From: Cymbidium sinense
Lineage: Eukaryota; Streptophyta; Magnoliopsida; Asparagales; Orchidaceae
Reading direction: 5' to 3'
Assembly (NCBI GenBank): GCA_021442155.1
Contig: CM038225.1
Location: forward strand, 81,790,925-81,854,924
DNA length: 64,000 nt
Both the position numbers and the translations under genes were made by a program. The notes below the pieces were generated by a model, which did not search any database, was not told where the DNA came from, and saw only the letters and a program-made list of their open reading frames with translations. This document shows, piece after piece, positions 1 through 64,000 of this stretch (positions are counted from its first letter, which is position 1; every line of letters begins with the position of its first letter).

Positions 1-174
1 TATTTATGTAATTTTTAATTTTCTTCTAGAAACTCCATGTTTGAAATTTGCATTTAAAAATTGAAAGCATGACATGTGAGGTGGTTGAATCAACATAAAA
101 TTTTATTGAACTCTTTATTAGTGTAGGTGGTTGAATCCCCATGTGAGGTGGTTGAATCCACATGAGAGGTCGTC
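1..174. other. Unassigned AT-rich remnant left of the retroelement array
   Basis: No coding signal is visible. The short phrase GGTGGTTGAATC recurs three times (near 79, 126 and 147). The hairpin-type 3' UTR sequence shared with 11240 and 26590 begins only near 175, so this stretch lies outside the recognisable element or is a diverged part of it. Confidence 0.4.
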
Positions 175-1085
175 ATCCTACTTTTGTGTACATGATTGGA
201 TCAAGCCATCAAGGCCCCTTTCAGGTTACACACGTGAGTTAGATTGGATAAAGTCTTTATGACCCCTTTCTAATATCTAGAAAGATACAATTCCCCAATC
301 AACATTCTTTCTAATCATCTAGGAGTAAGTCCCTAGTCAGCATCCTACTTTTATGTATATGATTGGATAAAGCCATCAAGGCCCCTTTCATGTTACACAG
401 GCGAGTTAGATTGGATCAAGTCTTTATGACCCCTTTCTAATAGCCAGAAAGATATAACTACCAGTGGCATTCTTTCCACAATCAAGTAAGGTTGGCATCC
501 TACATAGGTGTAAGTCCCCTAGTTGGCATCCTATTTTGAGGATTGTATCATGTCTTTAAGGACCCCTCTCCTATTTTCAGCTAATTAGGATGGATCATTC
601 CCTTAACGACCCCATCTTATAAGCTAATCAAATAGGAGTAAGTCCCCTTGTTGGCTTCCTATTCAAATTTCTAAGGAAAGGAATCAAGCCATTGAAGGCC
701 CTATTTTCTTGGACTACTTAAATAGGATTAAGTCCATTTAACCCTTGTTTAGTAGTCTAAGTGCTACGGATTAGGATCAAGCATTTCAAGCTTCTTCTCC
801 CCAGCATAGCTTTTGAGGATTGGATCATGTCTTTAATGACCCTTCTCCTCTCTTTAGCTAACTAGGATGGATCATGCCCTTAACGGCCCCATCTTATTAG
901 CTAATCACATGAATCACCCTCCAAAATAAGTATAGGTAAGTATATGCCTATCTTTCACAATGAAAGTTAAAATAAAATTGAAATCCTAATATGGAAACCC
1001 AAGATTATGCTTTTATGTTGATCAATCCGATCAACACCAATATGTGCACTGTATTTTAATCCACTACACATATTGAGGGTCCATT
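175..1085 (+). repeat. Truncated 3' UTR hairpin array of a family A element, with polypurine tract
   Basis: This stretch matches the 3' UTR arrays at 11240-12667 and 26588-28014 module by module, but it has fewer modules. Each module is a short inverted repeat around a conserved loop. It ends in the purine-rich ATTGAGGGTCCATT just before the TGTTG start of LTR1, the position expected of the polypurine tract that primes plus-strand DNA synthesis. No integrase lies upstream within the window, so only the tail of an upstream element is present. Confidence 0.75.
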
Positions 1086-4000
1086 TGTTGAACTGATTAT
1101 TGAATGAGGTTAACATCAATTTGAAATCAATAGGAATTCCTATTCTCAAATAGGAATATCCTAATTCAATGCTTAGGACACCTCACCTAGGGTCCTAGAA
1201 AATCTTTATGAGTTTATTTGGTATAGGTAGAATCAATCCAAACATTCAATTTGGATTAACTCAAATAAATCAAATTAAAACAAAATTAAAATTAATGAAA
1301 GAATCTAAACCCATTCCATTTGAATCAAATTGATCATTTGAACTCATTTGGAATCATAAATAACCTATTTAAACTAAATGGGTTAAAATGAAATGAAATT
1401 TAAAATCAACTCAAATTAAATGGTTTAATCAAATCATAATGCAATTGACCATCAATTTCATTACGGTTTAAATAATAAACTTAAAAATGCAAAGGCTAAA
1501 GTTAAATCAAAATACTTTAAATCAAAGTATTTGGTTGGATTCAAATTCCTAAGCCAATTCAAATGGAATTAAACCTAATCTCAAATTCATTTGAGATTAA
1601 TTTGGGCATATCATACTTTAGTCCAAACTAAGATGATAATAGCATATTTCATGGAAATAATAAAAGCAAAAGGGGAGGGGGGACGAAAGAAAAATGCCAT
1701 TTTCCTAACTTCTTCCCCTCCACCTCTTCATTTGAAACAGGTGGAGGATAAGGAATGAGTATGGTAACAACCCTCCAAAGTTTGCTATCAGCCAAGCCAA
1801 CCAAGGAGGAAAAATATAAAGATGGAACTCATGGCCAAGGGGGGAGGACATATTTAGACCTCTCCTCTTGCAATAACAACCTCTCCATCACCTTCTCCAG
1901 TGAAAATAAAGAGGAAATGAACCATACCCCACCTCCCAAATTATCGGCGAGTAGGAGAATGACCAACACCATTTGGACTGATCCAAGCTTGGTCAAGAGC
2001 CCAATCAGAGAAAGGAGAGTCCAATTTCTTTGGCACACAAGCTATTACTAATTGATCCTGTGACTTGAAAGTGAAGGCAGGTATGCCATTAATGTACTTA
2101 CTTTTTCCATGGAGCTGCTTGATTATTTTCATAGAGATCTTTTCCTTCAATGATTATGTTGCAATTGAAATCATGTGATTTCGTTGCCTAGATCAAAAGA
2201 TATTTGCAAAACAAGTTGGACGATTCTCGGCTCCACAGGAAATGAAGGAGATGAGCTCTCGCGCCATCCAATCCGTGTATTTAGATCGGACGGTCTAGAT
2301 CTAGGTGGACTAGATCAATTTTTGCCCTTAAGGAACCACATAATCGATCCGGACGATCCGGATCATCCGTAATTGCGTGGGCTGACGCTGTGCCATGTGG
2401 GCTCTGTGTGGACCAACCCGTGCGTGCCACATGGCAAAACGCACAACACAAGCGTGTGCCATGCGGCACATGGATCCCGCGCGGGCCCATCACTTAAATT
2501 TTGTTAAAATTAGTTAAATAATGATTTTAAAATTATTTAAAAATCAAAACAATATTAAAAACTTATAGAAAATCAAATATAAATTTGAAAATTATAAATA
2601 AAAGCTCTATGGATTCAACTTGATGAGAGGAATTCAGAGAAATTAAAATCTCCAATTTTTATTGAGTATTTTTTCCTGAATTTGGGTTTAATTAAAAACA
2701 TTAAACCCTAATTGCTCTCAAATTAATAATCTAATTAATTTGAAACTTTGGGGAAATGAAATTAAGCATAAAACACAACTTAGATGAATTTTTGTGGATT
2801 TAATTCTCTGAATTCATAGGAAATAGAAATTTCATATGCTTAACTCTTAAATTAATTAAATTAATTAATCCTTAATGAAGAATTATGGAATTTTAATCTA
2901 ACAACCTTAAATCACCTTAATTAACTTTATTGAACATTAAAACATCACTTAAACTCAATTAAACCTAAAAATCCTTAAAATTGACCTAATTAAGCAATTA
3001 AATGAATTAAATAATTTAATTAAATCAACCTAAACTTAATTAAATCATAGTAAATCAACTAGTTAGACAAAAATTATGAATAACCCATCATTGGAAAGGT
3101 ATTTAAATGAAGAATTTATAAAAAATAAAACTTAACTGAATATCAATAAATTAAGCTTAATTTAGGTTTTAATAAAATAATTAAAACCCTAATTACTCCC
3201 TAATTACAACTCTAATTAAGATAAAACTTTGGACATTTGAAATTGGCATGTAACCCGACTTACCAAAAAATTTTCAACCCCAATTGATTTCTGGATTGGG
3301 TGTTGTTAAATTTATAAATCCTTAGGTCAATGTTAATCAAATATTAGGTTAAGGAAATTGATTAATCCATTAAAATAAATGGTGATTTAAATCAATTTGG
3401 ATCAAACATCAAAAAATTATTAAGGAACTTCTCTAAATACCTTATGTCAATTAAAGTGATCAAATTCAATCTTAGGTTAATGTAATAAAACCTTAGGTTA
3501 ATAAAATTATTAATTAACTTAAACCTTAAACTCTGAATTAATAAAATTTAATGAAATCAGTCATCTCTAATGAATTTAAGAATGAATCTAAAACTTAGGT
3601 CAATTAAATCAGATCAAATAATTAACTCAAGTGCTTTTGGTTAAGCATAATCCATGAACAAACCTAAGGTACTAATTTATATTAATGAAATTAAACCTTA
3701 AGCTTACAAATCCAAAATTTAATAACTTTAGTTAAATTGAATAAAATCAAACTCTTTAAATTAACATAAGCCAAATCAAATGAAACCCACATAGCTTAAT
3801 TTAACATGAAACAAATCAAACAAAGTAATTCAAGGAAATGAAATAATTCAAAACAAATCTAAAAAGAAAAGAAACATAAAACCAATCCAAACATAAATAA
3901 CATCAAAAGGATTAATTAAGATTTTTAAGGATCTTAGTTAGACTTTTGGAAATTTCATTAGGATTTAGGATGTGGAATAAAGTGAGTTTCATCTAAAAGT

Positions 4001-6250
4001 GAAATTCATTCTATTTCTCATTCTTAAAATCCTATACAACTTTAATAAAATAAAATGGAATAAAAATGGGAATTAAATCACTAAACCATTTGAATTGAAA
4101 CCATCCAAAGGTAAAAATTAAACAAAATCAAACTTCAAATTTAAACTTGAACTTAAAGGCTTATTAAAGACTTACCACACAAACCCAACTTCTACACACA
4201 CTAGATTACTTAGGTCACAGACTCTAGATCTAGGTTAGATCATTCTGTGATTTTCTTTTAATATTATATGATATGTTGTGTTCTACTTCACATGCCTTTA
4301 TGGTGTATTGCTTTAGACTGGTTGCCTAAGCTTGTTTGCTCGCTAGACTGGATGGTAGGGCATTCTTTTTAGAATTAACATTATTTTCTATAGAGACTGC
4401 ATTAAAGGGATCGCTGTGATAAATCAGAATCATGAAATTACTTTTTGCTTGTAGGTGCTGAAAATCCCTTAACATAGTCCATAGGACAGGTAGGCTTGGC
4501 AAGCAACTAATGCTAAGCCAAAATTTTAGTGAAATATAAAGTGCTTTGTGTATTTCCTATCATCTATTTTGCAGGACTTATTATTTCTTTTGAATTTTAA
4601 ATGTAAATTTGAGCTTAGAATTAAGTTAGGATCTATGGGGTCTAGGATTAGCATGAGTTGACCAAACTAGGTGAAGGTGCGGTGGTCCCCTCTAGAGCCC
4701 GATAGATGTTCTTGAAGAAGGAGACTTTCTTGAAAAGAATACCCATATATCTAGACTTGTAGTTATAGGCCGGGTTGTATAAGGGCATAACTCAACTGCT
4801 CATTTTTCTTTCTTAGGGTGTATAGCGGTACCTGACTGTATTGGCCATTTTCTTATATAATTTAATTTAGCTAGATTTATTTTGGAGTGCACAATAGAAA
4901 CAACATGCTTTTTCTCGATTTCTTTCTTTCTTGTGTTTGTGCTATGATGAATGCTTGGATGTAAGCTCATAGGATAAACTAAATTTTCTACCCAACTAAA
5001 TCAATTGAAATATAAAAATAAATACAACTCATAATCTTCATATGAAAGCCTAGGTATTAAAGTAAGATAAAATTTGTATCAACCCCTTAGCTGGATGTTT
5101 TGACATCATGCATAAATCATATTGTTTCACTCTTGATTAATGAAGGACTTCCATCTTTGCCATAGAACTTGGGCTTGACCTTTGAGAGCCTATGATGGAA
5201 GTACACTTTCTTCTATTCTGATTTATCTCATAACCTTTTTCTAATTGCATGCATTAGGAATAAATTGTATTCCTATGGCCTGAATGAATCTTGAGTCAAA
5301 ATTTATTAAAATCAGAAAAATATGCATTAGTTAGATGCATCTTCATACCCTACATGATCTTCGGGATTAGGGAGTGAGTCTAGGTTCAGAGATTCCTTTC
5401 CTAAGAATACAACAGCCCAACCATCTTGCATTCATCTGACTTAGCCTCATGGTTTTAAAATGCGCATAGGTGGTGTTAGCTGGTAACCTTCTCCAGGCAT
5501 GTTGTAAGTCTAGAAGAGTTAGGGATAGGTTAGTTCCTTCAAGCGAGGAGATATGTCCAATGATTCCCAAGGATAGAAATAGGTCGATCATCTGACATGT
5601 GTTAGAAGCACCTATCTGAAGCATCCTTTTAGGAATAAGTCTTCAATCTTAGCCATTTCTGCAATCTTATGCTGCTAGAATCAAAGTCCTAGATTTCTAA
5701 GAAAATGACAACTCAAAATATAAAATTAAATCCCAAATTTGAAGCCCAATCATAGGATAGTTGAAATATCTACTAGGTATCCAAGTATCAATAGACATTT
5801 CCTAATCTTTCCCATTTGACTCTTGAAAATAACTCTTTCCAATTTGGACCTCTCTTAGTTGAATTTTCAAAAATCAATCCTTTGAACGCTATCTTAGTAG
5901 TTTTTAGGAATAAGCACTTATTTCTTTAATCGAAAGTATTCTTAGGAAGAGACCCTTCCTAAGATATAATTAACTATAGAGGCTTGCCTTTATAGAAAAC
6001 CATGATCCCAATAAAAAATAAACCTTGTTCTACTTTTCCATGTAATTCAGAGGAAAATACTTTGGTACACGTAAGACCCATTAGCCTTAAGAGTCTTTTA
6101 TTGAAATGATTTAATCCATTATAGGAGAACATGTTTATCTTTTGAGATAATATGTTTATTCTTTAATGTCATATTGGTTCATCTAAATAAAATATTCTTA
6201 AACTCTATGTGGTGTCATTTCTTTTCTCTATTCTAGAGATAACAACAACA
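1086..6250 (+). repeat. LTR1 (5.2 kb), 5' LTR of element A
   Basis: Starts TGTTG directly after a purine-rich stretch and ends in CAACA, 7 bases before the PBS. It is colinear with LTR2 along its whole length and with the first 1.8 kb of LTR3. It is mostly AT-rich, with a GC-richer island at about 2230-2500 and a TATAAGGG-containing stretch near 4778 that is also found in LTR2 (16155); this is a possible but unproven core promoter. It carries about 189 bp (3264-3450 area) missing from LTR2. Two adjacent hairpins sit at 5941-5995. Confidence 0.85.
5941..5995 (+). promoter_or_regulatory. Paired hairpins in the 3' part of LTR1
   Basis: Two inverted repeats stand side by side: CTTAGGAA (5941) with TTCCTAAG (5956), and CTATAGAGG (5974) with CCTTTATAG (5987) around a CTTG loop. 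The same pair, with changed stem bases, occurs in LTR2, in the D LTR and in the E LTR, 160 to 355 bases from the PBS-side LTR end. The function is unknown; a role in RNA processing, dimerisation or packaging is inference. Confidence 0.6.
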
Positions 6251-6257
6251 TATTTTC

Positions 6258-6276
6258 TGGTGACTCTGCTGGGGAA
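6258..6276 (+). other. Primer-binding site, tRNA-Arg type (element A)
   Basis: TGGTGACTCTGCTGGGGAA starts 7 bases after the CA end of LTR1. It matches, with a few changes, the complement of the 3' end of a plant tRNA-Arg (TGGCGACTCCGCTGGGAA as I recall it). A tRNA-Arg primer is typical of Tat/Ogre elements. Confidence 0.8.
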
Positions 6277-6579
6277 TGGTCTCTCTCTCCATCTTTAGAA
6301 ATAGATGATTATTTCTATATGTCGGCAATGTACTAGTGTAAATCACTCATCATGTCTGCCTTTCTTTTCATTGGATACTTCTCCATTTCATCCTTGGTTG
6401 AATTTATACAACATCTAGAAACAAAATCTGAAAGGAAATAAAAAAGAGAGAGCAAGAAAAAAAAATCTTGGCCATATTATTGGATAAAATATTCCTGATA
6501 GGTCAAAAACATATTTTGACCATATTCTGGTTATTTTACATATTTAATAAAATTAATTTTATTTCTAAAACACAGGAAA
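6277..6579 (+). other. 5' leader of element A
   Basis: A 300-base untranslated leader between the PBS and the ORF1 start. It is colinear with 17670-17977 of element B, including a purine run near 6445-6465 that corresponds to the GA microsatellite of B. No ORF of note is seen. Confidence 0.6.
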
Positions 6580-7844
6580 ATGGTTAGCCAATTGATCTTT
6601 GCTGCCACTTCTAGCATTAGCTTTTCTATTGATAGTAGCCGCTTACGTGATGGCTCTATCATCAAATTGGGGCTGGATTTGAAAACCTCAACATTATTCC
6701 CAATGGTGTGACTCTTTCTCCTATTACTGAGGCAACTCAAAAAAGTAACCAACCTATTCTAGACTTTTCTAGAATTTCTTTTCCTGATCCTGTTGATGAT
6801 AGGATGCATACTAGCGAGACTATTGAAAAGGTCCAGCAGGGACCTGTTCAAAAGAAATAAAAGCTGTGAGGCATTTCTAGTTCCATTTAGTAGGTTCCAC
6901 CTCTCCAATGACCAAAAGTTTGAAAAAAAATAGACTCACGAGGATAGCTCTTGAAGCGAGAGATATACATACTATGGAAGATATATATACTTTAGATGTG
7001 AGAGGATTCTCCACCCCTCCTTTCATCAATCCCCTAAATGTAATCCCAAAGTCAACTTCATCAAACCTTACATAGGATTCCTAGATCTTCTTCCTACACA
7101 AAAGAAGATCTATTGAGAGCCATGAAGCATCATGCATCTCAAAATATAGCTAGAGAACTATCAGGAGGACCTGCCACCTTCCATCATCAAAGGGAAGGGA
7201 GGCCAGTCATGTCTGATAGGAGGAATCCTTCTTACCCTGTGCCTATAGTATCAGGATGATATCCTCATTTTGTGCACTCACTTGCATGGAATAGAGACCA
7301 ATCTACTAGGTTAAAAAATGATAGGACTTTTTCTAAGAAAAAGAATAAAAGGGTTTATATTAGGAAAGTCCCTTCTGTTTCTAAGCATAGGATTCCTTCA
7401 CCACCCTTACCTTCTTCACCTTTAAGGAGCTCTTTTATTAGGCCTAGTTTAGATGTGCCTCTATTTTCATCACCGGGGCTTCAGGCTGAGGTAAATTCAT
7501 TAGATATTCAAAGTAAGGGAATGAATTCTTCTCATCCATCTCCATATGTCAGGGAAATTATTGATGATAGTCACTTAGGCTTGGGAACCTTCCTTGAGAG
7601 TACCCCTACATCTCGGGGGAATGTGAATGAATCATCTGAATTAAGGCCAAAAAAAATTGGTGAACCAACGGATGTCATCTTAGACAATGATGATATTCTA
7701 CTCTCTTTATCCAAAGAAAAGATGGAAAACATTATTAAAGAAGATGAAGAAAAAGAAAAATTAAAAACTAGTTCTAAATATTTTGATCATGAGCAAGATG
7801 ACCTGTTGGAGGCTGATTTAAGATTGTCAGTAACACATATCTAC
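6580..7844 (+). pseudogene. ORF1 upstream of gag, element A (broken)
   Basis: The ATG at 6580 opens MVSQLIFAATSSISFS, the same start as ORF1 of element B at 17978. The reading frame breaks several times before 7272. From 7272 it is open to the stop at 7887 and passes through the gag start at 7845. The open part is rich in Ser, Pro, Lys and acidic residues, with a Ser/Pro block (RIPSPPLPSSPLR) and an acidic Lys/Glu stretch before the gag start. Tat/Ogre elements are known to carry an extra ORF before gag, of unknown function. I recognise no domain. Compared with B, 6860-7100 has lost bases. Confidence 0.65.
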
Positions 7845-8372
7845 ATGGTTGACACTAGATCATCTAAGAAAGAGCAGGAAGAGATATAAAAGACCCCTAC
7901 TTTAGCTTCAACTCATCAGGTTATCCTTCAGTCTCAAATGAAAGATGAACAAATTGATTTTATGAGTAAGAATATGGAAGAGATGATTTCTACCATGCAA
8001 TCACTCCAAAGTTTCATTCCATCCATTTCTCAACCCCATCAGATTAAGCATTCAGATTCACTTCATCCTACTGATGATGTGAGGTCCAGTTTGGAAGAGT
8101 ACTGATAGGAGTCCAAACCTGTAATTGTAGTACCTTCCAACACTAAACTAAAGACATTGGTAGAACAACAAGTGAAAGAAGCATTTGTACAACACCACGC
8201 CTCAAAGGGTAGACCATACCCTGAGGAGTTTAATTCTATTCCTTATCCTAAAGGGTTTGTGTCCCCATCTTTCAAAGTATTTGATGGGACTGAAAATCCC
8301 AGGAAGCATTTGGCTCACTTCTGCGCAAACTATTGTAATGCTGGAGGGAGCGATGCTCTATTATTTAGATAG
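7845..8372 (+). pseudogene. gag: gag, N-terminal half, element A (stops and 3' deletion)
   Basis: Gag builds the particle that packages the element RNA. The start is taken at MVDTRSSKK, a common start of plant Ty3/gypsy gags. One frame runs to 8372, interrupted by a stop at 7887 and by two stops near 8104. A Met/Gln/Ser-rich predicted coiled coil (about 7935-8035) is followed by the conserved entry to the gag domain, YPKGFVSPSFKVFDGTENP (about 8247-8303). At about 8366 gag stops abruptly and RT sequence follows, so the capsid core and the zinc knuckle present in element B are missing. Confidence 0.75.
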
Positions 8373-8848
8373 TTAAGATCATTCCAAGGAAGGCTTGCAT
8401 ACCTAAGAAGATTCATATCAAATTTATCTAGAAGGTGTCAACCCTTTGTAGCATTACTGAAGAAAGATTCCAAATTTATTTGGGATTAAAAATGCCAGGG
8501 TGCCTTTGGAAAATCTAAAGCAATATTTAATGAACCGTCTTATTTTGGCTTTCCCGATTTCGGGAACGCCATTAATTCTCTATACTACGGTAATGGATGA
8601 ATCTCTTGGGGCTTTATTAGCTCAGACAAATGAAGAAGGGAAGGAAAATTTCCTTTATTATCAAAGTCACAGGCTTATTCCAATGGAAAAGAATTATCCT
8701 CCTATTGAGAAACATTGCTTAGCCTTAATTTTTTCTCAAACTGAGGCATTATATGCATTCTCATAAGGTCAACCTGATTTTAAGGGTGAATCCTTTGCAA
8801 TATCTCTTGACCCATCCAAGACTGTCTAGGCCTTTAGCATGATGGTCA
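8373..8848 (+). pseudogene. pol: RT C-terminal end and RNase H, element A (frameshifted)
   Basis: After the deletion junction the sequence is the RT thumb/connection (SFQGRLAYLRRFISNLS, about 8379-8430) in one frame. It then shifts to the frame of 8500-8766, which holds RNase H: LILYTTVMDESLGALLAQ (first catalytic Asp in VMDES), the HRLIPMEKNYPPIEKHCLAL stretch, then a frameshift before the HKVNLI strand. The RT fingers, palm and catalytic YxDD are absent. It is colinear with 23725-24240 of element B. Confidence 0.75.
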
Positions 8849-9599
8849 ATGATTTTATTACAATTTGAGATCACTTATATTCCTCTTTGTGTTGTAAAAG
8901 GACAAATAGTGGTAGATTTCTTAGCAGCACACCCTATGCTCGAAGGGTCTCCTTTAAATGATGATCTCCTATACGAACATATCATATCATTGGAAGGTGA
9001 ACCTAATGCCACCTGGGAATTATACTTTGATGGTGCATCATCATTAAGAAGACATGAAGAATCAAATTCATCTATCCTAGGGAAGGCAGAAATTAAGTTA
9101 ATCTTTATAACCCTAGAAAAAGGAATAATGAGATATTCATATCATTTGGCTGAGCCTTGTACAAACAATGAAGTTGAATATGAAGCTCTTATTACTGGTT
9201 TAGAGATACCAGCCCTTATGGAAATTAAAAATATAAAATTTTTTGGGGATTCTCAACTTGTTATAAACCAAGCAGAATCTATAAGGTTTTGCATCCAAAG
9301 CTCTTCAATTATCTTCAATATACAATGAAATTACTTCAAAGTATTCCATATGTAACACCGTGTAGAATATCTCACAAGAAAATTCAATAGCAGATGCTTT
9401 GGTTAAACTAGCCAAAGAAATCACATGCCTAGAAAAAGAATCAATTTCTATAGAAGTTCAAAATCAACTGGTTTTGTCTCCTATAGATTTATACTACATT
9501 AATAGGAAAGAAGAAATGCAAAGAATAGCCACTCTTACTGAAAGTCAAATAGAATGTGATTGGAGGCAACCATTTATTGACTAATTAAGTAAGGGGAGG
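8849..9599 (+). pseudogene. pol: Archaeal-like RNase H (second RNase H), element A
   Basis: A second RNase H that Tat elements carry between the normal RNase H and integrase. The frame from 8849 holds the tether (QIVVDFLAAHPM) and then the fold: Asp in YFDGASS (about 9029), Glu in NNEVEYEAL (about 9164-9190) and Asp in FFGDSQLV (9248). It then shifts, and the fourth acidic residue lies in NSIADALVKLAKE (about 9382-9420). All four acidic residues are present, but the frame is broken at about 9280-9330. A diverged linker towards integrase (RQPFID, about 9565) follows. Confidence 0.8.
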
Positions 9600-10810
9600 C
9601 TTCCTGAAAATAAATCATTAGCAAATCAAATAAAGAAACGTGCTTTATCTTATGCATTAATTAATAATGCTTTGTATCGTAGGTCATTCGACCAAATGTG
9701 GCTTTGTTGTTTAGACAAATCAGAAGCTCATAAGGTTGTGACTGAGATACACTCTGGATTGTGTGGAGCACACTAATTTGGGCCCAAAATGAAATTAAAA
9801 ATTAAGAGACTTGGGTATTATTGGCCATCAATACTAAATGACTGCATGGAGGTTTCACGTCATTGTCATCAATGCCAAGTACATGGTGTGGTATTACATT
9901 AACCACCCAATGTATTACACCCTACAGTTGCCTCCTGGCCTTTTGAGAGTTGGGGTACCAATATCGTAGGGTCTATTGATCCTCCTTCTTCAAAAGGACA
10001 TCATTTTATTTTAGCTGCAATGGATTATTTTTCCAAATAGGCTGAAGTGGTACCACTTAAAGAGGTAAAGGCATATCATGTGCTAAAGTTTTTTCAAGAA
10101 AATATCGTATATCTATTTGGCATCCCTCGATGAATCATATCAGACAATGGCCCATCCTTCAGATCCACAAAAATAACCCACTTTGTGGCTAGATAGAAAA
10201 TTGATTGGAGATACTCGACCATCTATTACCTTAGGGCAAATGGATTGGCTAAGGCATTTAATAAAACATTGGTAAGAAATCTAAAAAAGATACTTGATGA
10301 AAATAAGCACCAATTGCATGAAAAGTTGGTTGAAACCTTATGGGCCTGTCGGACCACATATAGCACGCCAACTCAGTCTTCACAATATGCTTTAGTTTTT
10401 GGGACTGAAGCAGTTCTTCCATTAGAAGTGCAACTACCTTCATTAAGAATATCTATTAATAATAATGTTATGATAAATCAAAATCATAAGATTTTCTTGG
10501 AAGAACTTGATAATCTTGAAGGAAAATGATTGAAAGCTCAACAAGACCTTGAACTGTACCAATCATGTATGGTTCAGGCACATGATAGATTGGTTCATCC
10601 TAGAACTTTCCAAGTAGGAGACTTGGTCTTGGTTCTTAGATGACCAATCCTAGCTCATCGAAGAATCACGAACAAATTCGAGCAAACATGGGAAGGACCA
10701 TTTGTAGTGGAAAAAGCCTATGAAGGAGGTTCTTACCAACTCATTACCTATGATGGTGAATGTCCATTACCACCTATCAATGGACATTTCCTAAGAAAAT
10801 ATTATGTGTA
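9600..10810 (+). pseudogene. pol: Integrase, element A (two catalytic residues lost)
   Basis: Integrase joins element DNA to the host genome. The zinc-binding HHCC region (KIKRLGYYWPS to CHQCQ, about 9800-9880) is followed by the core. The first catalytic Asp is replaced: GTNIVG, Asn codon at 9960. The second Asp is kept in SDNG (10143). The Glu is replaced by Lys in NGLAKAFN (10251). Stops lie at about 9775, 9900 and 10039. The C-terminal part includes VFGTEAVLPLEVQLPS (about 10398) and ends at the stop at 10808. Loss of two of the D,D-35-E residues means this copy could not be active even if the frame were open. Confidence 0.85.
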
Positions 10811-11239
10811 ACTTGTAACTTTTTGCCAAATAAAGACCAATAAAATAAAAGCTTATTTCTCTTTATTGCTTTTGCTTCAACTTGCATCATTTATCTGGAA
10901 TGTTGTAAACTCATTCGCAAATGTATTTCAAAATGACCTTTCTATCACCTTTCAGGTTAGGCTAATTAAGTAAGGATTGAGTTCATGAGACTTTTACTTA
11001 TTAGTCAAAACATTTGAGGATTAGAAATTAAGTCATTTTAACTCCTTTTCCTCATCCATATCACCTGTAGGATAAGAGCAAGCCCTTTGTGGTACTTTTC
11101 CTATACATGACTTGAGATGGGAGAAACCCCTCTGTGGCACCATTCTAATGCCCTTCTAAGTCTAGAGTAAGCCTTCGCGCACCATTCCCATGAAAACTAT
11201 CTTTGTATGTTTGGAGAAAGCCCTTCATGGCACCATTCC
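10811..11239 (+). other. 3' UTR spacer between integrase and hairpin array, element A
   Basis: AT-rich start followed by stretches with GGAT/AAGCCC/GGCACC phrases that begin the hairpin modules (for example around 11060-11240, where AAGCCCTT and TGGCACCATTC recur). It is colinear with 26168-26587 of element B. No ORF. Confidence 0.6.
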
Positions 11240-12500
11240 TACTTTTGTGTACATGATTGGATCAAGCCATCAAGGCCCCTTTCATGTTACACAGGCGAGT
11301 TAGATTGGATCAGGTCTTTATGACCCCTTTCTAATAACCAGAAAGATGTAAGTCCCTTAGTCGGCATTCTTTCAAATCATCTAGGACTAAGTCCCCAGTA
11401 GACATCCTACTTTTGTGTACCTGATTAGATCAAGACAATAATGCCCCTTTCATGTTACATAGGAGAGTTAGATTGGATCAAGTCTGTATGATTTCTTTCT
11501 AATAGCCAGAAAGATATAAGTCCCCAATCGGCATTATTTTTAATCATATAGGAGTAAGTCCCAAGTTTAAATCCTACTTTTGTGTACATGATTGGATCAA
11601 GCCATCAAAGCCCTTTTTATGTTAAACAAGCGAGTTAGATTGGATCAAGTCTTTATGACCCCTTTCTAATAGCCAGAAAGATATTAGTACTCAGTCAGTA
11701 TTCTTTCTAATCATCTAGGTGTAAGTCCCCATTCGGCATCCTACTTTTGTGTACATGATTGGATCAAGCCATCAAGGACCATTTCATGTTACACAGGCGA
11801 GTTAGATTGGATCAAGTTTTTATGACCCCTTTCTAATAGCCAGAAAGATGTAAGTCCCCAGTTAGCATTCTTTATAATCATCTAGGAGTAAATCCCTAGT
11901 CGACATCCTACTTTTGTGTACATGATTAGATAAAGCCATCAAGGCCCCTTTCATGTTACACAAGAGAGTTAGATTGGATCAAGTCTTTATGACCCCTTTC
12001 TAATAGCCAGAAAGATATAAGTCCCCAGTCGGTATTCTTTCTAATCACATAGGAGTAAGTCCCCTAGTCGGCATCCTACATAGGTGTAAGTCCCTCAGTT
12101 GGCATCCTATTCTGAGGATTAGATCATGTCTTTAAGAACCCCTCTCCTCTTTTCAGCTAATTAGGAAGGATCATATGCTTAACGACCCCATCATATTAGC
12201 TAATCAAATAGGAGTAAGTCCCCTAGCTAGCTTCCTATTGAAATTTCTAGGAAATGGAATCAAGCCATTGAAGGCCCCATTTCTTTGGATTACTTAAATA
12301 GTATTAAGTCCATGTGACCCCTATTTAGTAGTCTAAGTGATGCGGATTAAGATCAAGCATTTCAAGCCTCTTCTCCCCAGCATAGCTTCTGAGAATTGGA
12401 TCATGTCTGTAAAGATCCCTCTCCTCTATTTAGCTAATTAGGATGGATCATGTCCTTATCGACCCCTTCTTATTAGCTAATCACATGAATCACCCTCCAA
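11240..12500 (+). repeat. 3' UTR hairpin array, element A
   Basis: Modules of two kinds alternate. Type I has the loop GGATCAAG...CCCCTTT with a small inner stem (GCC/GGC or GTC/GAC). Type II has the loop GTAAGTCCCCAGTCGGCAT. The flanking arms differ but pair: GTGTACATGA with TCATGTTACAC (11247/11282), TTAGA with TCTAA (11300/11330), GAAAGA with TCTTTC (11341/11368), TAGGA with TCCTA (11382/11405). About five tandem copies of a roughly 170-180-bp four-hairpin unit are followed by single, more diverged modules. Confidence 0.8.
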
Positions 12501-12667
12501 AATAAGTATATGTATGTATATGCTTATCTTTCACCATCAAAGTTAAAAAAAAAAATTAAAATCCTGAAATGGAAACCCAAGCTTATGCTTTTATGTTGAT
12601 CAATCCGATTAACACCAATATGTGTAGTGTATTTTAATTAATCCACTACACATATTGGGGCTTCATT
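12501..12667 (+). other. 3' end of internal region A with polypurine tract
   Basis: A non-repetitive stretch containing a complementary pair (CCAATATGTGTAGTG against CACTACACATATTGG, loosely) that ends in ATTGGGGCTTCATT directly before LTR2. The purine-rich ATTGGGG is the likely plus-strand primer. Confidence 0.6.
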
Positions 12668-15600
12668 TGTTGACCTCATTTTTTAATGAGGTTAACATCA
12701 ATTTGAAACTCAGTAGGAATTCCTATTCTCAAATAGGAATCTCCTAATTCAATGCTTAGGACATCTCACCTAGTGTCCTAGAAATCTTTATGAGTTTATT
12801 TGGCAGGTAGAATCAATACAAACATTCAGTTGGATTAACTCAAATAAATCAAATGAAAACCAAATTAAAATGAATGAATGAATCCAAACCCATTCCATTT
12901 GAATCAAATTGATTATTTGAACTCATTTGGAATCATACCTAACTTATTTAAACTAAATGGGTTAAAATGAAATTAAATTTAAAATCAACTCAAATTAAAT
13001 GGTTTAATCAAATCATAATGCAATTAACCATCAATTACATTATGGTTTAAATAATATACTTAAAAATTTTGAAGGCTAAAGTTAAATACAAATACTTTAA
13101 ATCAAATTATTTGGTTGGATTCAAATTCTCAAAGCCAATTCAAATGGAATTAAACCTAATCTCAAATACATTTGAGATTAATTTGGGCATATCATACTTT
13201 AGTACAAACTAAGATGATAATGCCATATTTCATGGAAATAATATAAGTAAAAAAAAGAGGGGAAGAAAGAAAAATGCCATTTGCCTAGCTTCCCCTCCAC
13301 CTCTTCATTTGAAATAGGTGGAGGATGAGGAATGAGCATGGCAGCAACCCTCCAAAGTTTGCTATCAGCCAAGCCAACCAAGGAGGAAAAATATAAAGAT
13401 GGAACTGGGACATACTTAAACCTCACCTCAAGCAATAACAACCTCTCCATCACCTTCTCCAGTAAAAATAAAGAGGAAATGAACCATTCCCCACCTCCCA
13501 AATCACCGACGAGTAGGAGAACGACCAACACCATTTGGACTGATCCAAGCTTGGTCAAGAGACCAATCCAAGAAAAGAGAGTCCAATTCTTTGGCACACA
13601 AGCTATTATTGCAATTTTGAAGCTAAACGAATTGATCCCATGGCTTGAAAGCGAAGGAACGAAGGTTCACAATTAACATACTTGCTTTTTTACTTGGAGC
13701 TTTCTATTTTGATCATTTTCATAGGAAACATGATCTTCAAGTTGATCCAACCATATAGAATCATAGGATTTCTTCAATGATCATGTAGCAATTGAAATCG
13801 TGTGATTTCGTTACCTAGATCAAAAGATATTAGCAAAATAAGTTGGACGGGTCTCGACTTCAGCATGAAATGAAGGAGACGAGCACTCCGCCATCCGATC
13901 CGTGTATTTGGATCTGACGGTCTAGATCTAGGCGGACCAGATCGAGTTTCACCATTAAGGGACCATGGAATCAAACTGGATGTTCCGGGATGATCCCATG
14001 AGCGACGGCACCATTGCTCGCGTGGACCAATGCATAGCCATGCATAGCGTGGATCCAGCGTGGGCGTAACTTAAATTCTATTAAAATTAGTTAAATAATG
14101 ATTTTAAAATTATTTAAAAATCATAAAAATATTAAAAAATCATAGAAAATCAAAAATAAATCAGAAAATTATAAATTAAAGCTCTATGGATTCAACTTGA
14201 TGAGAGGAATCCAGAGAAATTAAAATATCCAATTTTTATTGAATATTTTTTCCTTAATTTTGGTTTAATTAAAAATATTAAACCCTAATTACTCTCAAAT
14301 TAATAATATAATTAATTTGAAACTTTAGTGAAATGAAATTAAGCATAAAACGACATCTTAGATGTATTTTTGGGGATTTAATTCTCTGAATTCAAAGGAA
14401 ATTAAAATTTCATATGCTTAACCCTTAAATTAATTAAATTAATTAATCCTTAATGAAAAAATTAAGGAATTTTAATCTAACAACCTTAAATCATGTTAAT
14501 GAACTTCATTGAACATTAAAACATCACTTGAACTCAATTAAACCTAAAAATCCTTAAATTGACCAAATTAGGCAATTAAATGAATTTAATAATTCAATTA
14601 AATAACCAGAACTTAATTAAATCATAGTAAATCAACTAGTTAGACAAAAATTATGAATAACACATCATTGGAAAGGTATTTCAATGAAGAATTTATTAAA
14701 AATAAAACCCTTAACTGAATATCAATAAATTAAGCTTAATTTAGGTTTTAATGAAATAATTAAAACCCTAATTACTCCCTAATTACAACGCTAATTAAGA
14801 TAAAACTTTGGACATTTGAAATTGGCATGTAACCCCACTTACTAAAAAATTTTCAATCTTAGGTTAATGAAATAAAACATTAGGTTAATAAAATTATTAA
14901 TTAACTTAAACCTTAAACTTTGAATTAATAAAATTTAATGAAATCATTCATCTCTAATGAATTTAAGAATGAACCTAAAACTTAGGTCGATTAAATTAGA
15001 TCAAATAATTACTCAAGTGCTTTTGGTTAAGCATAATCCATGAACAAACCTAAGGTACTAATTCATATTTATGAACTTAAACCTTAAGCTTACAAATCCA
15101 TAATTTAATAACTTAAGTTAAATTGAATAAAATCAAACTCTTTAAATTAACATAAGCCAAATCAAATGAAACCCACATAGCTTAATTTAACATGAAACAA
15201 ATCAAACAAAGTAATTCAAACAAATGAAATAATTCAAAACAAATCTAAAAAGAAAAGAAACATAAAACCAATCCAAACATAAACAAAATCAAAAGGATTA
15301 ATTAAGATACTTAACAATCTTAGTTACTTTTGGAAATTTCATTAAGATTTAGAATGTGGAATAAAGTGAGTTTCATCTAAAAATGAAATTCATTCTATTT
15401 CTCATTCTTGAAAACCTATACAACTTTAATAAAATAAAATGGATTAAAAATTGGAATTAAATCACTAAACCATTTGAATTGAAACCATCCAAAGGTAAAA
15501 ATTAAACAAAATCAAACTTCAAATTTAAACTTGAACTTAAAGGCTTAGTAAAGACTTACCACACAAACCCAACTTCTACACACACTAGATTACTTTGGTC

Positions 15601-17643
15601 ACAGACTTTAGATCTAGGTTAGATCGTTCTGTGATTTTCTTTTAATCTCCTGTGATATGTTGGTTGTGCTTCACATGTGTGTGGTGTATTACTTTAGACT
15701 GGATGCCTAGGCTTGTTTGCTCGTTAGACTGGATGGTAGGACATTCTTTTTAGAATTAACACTATTTTTTTCAGGGGACTCTGTTAAAGGGATTGCTGTC
15801 ATAAATCAAAATCATGAAATTTTTTGTTTTCTTACAGGTGCTGAAAATCCCTTAACATAGTCCATAGGACAGGTGGGCTTGGCAAGCAGCTAATGCTAAG
15901 CCCGTATGTTTGTGAAATATAAACTACTTTGTGTATTTTTGAACATCTATTTTGTAGGGCTTATGATTTCTTTTGAATTTTAAATATAAATTTGACCTTA
16001 GAATTAAGTTAGGATCTATGGGGTCTAGGATTAGCAGGAGTTGACCAAACCAGGAGATGGTGTAGTGGTTCCCTGTGGAGCCCGATGGATGTCCCTGAAG
16101 AAGGAGACTTTCCTGGAAAGAAGACTAGATCTAGACTTATAGTTCTAGATCGGGTTGTATAAGGGCAGAACTCAGCTGCCCATTTTTCTTTCTTCCGAGG
16201 TGTACAATGGTACCCGGCCGCATTGGCCTTTTTCTTATATAATTTAATTTGGCTAGATTTATTTTGGGGTGCACAATAGAAACAACATGATTTTTCTAGG
16301 TTTCTTTTTGTGCTGTGTTTGTGCTGTGATGAATGCCTGGATGTAGGCTCATAGGATATACTAAATTTTCTACCCAACTAAATCAATTGAAATATAAAAA
16401 TAAATACAACTCATAATCTTCATATGAAAGTCTAGGTATTAAAGAAAGATAAAAGATGTAGCAACCCCTTAGCTGGATATTTTAACATCATGCATAAATC
16501 ATATTATTTCACTCTTGATTAATGAAGTACTACCATCCTTCCCAGAGAATTTGGGCTTGACCTTTGAGATCCTATGATGGAAGTACACCTTCTTCTATGC
16601 TGATTTGGATCATAATCTTTTTCTAATTGTATGCATTAGGCATAAATTGTATTCCTATGACCTGAAAGAATCCTGAGTCAAAGTTCATTAAAATCTAAAA
16701 AATATGCATTAGTTAGATTCATCTTCATAGCCTACATGATCTTAGGGATTAGGGAGTGAGTCTATGTTCAGAGATTCATTTAATAAGAATACAACAGCCC
16801 AACCATCTTGCATTCATATGACTTAGCCTCATTATTTTAAAATGTGCATATGCGGTGTTAGCTGGCAGCCTTCTCCAGGCAGGTTGTAAGTCCAGAAGAG
16901 TCAGGGATAGGTTAGTTCCCTCAAGTGGGGGAGAATGGCCAATGATTCCCAAGGATAGAACTAGGTTGAGCATCTAACATGTGTTAGAAGCACCTGTAGA
17001 TTATGTTTTGAAGCATCCTTTTAGGAATAAGTCTTCAACCCTAGGCATTTTTATAATCTTGTGCTGCTAGAATATAAGCCCTAGATTTCTTAGAAAATGA
17101 CAACTGAAAATATAAAATTAAATCTCAAATTTAAAGCCCAATCATAGGATAGTTAAAATATCTACTAGGTATCCCAGTATCAATAGACATTTTCTACTCT
17201 TTCCCATTTGACTCTTGAAAATAACTATTTCCAATTTGGACCTCTCCTAATTGAATTTACAAAAATCAATCCTTTGAAAGCTATCTTAGTAGTCTTTAGG
17301 AATAACCATTTATTTCTTTAATCGAAAGTATTCTTAGGAAGAGACCCTTCCTAAGATATAATTAAATATAGAGGCTTGCCTTTATAGGGAACCATGATCC
17401 CAAGATAAAATAAACCATGTTATACTTTTTCCATGTAGTTCAGAGAAAAATACTTCGGTACACGAAAGACCCATTAGCCTTAGGAGTCTTTTATTGAAAT
17501 GATTGAATCCCTTATAGGAGAGCATGTTTTTCTTTCAAAATAATATGTTTATTCTTTAATGCCATATTTGGTCATCTAAATAAAATATTCCTAAACTCTA
17601 TGTGGTGTCATTTCTTTTCTCCATTCTAGAGAAAATACCTACA
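12668..17643 (+). repeat. LTR2 (5.0 kb), shared by elements A and B
   Basis: Starts TGTTGACCTC after a purine stretch and ends in CTACA before the spacer TATTTTC and the PBS. It is colinear with LTR1 except for small indels and a deletion of about 189 bp at 14856, where TTTTCAA joins TCTTAGG. The single LTR has an internal region on each side in the same orientation, each with the correct terminal signal (polypurine tract left, PBS right). Confidence 0.85.
17333..17386 (+). promoter_or_regulatory. Paired hairpins in the 3' part of LTR2
   Basis: CTTAGGAA (17333) pairs with TTCCTAAG (17348). TATAGAGG (17367) pairs with CCTTTATA (17379) around CTTG. This is the counterpart of the pairs in LTR1, the D LTR and the E LTR. 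Confidence 0.6.
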
Positions 17644-17650
17644 TATTTTC

Positions 17651-17669
17651 TAGTGACTCCCCTTGGGAA
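17651..17669 (+). other. Primer-binding site remnant, tRNA-Arg type (element B)
   Basis: TAGTGACTCCCCTTGGGAA stands 7 bases after the LTR2 end, exactly where the better PBS of element A lies. It has more mismatches to tRNA-Arg (TAG for TGG at the start, CCTT in the middle), so it has decayed. Confidence 0.7.
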
Positions 17670-17977
17670 TGGTTCCTCTCTCCATCTTTAGAAATTGATG
17701 GTTATTTCTATATATCGATAGTGTACTAGTGTAAATCACTGGTCATGATTGCCTTTCTTTTCATTGGATACTTCTCCATTTCATCCTTGGTTGAACTTAT
17801 CTAACATATAGAAACAAAATTAGAAAGGAAATACAAAAGAGAGAGAGAGAGAGAGAGAGAAAATCTTGGCCATATTATTGGCTAAAATATTCCTGATAGG
17901 TCAAAAACCTATTTTGACCATATTCTGGTTATTTTACATATTTATTAAAATTAATTTTGTTTCTAAAACATAGAAAA
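17670..17977 (+). other. 5' leader of element B with GA microsatellite
   Basis: A leader colinear with 6277-6579. It contains an 11-unit GA run at about 17839-17860 where element A has only a short purine run, so the microsatellite grew or shrank after the copies diverged. Confidence 0.65.
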
Positions 17978-19406
17978 ATGGTTGCCCAGTTGATCTTTGC
18001 TACCACTTCTAGCATTAGCTTTTCTGTTGATAGTAGCCGCTTACATGATGGCTCCATCATCAAATTTAGGGCCGAATTTGAAAACCTCAAAATTATTATC
18101 AACGGAGTGACTGTAGCTCCTGTTATTGAGGCAACTCTGAAAAGTGAGCAACCTATTCTAGAAATTTCTATAATTTCTTTTCTCGATCCTGTTGAGGATA
18201 GGATGCTTACTAGCTAGATTACTGAAAGGGTCCAGTAGGGACCTATTCAAAAGAAATCAAAGCTGCCCTTCAGAGGCATTTCTTGTTGTAGTTCCATTTA
18301 GCACCTTTGAAGTAGGTTCCACCTCTAAAACATTTGAAATAACCAAAAGTCATAAGAAAAATAGAGGGAGGAGACTCAGGAGGATAGTTCTTAGGGAGAG
18401 GAAGCAGAGAGATATGCTAGACATGGAGCTAGCTATAAAGTGGGATGGATATACTCTTCCTTACACATCCCCACTCTTAGGTGGAAGTAGATTCTACCCT
18501 TTGTCTGATGCCCTAGAGGAGGAGGATGTGATGAGGATTGCTAGTTGTCAACCCCGTCCTTTCATCCATCCTGAAAAGAAAAGCTTTAAGCAAGTAAATA
18601 GAGAATCCCAAGGTCAACTTCACCTAACCTTACATAGGATTCCTAGATCTTCTTCCAATACTAAAGAAGATCTATTGAGAGCCATGAAGCATCAGGCATC
18701 TCAAAATCTAGCTAGAGAACTATTAGGAAGACCTACCACCTTCCATCATCAATGGGAAGGGATGGCGGTCATGTCTAATAGGTCAAAACTTTCTTACCTT
18801 GTGCCTATAGTATCAGGGCAATATCCTTGTCCCGTGCACTCACTTTCATGGCATAGAGATCAATCTACTAGGTTAAAAAATGATAGGACTTTTCCTAAGA
18901 AAACGAATAAAAGGGTTTATATTAGGAAAGTCCCTTCTACTTCTGAGCATAGGATTCCTTCACCATCCTTACCTTCTTCACCTTTAAGGAGATCTTTCGT
19001 TAGGCCTAGTTTAGATGTGCCTCTATTTTCATCACCAGGGCCTCAGGCCGAGGTACATTCATTAGATATTCCTGATAAGGGAATGGATTCTTCTCATCCA
19101 TCTCCTTATGTCAGGGAAACTATTGATGATAGTCACTTAGGTCTGGGAGCCTTCCTCGAGAGTATCCCTACATCTCAGGGAAATGTGAATGAATCATTTG
19201 AATTAAGGCCAATGAAAATTGGTGAACCAATAGATGTCATCTTAGACAGTGATGGTGTTCTACTCTCTTTATCCAAAGATGAGATGAAAAACATTATTAA
19301 AGAAGATGAAGAAAAAGAAAAATTAAAAATAACTTTTGAATATTTTGATCATGAGCAAGATGACCTGTTGGATGCTGATTTAAGGTTGCCAGTAGCACAT
19401 ATCTAC
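17978..19406 (+). pseudogene. ORF1 upstream of gag, element B
   Basis: The ATG at 17978 opens MVAQLIFATTSSISFS and stays open to 18217. Coding then continues in the frame of 18192-19478, so one frameshift separates the two parts. The product would be about 470 residues. It has a small N-terminal part (GSIIKFRAEFENLKIIING), a basic Arg/Lys patch (KKNRGRRLRRIVLRERKQR, about 18350-18410), Ser/Pro blocks, and an acidic C-terminal part. The frame runs straight into gag without a stop, so ORF1 and gag may have formed one polyprotein here. I recognise no known domain. This is the longest open frame in the window. Confidence 0.7.
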
Positions 19407-20699
19407 ATGGTTAACACTAGATCGTCTAAGAAAGAGCAGGAAGAGACACAAGAAAATTCTGCTTTAGCTTCAACCTAGTAGCTTATCCTTCAGCTTCAAA
19501 ATAAGGATGACAAATTATTTTTATGAGTAAGAAGATGGAAGAGAGGATTGCTACCATGCAATCACTCCAAAGTATGATTCCATCATATTCTTGACCCCAT
19601 CAAATTGAGCATTCAGATTCACTTCATCCTACCGATGATGTGAGGTCCACTGTTGAAGAGTATCGGCAGGAGTCAAAACCTGCAATTGTAGTACCTTCCA
19701 ACACTGAACTAAAGACATTGATAGAACAATAGATGAAATAAGCATTTGCACAGACTCGGGGCACAACCTTGACTCCAAAGGGTAGACTATACCCTAAGCA
19801 ACATTTGGCTCACTTTCACGTAAGCTATTGTAATATCGGAGGGAGCGATGCTCTATTATTTTGACACTTCGTTAGCAGCTTGAGCGGAGTTGCTTTCGAC
19901 TGGTATACTGATTTGCTAAACAATTTAGTGCGCACTTTCACCAAATTAAAAGACATATTTGTGAAGAGATTTACAGGTGTTCAGCATCATATTTCCGTAG
20001 GAGATCTTGTGGTAGCATAACAGAAGCCTGGAGAGTCACTGGTAGATTATATCCTTAGATGGAGAATCTTCAGCTTAAAATTTGAGCCTCAGTTACAAGA
20101 GCAGCATGTTGTAGTGATCCTCCTCAAGAATATACATTTCCCTATAGCCTTCCTGCTCAAAGGCTTTACTATTAAAACCTTTTAAAAACTTCTGAATAAA
20201 GCCACTAGTTTACAAGATGAAGCTCCTAGGATGTCTTTCTTAAAGACCAATCTGAGTCATCCAAGCCTAGGAAGCCTTTAAAAAAAAGAGTAGGCAATGT
20301 CTCTGTAGTGGAAAGAGGGAAAGCTCCTATGCAAGTACAACTAGAGAGAGCTTCATCTTATGAACCATAGCAACAGAAGTCATCATTCCTTAGGAATTTT
20401 CCAACTAGCTCTTTCTCAGAAAGGATGAACCAGACTTATTCCTTTAAGAGAGAGATAGTGAGAAAAATTTTCAAAAATCTAATAAAAAGCCAGACTTCAA
20501 ACTCTTTGACCCAAGAAAGCCAGAGGTTATAAAAAAGGTAAATGATCCCAATTATTGCCCATATCATCAGAGGTTGGGTCATACCATTGAGGATTGCTTT
20601 TCTTTCAAAGTCTGCCTTAAAAGAAATTTTAAGAAAGGATTGGTGACTATTCCCAAGGAGTACCTTATGGACTCTGGACATGAGTCCATTAAGGTTATA
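19407..20699 (+). pseudogene. gag: gag, element B (multiple stops)
   Basis: It starts at MVNTRSSKKEQEE. The frame is broken by the stop at 19476 and many later ones. Order of recognisable parts: coiled-coil-like N-terminus, a shortened version of the gag entry (the YPKGF segment of element A is deleted near 19790), the core LSGVAFDWYTDL and LKDIFVKRF (about 19870-19970), and finally a knuckle-like CPYHQRLGHTIEDC (20556-20598). This CPYH...H...C form replaces the classic CCHC knuckle in Tat gags. Colinear gag remnants occur in D (41771) and E (59488, minus). Confidence 0.75.
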
Positions 20700-21633
20700 A
20701 CATGTAGTTTTTCTTCCAGTTCTTCATTTCAAAATGAATGAGATATAGCTTTATCTCGTTCTACAAAGAAACATACGATGGAAATTTTAAAACTTTCTAT
20801 GCAGGATTAGAGTCAGACCCGGGAGGTGATCACCCAGGTTGATCCACTACTATCTAGAGTACGAGTTCCACCTTAGCCCAGTTCAACATTTTCAACTACA
20901 CAGAAGATCAAAAAGTGTGGTGAGGGAGGGACATCTGTATCTAATGATAGAACTATGTATGATAAACATGGAAAGGTGATACCATTTAAGCCTTTATCTT
21001 TATGTACTTATTTCAAAAGAATGAATAAAAAGTCTATCTCTAATGACATTTCTTACATTCATGCTATTTTTGATGAAACTGAATGAAAACATTGAAAAAT
21101 TAAATATCAAAAAAGAAGAATCTCATGATGATTTCTATGACTTAGGGTCTGAAACTTACATGGAAGATTTGCATAGTGACCCACTTATCATAGATATAGA
21201 AGTGCTAGACTCTGATCATTCATCAGAAAAGGATAGTCAAAAAGAGGAATAGGTTGATTCGAACCCTGGAGATATTGACAAAATAAATCTTTGTAGTGGA
21301 AGAGTCTTACCGCCTTGTTTGCCTCCTACACCTCAAGAAAAAAAGGAAGCAAATCATGGATGAAAATCTAAGTTTAGATTCCTTACTTGAAGAAATACCA
21401 GTAGAAATAAAGGTTCCTAATATAGATTATAATGTTATAGCCCATATTAAGAAGCTCCCTGCTAGATTAAGCATTTATGATGCTCTCATTCTTTCAAAAG
21501 AAATGAGAGAGTCACAGTACTGGCATTACTTGATCCAGAGATATGCCTGACTCAACTAGCAACTACTTCCTTAGAAGAGGCTTGTTACTTTAAGGAGATA
21601 CCAGAAGTTACTTTCTACAATAAGGATCTACTT
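20700..21633 (+). pseudogene. gag-protease linker, element B
   Basis: A poorly conserved stretch with short open frames at 21043-21252 (acidic, EEESHDDFYDLG type) and 21296-21550. The latter ends in [21 protein letters not shown] and LSKEMRES, a motif also found before protease in D (VYEALLMSKDF) and E ([15 protein letters not shown]). It is probably the connection between gag and the protease fold. Function unknown. Confidence 0.6.
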
Positions 21634-22383
21634 TTGGGAACCAGTGACCATAACCATCCTCTCTATATTGCTATAAAAATTGAAAATACAAGATTATCAA
21701 GAGTTCTAGTAGATCCTGGTGCATCTGTTAACATCATGAACTCTAGAACATTGGCATTCTTAAAAATTGATAGTAGAAGACTTAGCTCTAAGATGTTGTT
21801 AAGGGCTTTAATAGGTGAAAAAGCTTTAGGTTCAATCACTCTATTAATAGAAATAGAAGGATTGAAAACTGAAGCTAGATTTCACATTATAGATTCAAAA
21901 ACTTCCTTTAATGCCCTCTTAGGTAGACCTTGGATCCATGACTATATAATGGTTTCATCTTCACTCCACGAGTGTATTAAGTACACTAGAGATGGAGTGG
22001 AATATCTTATAAAAGGAGATATACAACCATTCTCTATCCATGAGATTGAGCTGTATGAAGATGCTATTTACTACATGCTTAAGAAACCTAGATTTGATTC
22101 TATGAAATCCATCATTATTGAAGTACAAAGTACAATAATAAAGAAAGGTGAAAAGAAAGAAAATGAGGAAAAAGAAAAAGAACCTCCAATAATTCATATT
22201 GATTTGAAATCCATCTCAGATGAAGAATCCCATCATAGAAATGCTTCAAAAAAGTTTGAGATTTCCTTAGAATCAGACATTGATGAGGAAGAAATCCAAA
22301 CATTAAAGGAAGAGTTTGAGCTATCCACATATGAAAAAAATGAAAAATTATGTGGATACTTTAAATTTGACTCCTCTAAATGA
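21634..22383 (+). pseudogene. pro: Aspartic protease, element B (locally open frame)
   Basis: Retropepsin-like protease that would cut the polyprotein. The 249-codon frame holds the catalytic motif VLVDPGASVNIMN (Asp codon at 21712), the flap region (EIEGLKTEARFHI), and the second signature ALLGRPWIHDY (about 21919-21950). It is followed by a charged Lys/Glu-rich linker. The active-site Asp is intact and the frame has no stop, which makes this the best-kept enzyme domain of the window. The stop at 22381 separates it from RT. Confidence 0.8.
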
Positions 22384-23830
22384 AAATAAAATATCTTAAT
22401 TAGGTAAAAGTAGCCCCTAACTTATCAAGAGAAGTGAGGAGGTCAACAAAATTTTATTCTGTACCTAGCCCTTCAAGCTTAGAAGGAGATGTAAAGCTTG
22501 AAGAACCATCTTTCAATGAAATAATAGAACTTCCTTTTGTATTTCTTGTGTAAAGAACGTGAAACATGGTTTTATCACAAATGTTTGGCCCAAAGATAAA
22601 TCCCAACACATGGAGAACTTATGGGATGAAAAACATAGAAATTTCCATTCCAAAGCTCGCATTGGGTTTCATACTATTAAATCATTTGACGATACAAAGC
22701 ATTGTTTAATGAGAAGTAATCATTAATAGATCAACTCTTTGAAGTCTCTTCTACTCTTCTAGATACAAAGATGATTCACTTCAGAGTGCACCTCCTGAAT
22801 ATGAGGAAGAGCACCTCTGAATATGAGGAAGAGATAAAATTTACTATAGATGAATTAAAGTAGATTAACCTAGGAAGTCCTGAGAACCTAAAATTGACTT
22901 TTATTAACTCTTTGTTGGGTCCAAAAGATTCTAAAGAGTTAATCACTTTACTCATTGAGTATAAAGATTTCTTTGCTTAGAGTTATGATGAAATGCTAGG
23001 TTTATCCTAGTATGTGGCTGTGCAAAAACTAGGAATTAAATCTGATGTCATCCCAGTGAAGCAGGCTCCTAGGCGAATACGCCTAGAAGTAGAACAACAA
23101 GTGATAATGGAAATAAAGAAACTAATTGGAGCTATTTTTATACGAGAGGAATAATACCTAGATTAGGTAGCCAACATATTTCCAGTAAAAAAGAAGAATG
23201 GCCAAATACATATCTAAGTTGAATTTAGAGACCTAAACAAGGCTTTTCCCAAAGATGAGTTCCCTTTGCCTATACCCGAACTCATGGTCGTCATAGCCTC
23301 CTCACATGAGATCTTTTCATTTATGGATGGATCATCTAGTTATAATCAAATTAAGATGTCCCCAAAGAAGAAAAACATACGTCATTCAGAACTCCAATAG
23401 GGATTTTCTATTACACGGTCATATCATTTGGTCTCAAAAATGCTGGAGTTACTTATCAAAGAGCTATGACTAGAATATTCAATGACTTGATTCATAATGA
23501 AGTTGAATGCTATATTAATGATCTAGTCATTAAAAGTAAGATAAAAAAAGATCATTTCTATGATTTACTGGGCCACTATAACTTAAAAATGAGTCCTCTA
23601 AAGTGTGCCTTTGGAGTGACTTTAGGGAAATTCTTAGGGTTTGTAGTGCAGCATTGTGGGATAGAAATTGATCTGGTAAACATAAAAGCTAGTATAGAAA
23701 TGCCACCACCTAGAAGTCTTACACAGTTAAGATCATTCAAGGGAAGGCTTGCATACCTAAGGAGATTCATATCAAATTTATCTGGAAGGTGTCAACCCTT
23801 TGCAACATTACTGAAGAAAGATTCCAAATT
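22384..23830 (+). pseudogene. pol: Reverse transcriptase, element B (frameshifts, catalytic Asp changed)
   Basis: A linker (INLGSPENLKLTF, about 22861) is followed by the RT entry (VIPVKQAPRRIR, about 23050), fingers (VANIFPVKKKNG), FRDLNKAFPKDEFPLP, and FSFMDGSSSYNQIKM (about 23308-23355). The catalytic box reads CYINDLVIKSK at 23508: YxDD has become YIND, with Asn for the first Asp (23517). Stops and shifts lie near 22980, 23009, 23152, 23164, 23216 and 23398. The frame from 23466 is open through RT thumb and RNase H. The fragment in element A starts at the equivalent of 23722. Confidence 0.8.
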
Positions 23831-24370
23831 TATTTGGGATGATAAATGCCAGGGTGCCTTCAAAAATCTAAAGCCATATTTAATGAATCCTCCTATTTTG
23901 GCTTTGTTGATTTTGGGAAAGCCATTAATTCTCTATACTACGGTAATGGATGAATCTCTTGGGGCTTTATTAGCTCAGACAAATGAAGAAGGGAAGGAAA
24001 ATGCCCTTTATTATCTAATTCATAGGCTTATTCCAACAGAAAAGAATTATCCTCCTATTGAGAAACATTGCTTAGCCTTAGTTTTTGCCACTCAGAAACT
24101 GAGGCATTATATGCTTTCTCATAAGGTCAACCTGATTTCAATGGTGAATCCTTTGCAATATCTCATGACCTATCCAATGCTATTTGGGCATTTAGCACGA
24201 TGGTCAATGATATTATTACAATTTGAGATCTCTTATATTCCTCTTCGTGCTATAAAAGGATAAATAATGGTAGATTTCTTAGCAGCACACCCTATGCTTG
24301 AAGGGTCTCCTTTAAATGATGATCTTCCATATGAACAGATCATAGCTTTGGAAGGTGAACCTAATGCCAC
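23831..24370 (+). pseudogene. pol: RNase H and tether, element B
   Basis: Part of the open frame 23466-24263. Asp lies in VMDESLGALLAQ (about 23945-23980), Glu in YPPIEKHCLALVF, then KLRHYMLSHKVNLIS. It is followed by the tether (LLQFEISYIPLRAIKG) and a stop at 24261. The order matches dual-RNase-H Tat elements. Confidence 0.75.
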
Positions 24371-24999
24371 CTAGGAATTATACTTTGATCGTGCATCATC
24401 ATTAAGAAGACATAAAGAATCAAACTCATCTATCCCAGGGAAGGCAGGAATTTGGTTAATCTTTATAACCCCAGAAAAAGGAATGATGAGATATTCAAAT
24501 CATTTGGCTGAGTCTTGTACAAATAATGAAGCTGAATATGAAGACCTTATTATTGGTTTAGAGTTACCAATCCTTATGGAAATTAAAAATATAAAATTTT
24601 TTGGGGATTCCCAACTGGTTATAAACTAAGTAAGCAGAATCTCTAAGGTTTTGCATCCAAAGCTCTTCAATTATCATCAATATAAAATGAAATTACTTGA
24701 AAATATTTCATATGTAACACTATGTAGAATATCTTACCAATAAAATTCAATAGCAGATGCTTTGGCTAAACTAGCCAAAGAAATCACATGCCTAGAAAAA
24801 GAATCTATTTCTATACAAGTTCAAAATCAATAGGTTTTGTCTCCTATATATTTATACTACATTAATAGGCAAGAAGAAATGCAAAGAATAGCCACTCTTA
24901 CTGAAAGTCAAATAGAATGCAATTGGAGGCAACCGTTTATTAACTATTTAAGGGGAGGCTTCCTGAAAATAAATCATTAGCAAATCAAATAAAGAAACA
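24371..24999 (+). pseudogene. pol: Archaeal-like RNase H, element B
   Basis: A stop just precedes YFDRASSLRRH (about 24379). Then follow NNEAEYEDLI (about 24521-24550), FGDSQLV (about 24600) and NSIADALAKLAKE (about 24747-24785). The four expected acidic residues are present, but the frame is broken by stops at about 24373, 24625 and 24738. Colinear with 9000-9590 in element A. Confidence 0.75.
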
Positions 25000-26167
25000 T
25001 GCTTTATCTTATGCATTAATTTATAATGCTTTGTATCATATGCATTCGACCAAATGTGGCTCCATTGTTTATACAAATCGGAAGACCATAAGGTTGTGAC
25101 TGAGATACACTCTGGATTGTGTGGAGCTTGCCAATCTGGGCCCAAAATGAAATTAAAAATCAAGAGACTTGGGCATTATTAGCCATCGATGCTAAATGAC
25201 TGCATGGAGGTTGCATGTCATTCTCATCAGTGCTAAGTACATGGTGTGGTATTACATCAACCACCCAGTGTATTACACCCTACAGTTGCCTCCTGGCCTT
25301 TTGAGAGTTGGGGTACCGACATCATAGGGCCTATTGATCCTCTTTCTTCAAAAGGACATCATTTTATTTTAGCTACAATGGATTATTTTTCCAAATGGAC
25401 TGAAGCGGTACCATATAAAGAGGTAAAGGCATATCATGTGCTAATGTTCTTTCAAGAAAATATTGTATATCGATTTGGCATCCCTCGTCGAATCATATCA
25501 GACAATGGTCATCCTTTAGATCCATGAAAATAACTCACTTTCTGGCTAGACAAAAAATTGATTAGAGATACTCGACCATCTATTACCTTAGGGTGAATAG
25601 ATTGGCTGAGGCATTTAATAAAATATTGGTAAGAATTCTAAAAAAGATACTTGATGAAAATAAGCGCTAATGGCATGAAAAGTTGGTTGAAGCCTTATGG
25701 GCCTATCGGACCACATATAGGACACAAACTCAGTCTTCACCAAATGCTTTAGTTTTTGGGACTGAAGCGATTCTTCCATTAGAAGTGCAACTGCCTTCAT
25801 TAAGAATAGTTGTTAATAACAATGTTATGATAGATCAAAATCTTAAGATTCACTTGGATGAACTTGATAATCTTGAAGGAAAATGATTGAAAGCTCAACA
25901 AGACCTTGAACTGTACCAATCACGTATGGTTTCGGCACATGATAAATTGGTTTGTCTAGAACTTTCTAAGCAGGAGACTTGTTCTTGGTTCTTAGATGAC
26001 CAATCCTAGCTCATCGAAGAATTGAGAACAAATTTGAGTTAACATGGGAAGGACCATTTGTAGTGGAAAAAGTCTATGAAGGAGGTTCTTACAAACTTAT
26101 TACTTATGATGGTGAACATCCAATACCACCTATCAATGGATGTTACCTAAGGAAATAGTATGTGTAA
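25000..26167 (+). pseudogene. pol: Integrase, element B
   Basis: The N-terminal zinc region is damaged: the second His-containing segment reads GACQSG where A has GAH, and stops occur near 25180 and 25230. The core is open from 25246 to 25527 and keeps Asp in GTDIIGP (25318) and Asp in SDNG (25501). After a frameshift the Glu is kept in RLAEAFN (25608). The C-terminal half (open 25683-25886) has VFGTEAILPLEVQLPS. It ends at the stop at 26165. All three catalytic residues survive, unlike in A and D, but in different frames. Confidence 0.8.
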
Positions 26168-26587
26168 TTTGTAACTTATTTCCAAATGAAGAACAATAAA
26201 ATAAAAGCTTATTTCTCTTTATTGCTTTTGCTTCAACTTGTATCATTTATCTGGAATGTTGTAAACTCATTTGCAAATGTATTTGAAAATGACCTTTCCA
26301 TCACCCTTCAAGTTAGGCTAATTAAGTAAGGTTGAGTTCATGAGACTCTTTCTTATTAGTCAAAACATTTGAGGATTAGGAATTAAGTCATTTTAACTCC
26401 TTTTCCTCATCCATGTCACCTGTAGGATAGGGAAAGCCCTTTGTGGCACCTTTCTTATACATGACTTGAGATGGGAGCAAGTCTCTGTGGCACCTTTCTC
26501 ATGCCCTTCTAGGTTCGGAGTAAGCCTTCATGCACCATTCCCATGAAAAAATATCTTTGTATGTTTGGAGCAAGCCCTTCATGGCAC
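26168..26587 (+). other. 3' UTR spacer, element B
   Basis: Untranslated stretch colinear with 10811-11239. The AAGCCCTT...GGCACC phrases near 26430-26590 are early, diverged hairpin modules. Confidence 0.6.
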
Positions 26588-27850
26588 CATTCTTACTTTT
26601 GTGTACATGATTGGATCAAGCCATCAAGGCCCCTTTCATGTTACACAGGCGAGTTAGATTGGATCAAGTCTTTACGATCCCTTTCTAATAGCTAGAAAGA
26701 TGTAAGTCCCTTAGTCAATATTCTTTCTAATCATCTAGGAGTAAGTCCCTAGTTGGCATCCTACTTTTATGTACCTAATCAGATTAAGACATCAAGGCCC
26801 CTTTCTTGTTACACAGGCAAGTTAGATTGGATCAAGTCTTTATGACTCCTTTTTAATAGCCAAAAAGATATAAGTCCCCAGTCGGCATTCTTTCTAATCA
26901 TCTAGGAGTAAGTCCCCAGTCGGCATCCTAGTTTTGTGTACATGATTGGATCAACCCATCAAGGCCCCTTTCATACTACACAGGCGAGTTAGATTGGATC
27001 AAATCTTTATGACCTCTTTCTAATTGCCAGAAAGATATAAGTTTCCAATCGGTATTCTTTCTAATCATCTAGGAGTAAGTCCCTAGTCAACATCCTACTT
27101 TTGTGTACATGATTGGATCAAGCCATCATGGCCCCTTTCATGTTAGATAGACGAGTTAGATTGGATCAAGTTTTTATGACCACTTTCTAATAGCCAGAAA
27201 GATATAAGTCCCCAGTCAGCATTCTTTCTAATCATGTAGGAGTAAATCCCTAGTAGGCATCCTATTTTTATGTACATGATTGGATAAAGCCATCAAGGCC
27301 CCTTTCATGTGACACAGGTGAGTTAGATTGGATCATGTCTTTATCCCTTTTAATAGCCAGAAAGATATAAGTCCCCTGTCGGTATTCTTTCTATGCACAT
27401 AGGAGTAAGTCTCCTAGTCAGCATCCTACATATGTGTAAGTCCCTCAATTGGCATCCTATTTTGAGGATTGAATCATATCTTTAAGGACCCCTCTCCTCT
27501 TTTCAGCTAATTAGGATGGATCATGCTCTTAACGACCCCATCTTATTAGCTAATCAGATAGGTGTAAATCCCCTAGTTGGCTTCCTATTCAAATTTCTAT
27601 GGAATGGAATCAAGCCATTGAAGGCCCCATTTCTTTGGACTATTTAAATAGGGTTAAGTCCATGTAACCCCTATTTAGTAGTCTAAGTGCTACGGATTAG
27701 AATCAAGCATTTCAAGCCTGTTGTCTCGAGCATAGCTTTTCAGGATTGGATCATGTCTTTAAAGATCCCTCTCCTCTCTTTAGTTAATTTGGACAGATCA
27801 TGCCCTTAACTGCCCCATCTTATTAGCTAATCACATGAATAACCCTCCAA
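26588..27850 (+). repeat. 3' UTR hairpin array, element B
   Basis: The same alternating type I and type II modules as 11240-12500, with about five units followed by single modules. Examples are GTGTACATGA/TCATGTTACAC near 26601, AGAAAGA/TCTTTCT near 26695 and TAGGA/TCCTA near 26737. Individual modules differ from element A in stem bases, while the loops AAGTCCCCAGTCGGCAT and GGATCAAG...CCCC recur. Confidence 0.8.
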
Positions 27851-28014
27851 AACAAATATATGTAAGTATATGCCTATCTTTCACATTCAAAGTTAAAAAA
27901 AATTGAAATCCTGATATGGAAACCCAAGCTTATGCTTTTATGTTGGTCAATCTAGTCAACACCAATATGTGCAGTGCATTTTAATTAATCTACTACACAT
28001 ATTGGGGGTCCATT
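27851..28014 (+). other. 3' end of internal region B with polypurine tract
   Basis: Non-repetitive sequence ending in ATTGGGGGTCCATT directly before LTR3. This is the most purine-rich of the three family A/B tracts. Confidence 0.6.
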
Positions 28015-29855
28015 TGTTAACCTCATCTTTGAATGAGGTTAACATCAAATTGAAATCAGTAGGAATTCCTATTCTCAAATAGGAATCTCCAAATTCAATA
28101 CTTAGGACACCTCACCTAGTGTCATAGAAATCTTTATGAGTTTATTTGGTATAGGTAGAATCAATACAAGCTTTTGGTTTGGATTAACTCAAATAAATCA
28201 AATTAAAACAAATTAAAATGAATGAAAGAATCCAAACCCATTCCATTTGAATCAAATTGATCATTTAAACTCATTTGGAATCATGCCTAACCTATTTAAA
28301 CTAAATGGGTTAAAATGAAATTAAAATTAAAATCAACTCAAATTAATTGGTTTAATCAAATCATAATGCAATTGACCATCAATTACATTATGGTTTAAAT
28401 AATAAACTTAAAATTCAAAGGATAAAGTTAAATCCAAATACTTTAATCAAAGTATTTGGTTGGATTCAAATTCCCTAAGCCAATTCAAATGGAATTAAAC
28501 CTAATCTAAAATACATTTGAGATTAATTTGGTCAATTCATACTTTAGTCCAAACTAAGATGAGAATGCCATATTTCATGGAAATAATATAAGCAAAAAAA
28601 GGGGGGAAGAAAGAAAAATGTCATTTTCCTAGCTTCTTCCCCTCTATCGCTTCATTTGAAATAGGTGGAGGATGAGGAATGAGCATGGCAGCAACCCTCC
28701 AAAGTTTTCTATCAGCCAACCCAACCAAGGAGAAAAATATAAGGATGGAACTTATGGCCAAGAGGGGAGGAGATACTTAGACCTCACCTCAAGCAATAAC
28801 AACCTCTCCATCACCTTCTCCAGTGAAAATAAAGAGGAAATGAACCATTCCCTACCTCTCAAATTGTCGGCGAGTAGGAGAACAACCAACACCATTTGGA
28901 CCAATCCAAGTTTGGTCAAGAGACCAATCTGAGAAAGGAGAGCCCAATTCCTTTGGCACACAAGCTATTATTGGAGTTTTGAAGCTAAACAAATCGATCT
29001 CACAGCTTGAAGGCGAAGGACGAAGGTACGCCATTAACATACTTGCTTTTTTTTACTTGGAGCTTTTAGTTTTGATCATTTTTATAGGAAACATGTTCTT
29101 CAAGTAGATCCAACCATATAGAATCTTAGGATTTTCTTCAATGATCATGTAGCAATTGAAATCGTGTGATTTTGTTGCCTAGATCAAAAGATATTAGCAA
29201 AACAAGTTGGAGGGTTCTTGACTCCCGCAGGAAATGAAGGAGACCAGCACTCCGTCGTCCGATCCGTGTATTTGGATCCGACGGTCTAGATCTAGGAGAA
29301 CCAGATGGATTTTTGCCCTTAAGGAACCATGGAATCAATCCAGACGGTCCAAGATCATTCCGCGTAACCGCACCAGCTGACGCGGTGCCATGTGGGCTCC
29401 ACGTGGCCTAACCCACGTGTGCCATGGGCTGAAACTCATCACGCAAGCGCGTACCACATGGCATGCGGATCCTGCATGGGCCAGTCACTTAAATTCTAAA
29501 ATTAGTTAAATAATAGTTTTAAAATTATTTAAAAATCACATAAATTTCAAAAAATCATATAAAATCAAATATAAATTAGAAATTATAAATAAAAGCTTTA
29601 TGGATTCACCTTGATGAGAGGAATATAGAGAAATTAAAATCTCCATTTTTTTAGGTATTTTTCCCTTAATTTGGGTTTAATTGAAAAACATTAAATCTTA
29701 ATTACTCTCAAATTAATAATCCAATTAATTTGAAACTTTGGGGAAATGAAATTAAGCCTGAAACACACCTTAGATGAATTTTTATGGATTTAATTCTCTG
29801 AATTCAAAGAAATTGAAATTTCATATTCTTAGCCCTTAAATTATTTAAATTAATA
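28015..29855 (+). repeat. LTR3, 5' 1.8 kb only (truncated)
   Basis: It begins TGTTAACCTC and follows LTR2 base by base to about 29855 (equivalent to about 14443 in LTR2). Similarity then stops inside an AATTAA-rich stretch. The remaining 3.2 kb of the LTR is missing and is replaced by the unrelated block 29856-33800. It contains the GC-rich island (29230-29490) and the same small open frame as the other two LTRs. Confidence 0.8.
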
Positions 29856-32800
29856 TAGTTCAAAATTCACATTACATACATTACTTCAATTCTTTCCCAA
29901 CATATATAACATGCATATGGATGGACCTTAAGCATATCTATACATGCAAATGAGAATAGTTAACACAATTTATGATGCATGCTAAGTAATCCATTTAAGA
30001 AAATTTAAAAGTTAAATGTATATGATTTTTCTTAAGTAGAAAAGATTTTTCTTATCCAAAAGTTCACATACATGCATGAAAGTAAGAAAGGCATAAGTGA
30101 GTATAGTGCCATTGTTAACGGAGGTGTAAGGGCTACAAGACCTCTTGGGTTTCTTAAAGTCTCCTTCTTAGATAATTATTCATGAAATATTAATAATTTC
30201 ATTTTATTTATGCAATTTATTCATGCAAAAAAAAAGGTTTGGAATTAAGTAAGTGTTAGGTTCTTTTCAAGTGAACCCTACATCTTACCAACCCATATTC
30301 AAAACTATTCTAACATAAGAAAGGAAGGAAAGGCTACACTAAACATGACTTTATAATCCATCACATGCAAGCTAATAATTAAGATATGAATAGCACACAT
30401 TCATATTTGATGTTTCATTTATAGGTTTTGAAAATACTTTGGGTTTAGTAGTGATAATAGACATTTATATTTTACTTTAGCCAATAGATTCACATTTGAC
30501 ATAAAGTAAATGATTTCATTTTAAAACTTTGAAAACATGAAATCATGGATGCATAAGTCACATGGCATACAATTTAACATGTTCGAAAAGATCTAAAGTA
30601 ATGTAATTATGTAAACAAACTCACTTTACTTAATTCCTAAAGACATTCTTAAAGAATAAAAAAACTTAGAATAAATCAAAGTGAATTTCAAAATGATTTT
30701 TGTTTGTTTGAAGTTTGATTTAATTTTGAAAAGGTGAGATGAGTTTGTTATTCCTAACTCATTCTCACATGTGTTTTATATTTTTTTTAATTTTTAGATA
30801 ATTAAATCTATTTTTAAGTGTTGATTAGGTTAAGATATGCATTAAGTGACTTAGTCAACCCTTACCTACACCACCTTAGAAAAATAAACTAAGTAATTAT
30901 GAGCCAATGAGATGACATAAAACCCACAAGGTATTTCAATTTGCAATGCACCTAGTAATGAAAAGGCCTAATGCAATTTGACTCACAATTAAAAGTTAAT
31001 TAAGTTAAGGGGTTTTAGCTTAAGTACTTTTAAAACACCCCTTCACAGTTATGAAAGGGGGTTTAATTTGCTTAATTAGACTTAAGCTATTGAAAACCTA
31101 AGAATCTACCCAAGATAGATTAATTAAGCTCTAGAAACTCTTATAAGTTTAGAAAATTATTTAAAAGGATAATTAATGAATTAACCCTTAATTAAAAAGG
31201 GGATCAAGGAAAGAAAAGATGATTTATGGAATAGCTTAGGGGAAATACCCTAAAATTATTTCATAAAACCCCTACTCACTGGATCTAACCTTAATCCAAC
31301 TTAACCATAGGGAAAATACACTAATTATACCTTAATTACCCTTTATTACATGAAGGGGATAATTAGAGAATGAGCTAGCAATTTTCTTAATTAAAGCCTC
31401 AATAAATCTCAAGAAAATTAGGTGAGGTCGATGTCATCCTCTAAAATGAACCCTAGAAGTTTGAGATTAATTGGTGACTTTATTAGGGAATAATTAGCTA
31501 ATTAACATTCCAAAAAGACCCAAATTCACAGAAAAAGGGAAATCAAAATACATTGAAAATATTTTTAAAATATTCTAGATGGAATTTTCTATCCATAGAA
31601 TTTTTTTATATATTTTTCTGATTTTTCTTGAAGGAGTTATAATTTTTTTGAAGTTGTCTGAATTATTTAAGAATTATAAATAATCCCTAATTAATCCATG
31701 GCTAATACCCACTCACGACATGATGCGTGGCGACGGCGGCGGTCAGCGTGCTTTACACGTGTTACCATGAGCCCGTTCCTTTAGTTATCAAGTCAAGGGA
31801 ATGGCGGCGATGCTCACGCTTTTATCCTTAGCCATCCAATCAAAAACTGAATGGCTGAGGATACACGCTATTTTAAAAGGAGAATTAAATTCTAAAACAT
31901 GCCTAATAATCTCAGCCGGCCATCTAAAAATGTGCGGATGTACGGCTGAGATGGGTTGAGTTCTTCCCTGAGGATTAATGTGATCCGTTCATGATCCAAT
32001 GGGAGATCTAAGCCTAATCTTGCCTAGATTCATTCAAGTTCAACCCACACCATCTAAAGGACCAAAGTAGTCAATCCAATTATGGATTTCACCTGAAATG
32101 AAAATTTCTTTCACAAAGGACCAACACCTCTTAGCCTAAGTGGTCGAAAAATCACTAATCTCACTGGAGGTGATCACCAACACTCGGGATCGATGAGGTA
32201 GCTTCGTCTAGTGGAGATGAAGCCCTGTTGAAGTTCCTAAGTCTTTAGATTGAGTGGATGAATGGGTGGACCAACTCCTCTTGATCTCTCTTGTGGATTT
32301 GATCGAATTGAGTTCTTCCTTACTGTGGGAACTCAATTGGAAGCTTGGGCAGGCTTGAATTGATCCTCTATGATGAGTGTAAGAGGAATTTGGATGGGAT
32401 TGAGTGTAGAAGAAGTTTGTTCTTCAATGGACCTCCCCTATTTTGCACTATGCAAAATTGAAGAATGGGAAATTTCAATCCTCTCTAGGGACCTTGGGGA
32501 TCCCTGTGAAGGTTGCTAGGAGTTCATAGGTTCCAATCGATCAAGTGGCAATGAAACTTTCAGTGGATTAGGGGCATTATATCTCCCCCTATGGCAATCG
32601 AACGACCAATAATGGGTTTGCCGTATTGATCCAATTGACACCATGGGATGGGTTATTTGGGTTGTTAGAGTAATGCACATGGTCAGTTTATCTAGAGGAG
32701 TGGAAGGCTAACTCTGATGTGCATCCAATTGAGCTTAGGGGGGAGTTTGAAATTTCAATTTCATGGCTATGGGTTAAGTTTAGTCTATGGACTAAATGGG

Positions 32801-33800
32801 TTGACCCAAACCTATTGGGTTGGGTGCACCACTCATCACTAAGTCCCCTTGAGGTTTTAGGAGAGCCTTAAGTGTTTGTGATGAGTGTATGACCAAAATA
32901 CCCATGGGCTAGGCCAAAATTTGTTCTATGGACTAGGGGTATAATGGTCATTTTGCTATTTTTCAATTTAGATTTATTTGGTATGTTGAGAAAATAGTTT
33001 GGGCCAAGTTTCAATAGATTTGGAATCCATTTGATGAGGTTTGGCTCATGTTGACCCATTTAGGTCAAAAATGGGTCAACTTGGGTCAAGTTGACCAATA
33101 GGTCAAATTAGGTCCAAACAAAGGGTTGGGTCAAGTTCATATGACCATTTAAAATGTTTTGGTGCCTTTGGTTTGGTTCAATTTGGTATAGATTTGGTTT
33201 TGGCTCATATGACTCTTTTAGGTCAAATGGGTCAAGTTAACCCATTTGACCCATTTGACCTTTGGTTTGGTTCAATTTGGTATAGATTTGGTTTTGGCTC
33301 ATATGACTCTTTTAGGTGGTCAAGTTGACCCATTTGACCCATTTGACCTATTTGGGTTAGGTCAAGGGTAAGTTTAGGTTTGATTAGCCATATGGAGGGG
33401 ATTGACATCTTTGTTTCCCATCAATTTGGGTTAAGTTCAATTTTGGCTCAACATGACCCCTTTAGGTCATGTTGGGTCTAAGGTCAATTGGGCTAGGTTG
33501 GGTCTAGTTGACTAATTGAGGCTTTGGTCAAATTCCACAAGTGATTTGGAATGGACTTGACCCATTGGTTTCAATCAATTTGGCTTACATCAAAGTTTGA
33601 CACATTTTGGCCCTTTAGGTCAAAAATGGGTTAACTTTGGTCAAGTGGGCCAATTGGGCTCAGTTAGGCTCAAAGGTTGACTTGGTCAAGTTAAAACATA
33701 GGTCATGAGTGAATTTGGATAAATGATTTCAATCAATTTGGCCTATGGTGGAATTTGGTTATGTTAGGTTTCATTTTAGGTTAAGTATTGACTTGGTCAA
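29856..33800 (-). repeat. Probable diverged Tat LTR on the minus strand, 3' part missing
   Basis: There is no coding signal. Read on the minus strand, the order of landmarks resembles LTR1. A start with TTGACC comes first, then an AT-rich part, a GC-rich island (31690-31960), an ATTAATTAGG/TTAAT-rich part, and finally the 14-base AAGAAGGAGACTTT at 30169-30156. That is about 3.63 kb from the block's right edge; in LTR1 the same word is 3.63 kb from the LTR start. The part after this, including PBS and internal region, is absent. The assignment is an inference from these landmarks. Confidence 0.45.
33165..33352. repeat. 94-bp tandem duplication in a GGTCAA-rich stretch
   Basis: Two adjacent copies of a 94-base unit beginning CCTTTGGTTTGGTTC (33165 and 33259). 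They lie in a 33040-33800 region full of GGTCAA and TTGACC words, which pair with each other and so make many small inverted repeats. Confidence 0.75.
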
Positions 33801-36331
33801 TGTTGACCTACAACTATGTGCCACTTAAAATTAAATAAATGAGGTGGAGGTTTAAAATCCCTTAATTGCGATTGAAATCGATTAAATCCACTTCAATTTA
33901 AAAATCTGGCTTCAAATGCGCCTAAAATATAAACTTTAATTAAATAAAAAAATATCGAATCAATTAATGACCAATCAAATGATTAAAATCAAATTTTAAT
34001 AAAATTATGCGCATATCAAAGTCAGGAAGCCCCGATGACATCCGAATGACTTTCGTTCATGAAATTAATTATGTCGTTGTCGCCGAAATATCAAAACCTA
34101 TCAAATGACACCTTCCACGATCAATTCGGCAAAATGTATGCGAACATCGATTAATTCAAATGCGACGTCACGTAATTTAAACCTAATTTCGCTCTAATTG
34201 TCATCGACATTGCTTAAATGACCTCCGATCATGAAATCGATCATGCTGTTGTATTTGGCATAATGGAAATACCTAAGATTGACACCCATATTGTTAGGGT
34301 TTATTATTGGGATGATTCATGAAAATTTATATGATTAAGGGTTAATTATCTTAATTACTAAGCTAATTAACCTAAGTAATTCTCCTAAGCCTTACCTAAC
34401 CCCTGCCGTCCATCTGCCCAATTAAAGCCGTCCGTCCGTTATCCCTATTGGACACCCAATCAAGGGATTGACTCAATCCTCGAAACCAAAAGCGGCTAGG
34501 GCATGTTTACCTCATTCACGCTCCCTGCTCACGACATTTTTCTTCCCTCTCTCATTCCTAAAGCTCTCAGTCAAAGTCTCCTCTCTTCCTCTCTCACTCT
34601 CGTGCAACTCACTGTCTCGGCGTGAAACCGAACTCCCAGTAGCAGCTCCTTCTCCCTCTTGCTACACTTGGCCGAACTCCCCTGTAGTAGTTCCTTTCTC
34701 CTCTCTCGGTTTGAAGCACCGAACCCTAGTCGAGCATATCAGAGGATCCTTCCTAATCGCCCTTCCAACCGAAACCCCCAGGTTGTTTCATTTCAATCCT
34801 AAGCTATATTTTGTTATGTGAGTTTTTCTTGAAGGAAATGCAGATTTCTGTTTCTCTCTTCCATTTGTGTTTTATGGTTGGACTTGTTTAATGGGTTTGC
34901 AATAGCATGAAATTAAGATGATTGGATTTATGCTACAAGCTTTCAGTTTGCTATTTTCTCCTTCTAAGGTTGAGCCGAGGAGCTCATTCTCTTTGCTTCG
35001 GTTCCTCCTTTCCTTTGTAGTGTTCCTCCCAATGGATGCAGTGAGGCTTTCTCCTCCTCTCGTGATATGTTGGATTTACGCTATAAGATTTTGCTTTGCT
35101 GTTTCTCCTCCATTTTGCCTTAAATCTTGAATTTGATGAGTCCCATTGGTAGGCAAATTTGCGGGATTTGTATAAACTAAAGCACTGAAAGACAGAGAGA
35201 GGAAAGATGAGGGTTATCCTTGTGACATCTTGCTTTTCTTCTTTGATTGTATTTGTCACTTTGTTACTACTGTGCACTTGCAACATTTCTTTTGTTGAAA
35301 TCCACTGCATGCTATTGTTGCTGTCGTGCACTTGCTTCACATTATTTCATTTCTGCTAGATTAACTGTGTTTACATATTTGTCATATCCAAGAATTGGAA
35401 GACTTTTTGGTGATAGATTTAAAGCTTCTCTATCAAGTGAAATTAGCCTCTCTATCAAGTTAAATTATGCAAATTGTGAGATATGGTTTTAGGTTTCATG
35501 AGTGCATGGTTATGGAAACTAGTGACTAATTTATATTTCATCCATTCCTTGTCAAATTATGCAACATCTTTGATTCTCAGCATGCTGAAATCATTTTTAT
35601 GAAAGGGGAAAACTATTGTCTTGTTGTCTAAAGGCATGATGCATGCTGAAAATATTATTACTAAAGGGGAATTGAATCAGATTTACTTTTAAAAAAAAAG
35701 TATGTTACATGCTAAAAATCATTTTTTTATCAAAGGGGAACCAAATTATTTCTGCTATGAGCTTGCTAAAATCATTTCTATGAGAGGGCTGGAGGTTATT
35801 AATTTGTTATCTGAAGTGTGTTGTTTGCTGAAATTTTGTGTTTACAAAAGAGAAAATTGTTAAATCATGTTTACAAATTGGGGAATTGCTGAAATTTGTT
35901 TCTATCAAAGAGGGAATTGCTGAAACCTATTGATTTTCTTTTCTAAAGGCATGATATTTGCTGAAAAATATTTTTATGTAAGGGAAAATTGAATTAGATT
36001 TGCTTTTGAAGAGTACTACACTTGCTAGACATAGTTTTACCTAAGGGGAAAATCTATGGAATTGTTGTCTAGAAATGTAGTACATGCTAAAATCATTTTA
36101 ATCAAAGGGATTTTTCTCATACTACATACTATCTCTTATGGATTTCATTTGTTTTGCCTCTTGCATATGACTAAAATGAAATCTAAAAAGTGAAATCTGA
36201 AATTAGAAAAGAAAAAGAATTAGCTATACTACTTGCTATTCCCTATGGGTTTCATTCTTGCATATTTGCTTGTTTCTTTGATATCTTGTTAATAGGAAAA
36301 TGCTATGCTATCAAAATTTTGGTCGTAGTGT

Positions 36332-37080
36332 CTCACGACATCCACCCATGCACGCCTTTCTTGGCATGGTGGACAGGCCCAGTCTCTCATGGCAACCCCC
36401 ACATGTGGGGGGAGAGCTGGGAGGCTATTGTAAATTTTGATTATTATGCTCTTTATTAAATATACATGCAAGCAACTTTCTTTTTTTCATTATGCAAATG
36501 CAAGCTTTAAATTTATTACTATAAGTACCTACTCATGTTTCTCCAACATGGTAGGAAAACTTGTTGCTATGCTATGCTAACCCATGCACGCCTTTTTTGG
36601 CATGGTGGGCAATCAAAATTTATGGCCGATGTGTCTCACGACACCTATCATGCATGCCTTTCTTGGCATGGTGGGAAGGTCTCAAGTAGCCCCTATCGAG
36701 GATGATCGGAGAAACTTTCAAAAAAAAAAAAAGGGGAGAAAGAAAGGAAAGAAGGGATGAAATATTTCATATATAAATGCTTATACTTTAATTTCATATA
36801 CATGTGAATGCAAATTTATTGCTCTATGCTATAAGATTACAGTTCGCGTTGTTCCAAGCGTGTGGAAACTTTATGATATAAGTACTTGCTCACGTTGTTC
36901 CAATGTGGCAAGGAAATGCTGTGCTGTGCAACCCATGCATGCCTTTCTTGGCGTGGTGGGCAAATAAATTTTTAGCCAAGATGTCTCATGACACCTACCA
37001 TGCACGCCTTTCTTGGCATGGTGGGAAGGCCTAGTCTCCCGAAGTAGCCCCCCCATGCGGTGATGACGCCGGGAGGCTAC
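36332..37080 (+). repeat. CATGC hairpin modules within the D LTR
   Basis: Five copies of an inverted repeat CCATGC...GCATGG around the conserved loop ACGCCTTTCTTG, at about 36346, 36582, 36649, 36933 and 36997. The fourth has GCGTGG, which still pairs by G-U. Some are preceded by GTGTC-TCAC-GACAC (for example 36631). The segments between copies carry GGGAGGCTA-like ends (36420, 37073). A-rich runs at 36719 and 37093 separate the modules. Confidence 0.7.
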
Positions 37081-38074
37081 CAAAATTTATTTAAAAAAAA
37101 GATAGAAAGAAAGGGATGAAGTGCTTAAGTTGTCATGTTGGCTTAAAATTTTCTTTATCTTAAATGTGAATGCTTATGCTTCAATTTCTATATCATGCAA
37201 GCTATCTTATTTTGTGGCAAATGTGACATGAGTTGATACTTATGCTTCAATTTCTATAACATGCAAGCTATCCTATTCTATGACAAATACAAAATGAGTA
37301 TATGAATTGATCAATGCTTATTTATGTTAAACATGAATGCTTATGTATTGATTTTTACATCATATAAGTTATCCTATTAAGTGGTCATTATGATATAAAT
37401 TATTTAATGCTCATCCTAAAGCTCTACTTAGCTTGACATGTAACATGTTGGACATGTGCTTAAACATAAAGCTTAAAATACATAGAAAATAATATCTACC
37501 TTATGACATGACATCTATCATGAAGATATCAAAATAGAAAATTGTCAAGTTAGAAAGGGAACTTACAAGTCTATGTGGCATAACTTAACCCTTTTGCAAG
37601 AGTGAAAGAACTTGGACTAGTAGTAATAAAGAGAAGAGGAAGATAGGAAGTAAGTTTCATGAGAGATAAATCCTCTCTTATTTATAGGCTTCTCCTTCTT
37701 TTTCATCTATCTTATGGCATCGACACATTTGGTGCCTTGTCATAAGTTGCATGCAAGGAAATTATCTAAATTCATGCCATTTGTCATATCACATGCACAT
37801 GCATGGACATGTGGCATGCCCTTGTGCATCATTATCACTTCCCTTAATATCATAAAAAAAGGGGGGAATGGATTTAAAGGGAAATAAAACTCTTTTTATC
37901 ATATCTTCTTAATAAAATTTAATGGGTACTTGTGCCCCATTTGTCATGAGCTTGCATATGAAGGAGGTGGATTTTAATTAATCCACTTATCTCTTTTAAA
38001 TGACATATGACATCTACTCATATCTTTGTCTTCTCCTCCCCTTATTAAGAGAAACATGATGATTTATTTCAGCC

Positions 38075-38500
38075 TATAATCCTTGTTGATTTATTGCATA
38101 GAAAGGGGATTTTTAGCCCAAATAATATTCATATTATGCTTCTAAATAAAGGCCTATGTTTATCTTGGATCCATTACTTTACACTCAATCAAATGGGCCC
38201 TTAAAGTGTTCAATTTATTTTATCCTTCTTGATTTGTTGCATAAAAGGGGATTTTTGCCCAAACAACATGCTTACCATATTTCCAATCAAATGCCTAAGT
38301 CTACTTTTGGTCCATTACTTCATGATTAATCAAATGAGTCTCCAAAATAATTTATTTCAGTTTCTTTTCCCTTGCTGATTGGTGGCATAAAAAGGGGGAT
38401 TTTTGGCCCAAATGAAGTGCATATCATGTTCCCAATCAAATAATTATGTCTATTTTAGATTCCTCACTTCATTTTTTGGCCCAAATGAAGTATCCAATAA
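38075..38500 (+). repeat. Three tandem copies of a 145-bp repeat in the D LTR
   Basis: The phrase GCATA...AAGGGGATTTTTGCCCAAA recurs at about 38096, 38239 and 38385, spaced 143 and 146 bases. Each is followed by a similar body with ATCAAATG and a TTTATTTCAG-like end. Copies are diverged by substitutions and short indels. Confidence 0.7.
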
Positions 38501-38549
38501 ATCAAATATCTAGAAAGACATCTGATCCAAATGCAAGATAAATAAACAA

Positions 38550-39066
38550 AGAACAGATGCTATACTTCCCGGTTTGGTCTTCGGACTGGGTCCGGGTTAA
38601 GAAAACTCAAAAATCAAAATTTGACATATAAACTTTAACTTAGACATCTTAATGTCCATGCAAAATTTTCAAAAGAACAGATACCTACATACATGTTGAA
38701 GTAATTACTAAGTCAAATACAAAAGAACAGATGCTACACATCCCAGTTTGGTCTTCGGATCGGGTCCGGGTTAACAAAACCTAAAAATCTAATGATGTCA
38801 TTATACTATTTTCAACCTAATAAAATCTTAGAAGCTAATTTTATCATAGAATGACAAAAGATAAATTTATCGGCATCATTGTTAATGCATCTTTTCAAGT
38901 TCAAGATGTTAAGAAGAAAAGCTCAAATCCGATCCTCTATGTACAATCTAGAGTTGATAAGGTTTGGAGAATGATAGATCTTTAAATAATTAATCTAGAT
39001 CTAATCCTCGAAGAAGATAGTGTGGCGTCTATCATCGGTTTGGTCTTGACGGGTCCGTTAACAAAA
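38550..39066 (+). repeat. Dispersed repeat with GGTTTGGTCTTCGG core in the D LTR
   Basis: A 50-70-base phrase (GGTTTGGTCTTCGGACTGG followed by GTCCGGGTTAA and AAAACC) occurs at 38571 and 38742, and in shorter form at 39037. AGAACAGATGCTA precedes the first two. Confidence 0.65.
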
Positions 39067-40085
39067 CCTAAAACATTTTGATATTATAAGATTTTTAAAC
39101 TAATAATATCTGAGAAGCTAATTCTGTCATATAATACAAGATATGAATCAACTGACATAGCTTCTAAAATATAAACATCAAGAAGAAAAATCCCAAACCT
39201 GATCCTCTATGTTCAAGCTAGAGTGGACAAGGTTTTGAAGGATTACACTTCTTGAGATAATGAATTAGGACCTGATCCTCTATAGAAAACCAGACGGAGT
39301 AGACAAGGTCTATCAATTAATATTAGCCCTATGATCGAGAAGGGTAATTATAATTAAAATTTTAATGATAAATGATCATGTATTCAAATCTAAATCAATC
39401 ATAAAATGATCAAAATTCAAAAAAATAATAAAAAATATAAATAAAAATGAAATTAATTATTTAAATTAAAGTTTAAAACTAAAAAAATCAATCCACCCCC
39501 CTACAACTATTTATCTTGGGGTAACAAATTAAGAAAACTTTTGCTCATAATGAGCTAATGTCAAATCAAATGCATAACTAACTTCACACTTAAATATTCC
39601 TAAAGCCCAGGGCGTGGCCGTCTCTATCGTGGTTTTCTTGATATGGCACCACATAAATGGTGGTTCGACGAGCCCTTTGACCGGGTGGTTCGCTGATGCG
39701 ATACGGCCAAATTACATTACGTATGTTCCCTAATGGCTTTGCTCTTTAAGCTGTGAAATGTAGAATGTATTTGGTTGGGCAAAAAGCCCTATGTTAACTA
39801 AGATAGACTTATATTTGTCCCCTTAGACAAACTCCACCCCAGGTCTACAAGGACACCTTGGATGACGTAACCCATGTGTTCGACAAGGATCCTTGATCAG
39901 TTGTTACTACCTCCTAGAGGACTAGGGACCGCGATAGCCCGGGATGATGGAACCATGGGATCTAGATCGGGCGCTTCATCGTTCCCCCCACAAAAAGTTT
40001 TAAATTTAAATAATAAATTTCATAAGTTCTAAACTCCACTCACTGTAATTTGATACTCTTTCTCATTGAAATGTAAAGTGCTCTC

Positions 40086-40130
40086 TCAGTATTGGGAGGG
40101 ATAATTAACTATAGGGGCTTGCGCCTATAG
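40086..40130 (+). promoter_or_regulatory. Paired hairpins in the 3' part of the D LTR
   Basis: CTCTC/GGGAG precedes CTATAGG (40109) with CCTATAG (40124), the latter a perfect 7-bp stem around GGCTTGCG. The position and loop GGCTTGC match the pairs in LTR1, LTR2 and the E LTR, although the rest of the D LTR is not alignable by eye. Confidence 0.55.
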
Positions 40131-40303
40131 GAAACCTGGAACCAGATATAAAAAGTTCTCACCAAATGAGAATGAAATCTCTAGGTACTGCCTTATCTAC
40201 TATTCATCTACCTTCTAAAATTATCACCGACACTTAAACAACTCTTTCCTTTCTTTTTATTCTGAAAGAGGTCGGTGGTGAATTTTTGGATCCCACAGAT
40301 TTT

Positions 40304-40322
40304 TGGCTACTCCGCTGGGGAA
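40304..40322 (+). other. Primer-binding site, tRNA-Arg type (element D)
   Basis: TGGCTACTCCGCTGGGGAA is the best-kept PBS of the window. It differs from the complement of a plant tRNA-Arg 3' end, as I recall it, by one base in the first 15. Confidence 0.85.
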
Positions 40323-40575
40323 AGGTTTCTCTTTCCATCTTTGGCTAGTCAAATCTAAGTTATAATTGCAGTGGAGTAAAAAAAAATGAAATAAAAATGA
40401 AATGAGAAATGATAAGTTAAACCTGACAACTTTAAAGTTTTTGAAATAAATTCTTAAGTCATTTGAGATTTTATTTAGTGCATGTGTTTAGTATGTTTTT
40501 CTTATCATACCTATATTTTTTTGTAAGGTGATAATGCGCTTATTTTAATTGCTAATTTTACCTTTAAACTCTAGA
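40323..40575 (+). other. 5' leader of element D
   Basis: A 250-base AT-rich untranslated stretch between PBS and ORF1. No ORF and no hairpin array is visible, in contrast to element E. Confidence 0.6.
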
Positions 40576-41770
40576 ATGGCATTAACCAGTCCTTTACTCG
40601 CGGTGGTGCCAACATCTGTTTAAGCGCCATCATCAATGCAGCACCTGTACCATCCAATTTGGTAGCATTGACTTCCCAGCTATCCTGAATGAGCAAGTTG
40701 CTAGGCCTCAACTTGCTGAAGTACAAACTCATCCTGCACGCCGTGTGCAACAATCTTTGAAAAGGCCCGCTAAAATTGTGACCCCTACTACTGTAGGGTC
40801 ACTTCAAAAGAAATAATCAGTCTTTGAGAGGCTTGGCCCCTTGAAGACAACAATCATGAAGAGGGTTATTACTGGGCGAACTGTCTCCCTAGTCCCTAAG
40901 AACAATGCAATCCTACCAGTTGAACCCTTTTCCCCGGGGAGACATGATGCCGAAGCTTCTTCATCTAGAAGCAAGCTTAGTCGGAGACAAAGAGGAAAAA
41001 GAAGTCTTGAGCTGCGTGCTCAACACTTAATGCCTGGGCAACCAGCTATGCAACCAATTATGGAACCATCAGTGAGTGTTCCTACCCAAAATCGGTTTGA
41101 TAATCTTAAGTGGGTTAAATGAAATAGCTCTACTGGTCAGGTTCCAGCTCCTCTTGCGAGGAAACTTAAAACTATATCTGCATGAGTGCATCGGGTTCTC
41201 CAAGTTGCCAAGGAGAGAGGACTGATGAAAAGAAGATACCAGGGTCCTATTATCAAGGATGCTAGGACTACTCCTTCAAGGATACCTCATCCCATAATTC
41301 AAATGGCAAGATGCCAGCAGATCAAGGTCCCACGTGATGAACATCGGGGTGTGACACTTGGACCGTGTGTCCAGGAATCCATCGTTGAAAGGTCCTGGTG
41401 GAAAGGTAAGCGGATATAGAGGCCTAGGCCTCAAAAAAAAATTGCTTTAGAGTAAGGAAATGATGTGACATCTAGTGTGAATTCCAGGAGATCCGTCCCA
41501 ACTCAAATCTATCAATGATGGGAGCCTAAAAAGAGGGTCCCCAATGATAAAGAATATAACGTCAGACACCTTGGAGAATCCTCCAGGGGATCCCATTATC
41601 AATCAATTCTGTCTCATCGAGAGGAGGTCAACTTCGATTGAAGCCCTCTAATCGAAGAAGTCTCGATTCTGCATATGGAATCGAAAGTCTATTGGAGATG
41701 TCGATCAGAAATTCATGTCCAAAGGGATGAAGAAGAAGAGAAGGATGCTACAGCTGTTGAAATAGTATAC
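40576..41770 (+). pseudogene. ORF1 upstream of gag, element D (broken)
   Basis: The ATG at 40576 opens MALTSPLLAVVPTS, followed by a stop. A second frame reads FGSIDFPAILNEQVARPQLA, and SVFERLGPLKT follows at about 40819. SVFxRLG is a phrase I know from plant Ty3/gypsy gag-region proteins. The frame 40841-41122 is basic and Ser-rich, and 41186-41419 is also basic. The remainder to 41770 is full of stops. It is comparable in position with ORF1 of A and B, with little visible sequence identity. Function unknown. Confidence 0.6.
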
Positions 41771-43560
41771 ATGGTACAATAAGTCAATGAGCCATCTAGT
41801 TTGCACCAATATCAACATAGGCGTCGTACAATAGTACCTCCCCCTCAACCTGAAAAACAACAAAATGTTCAAATAGAGGAAGCATCCTCTAAGTCTTCAG
41901 AAGAGGAAGAAGAAGAAGAAGAAGAAGAAGAAGAAAGGGAAGAAAATCCCACCTTCGCCGATACTACCACTTTGGCAGAAGCACATAGACAAATTCAACA
42001 TCAAATGAAAGCCAAAGATAAAGAAATCGCTCAGTTGAATATGAAAATGAGCGAAATGATGATGCAATTTGATGCGGTAATCACGATATCACGGTCAAAT
42101 ATAATCATCATCAATCGCTCAGCTTAATCTCCAAGTTGAGCTTTGAAGCAAGGATTGAAACAAATGAGTCGGCGGCTTCTTCGAGAATATACAAACTATA
42201 TGAAGCGGTGACCTCTCGAAATTATCTTGAATGAAGATCAAAGTTGTTATATGCAAAAAATTTGGTGAGCAAAGGTCACCCATATTCGATCAAATTCCAT
42301 ACCCAAAGGGATATTCAATGCCAAAATTTAATATATTTGGAGAAATGGTAATCCTAAGCAACATCGGCGATTCAAAGCATCAGTGACACAGGGCAATGAT
42401 TTATTATTCCATCAATTTGTCGAGTATAACTTATTTCAAATGGTATCTTTCAGTTGACAAATGACTTAGTCAAGACTTTTGACAAACTTGAAAACATGTT
42501 CGTTAAAAGGTTCACTAGTGCAGTCAAAAAGACAATAATTGCTGATCTCGCTCTTGAGAAGAGGAAGAAAGACGAGTCAGTAACTAGATATATTACGCAT
42601 TGGCAAAATATGAGTATGAAATGTGAACAATAATTAGAAGAAGAGCATGTAATTTAATTACTGATGAGCAACATCGATGATAAAATGGCACCTTATCTTT
42701 GCATGGCTTAAATTATCACATTTCAAGAGCTACTTGATAGGGTGGCTAAATTTGAGAAATTAAATTTATCCCATTCTGATAGCCACCAAGATAAATCTAA
42801 AAGAGAAAAAGCTCCAGATCCGAAGAAGGGTGAAACACATTTCACTTTATTTAAGAAGGATACAAGTAAGTGGTTAGTCTATAACATAGAAAAAGAAAGG
42901 CTACCTGTTTATTCAAGATCAAAAAAAATCAATTCATTCACAAAAGCGATACTTGGGAGGTAATGATGTACCTCGAGGGTAAAGTGAAGGCGAGCCACCA
43001 AAGCAAACAAAAGGAGCGAATGACTCAATGGTCCCAACCCTAAAAGAAAAACTGAACAAAGAGTATTATTTTAATCGGGAAAGTGTGGCTAAACTGTTTA
43101 AGCATGCACTCAAAGCAGGTCTCCAGTTACCAGAGTGTAAGAGACCTGAAGAGGCTGGACAAGCAGATAATCCTAACTATTGCCCATATCATGGTGCTCT
43201 TCATCTTATTGAAGATTTCTACATATTCAAAGATTGGCTCGAATAAAAATATAGAAATGGAGAATTCACATTATCAGACAGTGTATTGGTGCATCTGAAG
43301 AAAGAATCCACAAAAGTAATCACCTCATCTCCAGTATTATTAAGCAACAATAAAGGCAAAGAAAAATTGGTCGATGATGAAAGATGGAAAGTGACAGTCT
43401 CTAAAAAGACTGTAAAAATGTTGAAGCAATTGGAAGGCATTCCAGGTATTCAGTGGAAATCACCACTTGAGCCCATACTTGAGTTGAGACAAAATCTAAG
43501 TTATGGGAAGGCTAGTTCATCTCATGAAAGATAGCCTAGCCAAATGCCGCAAGGGAAGGT
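41771..43560 (+). pseudogene. gag: gag, element D (multiple frameshifts)
   Basis: The ATG at 41771 (MVQ, then a stop) corresponds to the MVNTRS start of B. The frame 41801-42127 has a GAA-run coding about ten Glu (41907-41938) and a coiled-coil segment (EAHRQIQHQMKAKDKEIAQ). The gag entry (IPYPKGYSMPKFNIF) lies at about 42290, the core TNDLVKTFDKLENMFVKRF near 42460-42515, and the knuckle PNYCPYHGALHLIEDF at 43172-43220. There the final Cys is Phe and the GH pair is lost, so the knuckle is defective. Confidence 0.7.
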
Positions 43561-44135
43561 TAAGAAACCTGCCAAATGAAAAAATAAATTAAATAAAAAG
43601 AAGAAGGCAGTAGCACAAAATGTTACTACTACTATTGATGGTCGCAATGTAACACAAAGGATCATCAATAATATGAAAGATTACATACAATCAGCAAGAT
43701 AACCTATCATGCTTGCAGAATTCATTACAAATCTTCATATCAATGAAGAAGCATGGGAAGAAGCTGAAGAACTTCCTACTGAGTATTGCTTGATGATGCA
43801 TGAAATTGACAGCAGCTTAGAGGAACTCTATTTCCCAAATGAAGATGAATCAGAGCTCACCATATCAACAGACATAAAAAATATAAAGTTGGGTAAACGA
43901 ATCTTCCAGTTTATCATTAGGCGGCGAATCTTTGAGAGTCATTGAAGATTGATGCAAATGAAGTAGCTCAAGTACAGTTGAGAAGTGGTCGAGTGCTACC
44001 ATCCCAATAGAGGAAAGAGCCAATGAATAAAGATAAAGGAAAAGAAATTGAAATCAATGAAAGAGTTATCCTAAGGATTCAAATAAGAAGCCTTCATCAA
44101 AAGGGATCTATATTCTATCCCATCTAAGGAAAATT
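43561..44135 (+). pseudogene. gag-protease linker, element D
   Basis: A Lys-rich start (43565-43600) is followed by the open frame 43709-43945 with acidic composition (EEAWEEAEELPTEY). Stops follow. Its position corresponds to 20700-21630 in B. No domain recognised. Confidence 0.55.
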
Positions 44136-44800
44136 TTGGTGCAACTTAGTGTATACGAAGCACTTCTAATGTCAAAAGATTTCTGTAACACCTTAATTGA
44201 AGCTCTCAAAGAGCCGGGAAAGTTCAAAGCATATTCTGTTGAATGCTGTCTAACGGAGACCTTGCATGTTCAAGAGCCTCCAACCGTCACATTTTCAGAA
44301 GATGATCTAATGCTCGGGACTGCAGAGCACAATCGCCCTCTGTATGTTACAGCTGAAAGTGATGAAATTATAATACCGCGGATCTTAATTGATCCCGGTT
44401 CCTCCATGAATCTTATGAACTTGAGAACTCTTAGATGGCTATCTCTAGATGTACAACATCTGGGACGAGATAAAGTCATGGTTCAAGGTTTCAATGAGAA
44501 GGGACAGAAAACTATCAGGTCATTCGTCCTCCCTCTTAAATTTGGAGACCTCTACAGAAGCCAAATTTCATGTGATCGATGCAGATACTTCATTCAGAGC
44601 CCTTCTGGGTTGACCATGGCTTCATAAGTATGGTATTGTCCCATCTATATTACATCAATGCATGAAATATACAAAGGATGGAGATGAATGCCAAATTGTG
44701 GGTGACATGCAACCTTTTGTGGTGCATGAAATGAAGATTTATCAAGATGCCAGCTACTTTCTTCTTAAGGAATCAAAGCTAACAAAATAACTAGCAAATA
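44136..44800 (+). pseudogene. pro: Aspartic protease, element D
   Basis: The open frame 44136-44627 starts inside the SVYEALLMSKDF segment that precedes protease in this lineage. The active-site motif ILIDPGSSMNLMN has its Asp codon at 44391. A shift near 44540-44600 puts the second half (HRCRYFIQ..., the ALLGRPW-like region) out of frame; it reappears as KYGIVPSILHQCMKYT in another frame at about 44627. The Asp is kept but the fold is broken. Confidence 0.75.
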
Positions 44801-45683
44801 TTGCATCTACTTCAAAACCCATAAAAGAACAAGTTAAGAAGAAGGGAGAAGATAAAATGAATAAAGGAAAAGAGGTTGTTCCAAATATTCCTAGGGATAT
44901 AAAGAACATGTCCAAAATCAATAACACTGTCCCTCATCTAGGCAGTGATACTGAAGAAGAAGATGAATGTGTTCTAAATCTAAAGGTCCGCATGACTCTT
45001 TGAGTAAAGCTCTGACTGAAGAAGAACATTTTGACTCGATTATGAGTTCAAATCTACTTTTGAAGGTAAAGTGCAATGCACCTACTTTAAAATAATCATA
45101 GATGAATCAGCAGTAGAGACTACACTCATAGTCACTCCCATTTCTCCCCAACATTTTAAAGAAATCACCCCTCGAGAAACTCAAAAAGTCGAGGAACTGG
45201 TGACCTTCTATGTACCTCCTCTCCCTGGAAAACACGGGCCATGAAGCCTATTTTATAAATCCAAGGGGTGTCAAGAAGAGGATCCTGATTGGGTAATGCA
45301 ATTATCTGAAGAAGAAGAAGTTATGCCCACAAGGATGCCAAAATATTACTCTCCAAAGATGCAAAACCTAATGCACAAACATGGGGTCCAGGCTAAAGAA
45401 AGTAAGCAAAGGACTAAGCTCTTTGAAATGATGTGGTACCCAAAAGGTTTTCAAACCATTGGTAAGAGAAATAAACACACTACCAAAGGCCTTGGTTTCA
45501 TCCAAGATAACGGTCCAAGAATATACACGTTATAATATGAGAATAAGTAGAGTGATGATGAAGATGAGAATGTCATTCTTAATGTTAGTCTCACAAATAA
45601 TAAAAATGTAAAAGCTAGACCGACACCTAAAGAGCTTGAAGATGGTGGGCAGGCAGCTACTATGGATGAAGGTGGTATAATGA
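44801..45683 (+). pseudogene. Protease-RT linker, element D, ending at RT deletion
   Basis: A Lys/Glu-rich linker with broken frames. The open frame 45296-45535 has the phrase KGFQTIGK and ends IYTL. PTPKELEDGGQAATMDE (about 45621-45671) is the conserved phrase before RT in these elements. RT should follow; instead the sequence jumps to the RNase H entry at about 45684. Compared with element B roughly 1 kb is missing. Confidence 0.65.
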
Positions 45684-46130
45684 GCCTTCGACAGTATCAA
45701 AAAATATCTATTGAACCCACCTATTCTTGCAGCTCCAATCCCAAGAAAGCCTCTCATCTTATACACAACAACACTGGAGGAATCTCTAGGTGCTTTGTTG
45801 GCACAACATAATGAGGAAGGAAAGGAAAATGCTTTGTATTAGTGAAGACTAATAGGAGCGGAAGCACGTTATTCCCCAATTGAGAAGCATTATTTGGCAC
45901 TAATTTTTGCTGCCCAAAAGCTACGTCATTACATGCTATCTCATAAAATTACTCTTATCTCAAGGATTGATCCGTTGAAGTTCTTGATGACAAGACCAAC
46001 ATTGGCAATTAAGCAGCACGATGGGCTATACCACAATTTGATATTACATATGTTCCCCAGAAAGCGGTGAAGGGGAAAATTCTAGCAGATTTTTTGCTTC
46101 TCATCCCATCCTGATAAATTCATTGCTTAA
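45684..46130 (+). pseudogene. pol: RNase H and tether, element D
   Basis: It begins AFDSIKKYLLNPPILA (45684), in one frame through KPLILYTTTLEESLGALLAQ to a stop at 45840. The Asp in the first strand (xMDES in A and B) is Glu here (LEES). It continues with YSPIEKHYLALIFAAQKLRHY and HKITLIS (about 45877-45965), then a broken tether. The loss of RT and the change of the first Asp show a dead copy. Confidence 0.7.
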
Positions 46131-46940
46131 CGATGATCTTTCTGATGAGCAAATCATGCACATATATGAAAAAGAAAGACAACAAATGTGGGAATTGTAT
46201 TTTGATGGAGCTTTGTCCATTAAATGCACTCAACCCTCAAATCTCCCAAAGGCTCGAGATGATATCGCCTCATCTTGATCACATCTGAAGGTGGTATAAT
46301 GAGACATTCTTATAAATTAACTCAACCCCGAACCAACAATGAAGCAGAATATGAAGCGTTGGTGGTAGGTTTAGAGGAAGCCATTTCCATGGGAGTCCAG
46401 AATTTGCAAATTTATGGCAATTCTCAACTCATCATCAATCAAGTGTTGGGCCTTTACAAAATCAACAAGCTTGAATTGGCCTACTATCACAAGCGAGTTC
46501 TTGAACTTATGAAGCAAATCCCAAATATCATTATGACTCGAGTCTCTAGAGCTAGGAATAGCAAAGAAGACTGCTTAGCTAAGTTAGCTAAAGAAATGGT
46601 GAGTTTGGATGATGATGATTATATACTAATCAGTGTTTGCACCCGTCGAGTCTTAGAGCCAATAAGTGTAAAACCCCGTGAAGAGGGGTCATCAAACACA
46701 AATCAACAGGGTGCAGCTCATGTTGCTCCTCACACTCCCTTACAAATTACTTTCCAAAGTCAATAAGACAAGCTTCAAACCATTCCAGATGAAAGACCTC
46801 AACCTGAGGAAGTGCTAAAACCACACAATGAAATCCTTATAGTAGAAGAGAAGGAAGACTGACCCTTCATCTACTTCAAAGAAGGCAAATTGCCAAGTAA
46901 TAAGTCGATAGCTGCACAACTTGATAAAAGGCTTCAACTA
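46131..46940 (+). pseudogene. pol: Archaeal-like RNase H, element D
   Basis: WELYFDGALS lies at about 46189-46220 and the frame then shifts. The open frame 46275-46766 has NNEAEYEALVVGLE, and IYGNSQLIINQ where other copies have GDSQ: the third catalytic Asp is Asn (46419). The final Asp is kept in SKEDCLAKLAKE. The open part is 163 residues, the longest aRNH frame of the window. A linker to integrase follows with a stop at 46764. Confidence 0.8.
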
Positions 46941-48094
46941 TATGCTTATGTTGGCAATACTCTGTATCGTAGATCCTTCGAGCAGATGTGGCTACGATGT
47001 TTAGGAATAGAAGAAGCCAACAAAGTAATTGTTGAAATCCTTTAAGGACTTTGTGGTGCACACCAATCAGGTCCTAAAATGGCTTTCAAAATTAAAAGAA
47101 TTGGATACTATTGGCCGTCTATGATAAAAGATTGTATCAATCATGCCAAGAGATGCCATGAATGCCAGATCCACGGTAACATAATTCATCAACCTTCGAA
47201 TCCATTGCACCCAATGATAGCATCTTGGTCGTTTGAGTGTTGGGGGACATATGTAATTAAATCGATTGATCCACCATAATCAGCTGGTCACCGCTTCATC
47301 TTAGCAGCCACCGATTACTTTTCTAAGTGGGCTGAAGCTGCATCATTTAAAGAAGTTACAGCTGAACAAGTGACCTACTTCTTTACCCATAATATTATCT
47401 ATAGATTTGGTGTACCACGCCGAATCATTTTAGATAACAGATCAGCCTTCAAAAGTACTAAAGTTTACAAATTTGCTGATCGGCATAAAATTGATTGGCG
47501 ATATTCATCAATTTATAATCCGAGAGCAAATGGCTTAGCTGAGGCATTTAATAAAACACTAGTCAAATTACTTAAAAAAATTCTCACAAGAAATAAAAGG
47601 GAGTGGCATACCAAACTTGTGGAAGCATTATGGGCTTACCGTATCACTTATAAAACTCCTACAAAGTATACTCCCTATGCACTGGTGTTTGGGGCTGAAG
47701 CAGTTTTGCCACTCGAAGTTGAACTACCTTCACTCCGAGTAGCCATTCAACAAAATCTTACCCAAGATGAGAATGCTAGTCTATGAATGGAAGAGCTTGA
47801 TGCGCTTGACGAGGTTAGGCTCCAAGCTCAACAAAATTTAGAAGTCTATCGAGGATGTCTAGAGCATTCGATCATATAGTACGTCCTTGAGTTTTTCAGG
47901 ACGGGGAATTGATCCTGGTGCTAAGAAGACCAATCACTCATCGCAGAATTGGCAGTAAATTTGAACCAAATTGGGAAGGACCTTTCGTTATTGAAAAGAT
48001 ATATCAAGGAGGAGCCTATCAGCTCATTGACTTTAAAGGTGAAAGACCAATGTTGCCAATCAACGATCGGTATTTAAAGAAATATTACACATGA
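46941..48094 (+). pseudogene. pol: Integrase, element D (first catalytic Asp is Tyr)
   Basis: HHCC region: CGAHQSGPKM to CHECQ (about 47050-47165; open 47079-47279). In the core the first Asp is Tyr in WGTYVIK (47250), after which the stop at 47277 follows. The second Asp is kept in LDNRS (47433), with Arg instead of Gly after Asn. The Glu is kept in NGLAEAFN (47541). The frame 47370-47786 is open for 138 residues and includes VFGAEAVLPLEVELPS. The C-terminal part (47909-48094) ends at the original stop, TGA at 48092. It is less broken than A and B. Confidence 0.85.
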
Positions 48095-50034
48095 AAGTGT
48101 GGTTGGCCAAATCCTACATTTGAAAGTCTTCATTGCCAAACACACATGGAAATTTTCATTGGAAATTCTCTTGTAACACAAGAATGCATTTCAAAAATAA
48201 AATAAAAATCCCCCTGTTAGACAGGGGGTATTTTTTTTAAGTTTTATAGTCAAATGTCGGGTGTTCCTAGTAATACAGGGGGGTCTTTCTTTCTCTTTGG
48301 GTTGACATCGGGCCTAGTGCTGAGATCCCTACATACATACTCAAAATTATGTGTTCAAATTCTTAAATTTAAAAGTCTTACTGACCAAAGAATAAAATTA
48401 TCAAGTCTGCAAACTTTAACAAACCAAGTTGAATATACATTTATCTTCCCACTTCAAATCTAAATCTCGAGTTGGTGTATAAGGTCAGACTCAAAATGCC
48501 AAAATATGGTGAGTTATTGACAGGTCTGCTTACTCAACATGCCACAAAGGCTGTAGTAAGAGATCTCCATCTCGTTAGCCCGATGATAACATCCTTCATC
48601 AAATTGCTCAAATCCATGACTCAAATGGGTGTATAAGGTCGGACTCAACACGCCAAAATATGCGAAGTCAGCGGCCACTTACTCAACACGCGTCACAAAG
48701 CCCAGTAGGGATCCTCCTACGTTAGTTCAAGACAAAAGCATCCGAATCCCCAAATCTCTACAACTTGGTGAGTCCGAGTGGCCCAGACTGGGAAATTATC
48801 CCTATTGGTTGTAAGGTCATTTCTCAAAATTCTACAACAAAAAAAATTCAGACTCAAGAAGGCACTAAGCCGAGTTAGGAATCAAATACAAATGTGAAAT
48901 CTCAACTCCTTGATAAGTCTATAAAGCGGCAAAGGCAGAAAATTCTTCTTCAGTAAGTCCAATCAAGCAAAAGGCAGAGGACCAAAGAAGCTATCCCAAT
49001 GTTTGTATAAAGCTAAATGCCAAACTAAGGGAGTTTTTGTCATCAAGATGTTCATTACATGTGCAAAGTACAGGACTGATGACTCTTTGCCATTGATCCA
49101 ACATAAGCTCTGAGAGCTAGGTCATCAGCATTTATCCTTCCAGCCTAAAAGCTAAGTGAAGGTAATTTCGTATCGCCTGACAAATCTCCAAGATAATTCA
49201 GGACTTCTCTCCATCAAATCTATCAAGGAATGATGCCAGGATAAAAGGAGGCACAAGATACAAATCTTTGAGATGAAATCTTCAACAAGTCCGTCAAAGC
49301 ACCAAGCACAGGACCGAAGATATTTCTATCTCATCAACTCCATCAAGTCTGTGAAGGAACAAAGCCAGGACAGGAGGAAAATACAAATCCCAAATTTTGA
49401 GATGAAATCTTCAATAAGTTCATCAAAGTAGAAAGCACAGGACCAAAGACATTCTCATCTCACCAACTCCATCAAGTCCACCAATGCACGAAGCCAGGAC
49501 AGGAGGAAAATACAAATTTTAAAATTTTGAAATGAAATCTTCAACAAGTCTGTCAAAGCACAAAGCACAGGCCCGAAGACGTTCTCATCTCAGCAACAAA
49601 CCATCAATTCCATCAAGTCCGCTAAGGCATAAAGCCAGGATAGGAGGAGAAAATATAAATTTCAAACTCTCAGGAGGAAGTCTTCAACAAGTCTGCCAAA
49701 GCACAAAACATAGGGCTAAAGATGCACCAAATTCCCTTGACAAGTTGATGATGACAAGTCAAAGCTCTCTTTCATCTAGTTAATCAAGCACAAAGAATTT
49801 GACTAATGACAACAAATACCGGTTCAACGAGCTATTGCAGTCGATTTGATGAAATGCAAATACTTGTCCAACCTGAGAGTTATACTCACTTCTATCAAAG
49901 GGCAGCAATCAGGTATTATTAAAAATTGTTGAAATTATAACTTCAGCGTGACATCCAAGCAAATCTCTTGGAGATTCGCAAGGTCAACTAGTGTGTCGAT
50001 TAAACTCCATGCACCATGTTTGTTGGGGGGCATT
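48095..50034 (+). repeat. 3' UTR of element D with repeat modules and polypurine tract
   Basis: A 1.9-kb untranslated stretch. The phrase TAAGGTC(A/G)GACTCAA with a 70-base body occurs at 48479 and 48639. A roughly 130-bp unit with CTTCAACAAGTC, CAAAGCACA and GCCAGGAC occurs four times, at 49280, 49409, 49539 and 49682. The end is TTGTTGGGGGGCATT (50020-50034) before the LTR, a clear polypurine tract. The modules differ from those of A/B, but the general plan of 3' UTR tandem units is the same. Confidence 0.7.
48210..48238 (+). other. Terminator-like hairpin with T-run in the D 3' UTR
   Basis: CCCCCTGT (48210) pairs perfectly with ACAGGGGG (48221) across a TAG loop. A T-run of eight follows from 48231. 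It lies 116 bases after the integrase stop. In a bacterium this would be called a terminator; in a plant retroelement the role is unknown. Confidence 0.5.
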
Positions 50035-51583
50035 TGTTGACCTACAACTATGTGCCACTTGAAATTAAATAAATGAGGTGGAGGTTTAAAATCCCTTAAT
50101 TACGATTAAAATCGATTAAATCTGCTTCAATTTAAAAATCCAGTTTCGAATGTGCCTAAAATATAAAATTTAATTAAATAAAAAATATCGAATCAATTAA
50201 TGACCAATCAAATGATTAAAATAAAATTTTAATGAAATTATGCGCATATCAAAGTCGGGAAGCCCCGACGACATCCGAACGACTTCCGTTCACAAAATTA
50301 ATCGCGCCGTTGTTGCCAAAATGTCGAAACCTATCAAACGATGCCTTCCGTGATGAATTTGGCAAAATATACACGAACATCGATTAATTTAAATGCGACG
50401 TCACGCAATTTAAACCTAATTTTACACCAATTGTCATCGACATTGCTTAAATGATTTCCGATCGTGAAATCGATCGCGCTATTATATTCGGCACAATGGA
50501 AATACCTAAGATTGACACCCATATTGTTAGGGTTTATTATTGGGATGATTCATGAAAATTTATATGATTAAGGATTAATTATCTTAATTACTAAGCTAAT
50601 TAACCTAAGTAATTCTCCTAAGCCTTACACTATTACATAATTAAAATATTATCCCTATTGGATGCCATTTAGGCAACCAATCAGAAGGCCGATCGGCTCT
50701 AATCCTCGAAACCAAAAGCGGCTAGGGCATGTTGACCTCATTCACGTTCCCTGCTCATGACATTTTTCTTCCCTCTCTCATTTCTAAAGCTCTCAGCTGA
50801 AGTCTCCTCTCTTCCTCTCTCTCTCTCTGTAACTCTCCATCTCCATAGAACTCCCCTGCGCCTCTTTCTCCCTCTTGTTGCACTTGGAACTCCCCCATGG
50901 TTCTCTCTCTCTTGAAGCAGAACCCTAGTCAAGCAAATCAGAGGATCCTTCCTAATCGCCCTTCCAACCGAAACCCACAGGTTATTTCATTTCAATCCTA
51001 AGCTATATTTTCCTATGTGGGTTTTTCTTGAAGGAAATGTGGATTTTTGTTTCCCTCTTCCATTTGTGTTTTATGGTTGGACTTGTTTTCTAGGTTTGAA
51101 ATAGCATGAAATTAAGATGATTGGATTTATGCTACAAGCTTTCAGTTTGCTATTTTCTCCTTCTAAGGTTGAGCCGAGGAGCTCATTCTCTTTTCTTTGG
51201 TTCCTCCTTTCCTTTCAGCCGTCTGTTCCTCTCCACTGGATGCACGACTGAGGCTTTCTCCTCCTCCTGCTGTGTGATATGTTGGATTTATGCTATAAGC
51301 TTTCGCTTTGCTGTTTCTCCTCCATTTTGCCTTAAATCCTGAATTTGATAAGTCCCATTGGTAGGCGGATTTGCGGGATTTATATAGACTAAAGCACTGG
51401 AAGAGAGAGAGAGAGAGAGAGGAAAGATGAGGGTTATCCTTGTGACATCTTGCTTTTATTCTTCGATTATATTTATCACTTTGTTACTACCGTGCACTTG
51501 CAACATTTCTTTTGCTGAAATCCACTGCATGCTATTATTGCTGCCATGCACTTGCTTCACATTATTTCATTTCTGTAGATTAA
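50035..51583 (+). repeat. 3' LTR of element D, 5' 1.55 kb only (truncated)
   Basis: It matches 33801-35364 of the 5' LTR from TGTTGACCTACAAC to the shared TAGATTA, after which the two differ completely. It carries small indels and a GA run at 51402-51420 where the 5' LTR has a shorter purine stretch. TTTATATAGAC at 51379 (TTTGTATAAAC at 35167) is a possible TATA box. The remaining 4.9 kb of the LTR is gone. Confidence 0.8.
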
Positions 51584-52920
51584 AATCTTTTAGAAATAAG
51601 GAACCATTGGGGTGATCAGTTGCTTTGGGCAACAAATCAAACCCGACCTAGGGCTGACTATTGAGAGAACATCATTAGGGGACTTAAATCAGCTCAAGAA
51701 TAGTCAAGATTAATTTTCATTTTTAATTTATTTATTTTAATAGTTTTCATCAGTTTGCGATGGATCACACTAAGAAGGAGCTTATAGAAGCCTAAACCTA
51801 TCTCAAATTTATTGAACTAAAGGGAGTAGCTTCTCGGCCGATGGGAGAACTATCTGACCAAAGGAGTCCCTTTCAATTTGCAATGATCAATTGAAGGGAT
51901 AAAAGCTGAGGGACTCACATCTTCCACTAGAAAAGATCACTGGGGTGATCGGTTGCTTTGGGCAACAAATCAAACCTGACCTAGGGCTGGCCATCGATTT
52001 GTGACAATCATGCTAGAAAAAGAATGCAATATTATCTTATATCTTTCAAAGCGGAATGACTGTCAGAGTAACCTGCTTGTGGCAAAACAAATTGTTCCCT
52101 ACCTAAAGGTGACTACAGAGTGAGTACCGACCTGGGGATTTATCTTAAATCAGGTAATCAGACAATTCCTATTGGGAGTTCTGCTGACACTGCCCTAAAG
52201 ATATGATGCCTGCTTGGGAGAAAGGGCCCTTTCGGGCTTGAATCCTATTCCATAAGCAAATTAATTTTTGTTTGTTTATTTATTTTAGTTGGTTGTTTTA
52301 TCATGGACCATGTTTATTTGTGAGGTATCAAACTGAGAGGGAGCTTATATCAGCCTAGGCCTATCTCAAATTTACTGAACCAAGGGAGAATCTATGCATC
52401 TGCTGAACAAATTCTCCAACCACAGGGGTGGCTACTAGGAAAGGGGAAATGTCTAATCCAAAAGTAACCTGAGTAGTGTCTAAATGGAGTCACAAAGGAC
52501 TTGATCCAAATAAAGTTCCCTCAGGGGATGGGATCGGTAAGGGCTTAATCCAACACCTAGAGAAGGTGACATGGCTAGTCATATATTAAATAGGTATTCG
52601 GTGTCCAACTTAAAGAGAAAGCTCAAGGACTCGTATCTGCCAAGAGTGGTGTACTCGTCGGGTGATTCACTGTCAGCATAGAGAACATCAAGCAACCTAA
52701 GGTGTCTGTCGATTTACAACAATTAACCTATGAAGAAAGCTCGGGGACTCGTATCTTCCTACTGCAGAACTGACTGCTGGGATAGTCTTTTTTTAGCTCG
52801 ACAAGTGTTATCCGACCTAGGGTAACTACTGAGTGAATGCCACTGAGGCACTTAGATCAACTCAAAAGTAGTCAAGAGGAAAAATATCTCTGGGGAACTT
52901 AGATCAACTGAAGCATATGC
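51584..52920 (-). repeat. 3' UTR-type hairpin modules of element E
   Basis: No ORF. On the minus strand the loops resemble those of the A/B array (GATCTAAGT, ACGAGTCCCCGAG). Arms pair: GACTATTCTTGAG with CTCAATAGTC (plus-strand 51656-51706), and GACTACTTTTGAG with CTCAGTAGTT (plus-strand about 52827-52876). One phrase with TTGCTTTGGGCAACAAATC occurs twice (51618 and 51953). These features place it as the 3' UTR of E, joined to integrase by a deletion near 52920. Confidence 0.6.
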
Positions 52921-53390
52921 TGAGCTATGATCTATCTGAGTGGGATGGCTTCCACCCACTTGGAAAAGTAGTCGGTAGTAACTAAGATGAGTCGATGCCC
53001 TTAGAGAAAGGAGGATTGATCAGACCTACAATGTCGGTACCCCAACACTCAAATGGCCATGAAGCTAAAGTAGGGTGTAGAATGTTGGGTGGTTGGAGGA
53101 CCACACCGTGCACCTAACACTAATGGCATCTCCTAGCTACGTCCATGCAATCTATGATCATAGAAGGAAAGTAGTATCCAAGTCTTTTAATCTTCTACTT
53201 CATCTTTGGACTAGACTGATGTGCTCCACATAGACCTGCGTGTACCTCAGTTATAATGCCATGGGCTTCATATTTGTCTAAATAATGTGACCACATCTGG
53301 TCAAAGGACCAACAGTACAGGGTGCCATTAACAAGAGCATAGGAAAGAGCTCTTTGTTTCACCTGATGGGCTTGAGATTTCTCTTGACGT
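52921..53390 (-). pseudogene. pol: Integrase N-terminal third, element E (truncated)
   Basis: On the minus strand the open frame ending at 53195 holds the linker WRQPFIDYL and CGAHQSSPKMK. The HHCC region continues as KIKRLGYYF in another frame, and the core start WPFECWGTDIVGLINPP lies at about 53060-53010, with the first catalytic Asp kept. After about 52930 the integrase similarity stops. The second Asp, the Glu and the C-terminal domain are missing. Confidence 0.75.
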
Positions 53391-53995
53391 AGTTTGTCGG
53401 TGTTCAAATAATCTATGAATGGTTGCCTCCAATCTAGCTCCTTGTCCATTTTGGCAATGATAACCTCCCCTTCAAGAGAAAGTCTCTCGATGAGTTTTGA
53501 ATCAATAAGGGATAAGACTTGTCTATTTTGGACCCTTATTGAAATGGACTCATCATTCAAACATGCCAACTCTTTGGCAAGTTTTGTCATGGAATCTACT
53601 ACTGCGTTCTCTGCTTGGGGAACCTTGTAGATGGTGACTTTGGGAATCTGGGCCAACAGCTTCATGGTATACTCATAGTAATGATAAAGCTTGGGCTTAA
53701 GGACCTGGTAGGACCCGACAATCTGGTTGATCACCAACTGAGAATCCCCAAAGATGTTGATGCTCTTAATGCTAATAGTGATGGATAACTCTAAACCAGT
53801 AATCAAAGCCTCATGCGTAGCTTCATTATTGGTGCACGGGTTGGAAAGATAGTATGAGAATCTCATCACATCATGATTTAGAATTAAGAGAACTGTTCCT
53901 ACCCCTGCCTTACCTGGGATAATAGATCGTGGTGCTTTTTCTTTAAAAAATGAAGCAGCACCATCAAAATACATCTCCCATCAGTGGTTGTTAGC
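53391..53995 (-). pseudogene. pol: Archaeal-like RNase H, element E
   Basis: The open frame 53974-53195 (259 residues) starts MYFDGAASFF and includes NNEATHEALITGLE, IFGDSQLVINQ and NAVVDSMTKLAKE. In other copies the second motif is NNEAEYEAL; here the catalytic Glu position is Thr (codon at 53818-53816). The other three acidic residues are kept. It is the longest intact frame of this domain in the window and continues into the integrase linker without a stop. Confidence 0.8.
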
Positions 53996-54500
53996 CTCTC
54001 ATAAGTTCATGATTTTTTCATCGGTGTTACTGAGCAGAGAATCAGTAGGAAGTGGGTGTGCTGCTAAGAAATCCACTAGTACCTGACCTTTTTTTCCTGA
54101 CATTTTACTGCAGATAGGGTACAAATGTAATATCAAACTATGAGAGTATCATGGACTAATGAGCCAAACGTCTGGAAAGTGTTGGTCATGTCATGAGGTA
54201 CTATAGTGGATTGGTTCTTGAGATCAAGTTCACCTTATGAGAAAGCATGTAGTGGATTAGCTTCTGAGATGCAAAGATCAAAGCTATGCAATGTTTCTCA
54301 ATAGGTGGGTAGTTTACTTTAGTAGGGATCAGATGATGACTGAGGTATTAGAGTGCGCTTTCCTTCCCCTCATCATTAGCTTGGGCCAATAGAGTGCCAA
54401 GAGAGTCATCCAATGCAATAGTGTAAAGGATCAATGGCCTGCCTGGGATAGGGGCTGCAGGAACTGGTGGCTTCACCAAGTTTTCTTTGATGTCTTCGAA
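53996..54500 (-). pseudogene. pol: RNase H and tether, element E
   Basis: The frame 54770-54348 runs from RT thumb into RNase H: RPLILYTIALDDSLGTLLAQ, with Asp in LDDS. After a stop near 54348 the domain goes on in broken form (NYPPIEKHCIALIFASQKL, HYMLSHKVNLIS, about 54320-54220). The tether to about 54000 has many stops. Confidence 0.7.
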
Positions 54501-55345
54501 TGCGTACTGACACTTATCATCCCAGTTGAACTTGCCATCCTTTTTGACAAGTGCTGAGAATGGCTTGAATCTCCCTGATAATTTTGAGATAACGCATCTT
54601 AGCTCTGCCAGCCATCCTTGAAAAGATTTGAGTTGAGTTAAACTCTTAGAAGTTGAAATTTTTAAGATAGTTTTAATATTTTTAGGATTTATTTCTATTC
54701 CCAGATGTTGAATAACAAACCCAAGGAATTTCCTTGAAGCTACTCTAAATGCACACTTTAAGGAATTCATCTTGAGGTTATATTATCTTAACCGTTCAAA
54801 AATAACTCTCAAGTCAAAGAGGTGGTCTTCCTTTTCTTTGCTCTTGATTACTAGATTATCAATGTAGCACTCAAACTGATAATGGATGAGTTCATTGTAG
54901 ATTTCAGTCATGGCCTGTTGGTATGTAGCACCAGCATTTTTAAGGCTGAAAGACATGACCCTAATAATAAAAGATTTCAATTGGGGTTAGTGCTTCTTTC
55001 ATCTTCAGGAGACATCTTGATTTGGTTATAGCTAGATAACCCATCCATGGAAGAGAACACAACATGAGATGAGGCAATGTCCACTATTAATTCTAGTATA
55101 GGAAGAGGAAACACATCCTTAGGGCATGCCTTGTTTAAGTCCCTAAAATTGATGTAAATGCGAATTTGGCCATTCTTCTTCTTAATTGGGATGATACTAG
55201 CTAATCAAGTAGGATATTTTTTTCCCTGATGAAACTAGCATCGATCAGTTTCTTGACTTTAGAAATGACCTGTTGTTCAATTTCTAATCACATGCGTTTA
55301 GGAGCTTTCTTAATAGGGGTAATATTAGGGTCTATTACTAGCTTA
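54501..55345 (-). pseudogene. pol: Reverse transcriptase, element E (YIDN in place of YxDD)
   Basis: It begins after LVIDPNITPIKKAPKRM (about 55338-55288). The fingers and palm (55290-54985) have stops and shifts, but phrases such as KKEEWPNSHL and FHGW can be followed. The frame 54980-54783 has MSFSLKNAGATYQQAM and the catalytic box CYIDNLVIKS (54869-54840), where the second Asp is Asn. The frame 54770-54348 continues with LKCAFRVASRKFLGFVIQH, the thumb. Confidence 0.75.
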
Positions 55346-56417
55346 TGGACTACTACGTCAAGAGATAATCCAAGAATTTCTTCATAACTCCATGTGATGC
55401 AGTCTTTAAACTCAGTCAATAGCCTAACTAAGTCATTAGTTTCTTCTTCATTCAGCAACGAACTGATATATGTCGAGCGAGGATTTTCTTCTATCCTGAG
55501 GTTGATTTTTTTTAGCTTGTCTATTATTGAATGAATCTCCTCTTCAAATTCTAGTGGTATCTCTTTGAATTGGAGATCATCTAGGTCATCTAAAGTTTCT
55601 AAACACACATTCTCATAAGAGTTGGGGATGTGTGAGAAGAACCTATCAGATTCCAAATGGTTGGTAACAATTAGACAATAATCTTCGTCATCGACTGGAC
55701 CCATTGTGCTGAATCCTAGTCCTGCTCTTGATTGTGCTTCCCCGTCTATATTGTTCCATAATTTTAATATTTTGACCTGTACTTGGACCAAGTTTGAGGA
55801 ACTAAACCTTTCTGTACAAGATTTTGAACACAAGGTAAGTAAAAGTCAAAAGATAATTCCATTAATTCTTTAAAAGTATCTTTCTCAAGTCCTACACTGA
55901 GCTCTAGACTTGAGGATGATGAACCCAAAAAGAACTTCTTCTGCTTCATGTCACTGGAAGACTTAGGGACTTCCTACTAAACCTTTTAACTTTCTGAGAT
56001 GTAAGTGAGGTAAGAGCTAAGGTTCCCAACAGCTGCCTGATAGTTTCACATAAACTAGCTCGAATACTTTGCTTTGCTTGGAGGCCTGGTCTTCATCTCT
56101 GGCTAGATCAAAAGTCACCTCCAATGGAACCCGCTGAGAGGGGTTAGCTGGTATACTAATCATATTAGACTCATCCTTTGAGCTACATTCCAAGTCTATG
56201 TGAATAGTAGGGACACTCATATGAATTAGAATACGACCTCTATTGGCTGAAGGCCAACTATGGGGTCTCCCACCTCTGGAACTTCCTTTATTTCTGCCTC
56301 TTCCTCTGCCTGGTGGAGGTTGAACCATCCTACCCACATATCCATATGATGGAATAAACTGTGCGTGAAATGTGATATGCGGATCCACTTCTTCTTCAAT
56401 TCCCTTTTCTTGCTCAC
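55346..56417 (-). pseudogene. Protease-RT linker, element E
   Basis: Open frames 56388-56017 (Gly/Arg/Pro-rich, PPPGRGRGRNKGSSRGG, with HIDLECSSKDES) and 55833-55288 (acidic, with NLRIEENPRSTYISSLL and WSYEEILGLSLDVVVHKL). The latter is the usual entry to RT in plant Ty3 elements. Overall it is better kept than in B. A function beyond linking is not known. Confidence 0.65.
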
Positions 56418-57457
56418 TTGGACTTTTCTTTTTTTTTTTTCATTTTCTTTTATCTTTTCTTTTATTTCTTTTTCTTTTTATTTCGTATTTGCATTTGAAT
56501 TTTTTCCAAGTTTACGAGAAAGGGTGTTTTGAGAAAGATAGGAGGTCGCATCCTCATAGATCTTAACCTCTCTAACTGAGAATGACTTTTCATCCCTGTT
56601 GACACGGTACTCAATTCCATCTTTTCTGAACTTGATGCACTGATGAAGGGAGGATGGAACGATCTTGTTCTAATGTATCCAAGGCCTACCAAGCAAAGTA
56701 GTGAATGAAGTATTCAAATCAATGATGTAGAACTTGGCTTCAATCTTCCAATCACTGATCTCCAATAGTAACACTATAGATCCTAAATCCCGCTCGCCTT
56801 GATCATTGAATCCTCTCAACATCATCCTATCTCCTCAGAGAGTAGAGATGCCGATCTTCAAATAGGCAAGGATCTTTAGACTCATAATGTTTACTTATGC
56901 ACCTAAATCCACAAGAACCTTGGTGAGTCTGAACCTATCCATGTCGACTGTAATGTATAGGGGATGGTTGTGCTCCAAGTCCCCAAGTAAAAGGTCTTCA
57001 ATGGTGAAGGTAATCCTTTGGGCTTCTTTTACATAATGTGCTTCCTCACCTATAGCAGCTAAGCTAAGCATATTTCAAGATAAAGGAGAGCCTTGATTAG
57101 TGATTCCCTCATCTCTTTGGATAATACATAGGTATCATATATGCTTAGTTTAGAAGGCAACTTTCTTTGATGAGAAAGGACATTGTAGTCCACCTTCGGC
57201 TGGTCTTCCATAAGCATATCCAATGGTGGAGCATCTTGTGGAAAGGCTTCTCGATCTTCAGTACCAATGACTTGTTTCCCTCTATCTAGAGGTGCTACCC
57301 TAGGAAGTAAAACCTTGCCACTATGGAGGTTGACTTCGATAATCTCTAAAGGCAAGGTGATGGCAAATTCGACCTGCACTTCAAGTTCACCTATAGCTTG
57401 TCCTATGGGACACTCAAAATCTGATGATTCCAAGTCAATCTTAAGAGGTGAACCCAT
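56418..57457 (-). pseudogene. pro: Aspartic protease with preceding linker, element E
   Basis: The frame 57457-57059 carries the pre-protease phrase DYNVLSHQRKLPSKLSIYD. Protease follows in broken frames: DRFRLTKVLVDLGA at about 56941-56900, where the usual Pro after the active-site Asp is Leu and the following Ser codon is a stop. Then come EIGDWKIEAKFYIIDLNTSF and TLLGRPWIH (about 56770-56680). A T-rich plus strand at 56426-56480 encodes a Lys-rich tail. Confidence 0.75.
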
Positions 57458-59488
57458 AGTATTTAGATTTGGAAATCTAACTTTGAATTAGAAAGAGGAA
57501 GATAAGAATTGTTATAGTTGATTAGACTTGAAGAATTATCATTATGAATAGAAGAAGATAACTCATCAGAAGAGACACAGATGTAATTTAAATCAGCTTT
57601 ATTTTAATTTCTAAGAAGTATTTGGAGGTACAAAGTAGAAGTAAAGTAGAGTAATCGAGTAAGGGATTTGATGCCCTTATTCGCTGATACAAGAGTTCTA
57701 CGAGTAGAAGAAATATAAGAGCTAGCTAAAATGGTAGAAGTCGCTGGTGTGGAAGCTGCAATGAAAGGCTAGAGTTTAGACACGATTGATTGCTGTGCTA
57801 AGGGGATATCCCGGGTAGACACATGCTACTCCTGCTCTGCTGCTGAGCTCCCACTTTCTTAGAGTTGGCACTGGCAACTTGCAAACCTTCCTTGGTGTTG
57901 GAGGTTTGAGCTGACTCAAGCACCTACAAAGAAAACTTCTTGATCTTCTAAATTATTTTTTTAGAGGTTTTAGACAAAGAGATGTCCCAACCTTCTTTGG
58001 ATTTGGTAGGATCACTCATATCCCCATGGATTACCCTAATGGAGCTAGAAGATTATTCTGCAAAGTATTCCTTTGGGATAATGACAACACCAGTCTTGAA
58101 ATTGTTTTCAAGCCATCCTTAAATGTAAAGCAATCCTCCAAAATGTGGCCTAGCATATGGTGGTAAGGGCAAAAGTTTGGATCATGAATTTTTCCTACTT
58201 CCTCCAGTCTCCAAGGCTTGGGTAGCTGAAAATCAAGTTTTTTAAGAGGTTCTTAAAGATTTTCCTGATTACCTCCCTCTTAAAAGAATAAGGTTTGTTT
58301 CTCTTATCTAATAGTAGGTGGACCATAGCTACCTGATGATGGATATACATGCCACTACTATTGGTAGTATTGGTGGGCGTGCTAGCCGTGGAGGCTGAGG
58401 TGGAGGCTGGTATGGCTGCCTCAGTGGTGGTAAAGGAGGTGGAGGCTGTTGAGGTCGTGGTCTCTCTGACTGATCTCAAGCTGGCTACTTCCCCTTATCA
58501 ACTGCTGCTACTACTCCTGGTTTCTTTTCATAGACCTTTTGGGATTTATGCTTTGGCAGCTGATCTAGAAAAAGCAACTGTTTGGCCTCTCCTTGTAGAC
58601 TAGCCACTTTATTGATTAGCTTCTCAAATGTATTTATGGTGAAGCCCTTAAGATTGAAGGCAACCGGGCCATGGATATTCTTCAAGAGAATCTCAATGGC
58701 ATGTTGTTCAAATAGCTGCGGTTCACACTTCATACTCAATTTACACCATCGGAGAATATAATTAACAAGTGACTCATCGAAGTACTGTTGGGCTACAACA
58801 AGATCACCTATAGTAACCCTTTGCTGAGCTCCAGCAAATCTCTTGATAAAGAGTTGCTCTAACTAAACAAACATCCTAGTTGAACCGTTGGGTAGTTCAA
58901 CATACCAATAAAAGGCAATACCACCTAGGCTACTGATAAAGAGTCTAAAGAGTAAAGCATCATTGCCACCTGTGTTGCAATAATTGGCCATGAAGTGAGC
59001 TATATGCTGACACCTGCATTACAACCACTGCCATCAAAGCTCTTGAAGGAAGGAGGTACGAAACCCTTAGGATACTAGATAGCATCGAATTCCTCTATGT
59101 AGGGTCTACCCTTTGGAACTGATGATCCTCCCCGGGCTTGAGCTAAGGCTTCCTTCACATGCTACTCAACCACAGAATTCAGATCCTTTTCATGTATGGA
59201 GGTACTTTCTACTACCTTCCAATACATACTAGTGCTACCTTGCTCAATAAAAGGTAGAGTCTTAACTAGATCTAATACATGCACTAGTTTAGGCTAACTG
59301 ACATCGACTGTGCTAGGATGAACTGGAAGGTCTTGCTTCAAGACTACACAAGTAACAGTATATCCTATCATCCGTTTCATCTTTCTTTTCCTAAGGTGAT
59401 GGGCTGATTTTGCGATGTCTCCTTGATCAACCTCATCTCCTTCTATGGCCTGTTACTCCCTAAGAAGAGAACCTCTTGTATCAACCAT
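57458..59488 (-). pseudogene. gag: gag, element E (minus strand, broken)
   Basis: It starts at MVDTRGSLLRE (ATG at 59488-59486). The frame is broken repeatedly. The core includes MSMKCEPQLFEQHAIEILLK (58739) with GFTINTFEKLINKVASLQGE, a Thr/Ser/Ala-rich low-complexity segment (58479-58350), SFKREVIRKIFKNL, and the knuckle CPYHHMLGHILEDC (58171-58130), which is complete. The segment 58130-57458 is a broken linker to protease. Confidence 0.7.
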
Positions 59489-61006
59489 GCATACACCAGT
59501 TGAATCCCCCATCAAGTCATCTTCATTGGGATCGAAGCTGACTCTTTCTTCATCTAACCATGCGTACCCTAAGATCACCTTTTTCTCCATAAAATAGTGT
59601 GCAACTATCTCATCTAAGGATCGATCTAACTCATAGGTAAAATAGCTTACCGACTAGTGATCGCTATCATGCACGAGACCTGACACCAAGGGGATTCAAT
59701 CTCGTATCACTCACTAGAGGAATGATAACTCGACCATAATCGCTATAATAGGTAACAATCCTGGAATAATCCTCTACCACTGCTGCCACTAAACTATCAT
59801 CTGGAATTTCCATGATAGTAGTCACCATCTCCACATCCGGCTAATTGGGTGGAGTTGGTGAAGGAGTGACCACGATGCTCCAGGGTCACCACTCCTTCTG
59901 CACCACTACTGGGGCAGAAGGTTGAGCAGGGGAGCTTGGCCCTATCACAAATGGGTGGGTGAGAGGAGATCCCTCGGATCACACCAACAAGTACTCTCCT
60001 GATGGGCCTCCTCTCATGGCCTTGGGATGGGTGATCAACCTAGCGATGGCGGACATGGTGTAGAGTGGTGGGGTGGAGACACCACCGACTCTCTGTGTAT
60101 AGGAGCTGCCCTCCTATGATGGTTGGTCCCCGTGAGGAGGATACTATCAATGATCGACTGGTAGTGCCGAAGCTAGAAAGTCATCAAAGCGTAAGTGATT
60201 GACTCCAACCTCCATCGCTAGTGATATATGATGTATGGGCCTCTGACTCTCCCATCGACCGCCTTACGCTGGGGATAAGATCATAAATCAACTGAGTGTA
60301 CTAGACTCGGCTTCGCCACCGGCATAGAATAAAGTGAAGGCCGATATGACCTCCCCGCTCTGGAATCTTTTGTAGATGCACCACCGAGGTGCAACAATGA
60401 TCCTCCTGTCATCTTTTCTATTTGATCCTGAGAGAGGATGAAACTGGTTTTTCATAACCAATGGTGAAGTGATCATAGTAGCTCATCCATAGCTAACCTG
60501 GCAGCTGCCTCAAGCTCTCTGGCTATCTTTGTATGGAATCATTTGACCATACGATTCTTGTTTCTACACAGGGTGGGAGTAGGATGAAAGGAGTGTGAGC
60601 TAGACCCATACTCAAATGTAGGGGAGGCAAGCCCTAGAACTAGGGGAGACAAGCCCTGGAACTAGGGGAGACTTACCCTTGGAGGGTACAGATGATAGGG
60701 TGCTAGCTCGCACCGGGGCAATGTGGACAACTCTAGGATGAACTTCCACTAGACTGTAACTGTCAGTATTAAAATCACTGAAGTCTGTGGTACTGCCATA
60801 GCTTTCCTCTTCAGTGAGGAGATCTTTGAATCAGAGGGTAAGTCTACCCTGATGACCAGCTTCTGCCCCGCCACCATCTTCCCGCTGACCGTTATGAGGG
60901 GAATGCCCTCACACGTGATCCTGGCCCCCTCAAATCCAAGGCCAAAGTGGATCAAATGGGTATGATCCAAATGAGGGAAATTAGCCTGATCCAAGGCTAG
61001 ATCCAT
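59489..61006 (-). pseudogene. ORF1 upstream of gag, element E
   Basis: On the minus strand the ATG at 61006 opens MDLALDQANFPHLDHTH, followed by LIHFGLGFEGARITCEGIPL. This resembles ORF1 of B in layout and in the phrase IIKFRAEFENLKIIINGV. The frame is open to 60749, then broken; short open pieces lie at 60476-60288 and 59982-59797. No domain recognised. Its presence at the same place in three families supports ORF1 as a real, conserved part of these elements. Confidence 0.55.
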
Positions 61007-61149
61007 TCCATGAGGGAAGGTAAAGACAAATTTCTATGATCCTTGCATTGCACTGACTGAAACTGAAATTGAAAACTGCACTGACTGAAAGAAATCTGCA
61101 ATGAGAAATGAACTTGCATCAGTTTTCTATCTCCATAGATTTTGAATTT
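61007..61149 (-). other. Leader segment next to ORF1, element E
   Basis: A short non-repetitive stretch with a CACTGACTGAAA duplication (61050 and 61078). No reading frame of interest. Confidence 0.5.
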
Positions 61150-63360
61150 TGAATTAAAATTTGAACCCACATCCAACAACTTGGAAGTGTTAAGTGGGGT
61201 TCAAATAGATTTGGAAAGATTGATTGAAAGAGGAATTTTAGTATGAATCCAAACTTCAACAAATTTAGGTATGTTGAAATATAGATTCAAGATTTTGATA
61301 GGATGCTTCCATAGGTTCATTGTGTTTTGAGTTTGATCTTTTGATTTGGATTTGGAGGACCCTTCCCTTTAACAAATTTGGGTATGTTAAAATAAGGGTC
61401 AAATTGATTTTATGTTGTTTGAATGTATTGGAATTTTCTCTTACTTAGCAAATTTAAATATGCTAAGTAAAGTGAAGGTGATTGTTTCTTTTTGAAAATT
61501 TTGTTTTGTTTTGATTTAGGAAAATTTTGGAATTCTTACTTAGCAAAGTTAGGTATGCTAAATAAGGAATCCAAGTGTATTTTTATTTGATTTTGAAAAA
61601 TAGGATTCTTAGTAAATTTAGGTATGCTAAGAAAATCCTAAGTGTTTCATTTGTTTGGAAAATTTTGATTTTTGAAAAGGGTAGGATCCTTTAGCAAATT
61701 TGGTATGCTAAGGGAATCCTAAGTGTTTCATTTTATTTTTGAAATGACTGAAAGTGGAGATTCAACTTTAGCAAATTTTGTATGCTAAAGATGAAGTTTC
61801 ACTTGGTTTTATGAAATGGAAATTTCACTTAGCAAATTTGAGTATGCTAAATGAAATTAAAAATGGTGTGTTTAAAATTTTGATTTAATTTTTTATTTTG
61901 AAAAATGGAAATTTCTCCTTAGCAAATTTGGTATGCTAAGGGAATAAGTTCCAAAGGTGTTTGAGAAATTTTTGTTTTGAGTTTGGAAACTTTACTTAGT
62001 AACTTTGAGTATGCTAGATGAAGTTCCAAAAATATGTTTTTTTGAAAAGTTTTGAATTTTTGATTTGGAAACTTTACTTAACAAAGTTAGGTATGTTAAA
62101 TAAAGTTCCAAATATTGTTTGAAAATTTTGAATTTTGGATTTGGAGATTTCACTTAAAAAATTTGGGTATGTTAAGTAAGGTTCCAAAATGTGTTTTTGA
62201 AAATTTTGAAATTTTAGGATTTGGAGACTTCACTTAATAAATTTGGGTATGTTAAGCAAGGTTCTAAAATGTGTTTTGAAAATTTTTGAATATAGATTTG
62301 GAAACTTAACAAATTTGGTATGTTAAATGAAGTTCCAAATGTATTTAGAAAATTATGAAATTTTGAATTTGGAAACTTTACTTAACAAATTTGGGTATGT
62401 TAAATGAAGTTTCAAATGTGTTTAGAATTTTGAAAATTTTTGGATTTTGATTTTGAAACTTTTACTAGCAAATTTCCATTATGATATGAATGTTAAATGG
62501 GTTTGAATCTTTTTGAAGTTTCAAATGTGTTTAGAATTTTGAAAATTTTTGGATTTTGATTTTGAAACTTTACTTAGCAAATTTTATTATGATAAGTGAA
62601 ATTCCAAATTTGTGTTTGAATTTTTTTTTGAAATATGATTGTTGATTTTAATTTTGAAAAGAGGACCTCCATTCAACAAATTTAAGTATGTAGAATAGAG
62701 ATTGATATTTTTGAAATGTGAAATTTTTATGCGTGATTTTTGCTTTTTGAAAGAGAGGAAATCCAACTTAAAACATATGTGATATATGTTTAAGTAGGAT
62801 TTCCTAAATGATATTTTATTTTTAGTTGGGAATGAAATCTTCATCTAATAAATTTAAATTTATTAAATGAAGTTATTCATGTGTGCTTTTTGAAAATTTT
62901 TGATTTTGTTTACAAATGAACTTTCCATTCAATAAGTGTGAATGTATTGAATAGAAAAATTCATGTGTGCTTTTTGAGAATTTTTATTGTGGTTATGATT
63001 TTTGGAAAACATGATTGTTCATTTTGTTTTGAAAATGAAATCTTCATCAAAGTGAATTGAAAGAATATGTTCATTTATGCTTCTGGAAAATGTTATTAAT
63101 TTTATTTTTAAAAATTCCTACATGTAACAATTATGTTAACTGTTAAATGAGGGTGAAGAAATTTTGTGGAAAATATTTTATTAAGTGCATTTTTGAAAAA
63201 TGTGCTTTTGAGAAAGCAGAGTTCTTTATGGAAGTTTTATTATTTTTAGGATGAACCTTTCCTTATCATGAAGATGATAAGGGGGAAGTCTTTAAGATGT
63301 TTCTTTTTATATTTCGGATCTTTTCATTTTACCCATTGGAGTAACCCAATGGGGGTTTTT
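61150..63360 (-). repeat. Long hairpin array in the 5' leader of element E
   Basis: About twenty modules of 70-110 bases, each with a conserved centre close to AAATTTGGGTA flanked by an inverted repeat whose sequence varies. Examples are TTACTTAGCA/TGCTAAGTAA (61441/61461), CTTTAGCA/TGCTAAAG (61766/61783), TTTAACA/TGTTAAA (61368/61385), TTCAACA/TGTTGAA (61255/61272), CCTTATCA/TGATAAGG (63261/63275) and CCCATTGG/CCAATGGG (63332/63346). A 48-base near-perfect palindrome lies at 62757-62804. The leaders of A, B and D are only 250-310 bases and lack such an array. Confidence 0.8.
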
Positions 63361-63517
63361 AAGGAAGAATTCCTAAAACCTAAAGATGTTGGCTAACTCA
63401 ATGAAATGAGCAAAGTGTCAATGGAAAGAAGGATAGTCTTTGATTCATACCAAAGTACAAACCCATCATCGATACTCAAAGATAATGATCATTTACCAAA
63501 GATGGAGAGAGGAACCA
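63361..63517 (-). other. Leader between hairpin array and PBS, element E
   Basis: Short unique stretch next to the PBS. No feature recognised beyond its position. Confidence 0.45.
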
Positions 63518-63535
63518 TCCCCAGCAGAGTTGCCA
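63518..63535 (-). other. Primer-binding site, tRNA-Arg type (element E)
   Basis: The minus strand reads TGGCAACTCTGCTGGGGA. It lies 8 bases inside the CA end of the LTR (spacer GATTTTTC) and matches the tRNA-Arg type PBS of A and D. It fixes the orientation of element E. Confidence 0.85.
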
Positions 63536-63543
63536 GAAAAATC

Positions 63544-64000
63544 TGTGATGAAAAATTCTTATATGGGAGTCGCCTTTCAAATCTGTGGGGAGAAAAGAAA
63601 GAGGAACCCTTACAAAAATTCATCTTAGTAAGACGCCATGCAGATCCATAGATGTACTTATTCAGGTGATTGGATATGTCATCAAGGTGTAGTATACTTT
63701 CTCAAAAGACTGAAGTCACTACTCTTTAATAAAACTAATCACCTCAATAAGGACTTCTAAGGATGATGGGTCTGCATATGTGCAAGAGATTCTTCCCCTA
63801 CTTTACATGAAAGGTTTATTTTAAACCTGGCTCATTAAGTTCCCTAGAAGGGCAAGCCCCCATAGATAATTACACCCTAAGGGATGAGATCCCTTAGGAA
63901 AACTCTCGATTAAGGTAAATGATCATTGTCTTTGAAGATTTCAATAGGAAGGACTATCAATCGATTGATTTGTATTTGAAGATCAGATGAGATTGATCAA
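63544..64000 (-). repeat. 5' LTR of element E, PBS-side end only
   Basis: On the minus strand this runs towards the PBS and ends in CATCACA. It shares short phrases with the ends of LTR1 and the D LTR, above all TAATTATCTATGGGGGCTTG with its hairpin. The rest of the LTR lies outside the window. Confidence 0.7.
63845..63899 (-). promoter_or_regulatory. Paired hairpins in the E LTR
   Basis: On the minus strand CCTAAGGGA/TCCCTTAGG (a perfect 9-bp stem) is followed by CTATGGGGG/CCCTTCTAG around CTTG. Order, spacing and the GGCTTGCC centre match the pairs in LTR1, LTR2 and the D LTR, while the stem bases differ. Confidence 0.6.

Follow-up and report, generated by a model that had tools for sequence, protein, structure and literature searches.

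The tandem repeats that precede the 3′ LTR in at least two families of Tat retrotransposons can fold into rows of predicted hairpins, which have in common one asymmetric internal loop with five nucleotides (A-N-Y-A-A) on the 5′ strand and a single one (C or A) on the 3′ strand, hereafter 5x1. Selection on a folded structure is supported, as the same 5x1 loop recurs in family A and in the distinct family B far above its frequency in shuffled sequences. The original prediction of such selection is partly supported, by way of the recurrent loop but not by way of covariation amongst the copies of A.

The Tat elements of the window and their arrays

The window, as the whole stretch of 64 000 nt analysed here is termed, corresponds to C12:81790925-81854924 in an assembly of 3.53 Gb, and all arrays studied come from this one plant genome. 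Self-comparison reveals three copies (A1, A2 and A3) of one Ty3/gypsy family, A, for which the start of the LTR was read by eye, together with an element B whose LTRs lie at 33801-35364 and 50035-51583; element C comprises the remains of a third element on the minus strand. With regard to coding domains, A3 harbours an RT_RNaseH domain (23466-24263) and C an RT_RNaseH_2 domain (54348-54782, minus), with a second RNase H (RVT_3) present in A2 (8849-9328), B (about 46263-46766) and C (53195-53974, minus). A second RNase H (aRH) defines the Tat clade in the available text of PMC6317226 and, because of the RT-RNase H of A3 and the second RNase H of A2, B and C, domain content places all three within the Tat clade of Ty3/gypsy. 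In angiosperm Ogre and Retand, aRH is located between RH and INT; in B, where the scan covered aRH and INT, the RVT_3 domain is followed by rve (47280-47786), and aRH therefore precedes INT. The second RNase H of A displays 58 % identity to that of B over 59 aa, A and B being distinct families, and 52 % to that of C over 84 aa; the closest relatives of the window's RT fragment amongst the matches listed are Dendrobium proteins, with up to 73 % identity. Tat-like pol genes were also encountered in records labelled as Streptomyces clavifer, Serratia marcescens and Klebsiella pneumoniae (L025; proteins P0026, P0036 and P0072), where they are probably plant contamination.

The A copies, at 170-29854, seem to have LTRs in common, in the tandem order LTR-internal-LTR-internal-LTR, as if by unequal recombination. 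Since the 3′ region of C ends at the LTR of B (51583), B may have been inserted in C; beyond the other LTR of B (33800) lies sequence rich in TTGACC repeats that was not recognised as C.

Between pol and the 3′ LTR, a tandem array is detected by TRF, with a 167-nt unit in about five copies in A2 and A3; in B, the tandem repeat has a 129-nt unit in 2.7 copies. The hairpin arrays thereby occupy the place of the known Tat tandem repeats (PMC7004042, available text). Counted by place, the A2 array contains 31 hairpins plus four doubtful ones (Table 1). Those originally predicted from 11240 to 12500 are present there with the arms named, and likewise in both sister arrays, but the array starts earlier, near 10960 rather than at 11240. 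In other copies, the leading hairpins 0a and 0b keep their same-position pairs in 349 of 390 and 237 of 256 cells, respectively. As for type III modules, a regex matches one in A2 and four in A3, where sites 26436 and 26481 fit the loop descriptor described below; three of the four classes are without own-arm pairing. Covariation had also been claimed for the inner stems: GTC/GAC and GCC/GGC are indeed seen, with module I-i carrying GCC/GGC in A1 and GTC/GAC in A2, but AAGC/GCTT occurs in only one of the three copies of its module. Tail modules match more than once, and elsewhere, in A arrays L035, L037, L043, L047 and L053, and turnover therefore seems to affect single modules or blocks of them.

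Table 1. Predicted hairpin modules and arrays, with coordinates in the window
Feature	Position	Strand	Support
Two leading A2 hairpins, 0a and 0b	10960-11006, 11015-11054	+	Local MFE fold
Type III modules (four), core GGAGCAAGCC..GGCAC	11057..11236	+	By eye; doubtful as hairpins
Module I-a, arms TGTGTACATGA/TCATGTTACACA, loop ATCAA/C, inner GCC/GGC	11246..11293	+	MFE; own arm ranked best
Module I-b, arms TTAGA/TCTAA, inner GTC/GAC	11294..11339	+	MFE; own arm ranked best
Module II-a, arms AGAAAGA/TCTTTCT, loop TGTAA/AT, inner GTC/GGC	11340..11374	+	MFE, descriptor, covariance model R2
Module II-b, arms TAGGA/TCCTA	11382..11409	+	MFE, descriptor, R2
Four more tandem copies of the 167-nt unit (I-a, I-b, II-a, II-b)	11410..12078	+	TRF, repeat search, alignment
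Module II-c	12080..12110	+	Descriptor; R2 12078-12111, E 4.8e-06
Module I-c, arms GAGGA/TCCTC	12114..12149	+	R1 training member
Module I-d, arms GCTAATTAGG../..ATTAGC	12156..12200	+	R1 training member; same-position pairs in 254/302 cells
Module II-d, arms AATAGGA/TCCTATT	12207..12239	+	MFE, RNAalifold; R2 12206-12239, E 0.0071
Module I-e, arms AGGAAATGG/CCATTTCTT	12249..12285	+	MFE, descriptor
Module I-f, arms GGATTACTTAAATAG/CTATTTAGTAGTC	12286..12335	+	MFE, descriptor; R1 E 0.71 only
Module I-g, inner stem weak	12336..12387	+	MFE, RNAalifold
Module I-h	12391..12426	+	R1 training member; own arms 7th of 18
Module I-i, arms TTAGCTAATTAGGATGG/CC..TTATTAGCTAA	12430..12480	+	Repeat search, MFE, RNAalifold
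A1 array: two 167-nt units (second truncated) and tail modules	180..904	+	MFE, regex, R1
A3 array	26312..27830	+	MFE, regex, R1, descriptor
Hairpin array with the same 5x1 loop, 3′ non-coding region of B	48484..49648	+	Descriptor
Type I-like module in C, arms decayed	52521..52560	-	R1 E 0.008 on window; 0.00062 on 4.9 kb, no filters

Module architecture and the 5x1 loop

Arm pairing was assessed with modules anchored by loop sequence and grouped by place into 18 classes. The summed duplex energy of the own arms is -122.7 kcal/mol, as compared to -75.0 (sd 6.6) for permuted arms, with none of 20 000 permutations as low; the arms therefore vary between modules yet still match, as had been claimed. 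The own 3′ arm ranks first of 18 in seven classes, second to fourth in five, fifth in II-a and II-b and seventh in I-h, followed by III-b (11th), III-d (12th) and III-c (14th), these last three being the classes with no own-arm pairing. AGGA/TCCT arms are common to several classes.

What had been described as two loop types proves to be one architecture, comprising a variable stem, the loop A-N-Y-A-A opposite C or A, a 3-4 bp stem starting from G-C, and an apical loop. Type I reads stem - ATCAA - GTC or GCC - 5-6 nt - GAC or GGC - C - stem; in type II the order is stem - (N)GTAA - GTC - 6-8 nt - GGC - A(T) - stem, the inner stem containing a U-G pair; and the upstream type III reads stem - AGCAA - GCC - 6 nt - GGC - A - stem. 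In all three the internal loop is asymmetric, with its long side on the 5′ strand and its AA end before the inner G-C pair. Type I matches in 20 further arrays number 367, picked by a model that rewards pairing; in the best 150 of these, the inner stem is GTC/GAC in 69, GCC/GGC in 39 and the incompletely paired GCC/GAC in 14.

A descriptor of the 5x1 loop, written after the motif had been seen in A and, by eye, in B, gives a median of one match over 502 windows of 1500 nt taken on both strands. The top counts (11, 10 and 9) fall on the coding strand of the 3′ regions of A2, A3 and B, respectively, and the best windows outside the A and B 3′ regions reach 5 (minus strand from 60501). Stricter descriptors failed on type I owing to its TT/TT interruption, which the later descriptor tolerates. 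One of these stricter descriptors gives nine matches within 48100-50030 of B and none on the other strand, against a mean of 0.94 and a maximum of 4 in shuffles, with example hairpins at 48945-48990, 49269-49333 and 49339-49378. When the 3′ regions of A and B are compared by BLAST, no match in the same orientation is better than E 3.4, and there is one marginal match in opposite orientation (E 0.024).

Internal loops of every size were also counted in minimum-energy folds, using no sequence rule. Twenty further A arrays (53.5 kb) contain 145 5x1 loops, and three on the other strand. Their 5-nt side is ATCAA in 66, ATTAA in 38, ATCAT in 19 and AACAA in 6; outer and inner closing pairs are each G-C in 144 of the 145, and the single nucleotide is C in 136. 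The coding and 5′ regions of A, B and C (37.8 kb) contain no 5x1 loop on one strand and three on the other. For B, 20 stretches were sampled, each downstream of an integrase of the B lineage with 75-94 % identity to that of B, and here too no loop size exceeds the other strand by as much as 5x1 (41 vs 9). The 5-nt side of these 41 loops holds A at the first position in 29, any nucleotide at the second, C at the third in 27, and A at the fourth and fifth in 37 and 35, respectively, which yields the consensus A-N-C-A-A opposite C or A; the outer pair is C-G in 33, the inner pair G-C in 30, and the single nucleotide C in 20 or A in 18.

Five rounds of dinucleotide shuffling, with folding in 1.6 kb pieces, produce 2, 0, 2, 4 and 5 such loops against 142 in A, which represent few independent events since the A arrays are copies of one family, and 7, 3, 5, 4 and 2 against 41 in B. 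The exact motif (A-N-Y-A-A before G, opposite A or C) occurs 115 times in A and in none of the five shuffles, and 21 times in the B regions against 0, 0, 0, 2 and 0. By B stretch, motif loops with the AA end before G number 4 in L058, 3 in L059, 4 in L061 and 9 in L062, these four being close relatives, three in L065 and one each in four others, with none in 11 of the 20. A looser descriptor returns 101 matches on the B-lineage regions, as compared to 24 on the other strand and 30.2 in shuffles; in stretches L060, L063, L064 and L070 matches are no more numerous than on their other strand. In one B-lineage module, in L059, a single stem contains two such loops, one above the other (CTCC-ATCAA-GTCC-ACCAA-GGC-ACAAA-GCC-A-GGAC-A-GGAG).

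Relative to the genes, the loops lie one way round, and their orientation is fixed. The strand difference in 5x1 counts was considered as a sign of the acting strand and rejected: the antisense strand folds the same hairpins into a mirror loop, mostly 0x4 (131 vs 5 in A, 60 vs 23 in B), and so the difference says nothing on which strand acts.

Loop conservation, taken as mean pairwise identity with 6-7 positions per loop column and no significance test, is 0.91, 0.97, 0.90 and 0.95 for positions 1-4 in A, as compared to 0.833 for flanks and 0.85 for stems; position 5 (0.81) is less conserved than the flanks. In B, positions 4 and 5 reach 0.88 and 0.90, against 0.785 for flanks, 0.782 for apical loops, 0.807 for inner stems and 0.836 for outer stems. 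Position 1 (0.83) is not above the outer stems, and positions 2 and 3 (0.70 and 0.72) and the single nucleotide (0.64) fall below the flanks.

Covariance model R1, trained on A only, gives 39 matches at E < 0.02 in the window, 38 of them in the three A arrays (15 being training rows); the single match outside A lies in the 3′ region of C, on C's coding strand. On that strand the R1 matches that follow, on 4.9 kb with no filters, are weak (E 0.23 and 0.65), R2 reaches E 0.15 at 52017-52048 (minus), and the descriptor finds no matches in C, the array of which is degraded; the 3′ regions of A and C faintly resemble each other in the same orientation (best E 0.006). R2 scores higher at 6299-6320 (minus, E 0.005, 14 % G+C), but this match is probably due to chance. 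By eye, the integrase frame of C seems to break off near 52945 (minus), with hairpin sequence following directly, in the manner of a deletion that joined integrase and 3′ region. Outside the plant arrays, the type I core has one exact match in each of 24 viral contigs, on which R1 finds nothing below E 0.1; a Tat RT search reveals no relative in viral contigs and, in genome contigs, one contig of 4.7 kb that ends about 0.7 kb past the RT match.

A second, different hairpin array was observed at 61230-63130 (minus), upstream of the gag of element C, with some 20 modules that possess variable arms and a near-constant apical loop (TACCCAAATT and variants). In 13 of 20 regex matches (those with 10-nt loops), 10 of 14 pairs are changed on both sides, with 25 double-change cells against 9.5 shuffled, and all five measures stand at 0 of 500 shuffles. 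Its folding z is -13.8 on the minus and -7.6 on the plus strand, and a recurrent C-A mismatch on plus is, by eye, a U-G pair on minus.

Copying, decay and compensatory change

The 167-nt unit copies in A were multiplied and then decayed. Amongst 11 of them, none of 48 pairs is changed on both sides, and 90.7 % of 525 cells pair, no more than in shuffles (91.2 %). Ten A modules followed through 20 more A arrays pair in 2328 of 2657 cells, with 25 double-change cells set against 12, 11, 47 and 11 in slid controls, and hence no excess; same-position covariation within the A family was accordingly rejected as evidence, there being no compensation above controls. In the B lineage, eight modules with 7 to 36 distinct copies each pair in 1805 of 2030 cells, as compared to 30-51 % in slides, and show a modest excess of double-change cells (48 vs 19, 11, 22 and 19 in slid controls); the reference modules were chosen by descriptor, rows that did not differ from the reference were left out of the counts, and class S mixes orthologous with paralogous matches. 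The covariation that had been predicted is thus absent amongst copies of one module in A and modestly present amongst B-lineage copies.

Five type I classes compared with each other contain 27 double-change cells vs 13.6 shuffled (0 of 500 shuffles), but the pairs with double changes (6 of 12) are as many as shuffles give on average (6.0), and shuffles yield more further pair types (16.7) than the 14 observed; for two type II classes the corresponding values, observed vs shuffled, are 13 vs 7.0, 3 of 10 vs 3.5, and 7 vs 8.7. With few paralogous classes, each copied at least three times, such double-change cells are not independent events. In a three-copy comparison of the tail, two RNAalifold pairs change on both sides with pairing kept, C-G and U-A in I-i, and G-C and A-U (G-U in the third copy) in II-d.

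Arms kept by copying only, which had been named as the outcome that would speak against selection, hold for the A copies, with subsequent decay, but not between different modules. Decayed pairs display no sense-wobble preference, with G-U at 187 vs A-C at 159 in A and 139 vs 129 in B, and present copies therefore decay freely. Two further lines of evidence were tried and rejected. The strand preference of decayed pairs was set aside with G-U about equal to A-C and a noisy symmetric arm alignment (18 vs 17). Folding z-scores (-4.1 and -3.9 for the two strands of A2) were dropped because coding controls are as low, two coding stretches giving -5.5 and -3.6.

Candidate functions and known systems

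Arms that are free to vary, a loop that is fixed, a single orientation and a place before the 3′ LTR would fit a row of like protein sites on the genomic RNA, read by avidity and likeliest by Gag, and this is the reading that we tentatively prefer, regarding it as plausible without being probable. The element RNA would carry the hairpin row ahead of its 3′ LTR, each hairpin displaying the asymmetric loop, 5'-A-N-Y-A-A-3' opposite a single C or A, between Watson-Crick pairs of which the inner is G-C. The arms would be free to change so long as they pair, with the loop retained as the recognition site of an RNA-binding protein. Many like sites on one RNA would recruit many protein copies, and module gain, loss and shuffling would therefore be tolerated. 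The likeliest protein would be the Gag of the element itself, with a role in packaging or assembly, given that a retroelement has to select its own RNA. It is from anatomy that we infer action as RNA, binding, avidity and Gag as partner.

The chief rival is a mutational origin with no function, whereby RT template switching and unequal recombination would multiply a hairpin-prone unit and turn its arms into perfect copies of one another, and the common loop would reflect ancestry alone; this is a real possibility, if an unlikely one. It accords with same-position copies that are kept by copying and decay neutrally, with the tandem nature of the unit, with the strongly negative folding z of coding stretches, and with the available text of PMC7004042, where illegitimate recombination or abnormal strand transfer is invoked to account for the tandem repeats of Tat 3′ UTRs. 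It fits less well with 3′ regions of A and B that lack a convincing BLAST match in the same orientation, yet have the loop and inner G-C pair in common, or with the better conservation of most fixed loop bases than of their flanks. Nor is it apparent why a process that generates inverted repeats would preserve a 5x1 loop flanked by two stems.

Unlikely, too, is an RNA structure with another role, be it the recruitment of a host factor that serves nuclear export, stability, localisation or translation, or protection of the 3′ end against Dicer and RNA-dependent polymerase. The same anatomical evidence would serve it as serves the Gag reading, and there is the precedent of the constitutive transport element of simple retroviruses, the repeated internal loops of which bind a host export factor. 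Plants, however, to our knowledge lack clear NXF1/TAP, making the animal export route unlikely. A small-RNA precursor, or a folded single-stranded DNA feature in reverse transcription or integration, is very improbable: hairpins of 30-50 nt do stand in tandem, and both strands fold to similar z, so that sense RNA, other strand and DNA are not told apart, but the array belongs to the region that is copied into genomic RNA, and no miRNA family matches at the Rfam gathering score.

Extending the preferred reading, in which Gag would bind the array, the A-N-Y-A-A / C-or-A loop might be a clade-wide Tat recognition element, the hidden constant behind hypervariable 3′ UTR repeats and a multivalent RNA address read by Gag or a host protein, with turnover under constraint feeding plant satellite DNA; we consider this rather unlikely. 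We know of no function for the tandem repeats of Tat 3′ UTRs. A common folded motif, if true, would explain how repeats are kept while their sequence changes, and would offer both a testable function for these puzzling repeats and a candidate RNA-handling signal of Tat elements, which are abundant in some plants. Ogre, for example, makes up 45 % of one genome (PMC7004042, available text).

With regard to known families, Rfam gives no match at gathering score in the window, and permissive searches of three stretches yield only sub-threshold matches. The best, to SCARNA7 (48297-48451, minus; E 0.0011, 25.7 bits vs 65 required), is probably chance. In the available text of PMC7004042 and PMC11963269, tandem repeats in Tat 3′ UTRs are established, and give rise to satellite DNA. 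Neither hairpin nor secondary structure occurs as a term in the main texts of PMC11963269, PMC7004042 and PMC6317226, and amongst the open-access papers that literature searches listed, titles and abstract openings contain no description of such hairpins in Tat elements; the nearest paper, from its accessible part, concerns enod40 stem-loops with similarity to other repeats (PMC10578108).

Several known systems nevertheless bear comparison. C-loops and kink-turns, defined by particular non-Watson-Crick pairs in 3D, are likewise internal loops whose closing pairs can belong to the motif (PMC3854523, available text). The Psi stem-loops of retroviruses, packaging signals bound by Gag, are similarly stem-loops in genomic RNA, but those amongst the papers listed lie at the 5′ genome end, whereas a 3′ array of some 30 predicted hairpins is present here, with Gag only a proposed ligand. 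The constitutive transport element also presents a repeated internal loop near the 3′ end as a protein site, putative in the present case, but has few loops and an animal export receptor, and is likened by anatomy rather than by sequence. Closest are the 3′ UTR repeats of Ogre, Retand and other Tat elements, which, in the source text available, also lie between pol and the 3′ LTR as tandem units of family-specific sequence. Those have been described as DNA repeats and as a satellite source, whereas the units here fold as hairpins and one loop is common to two families.
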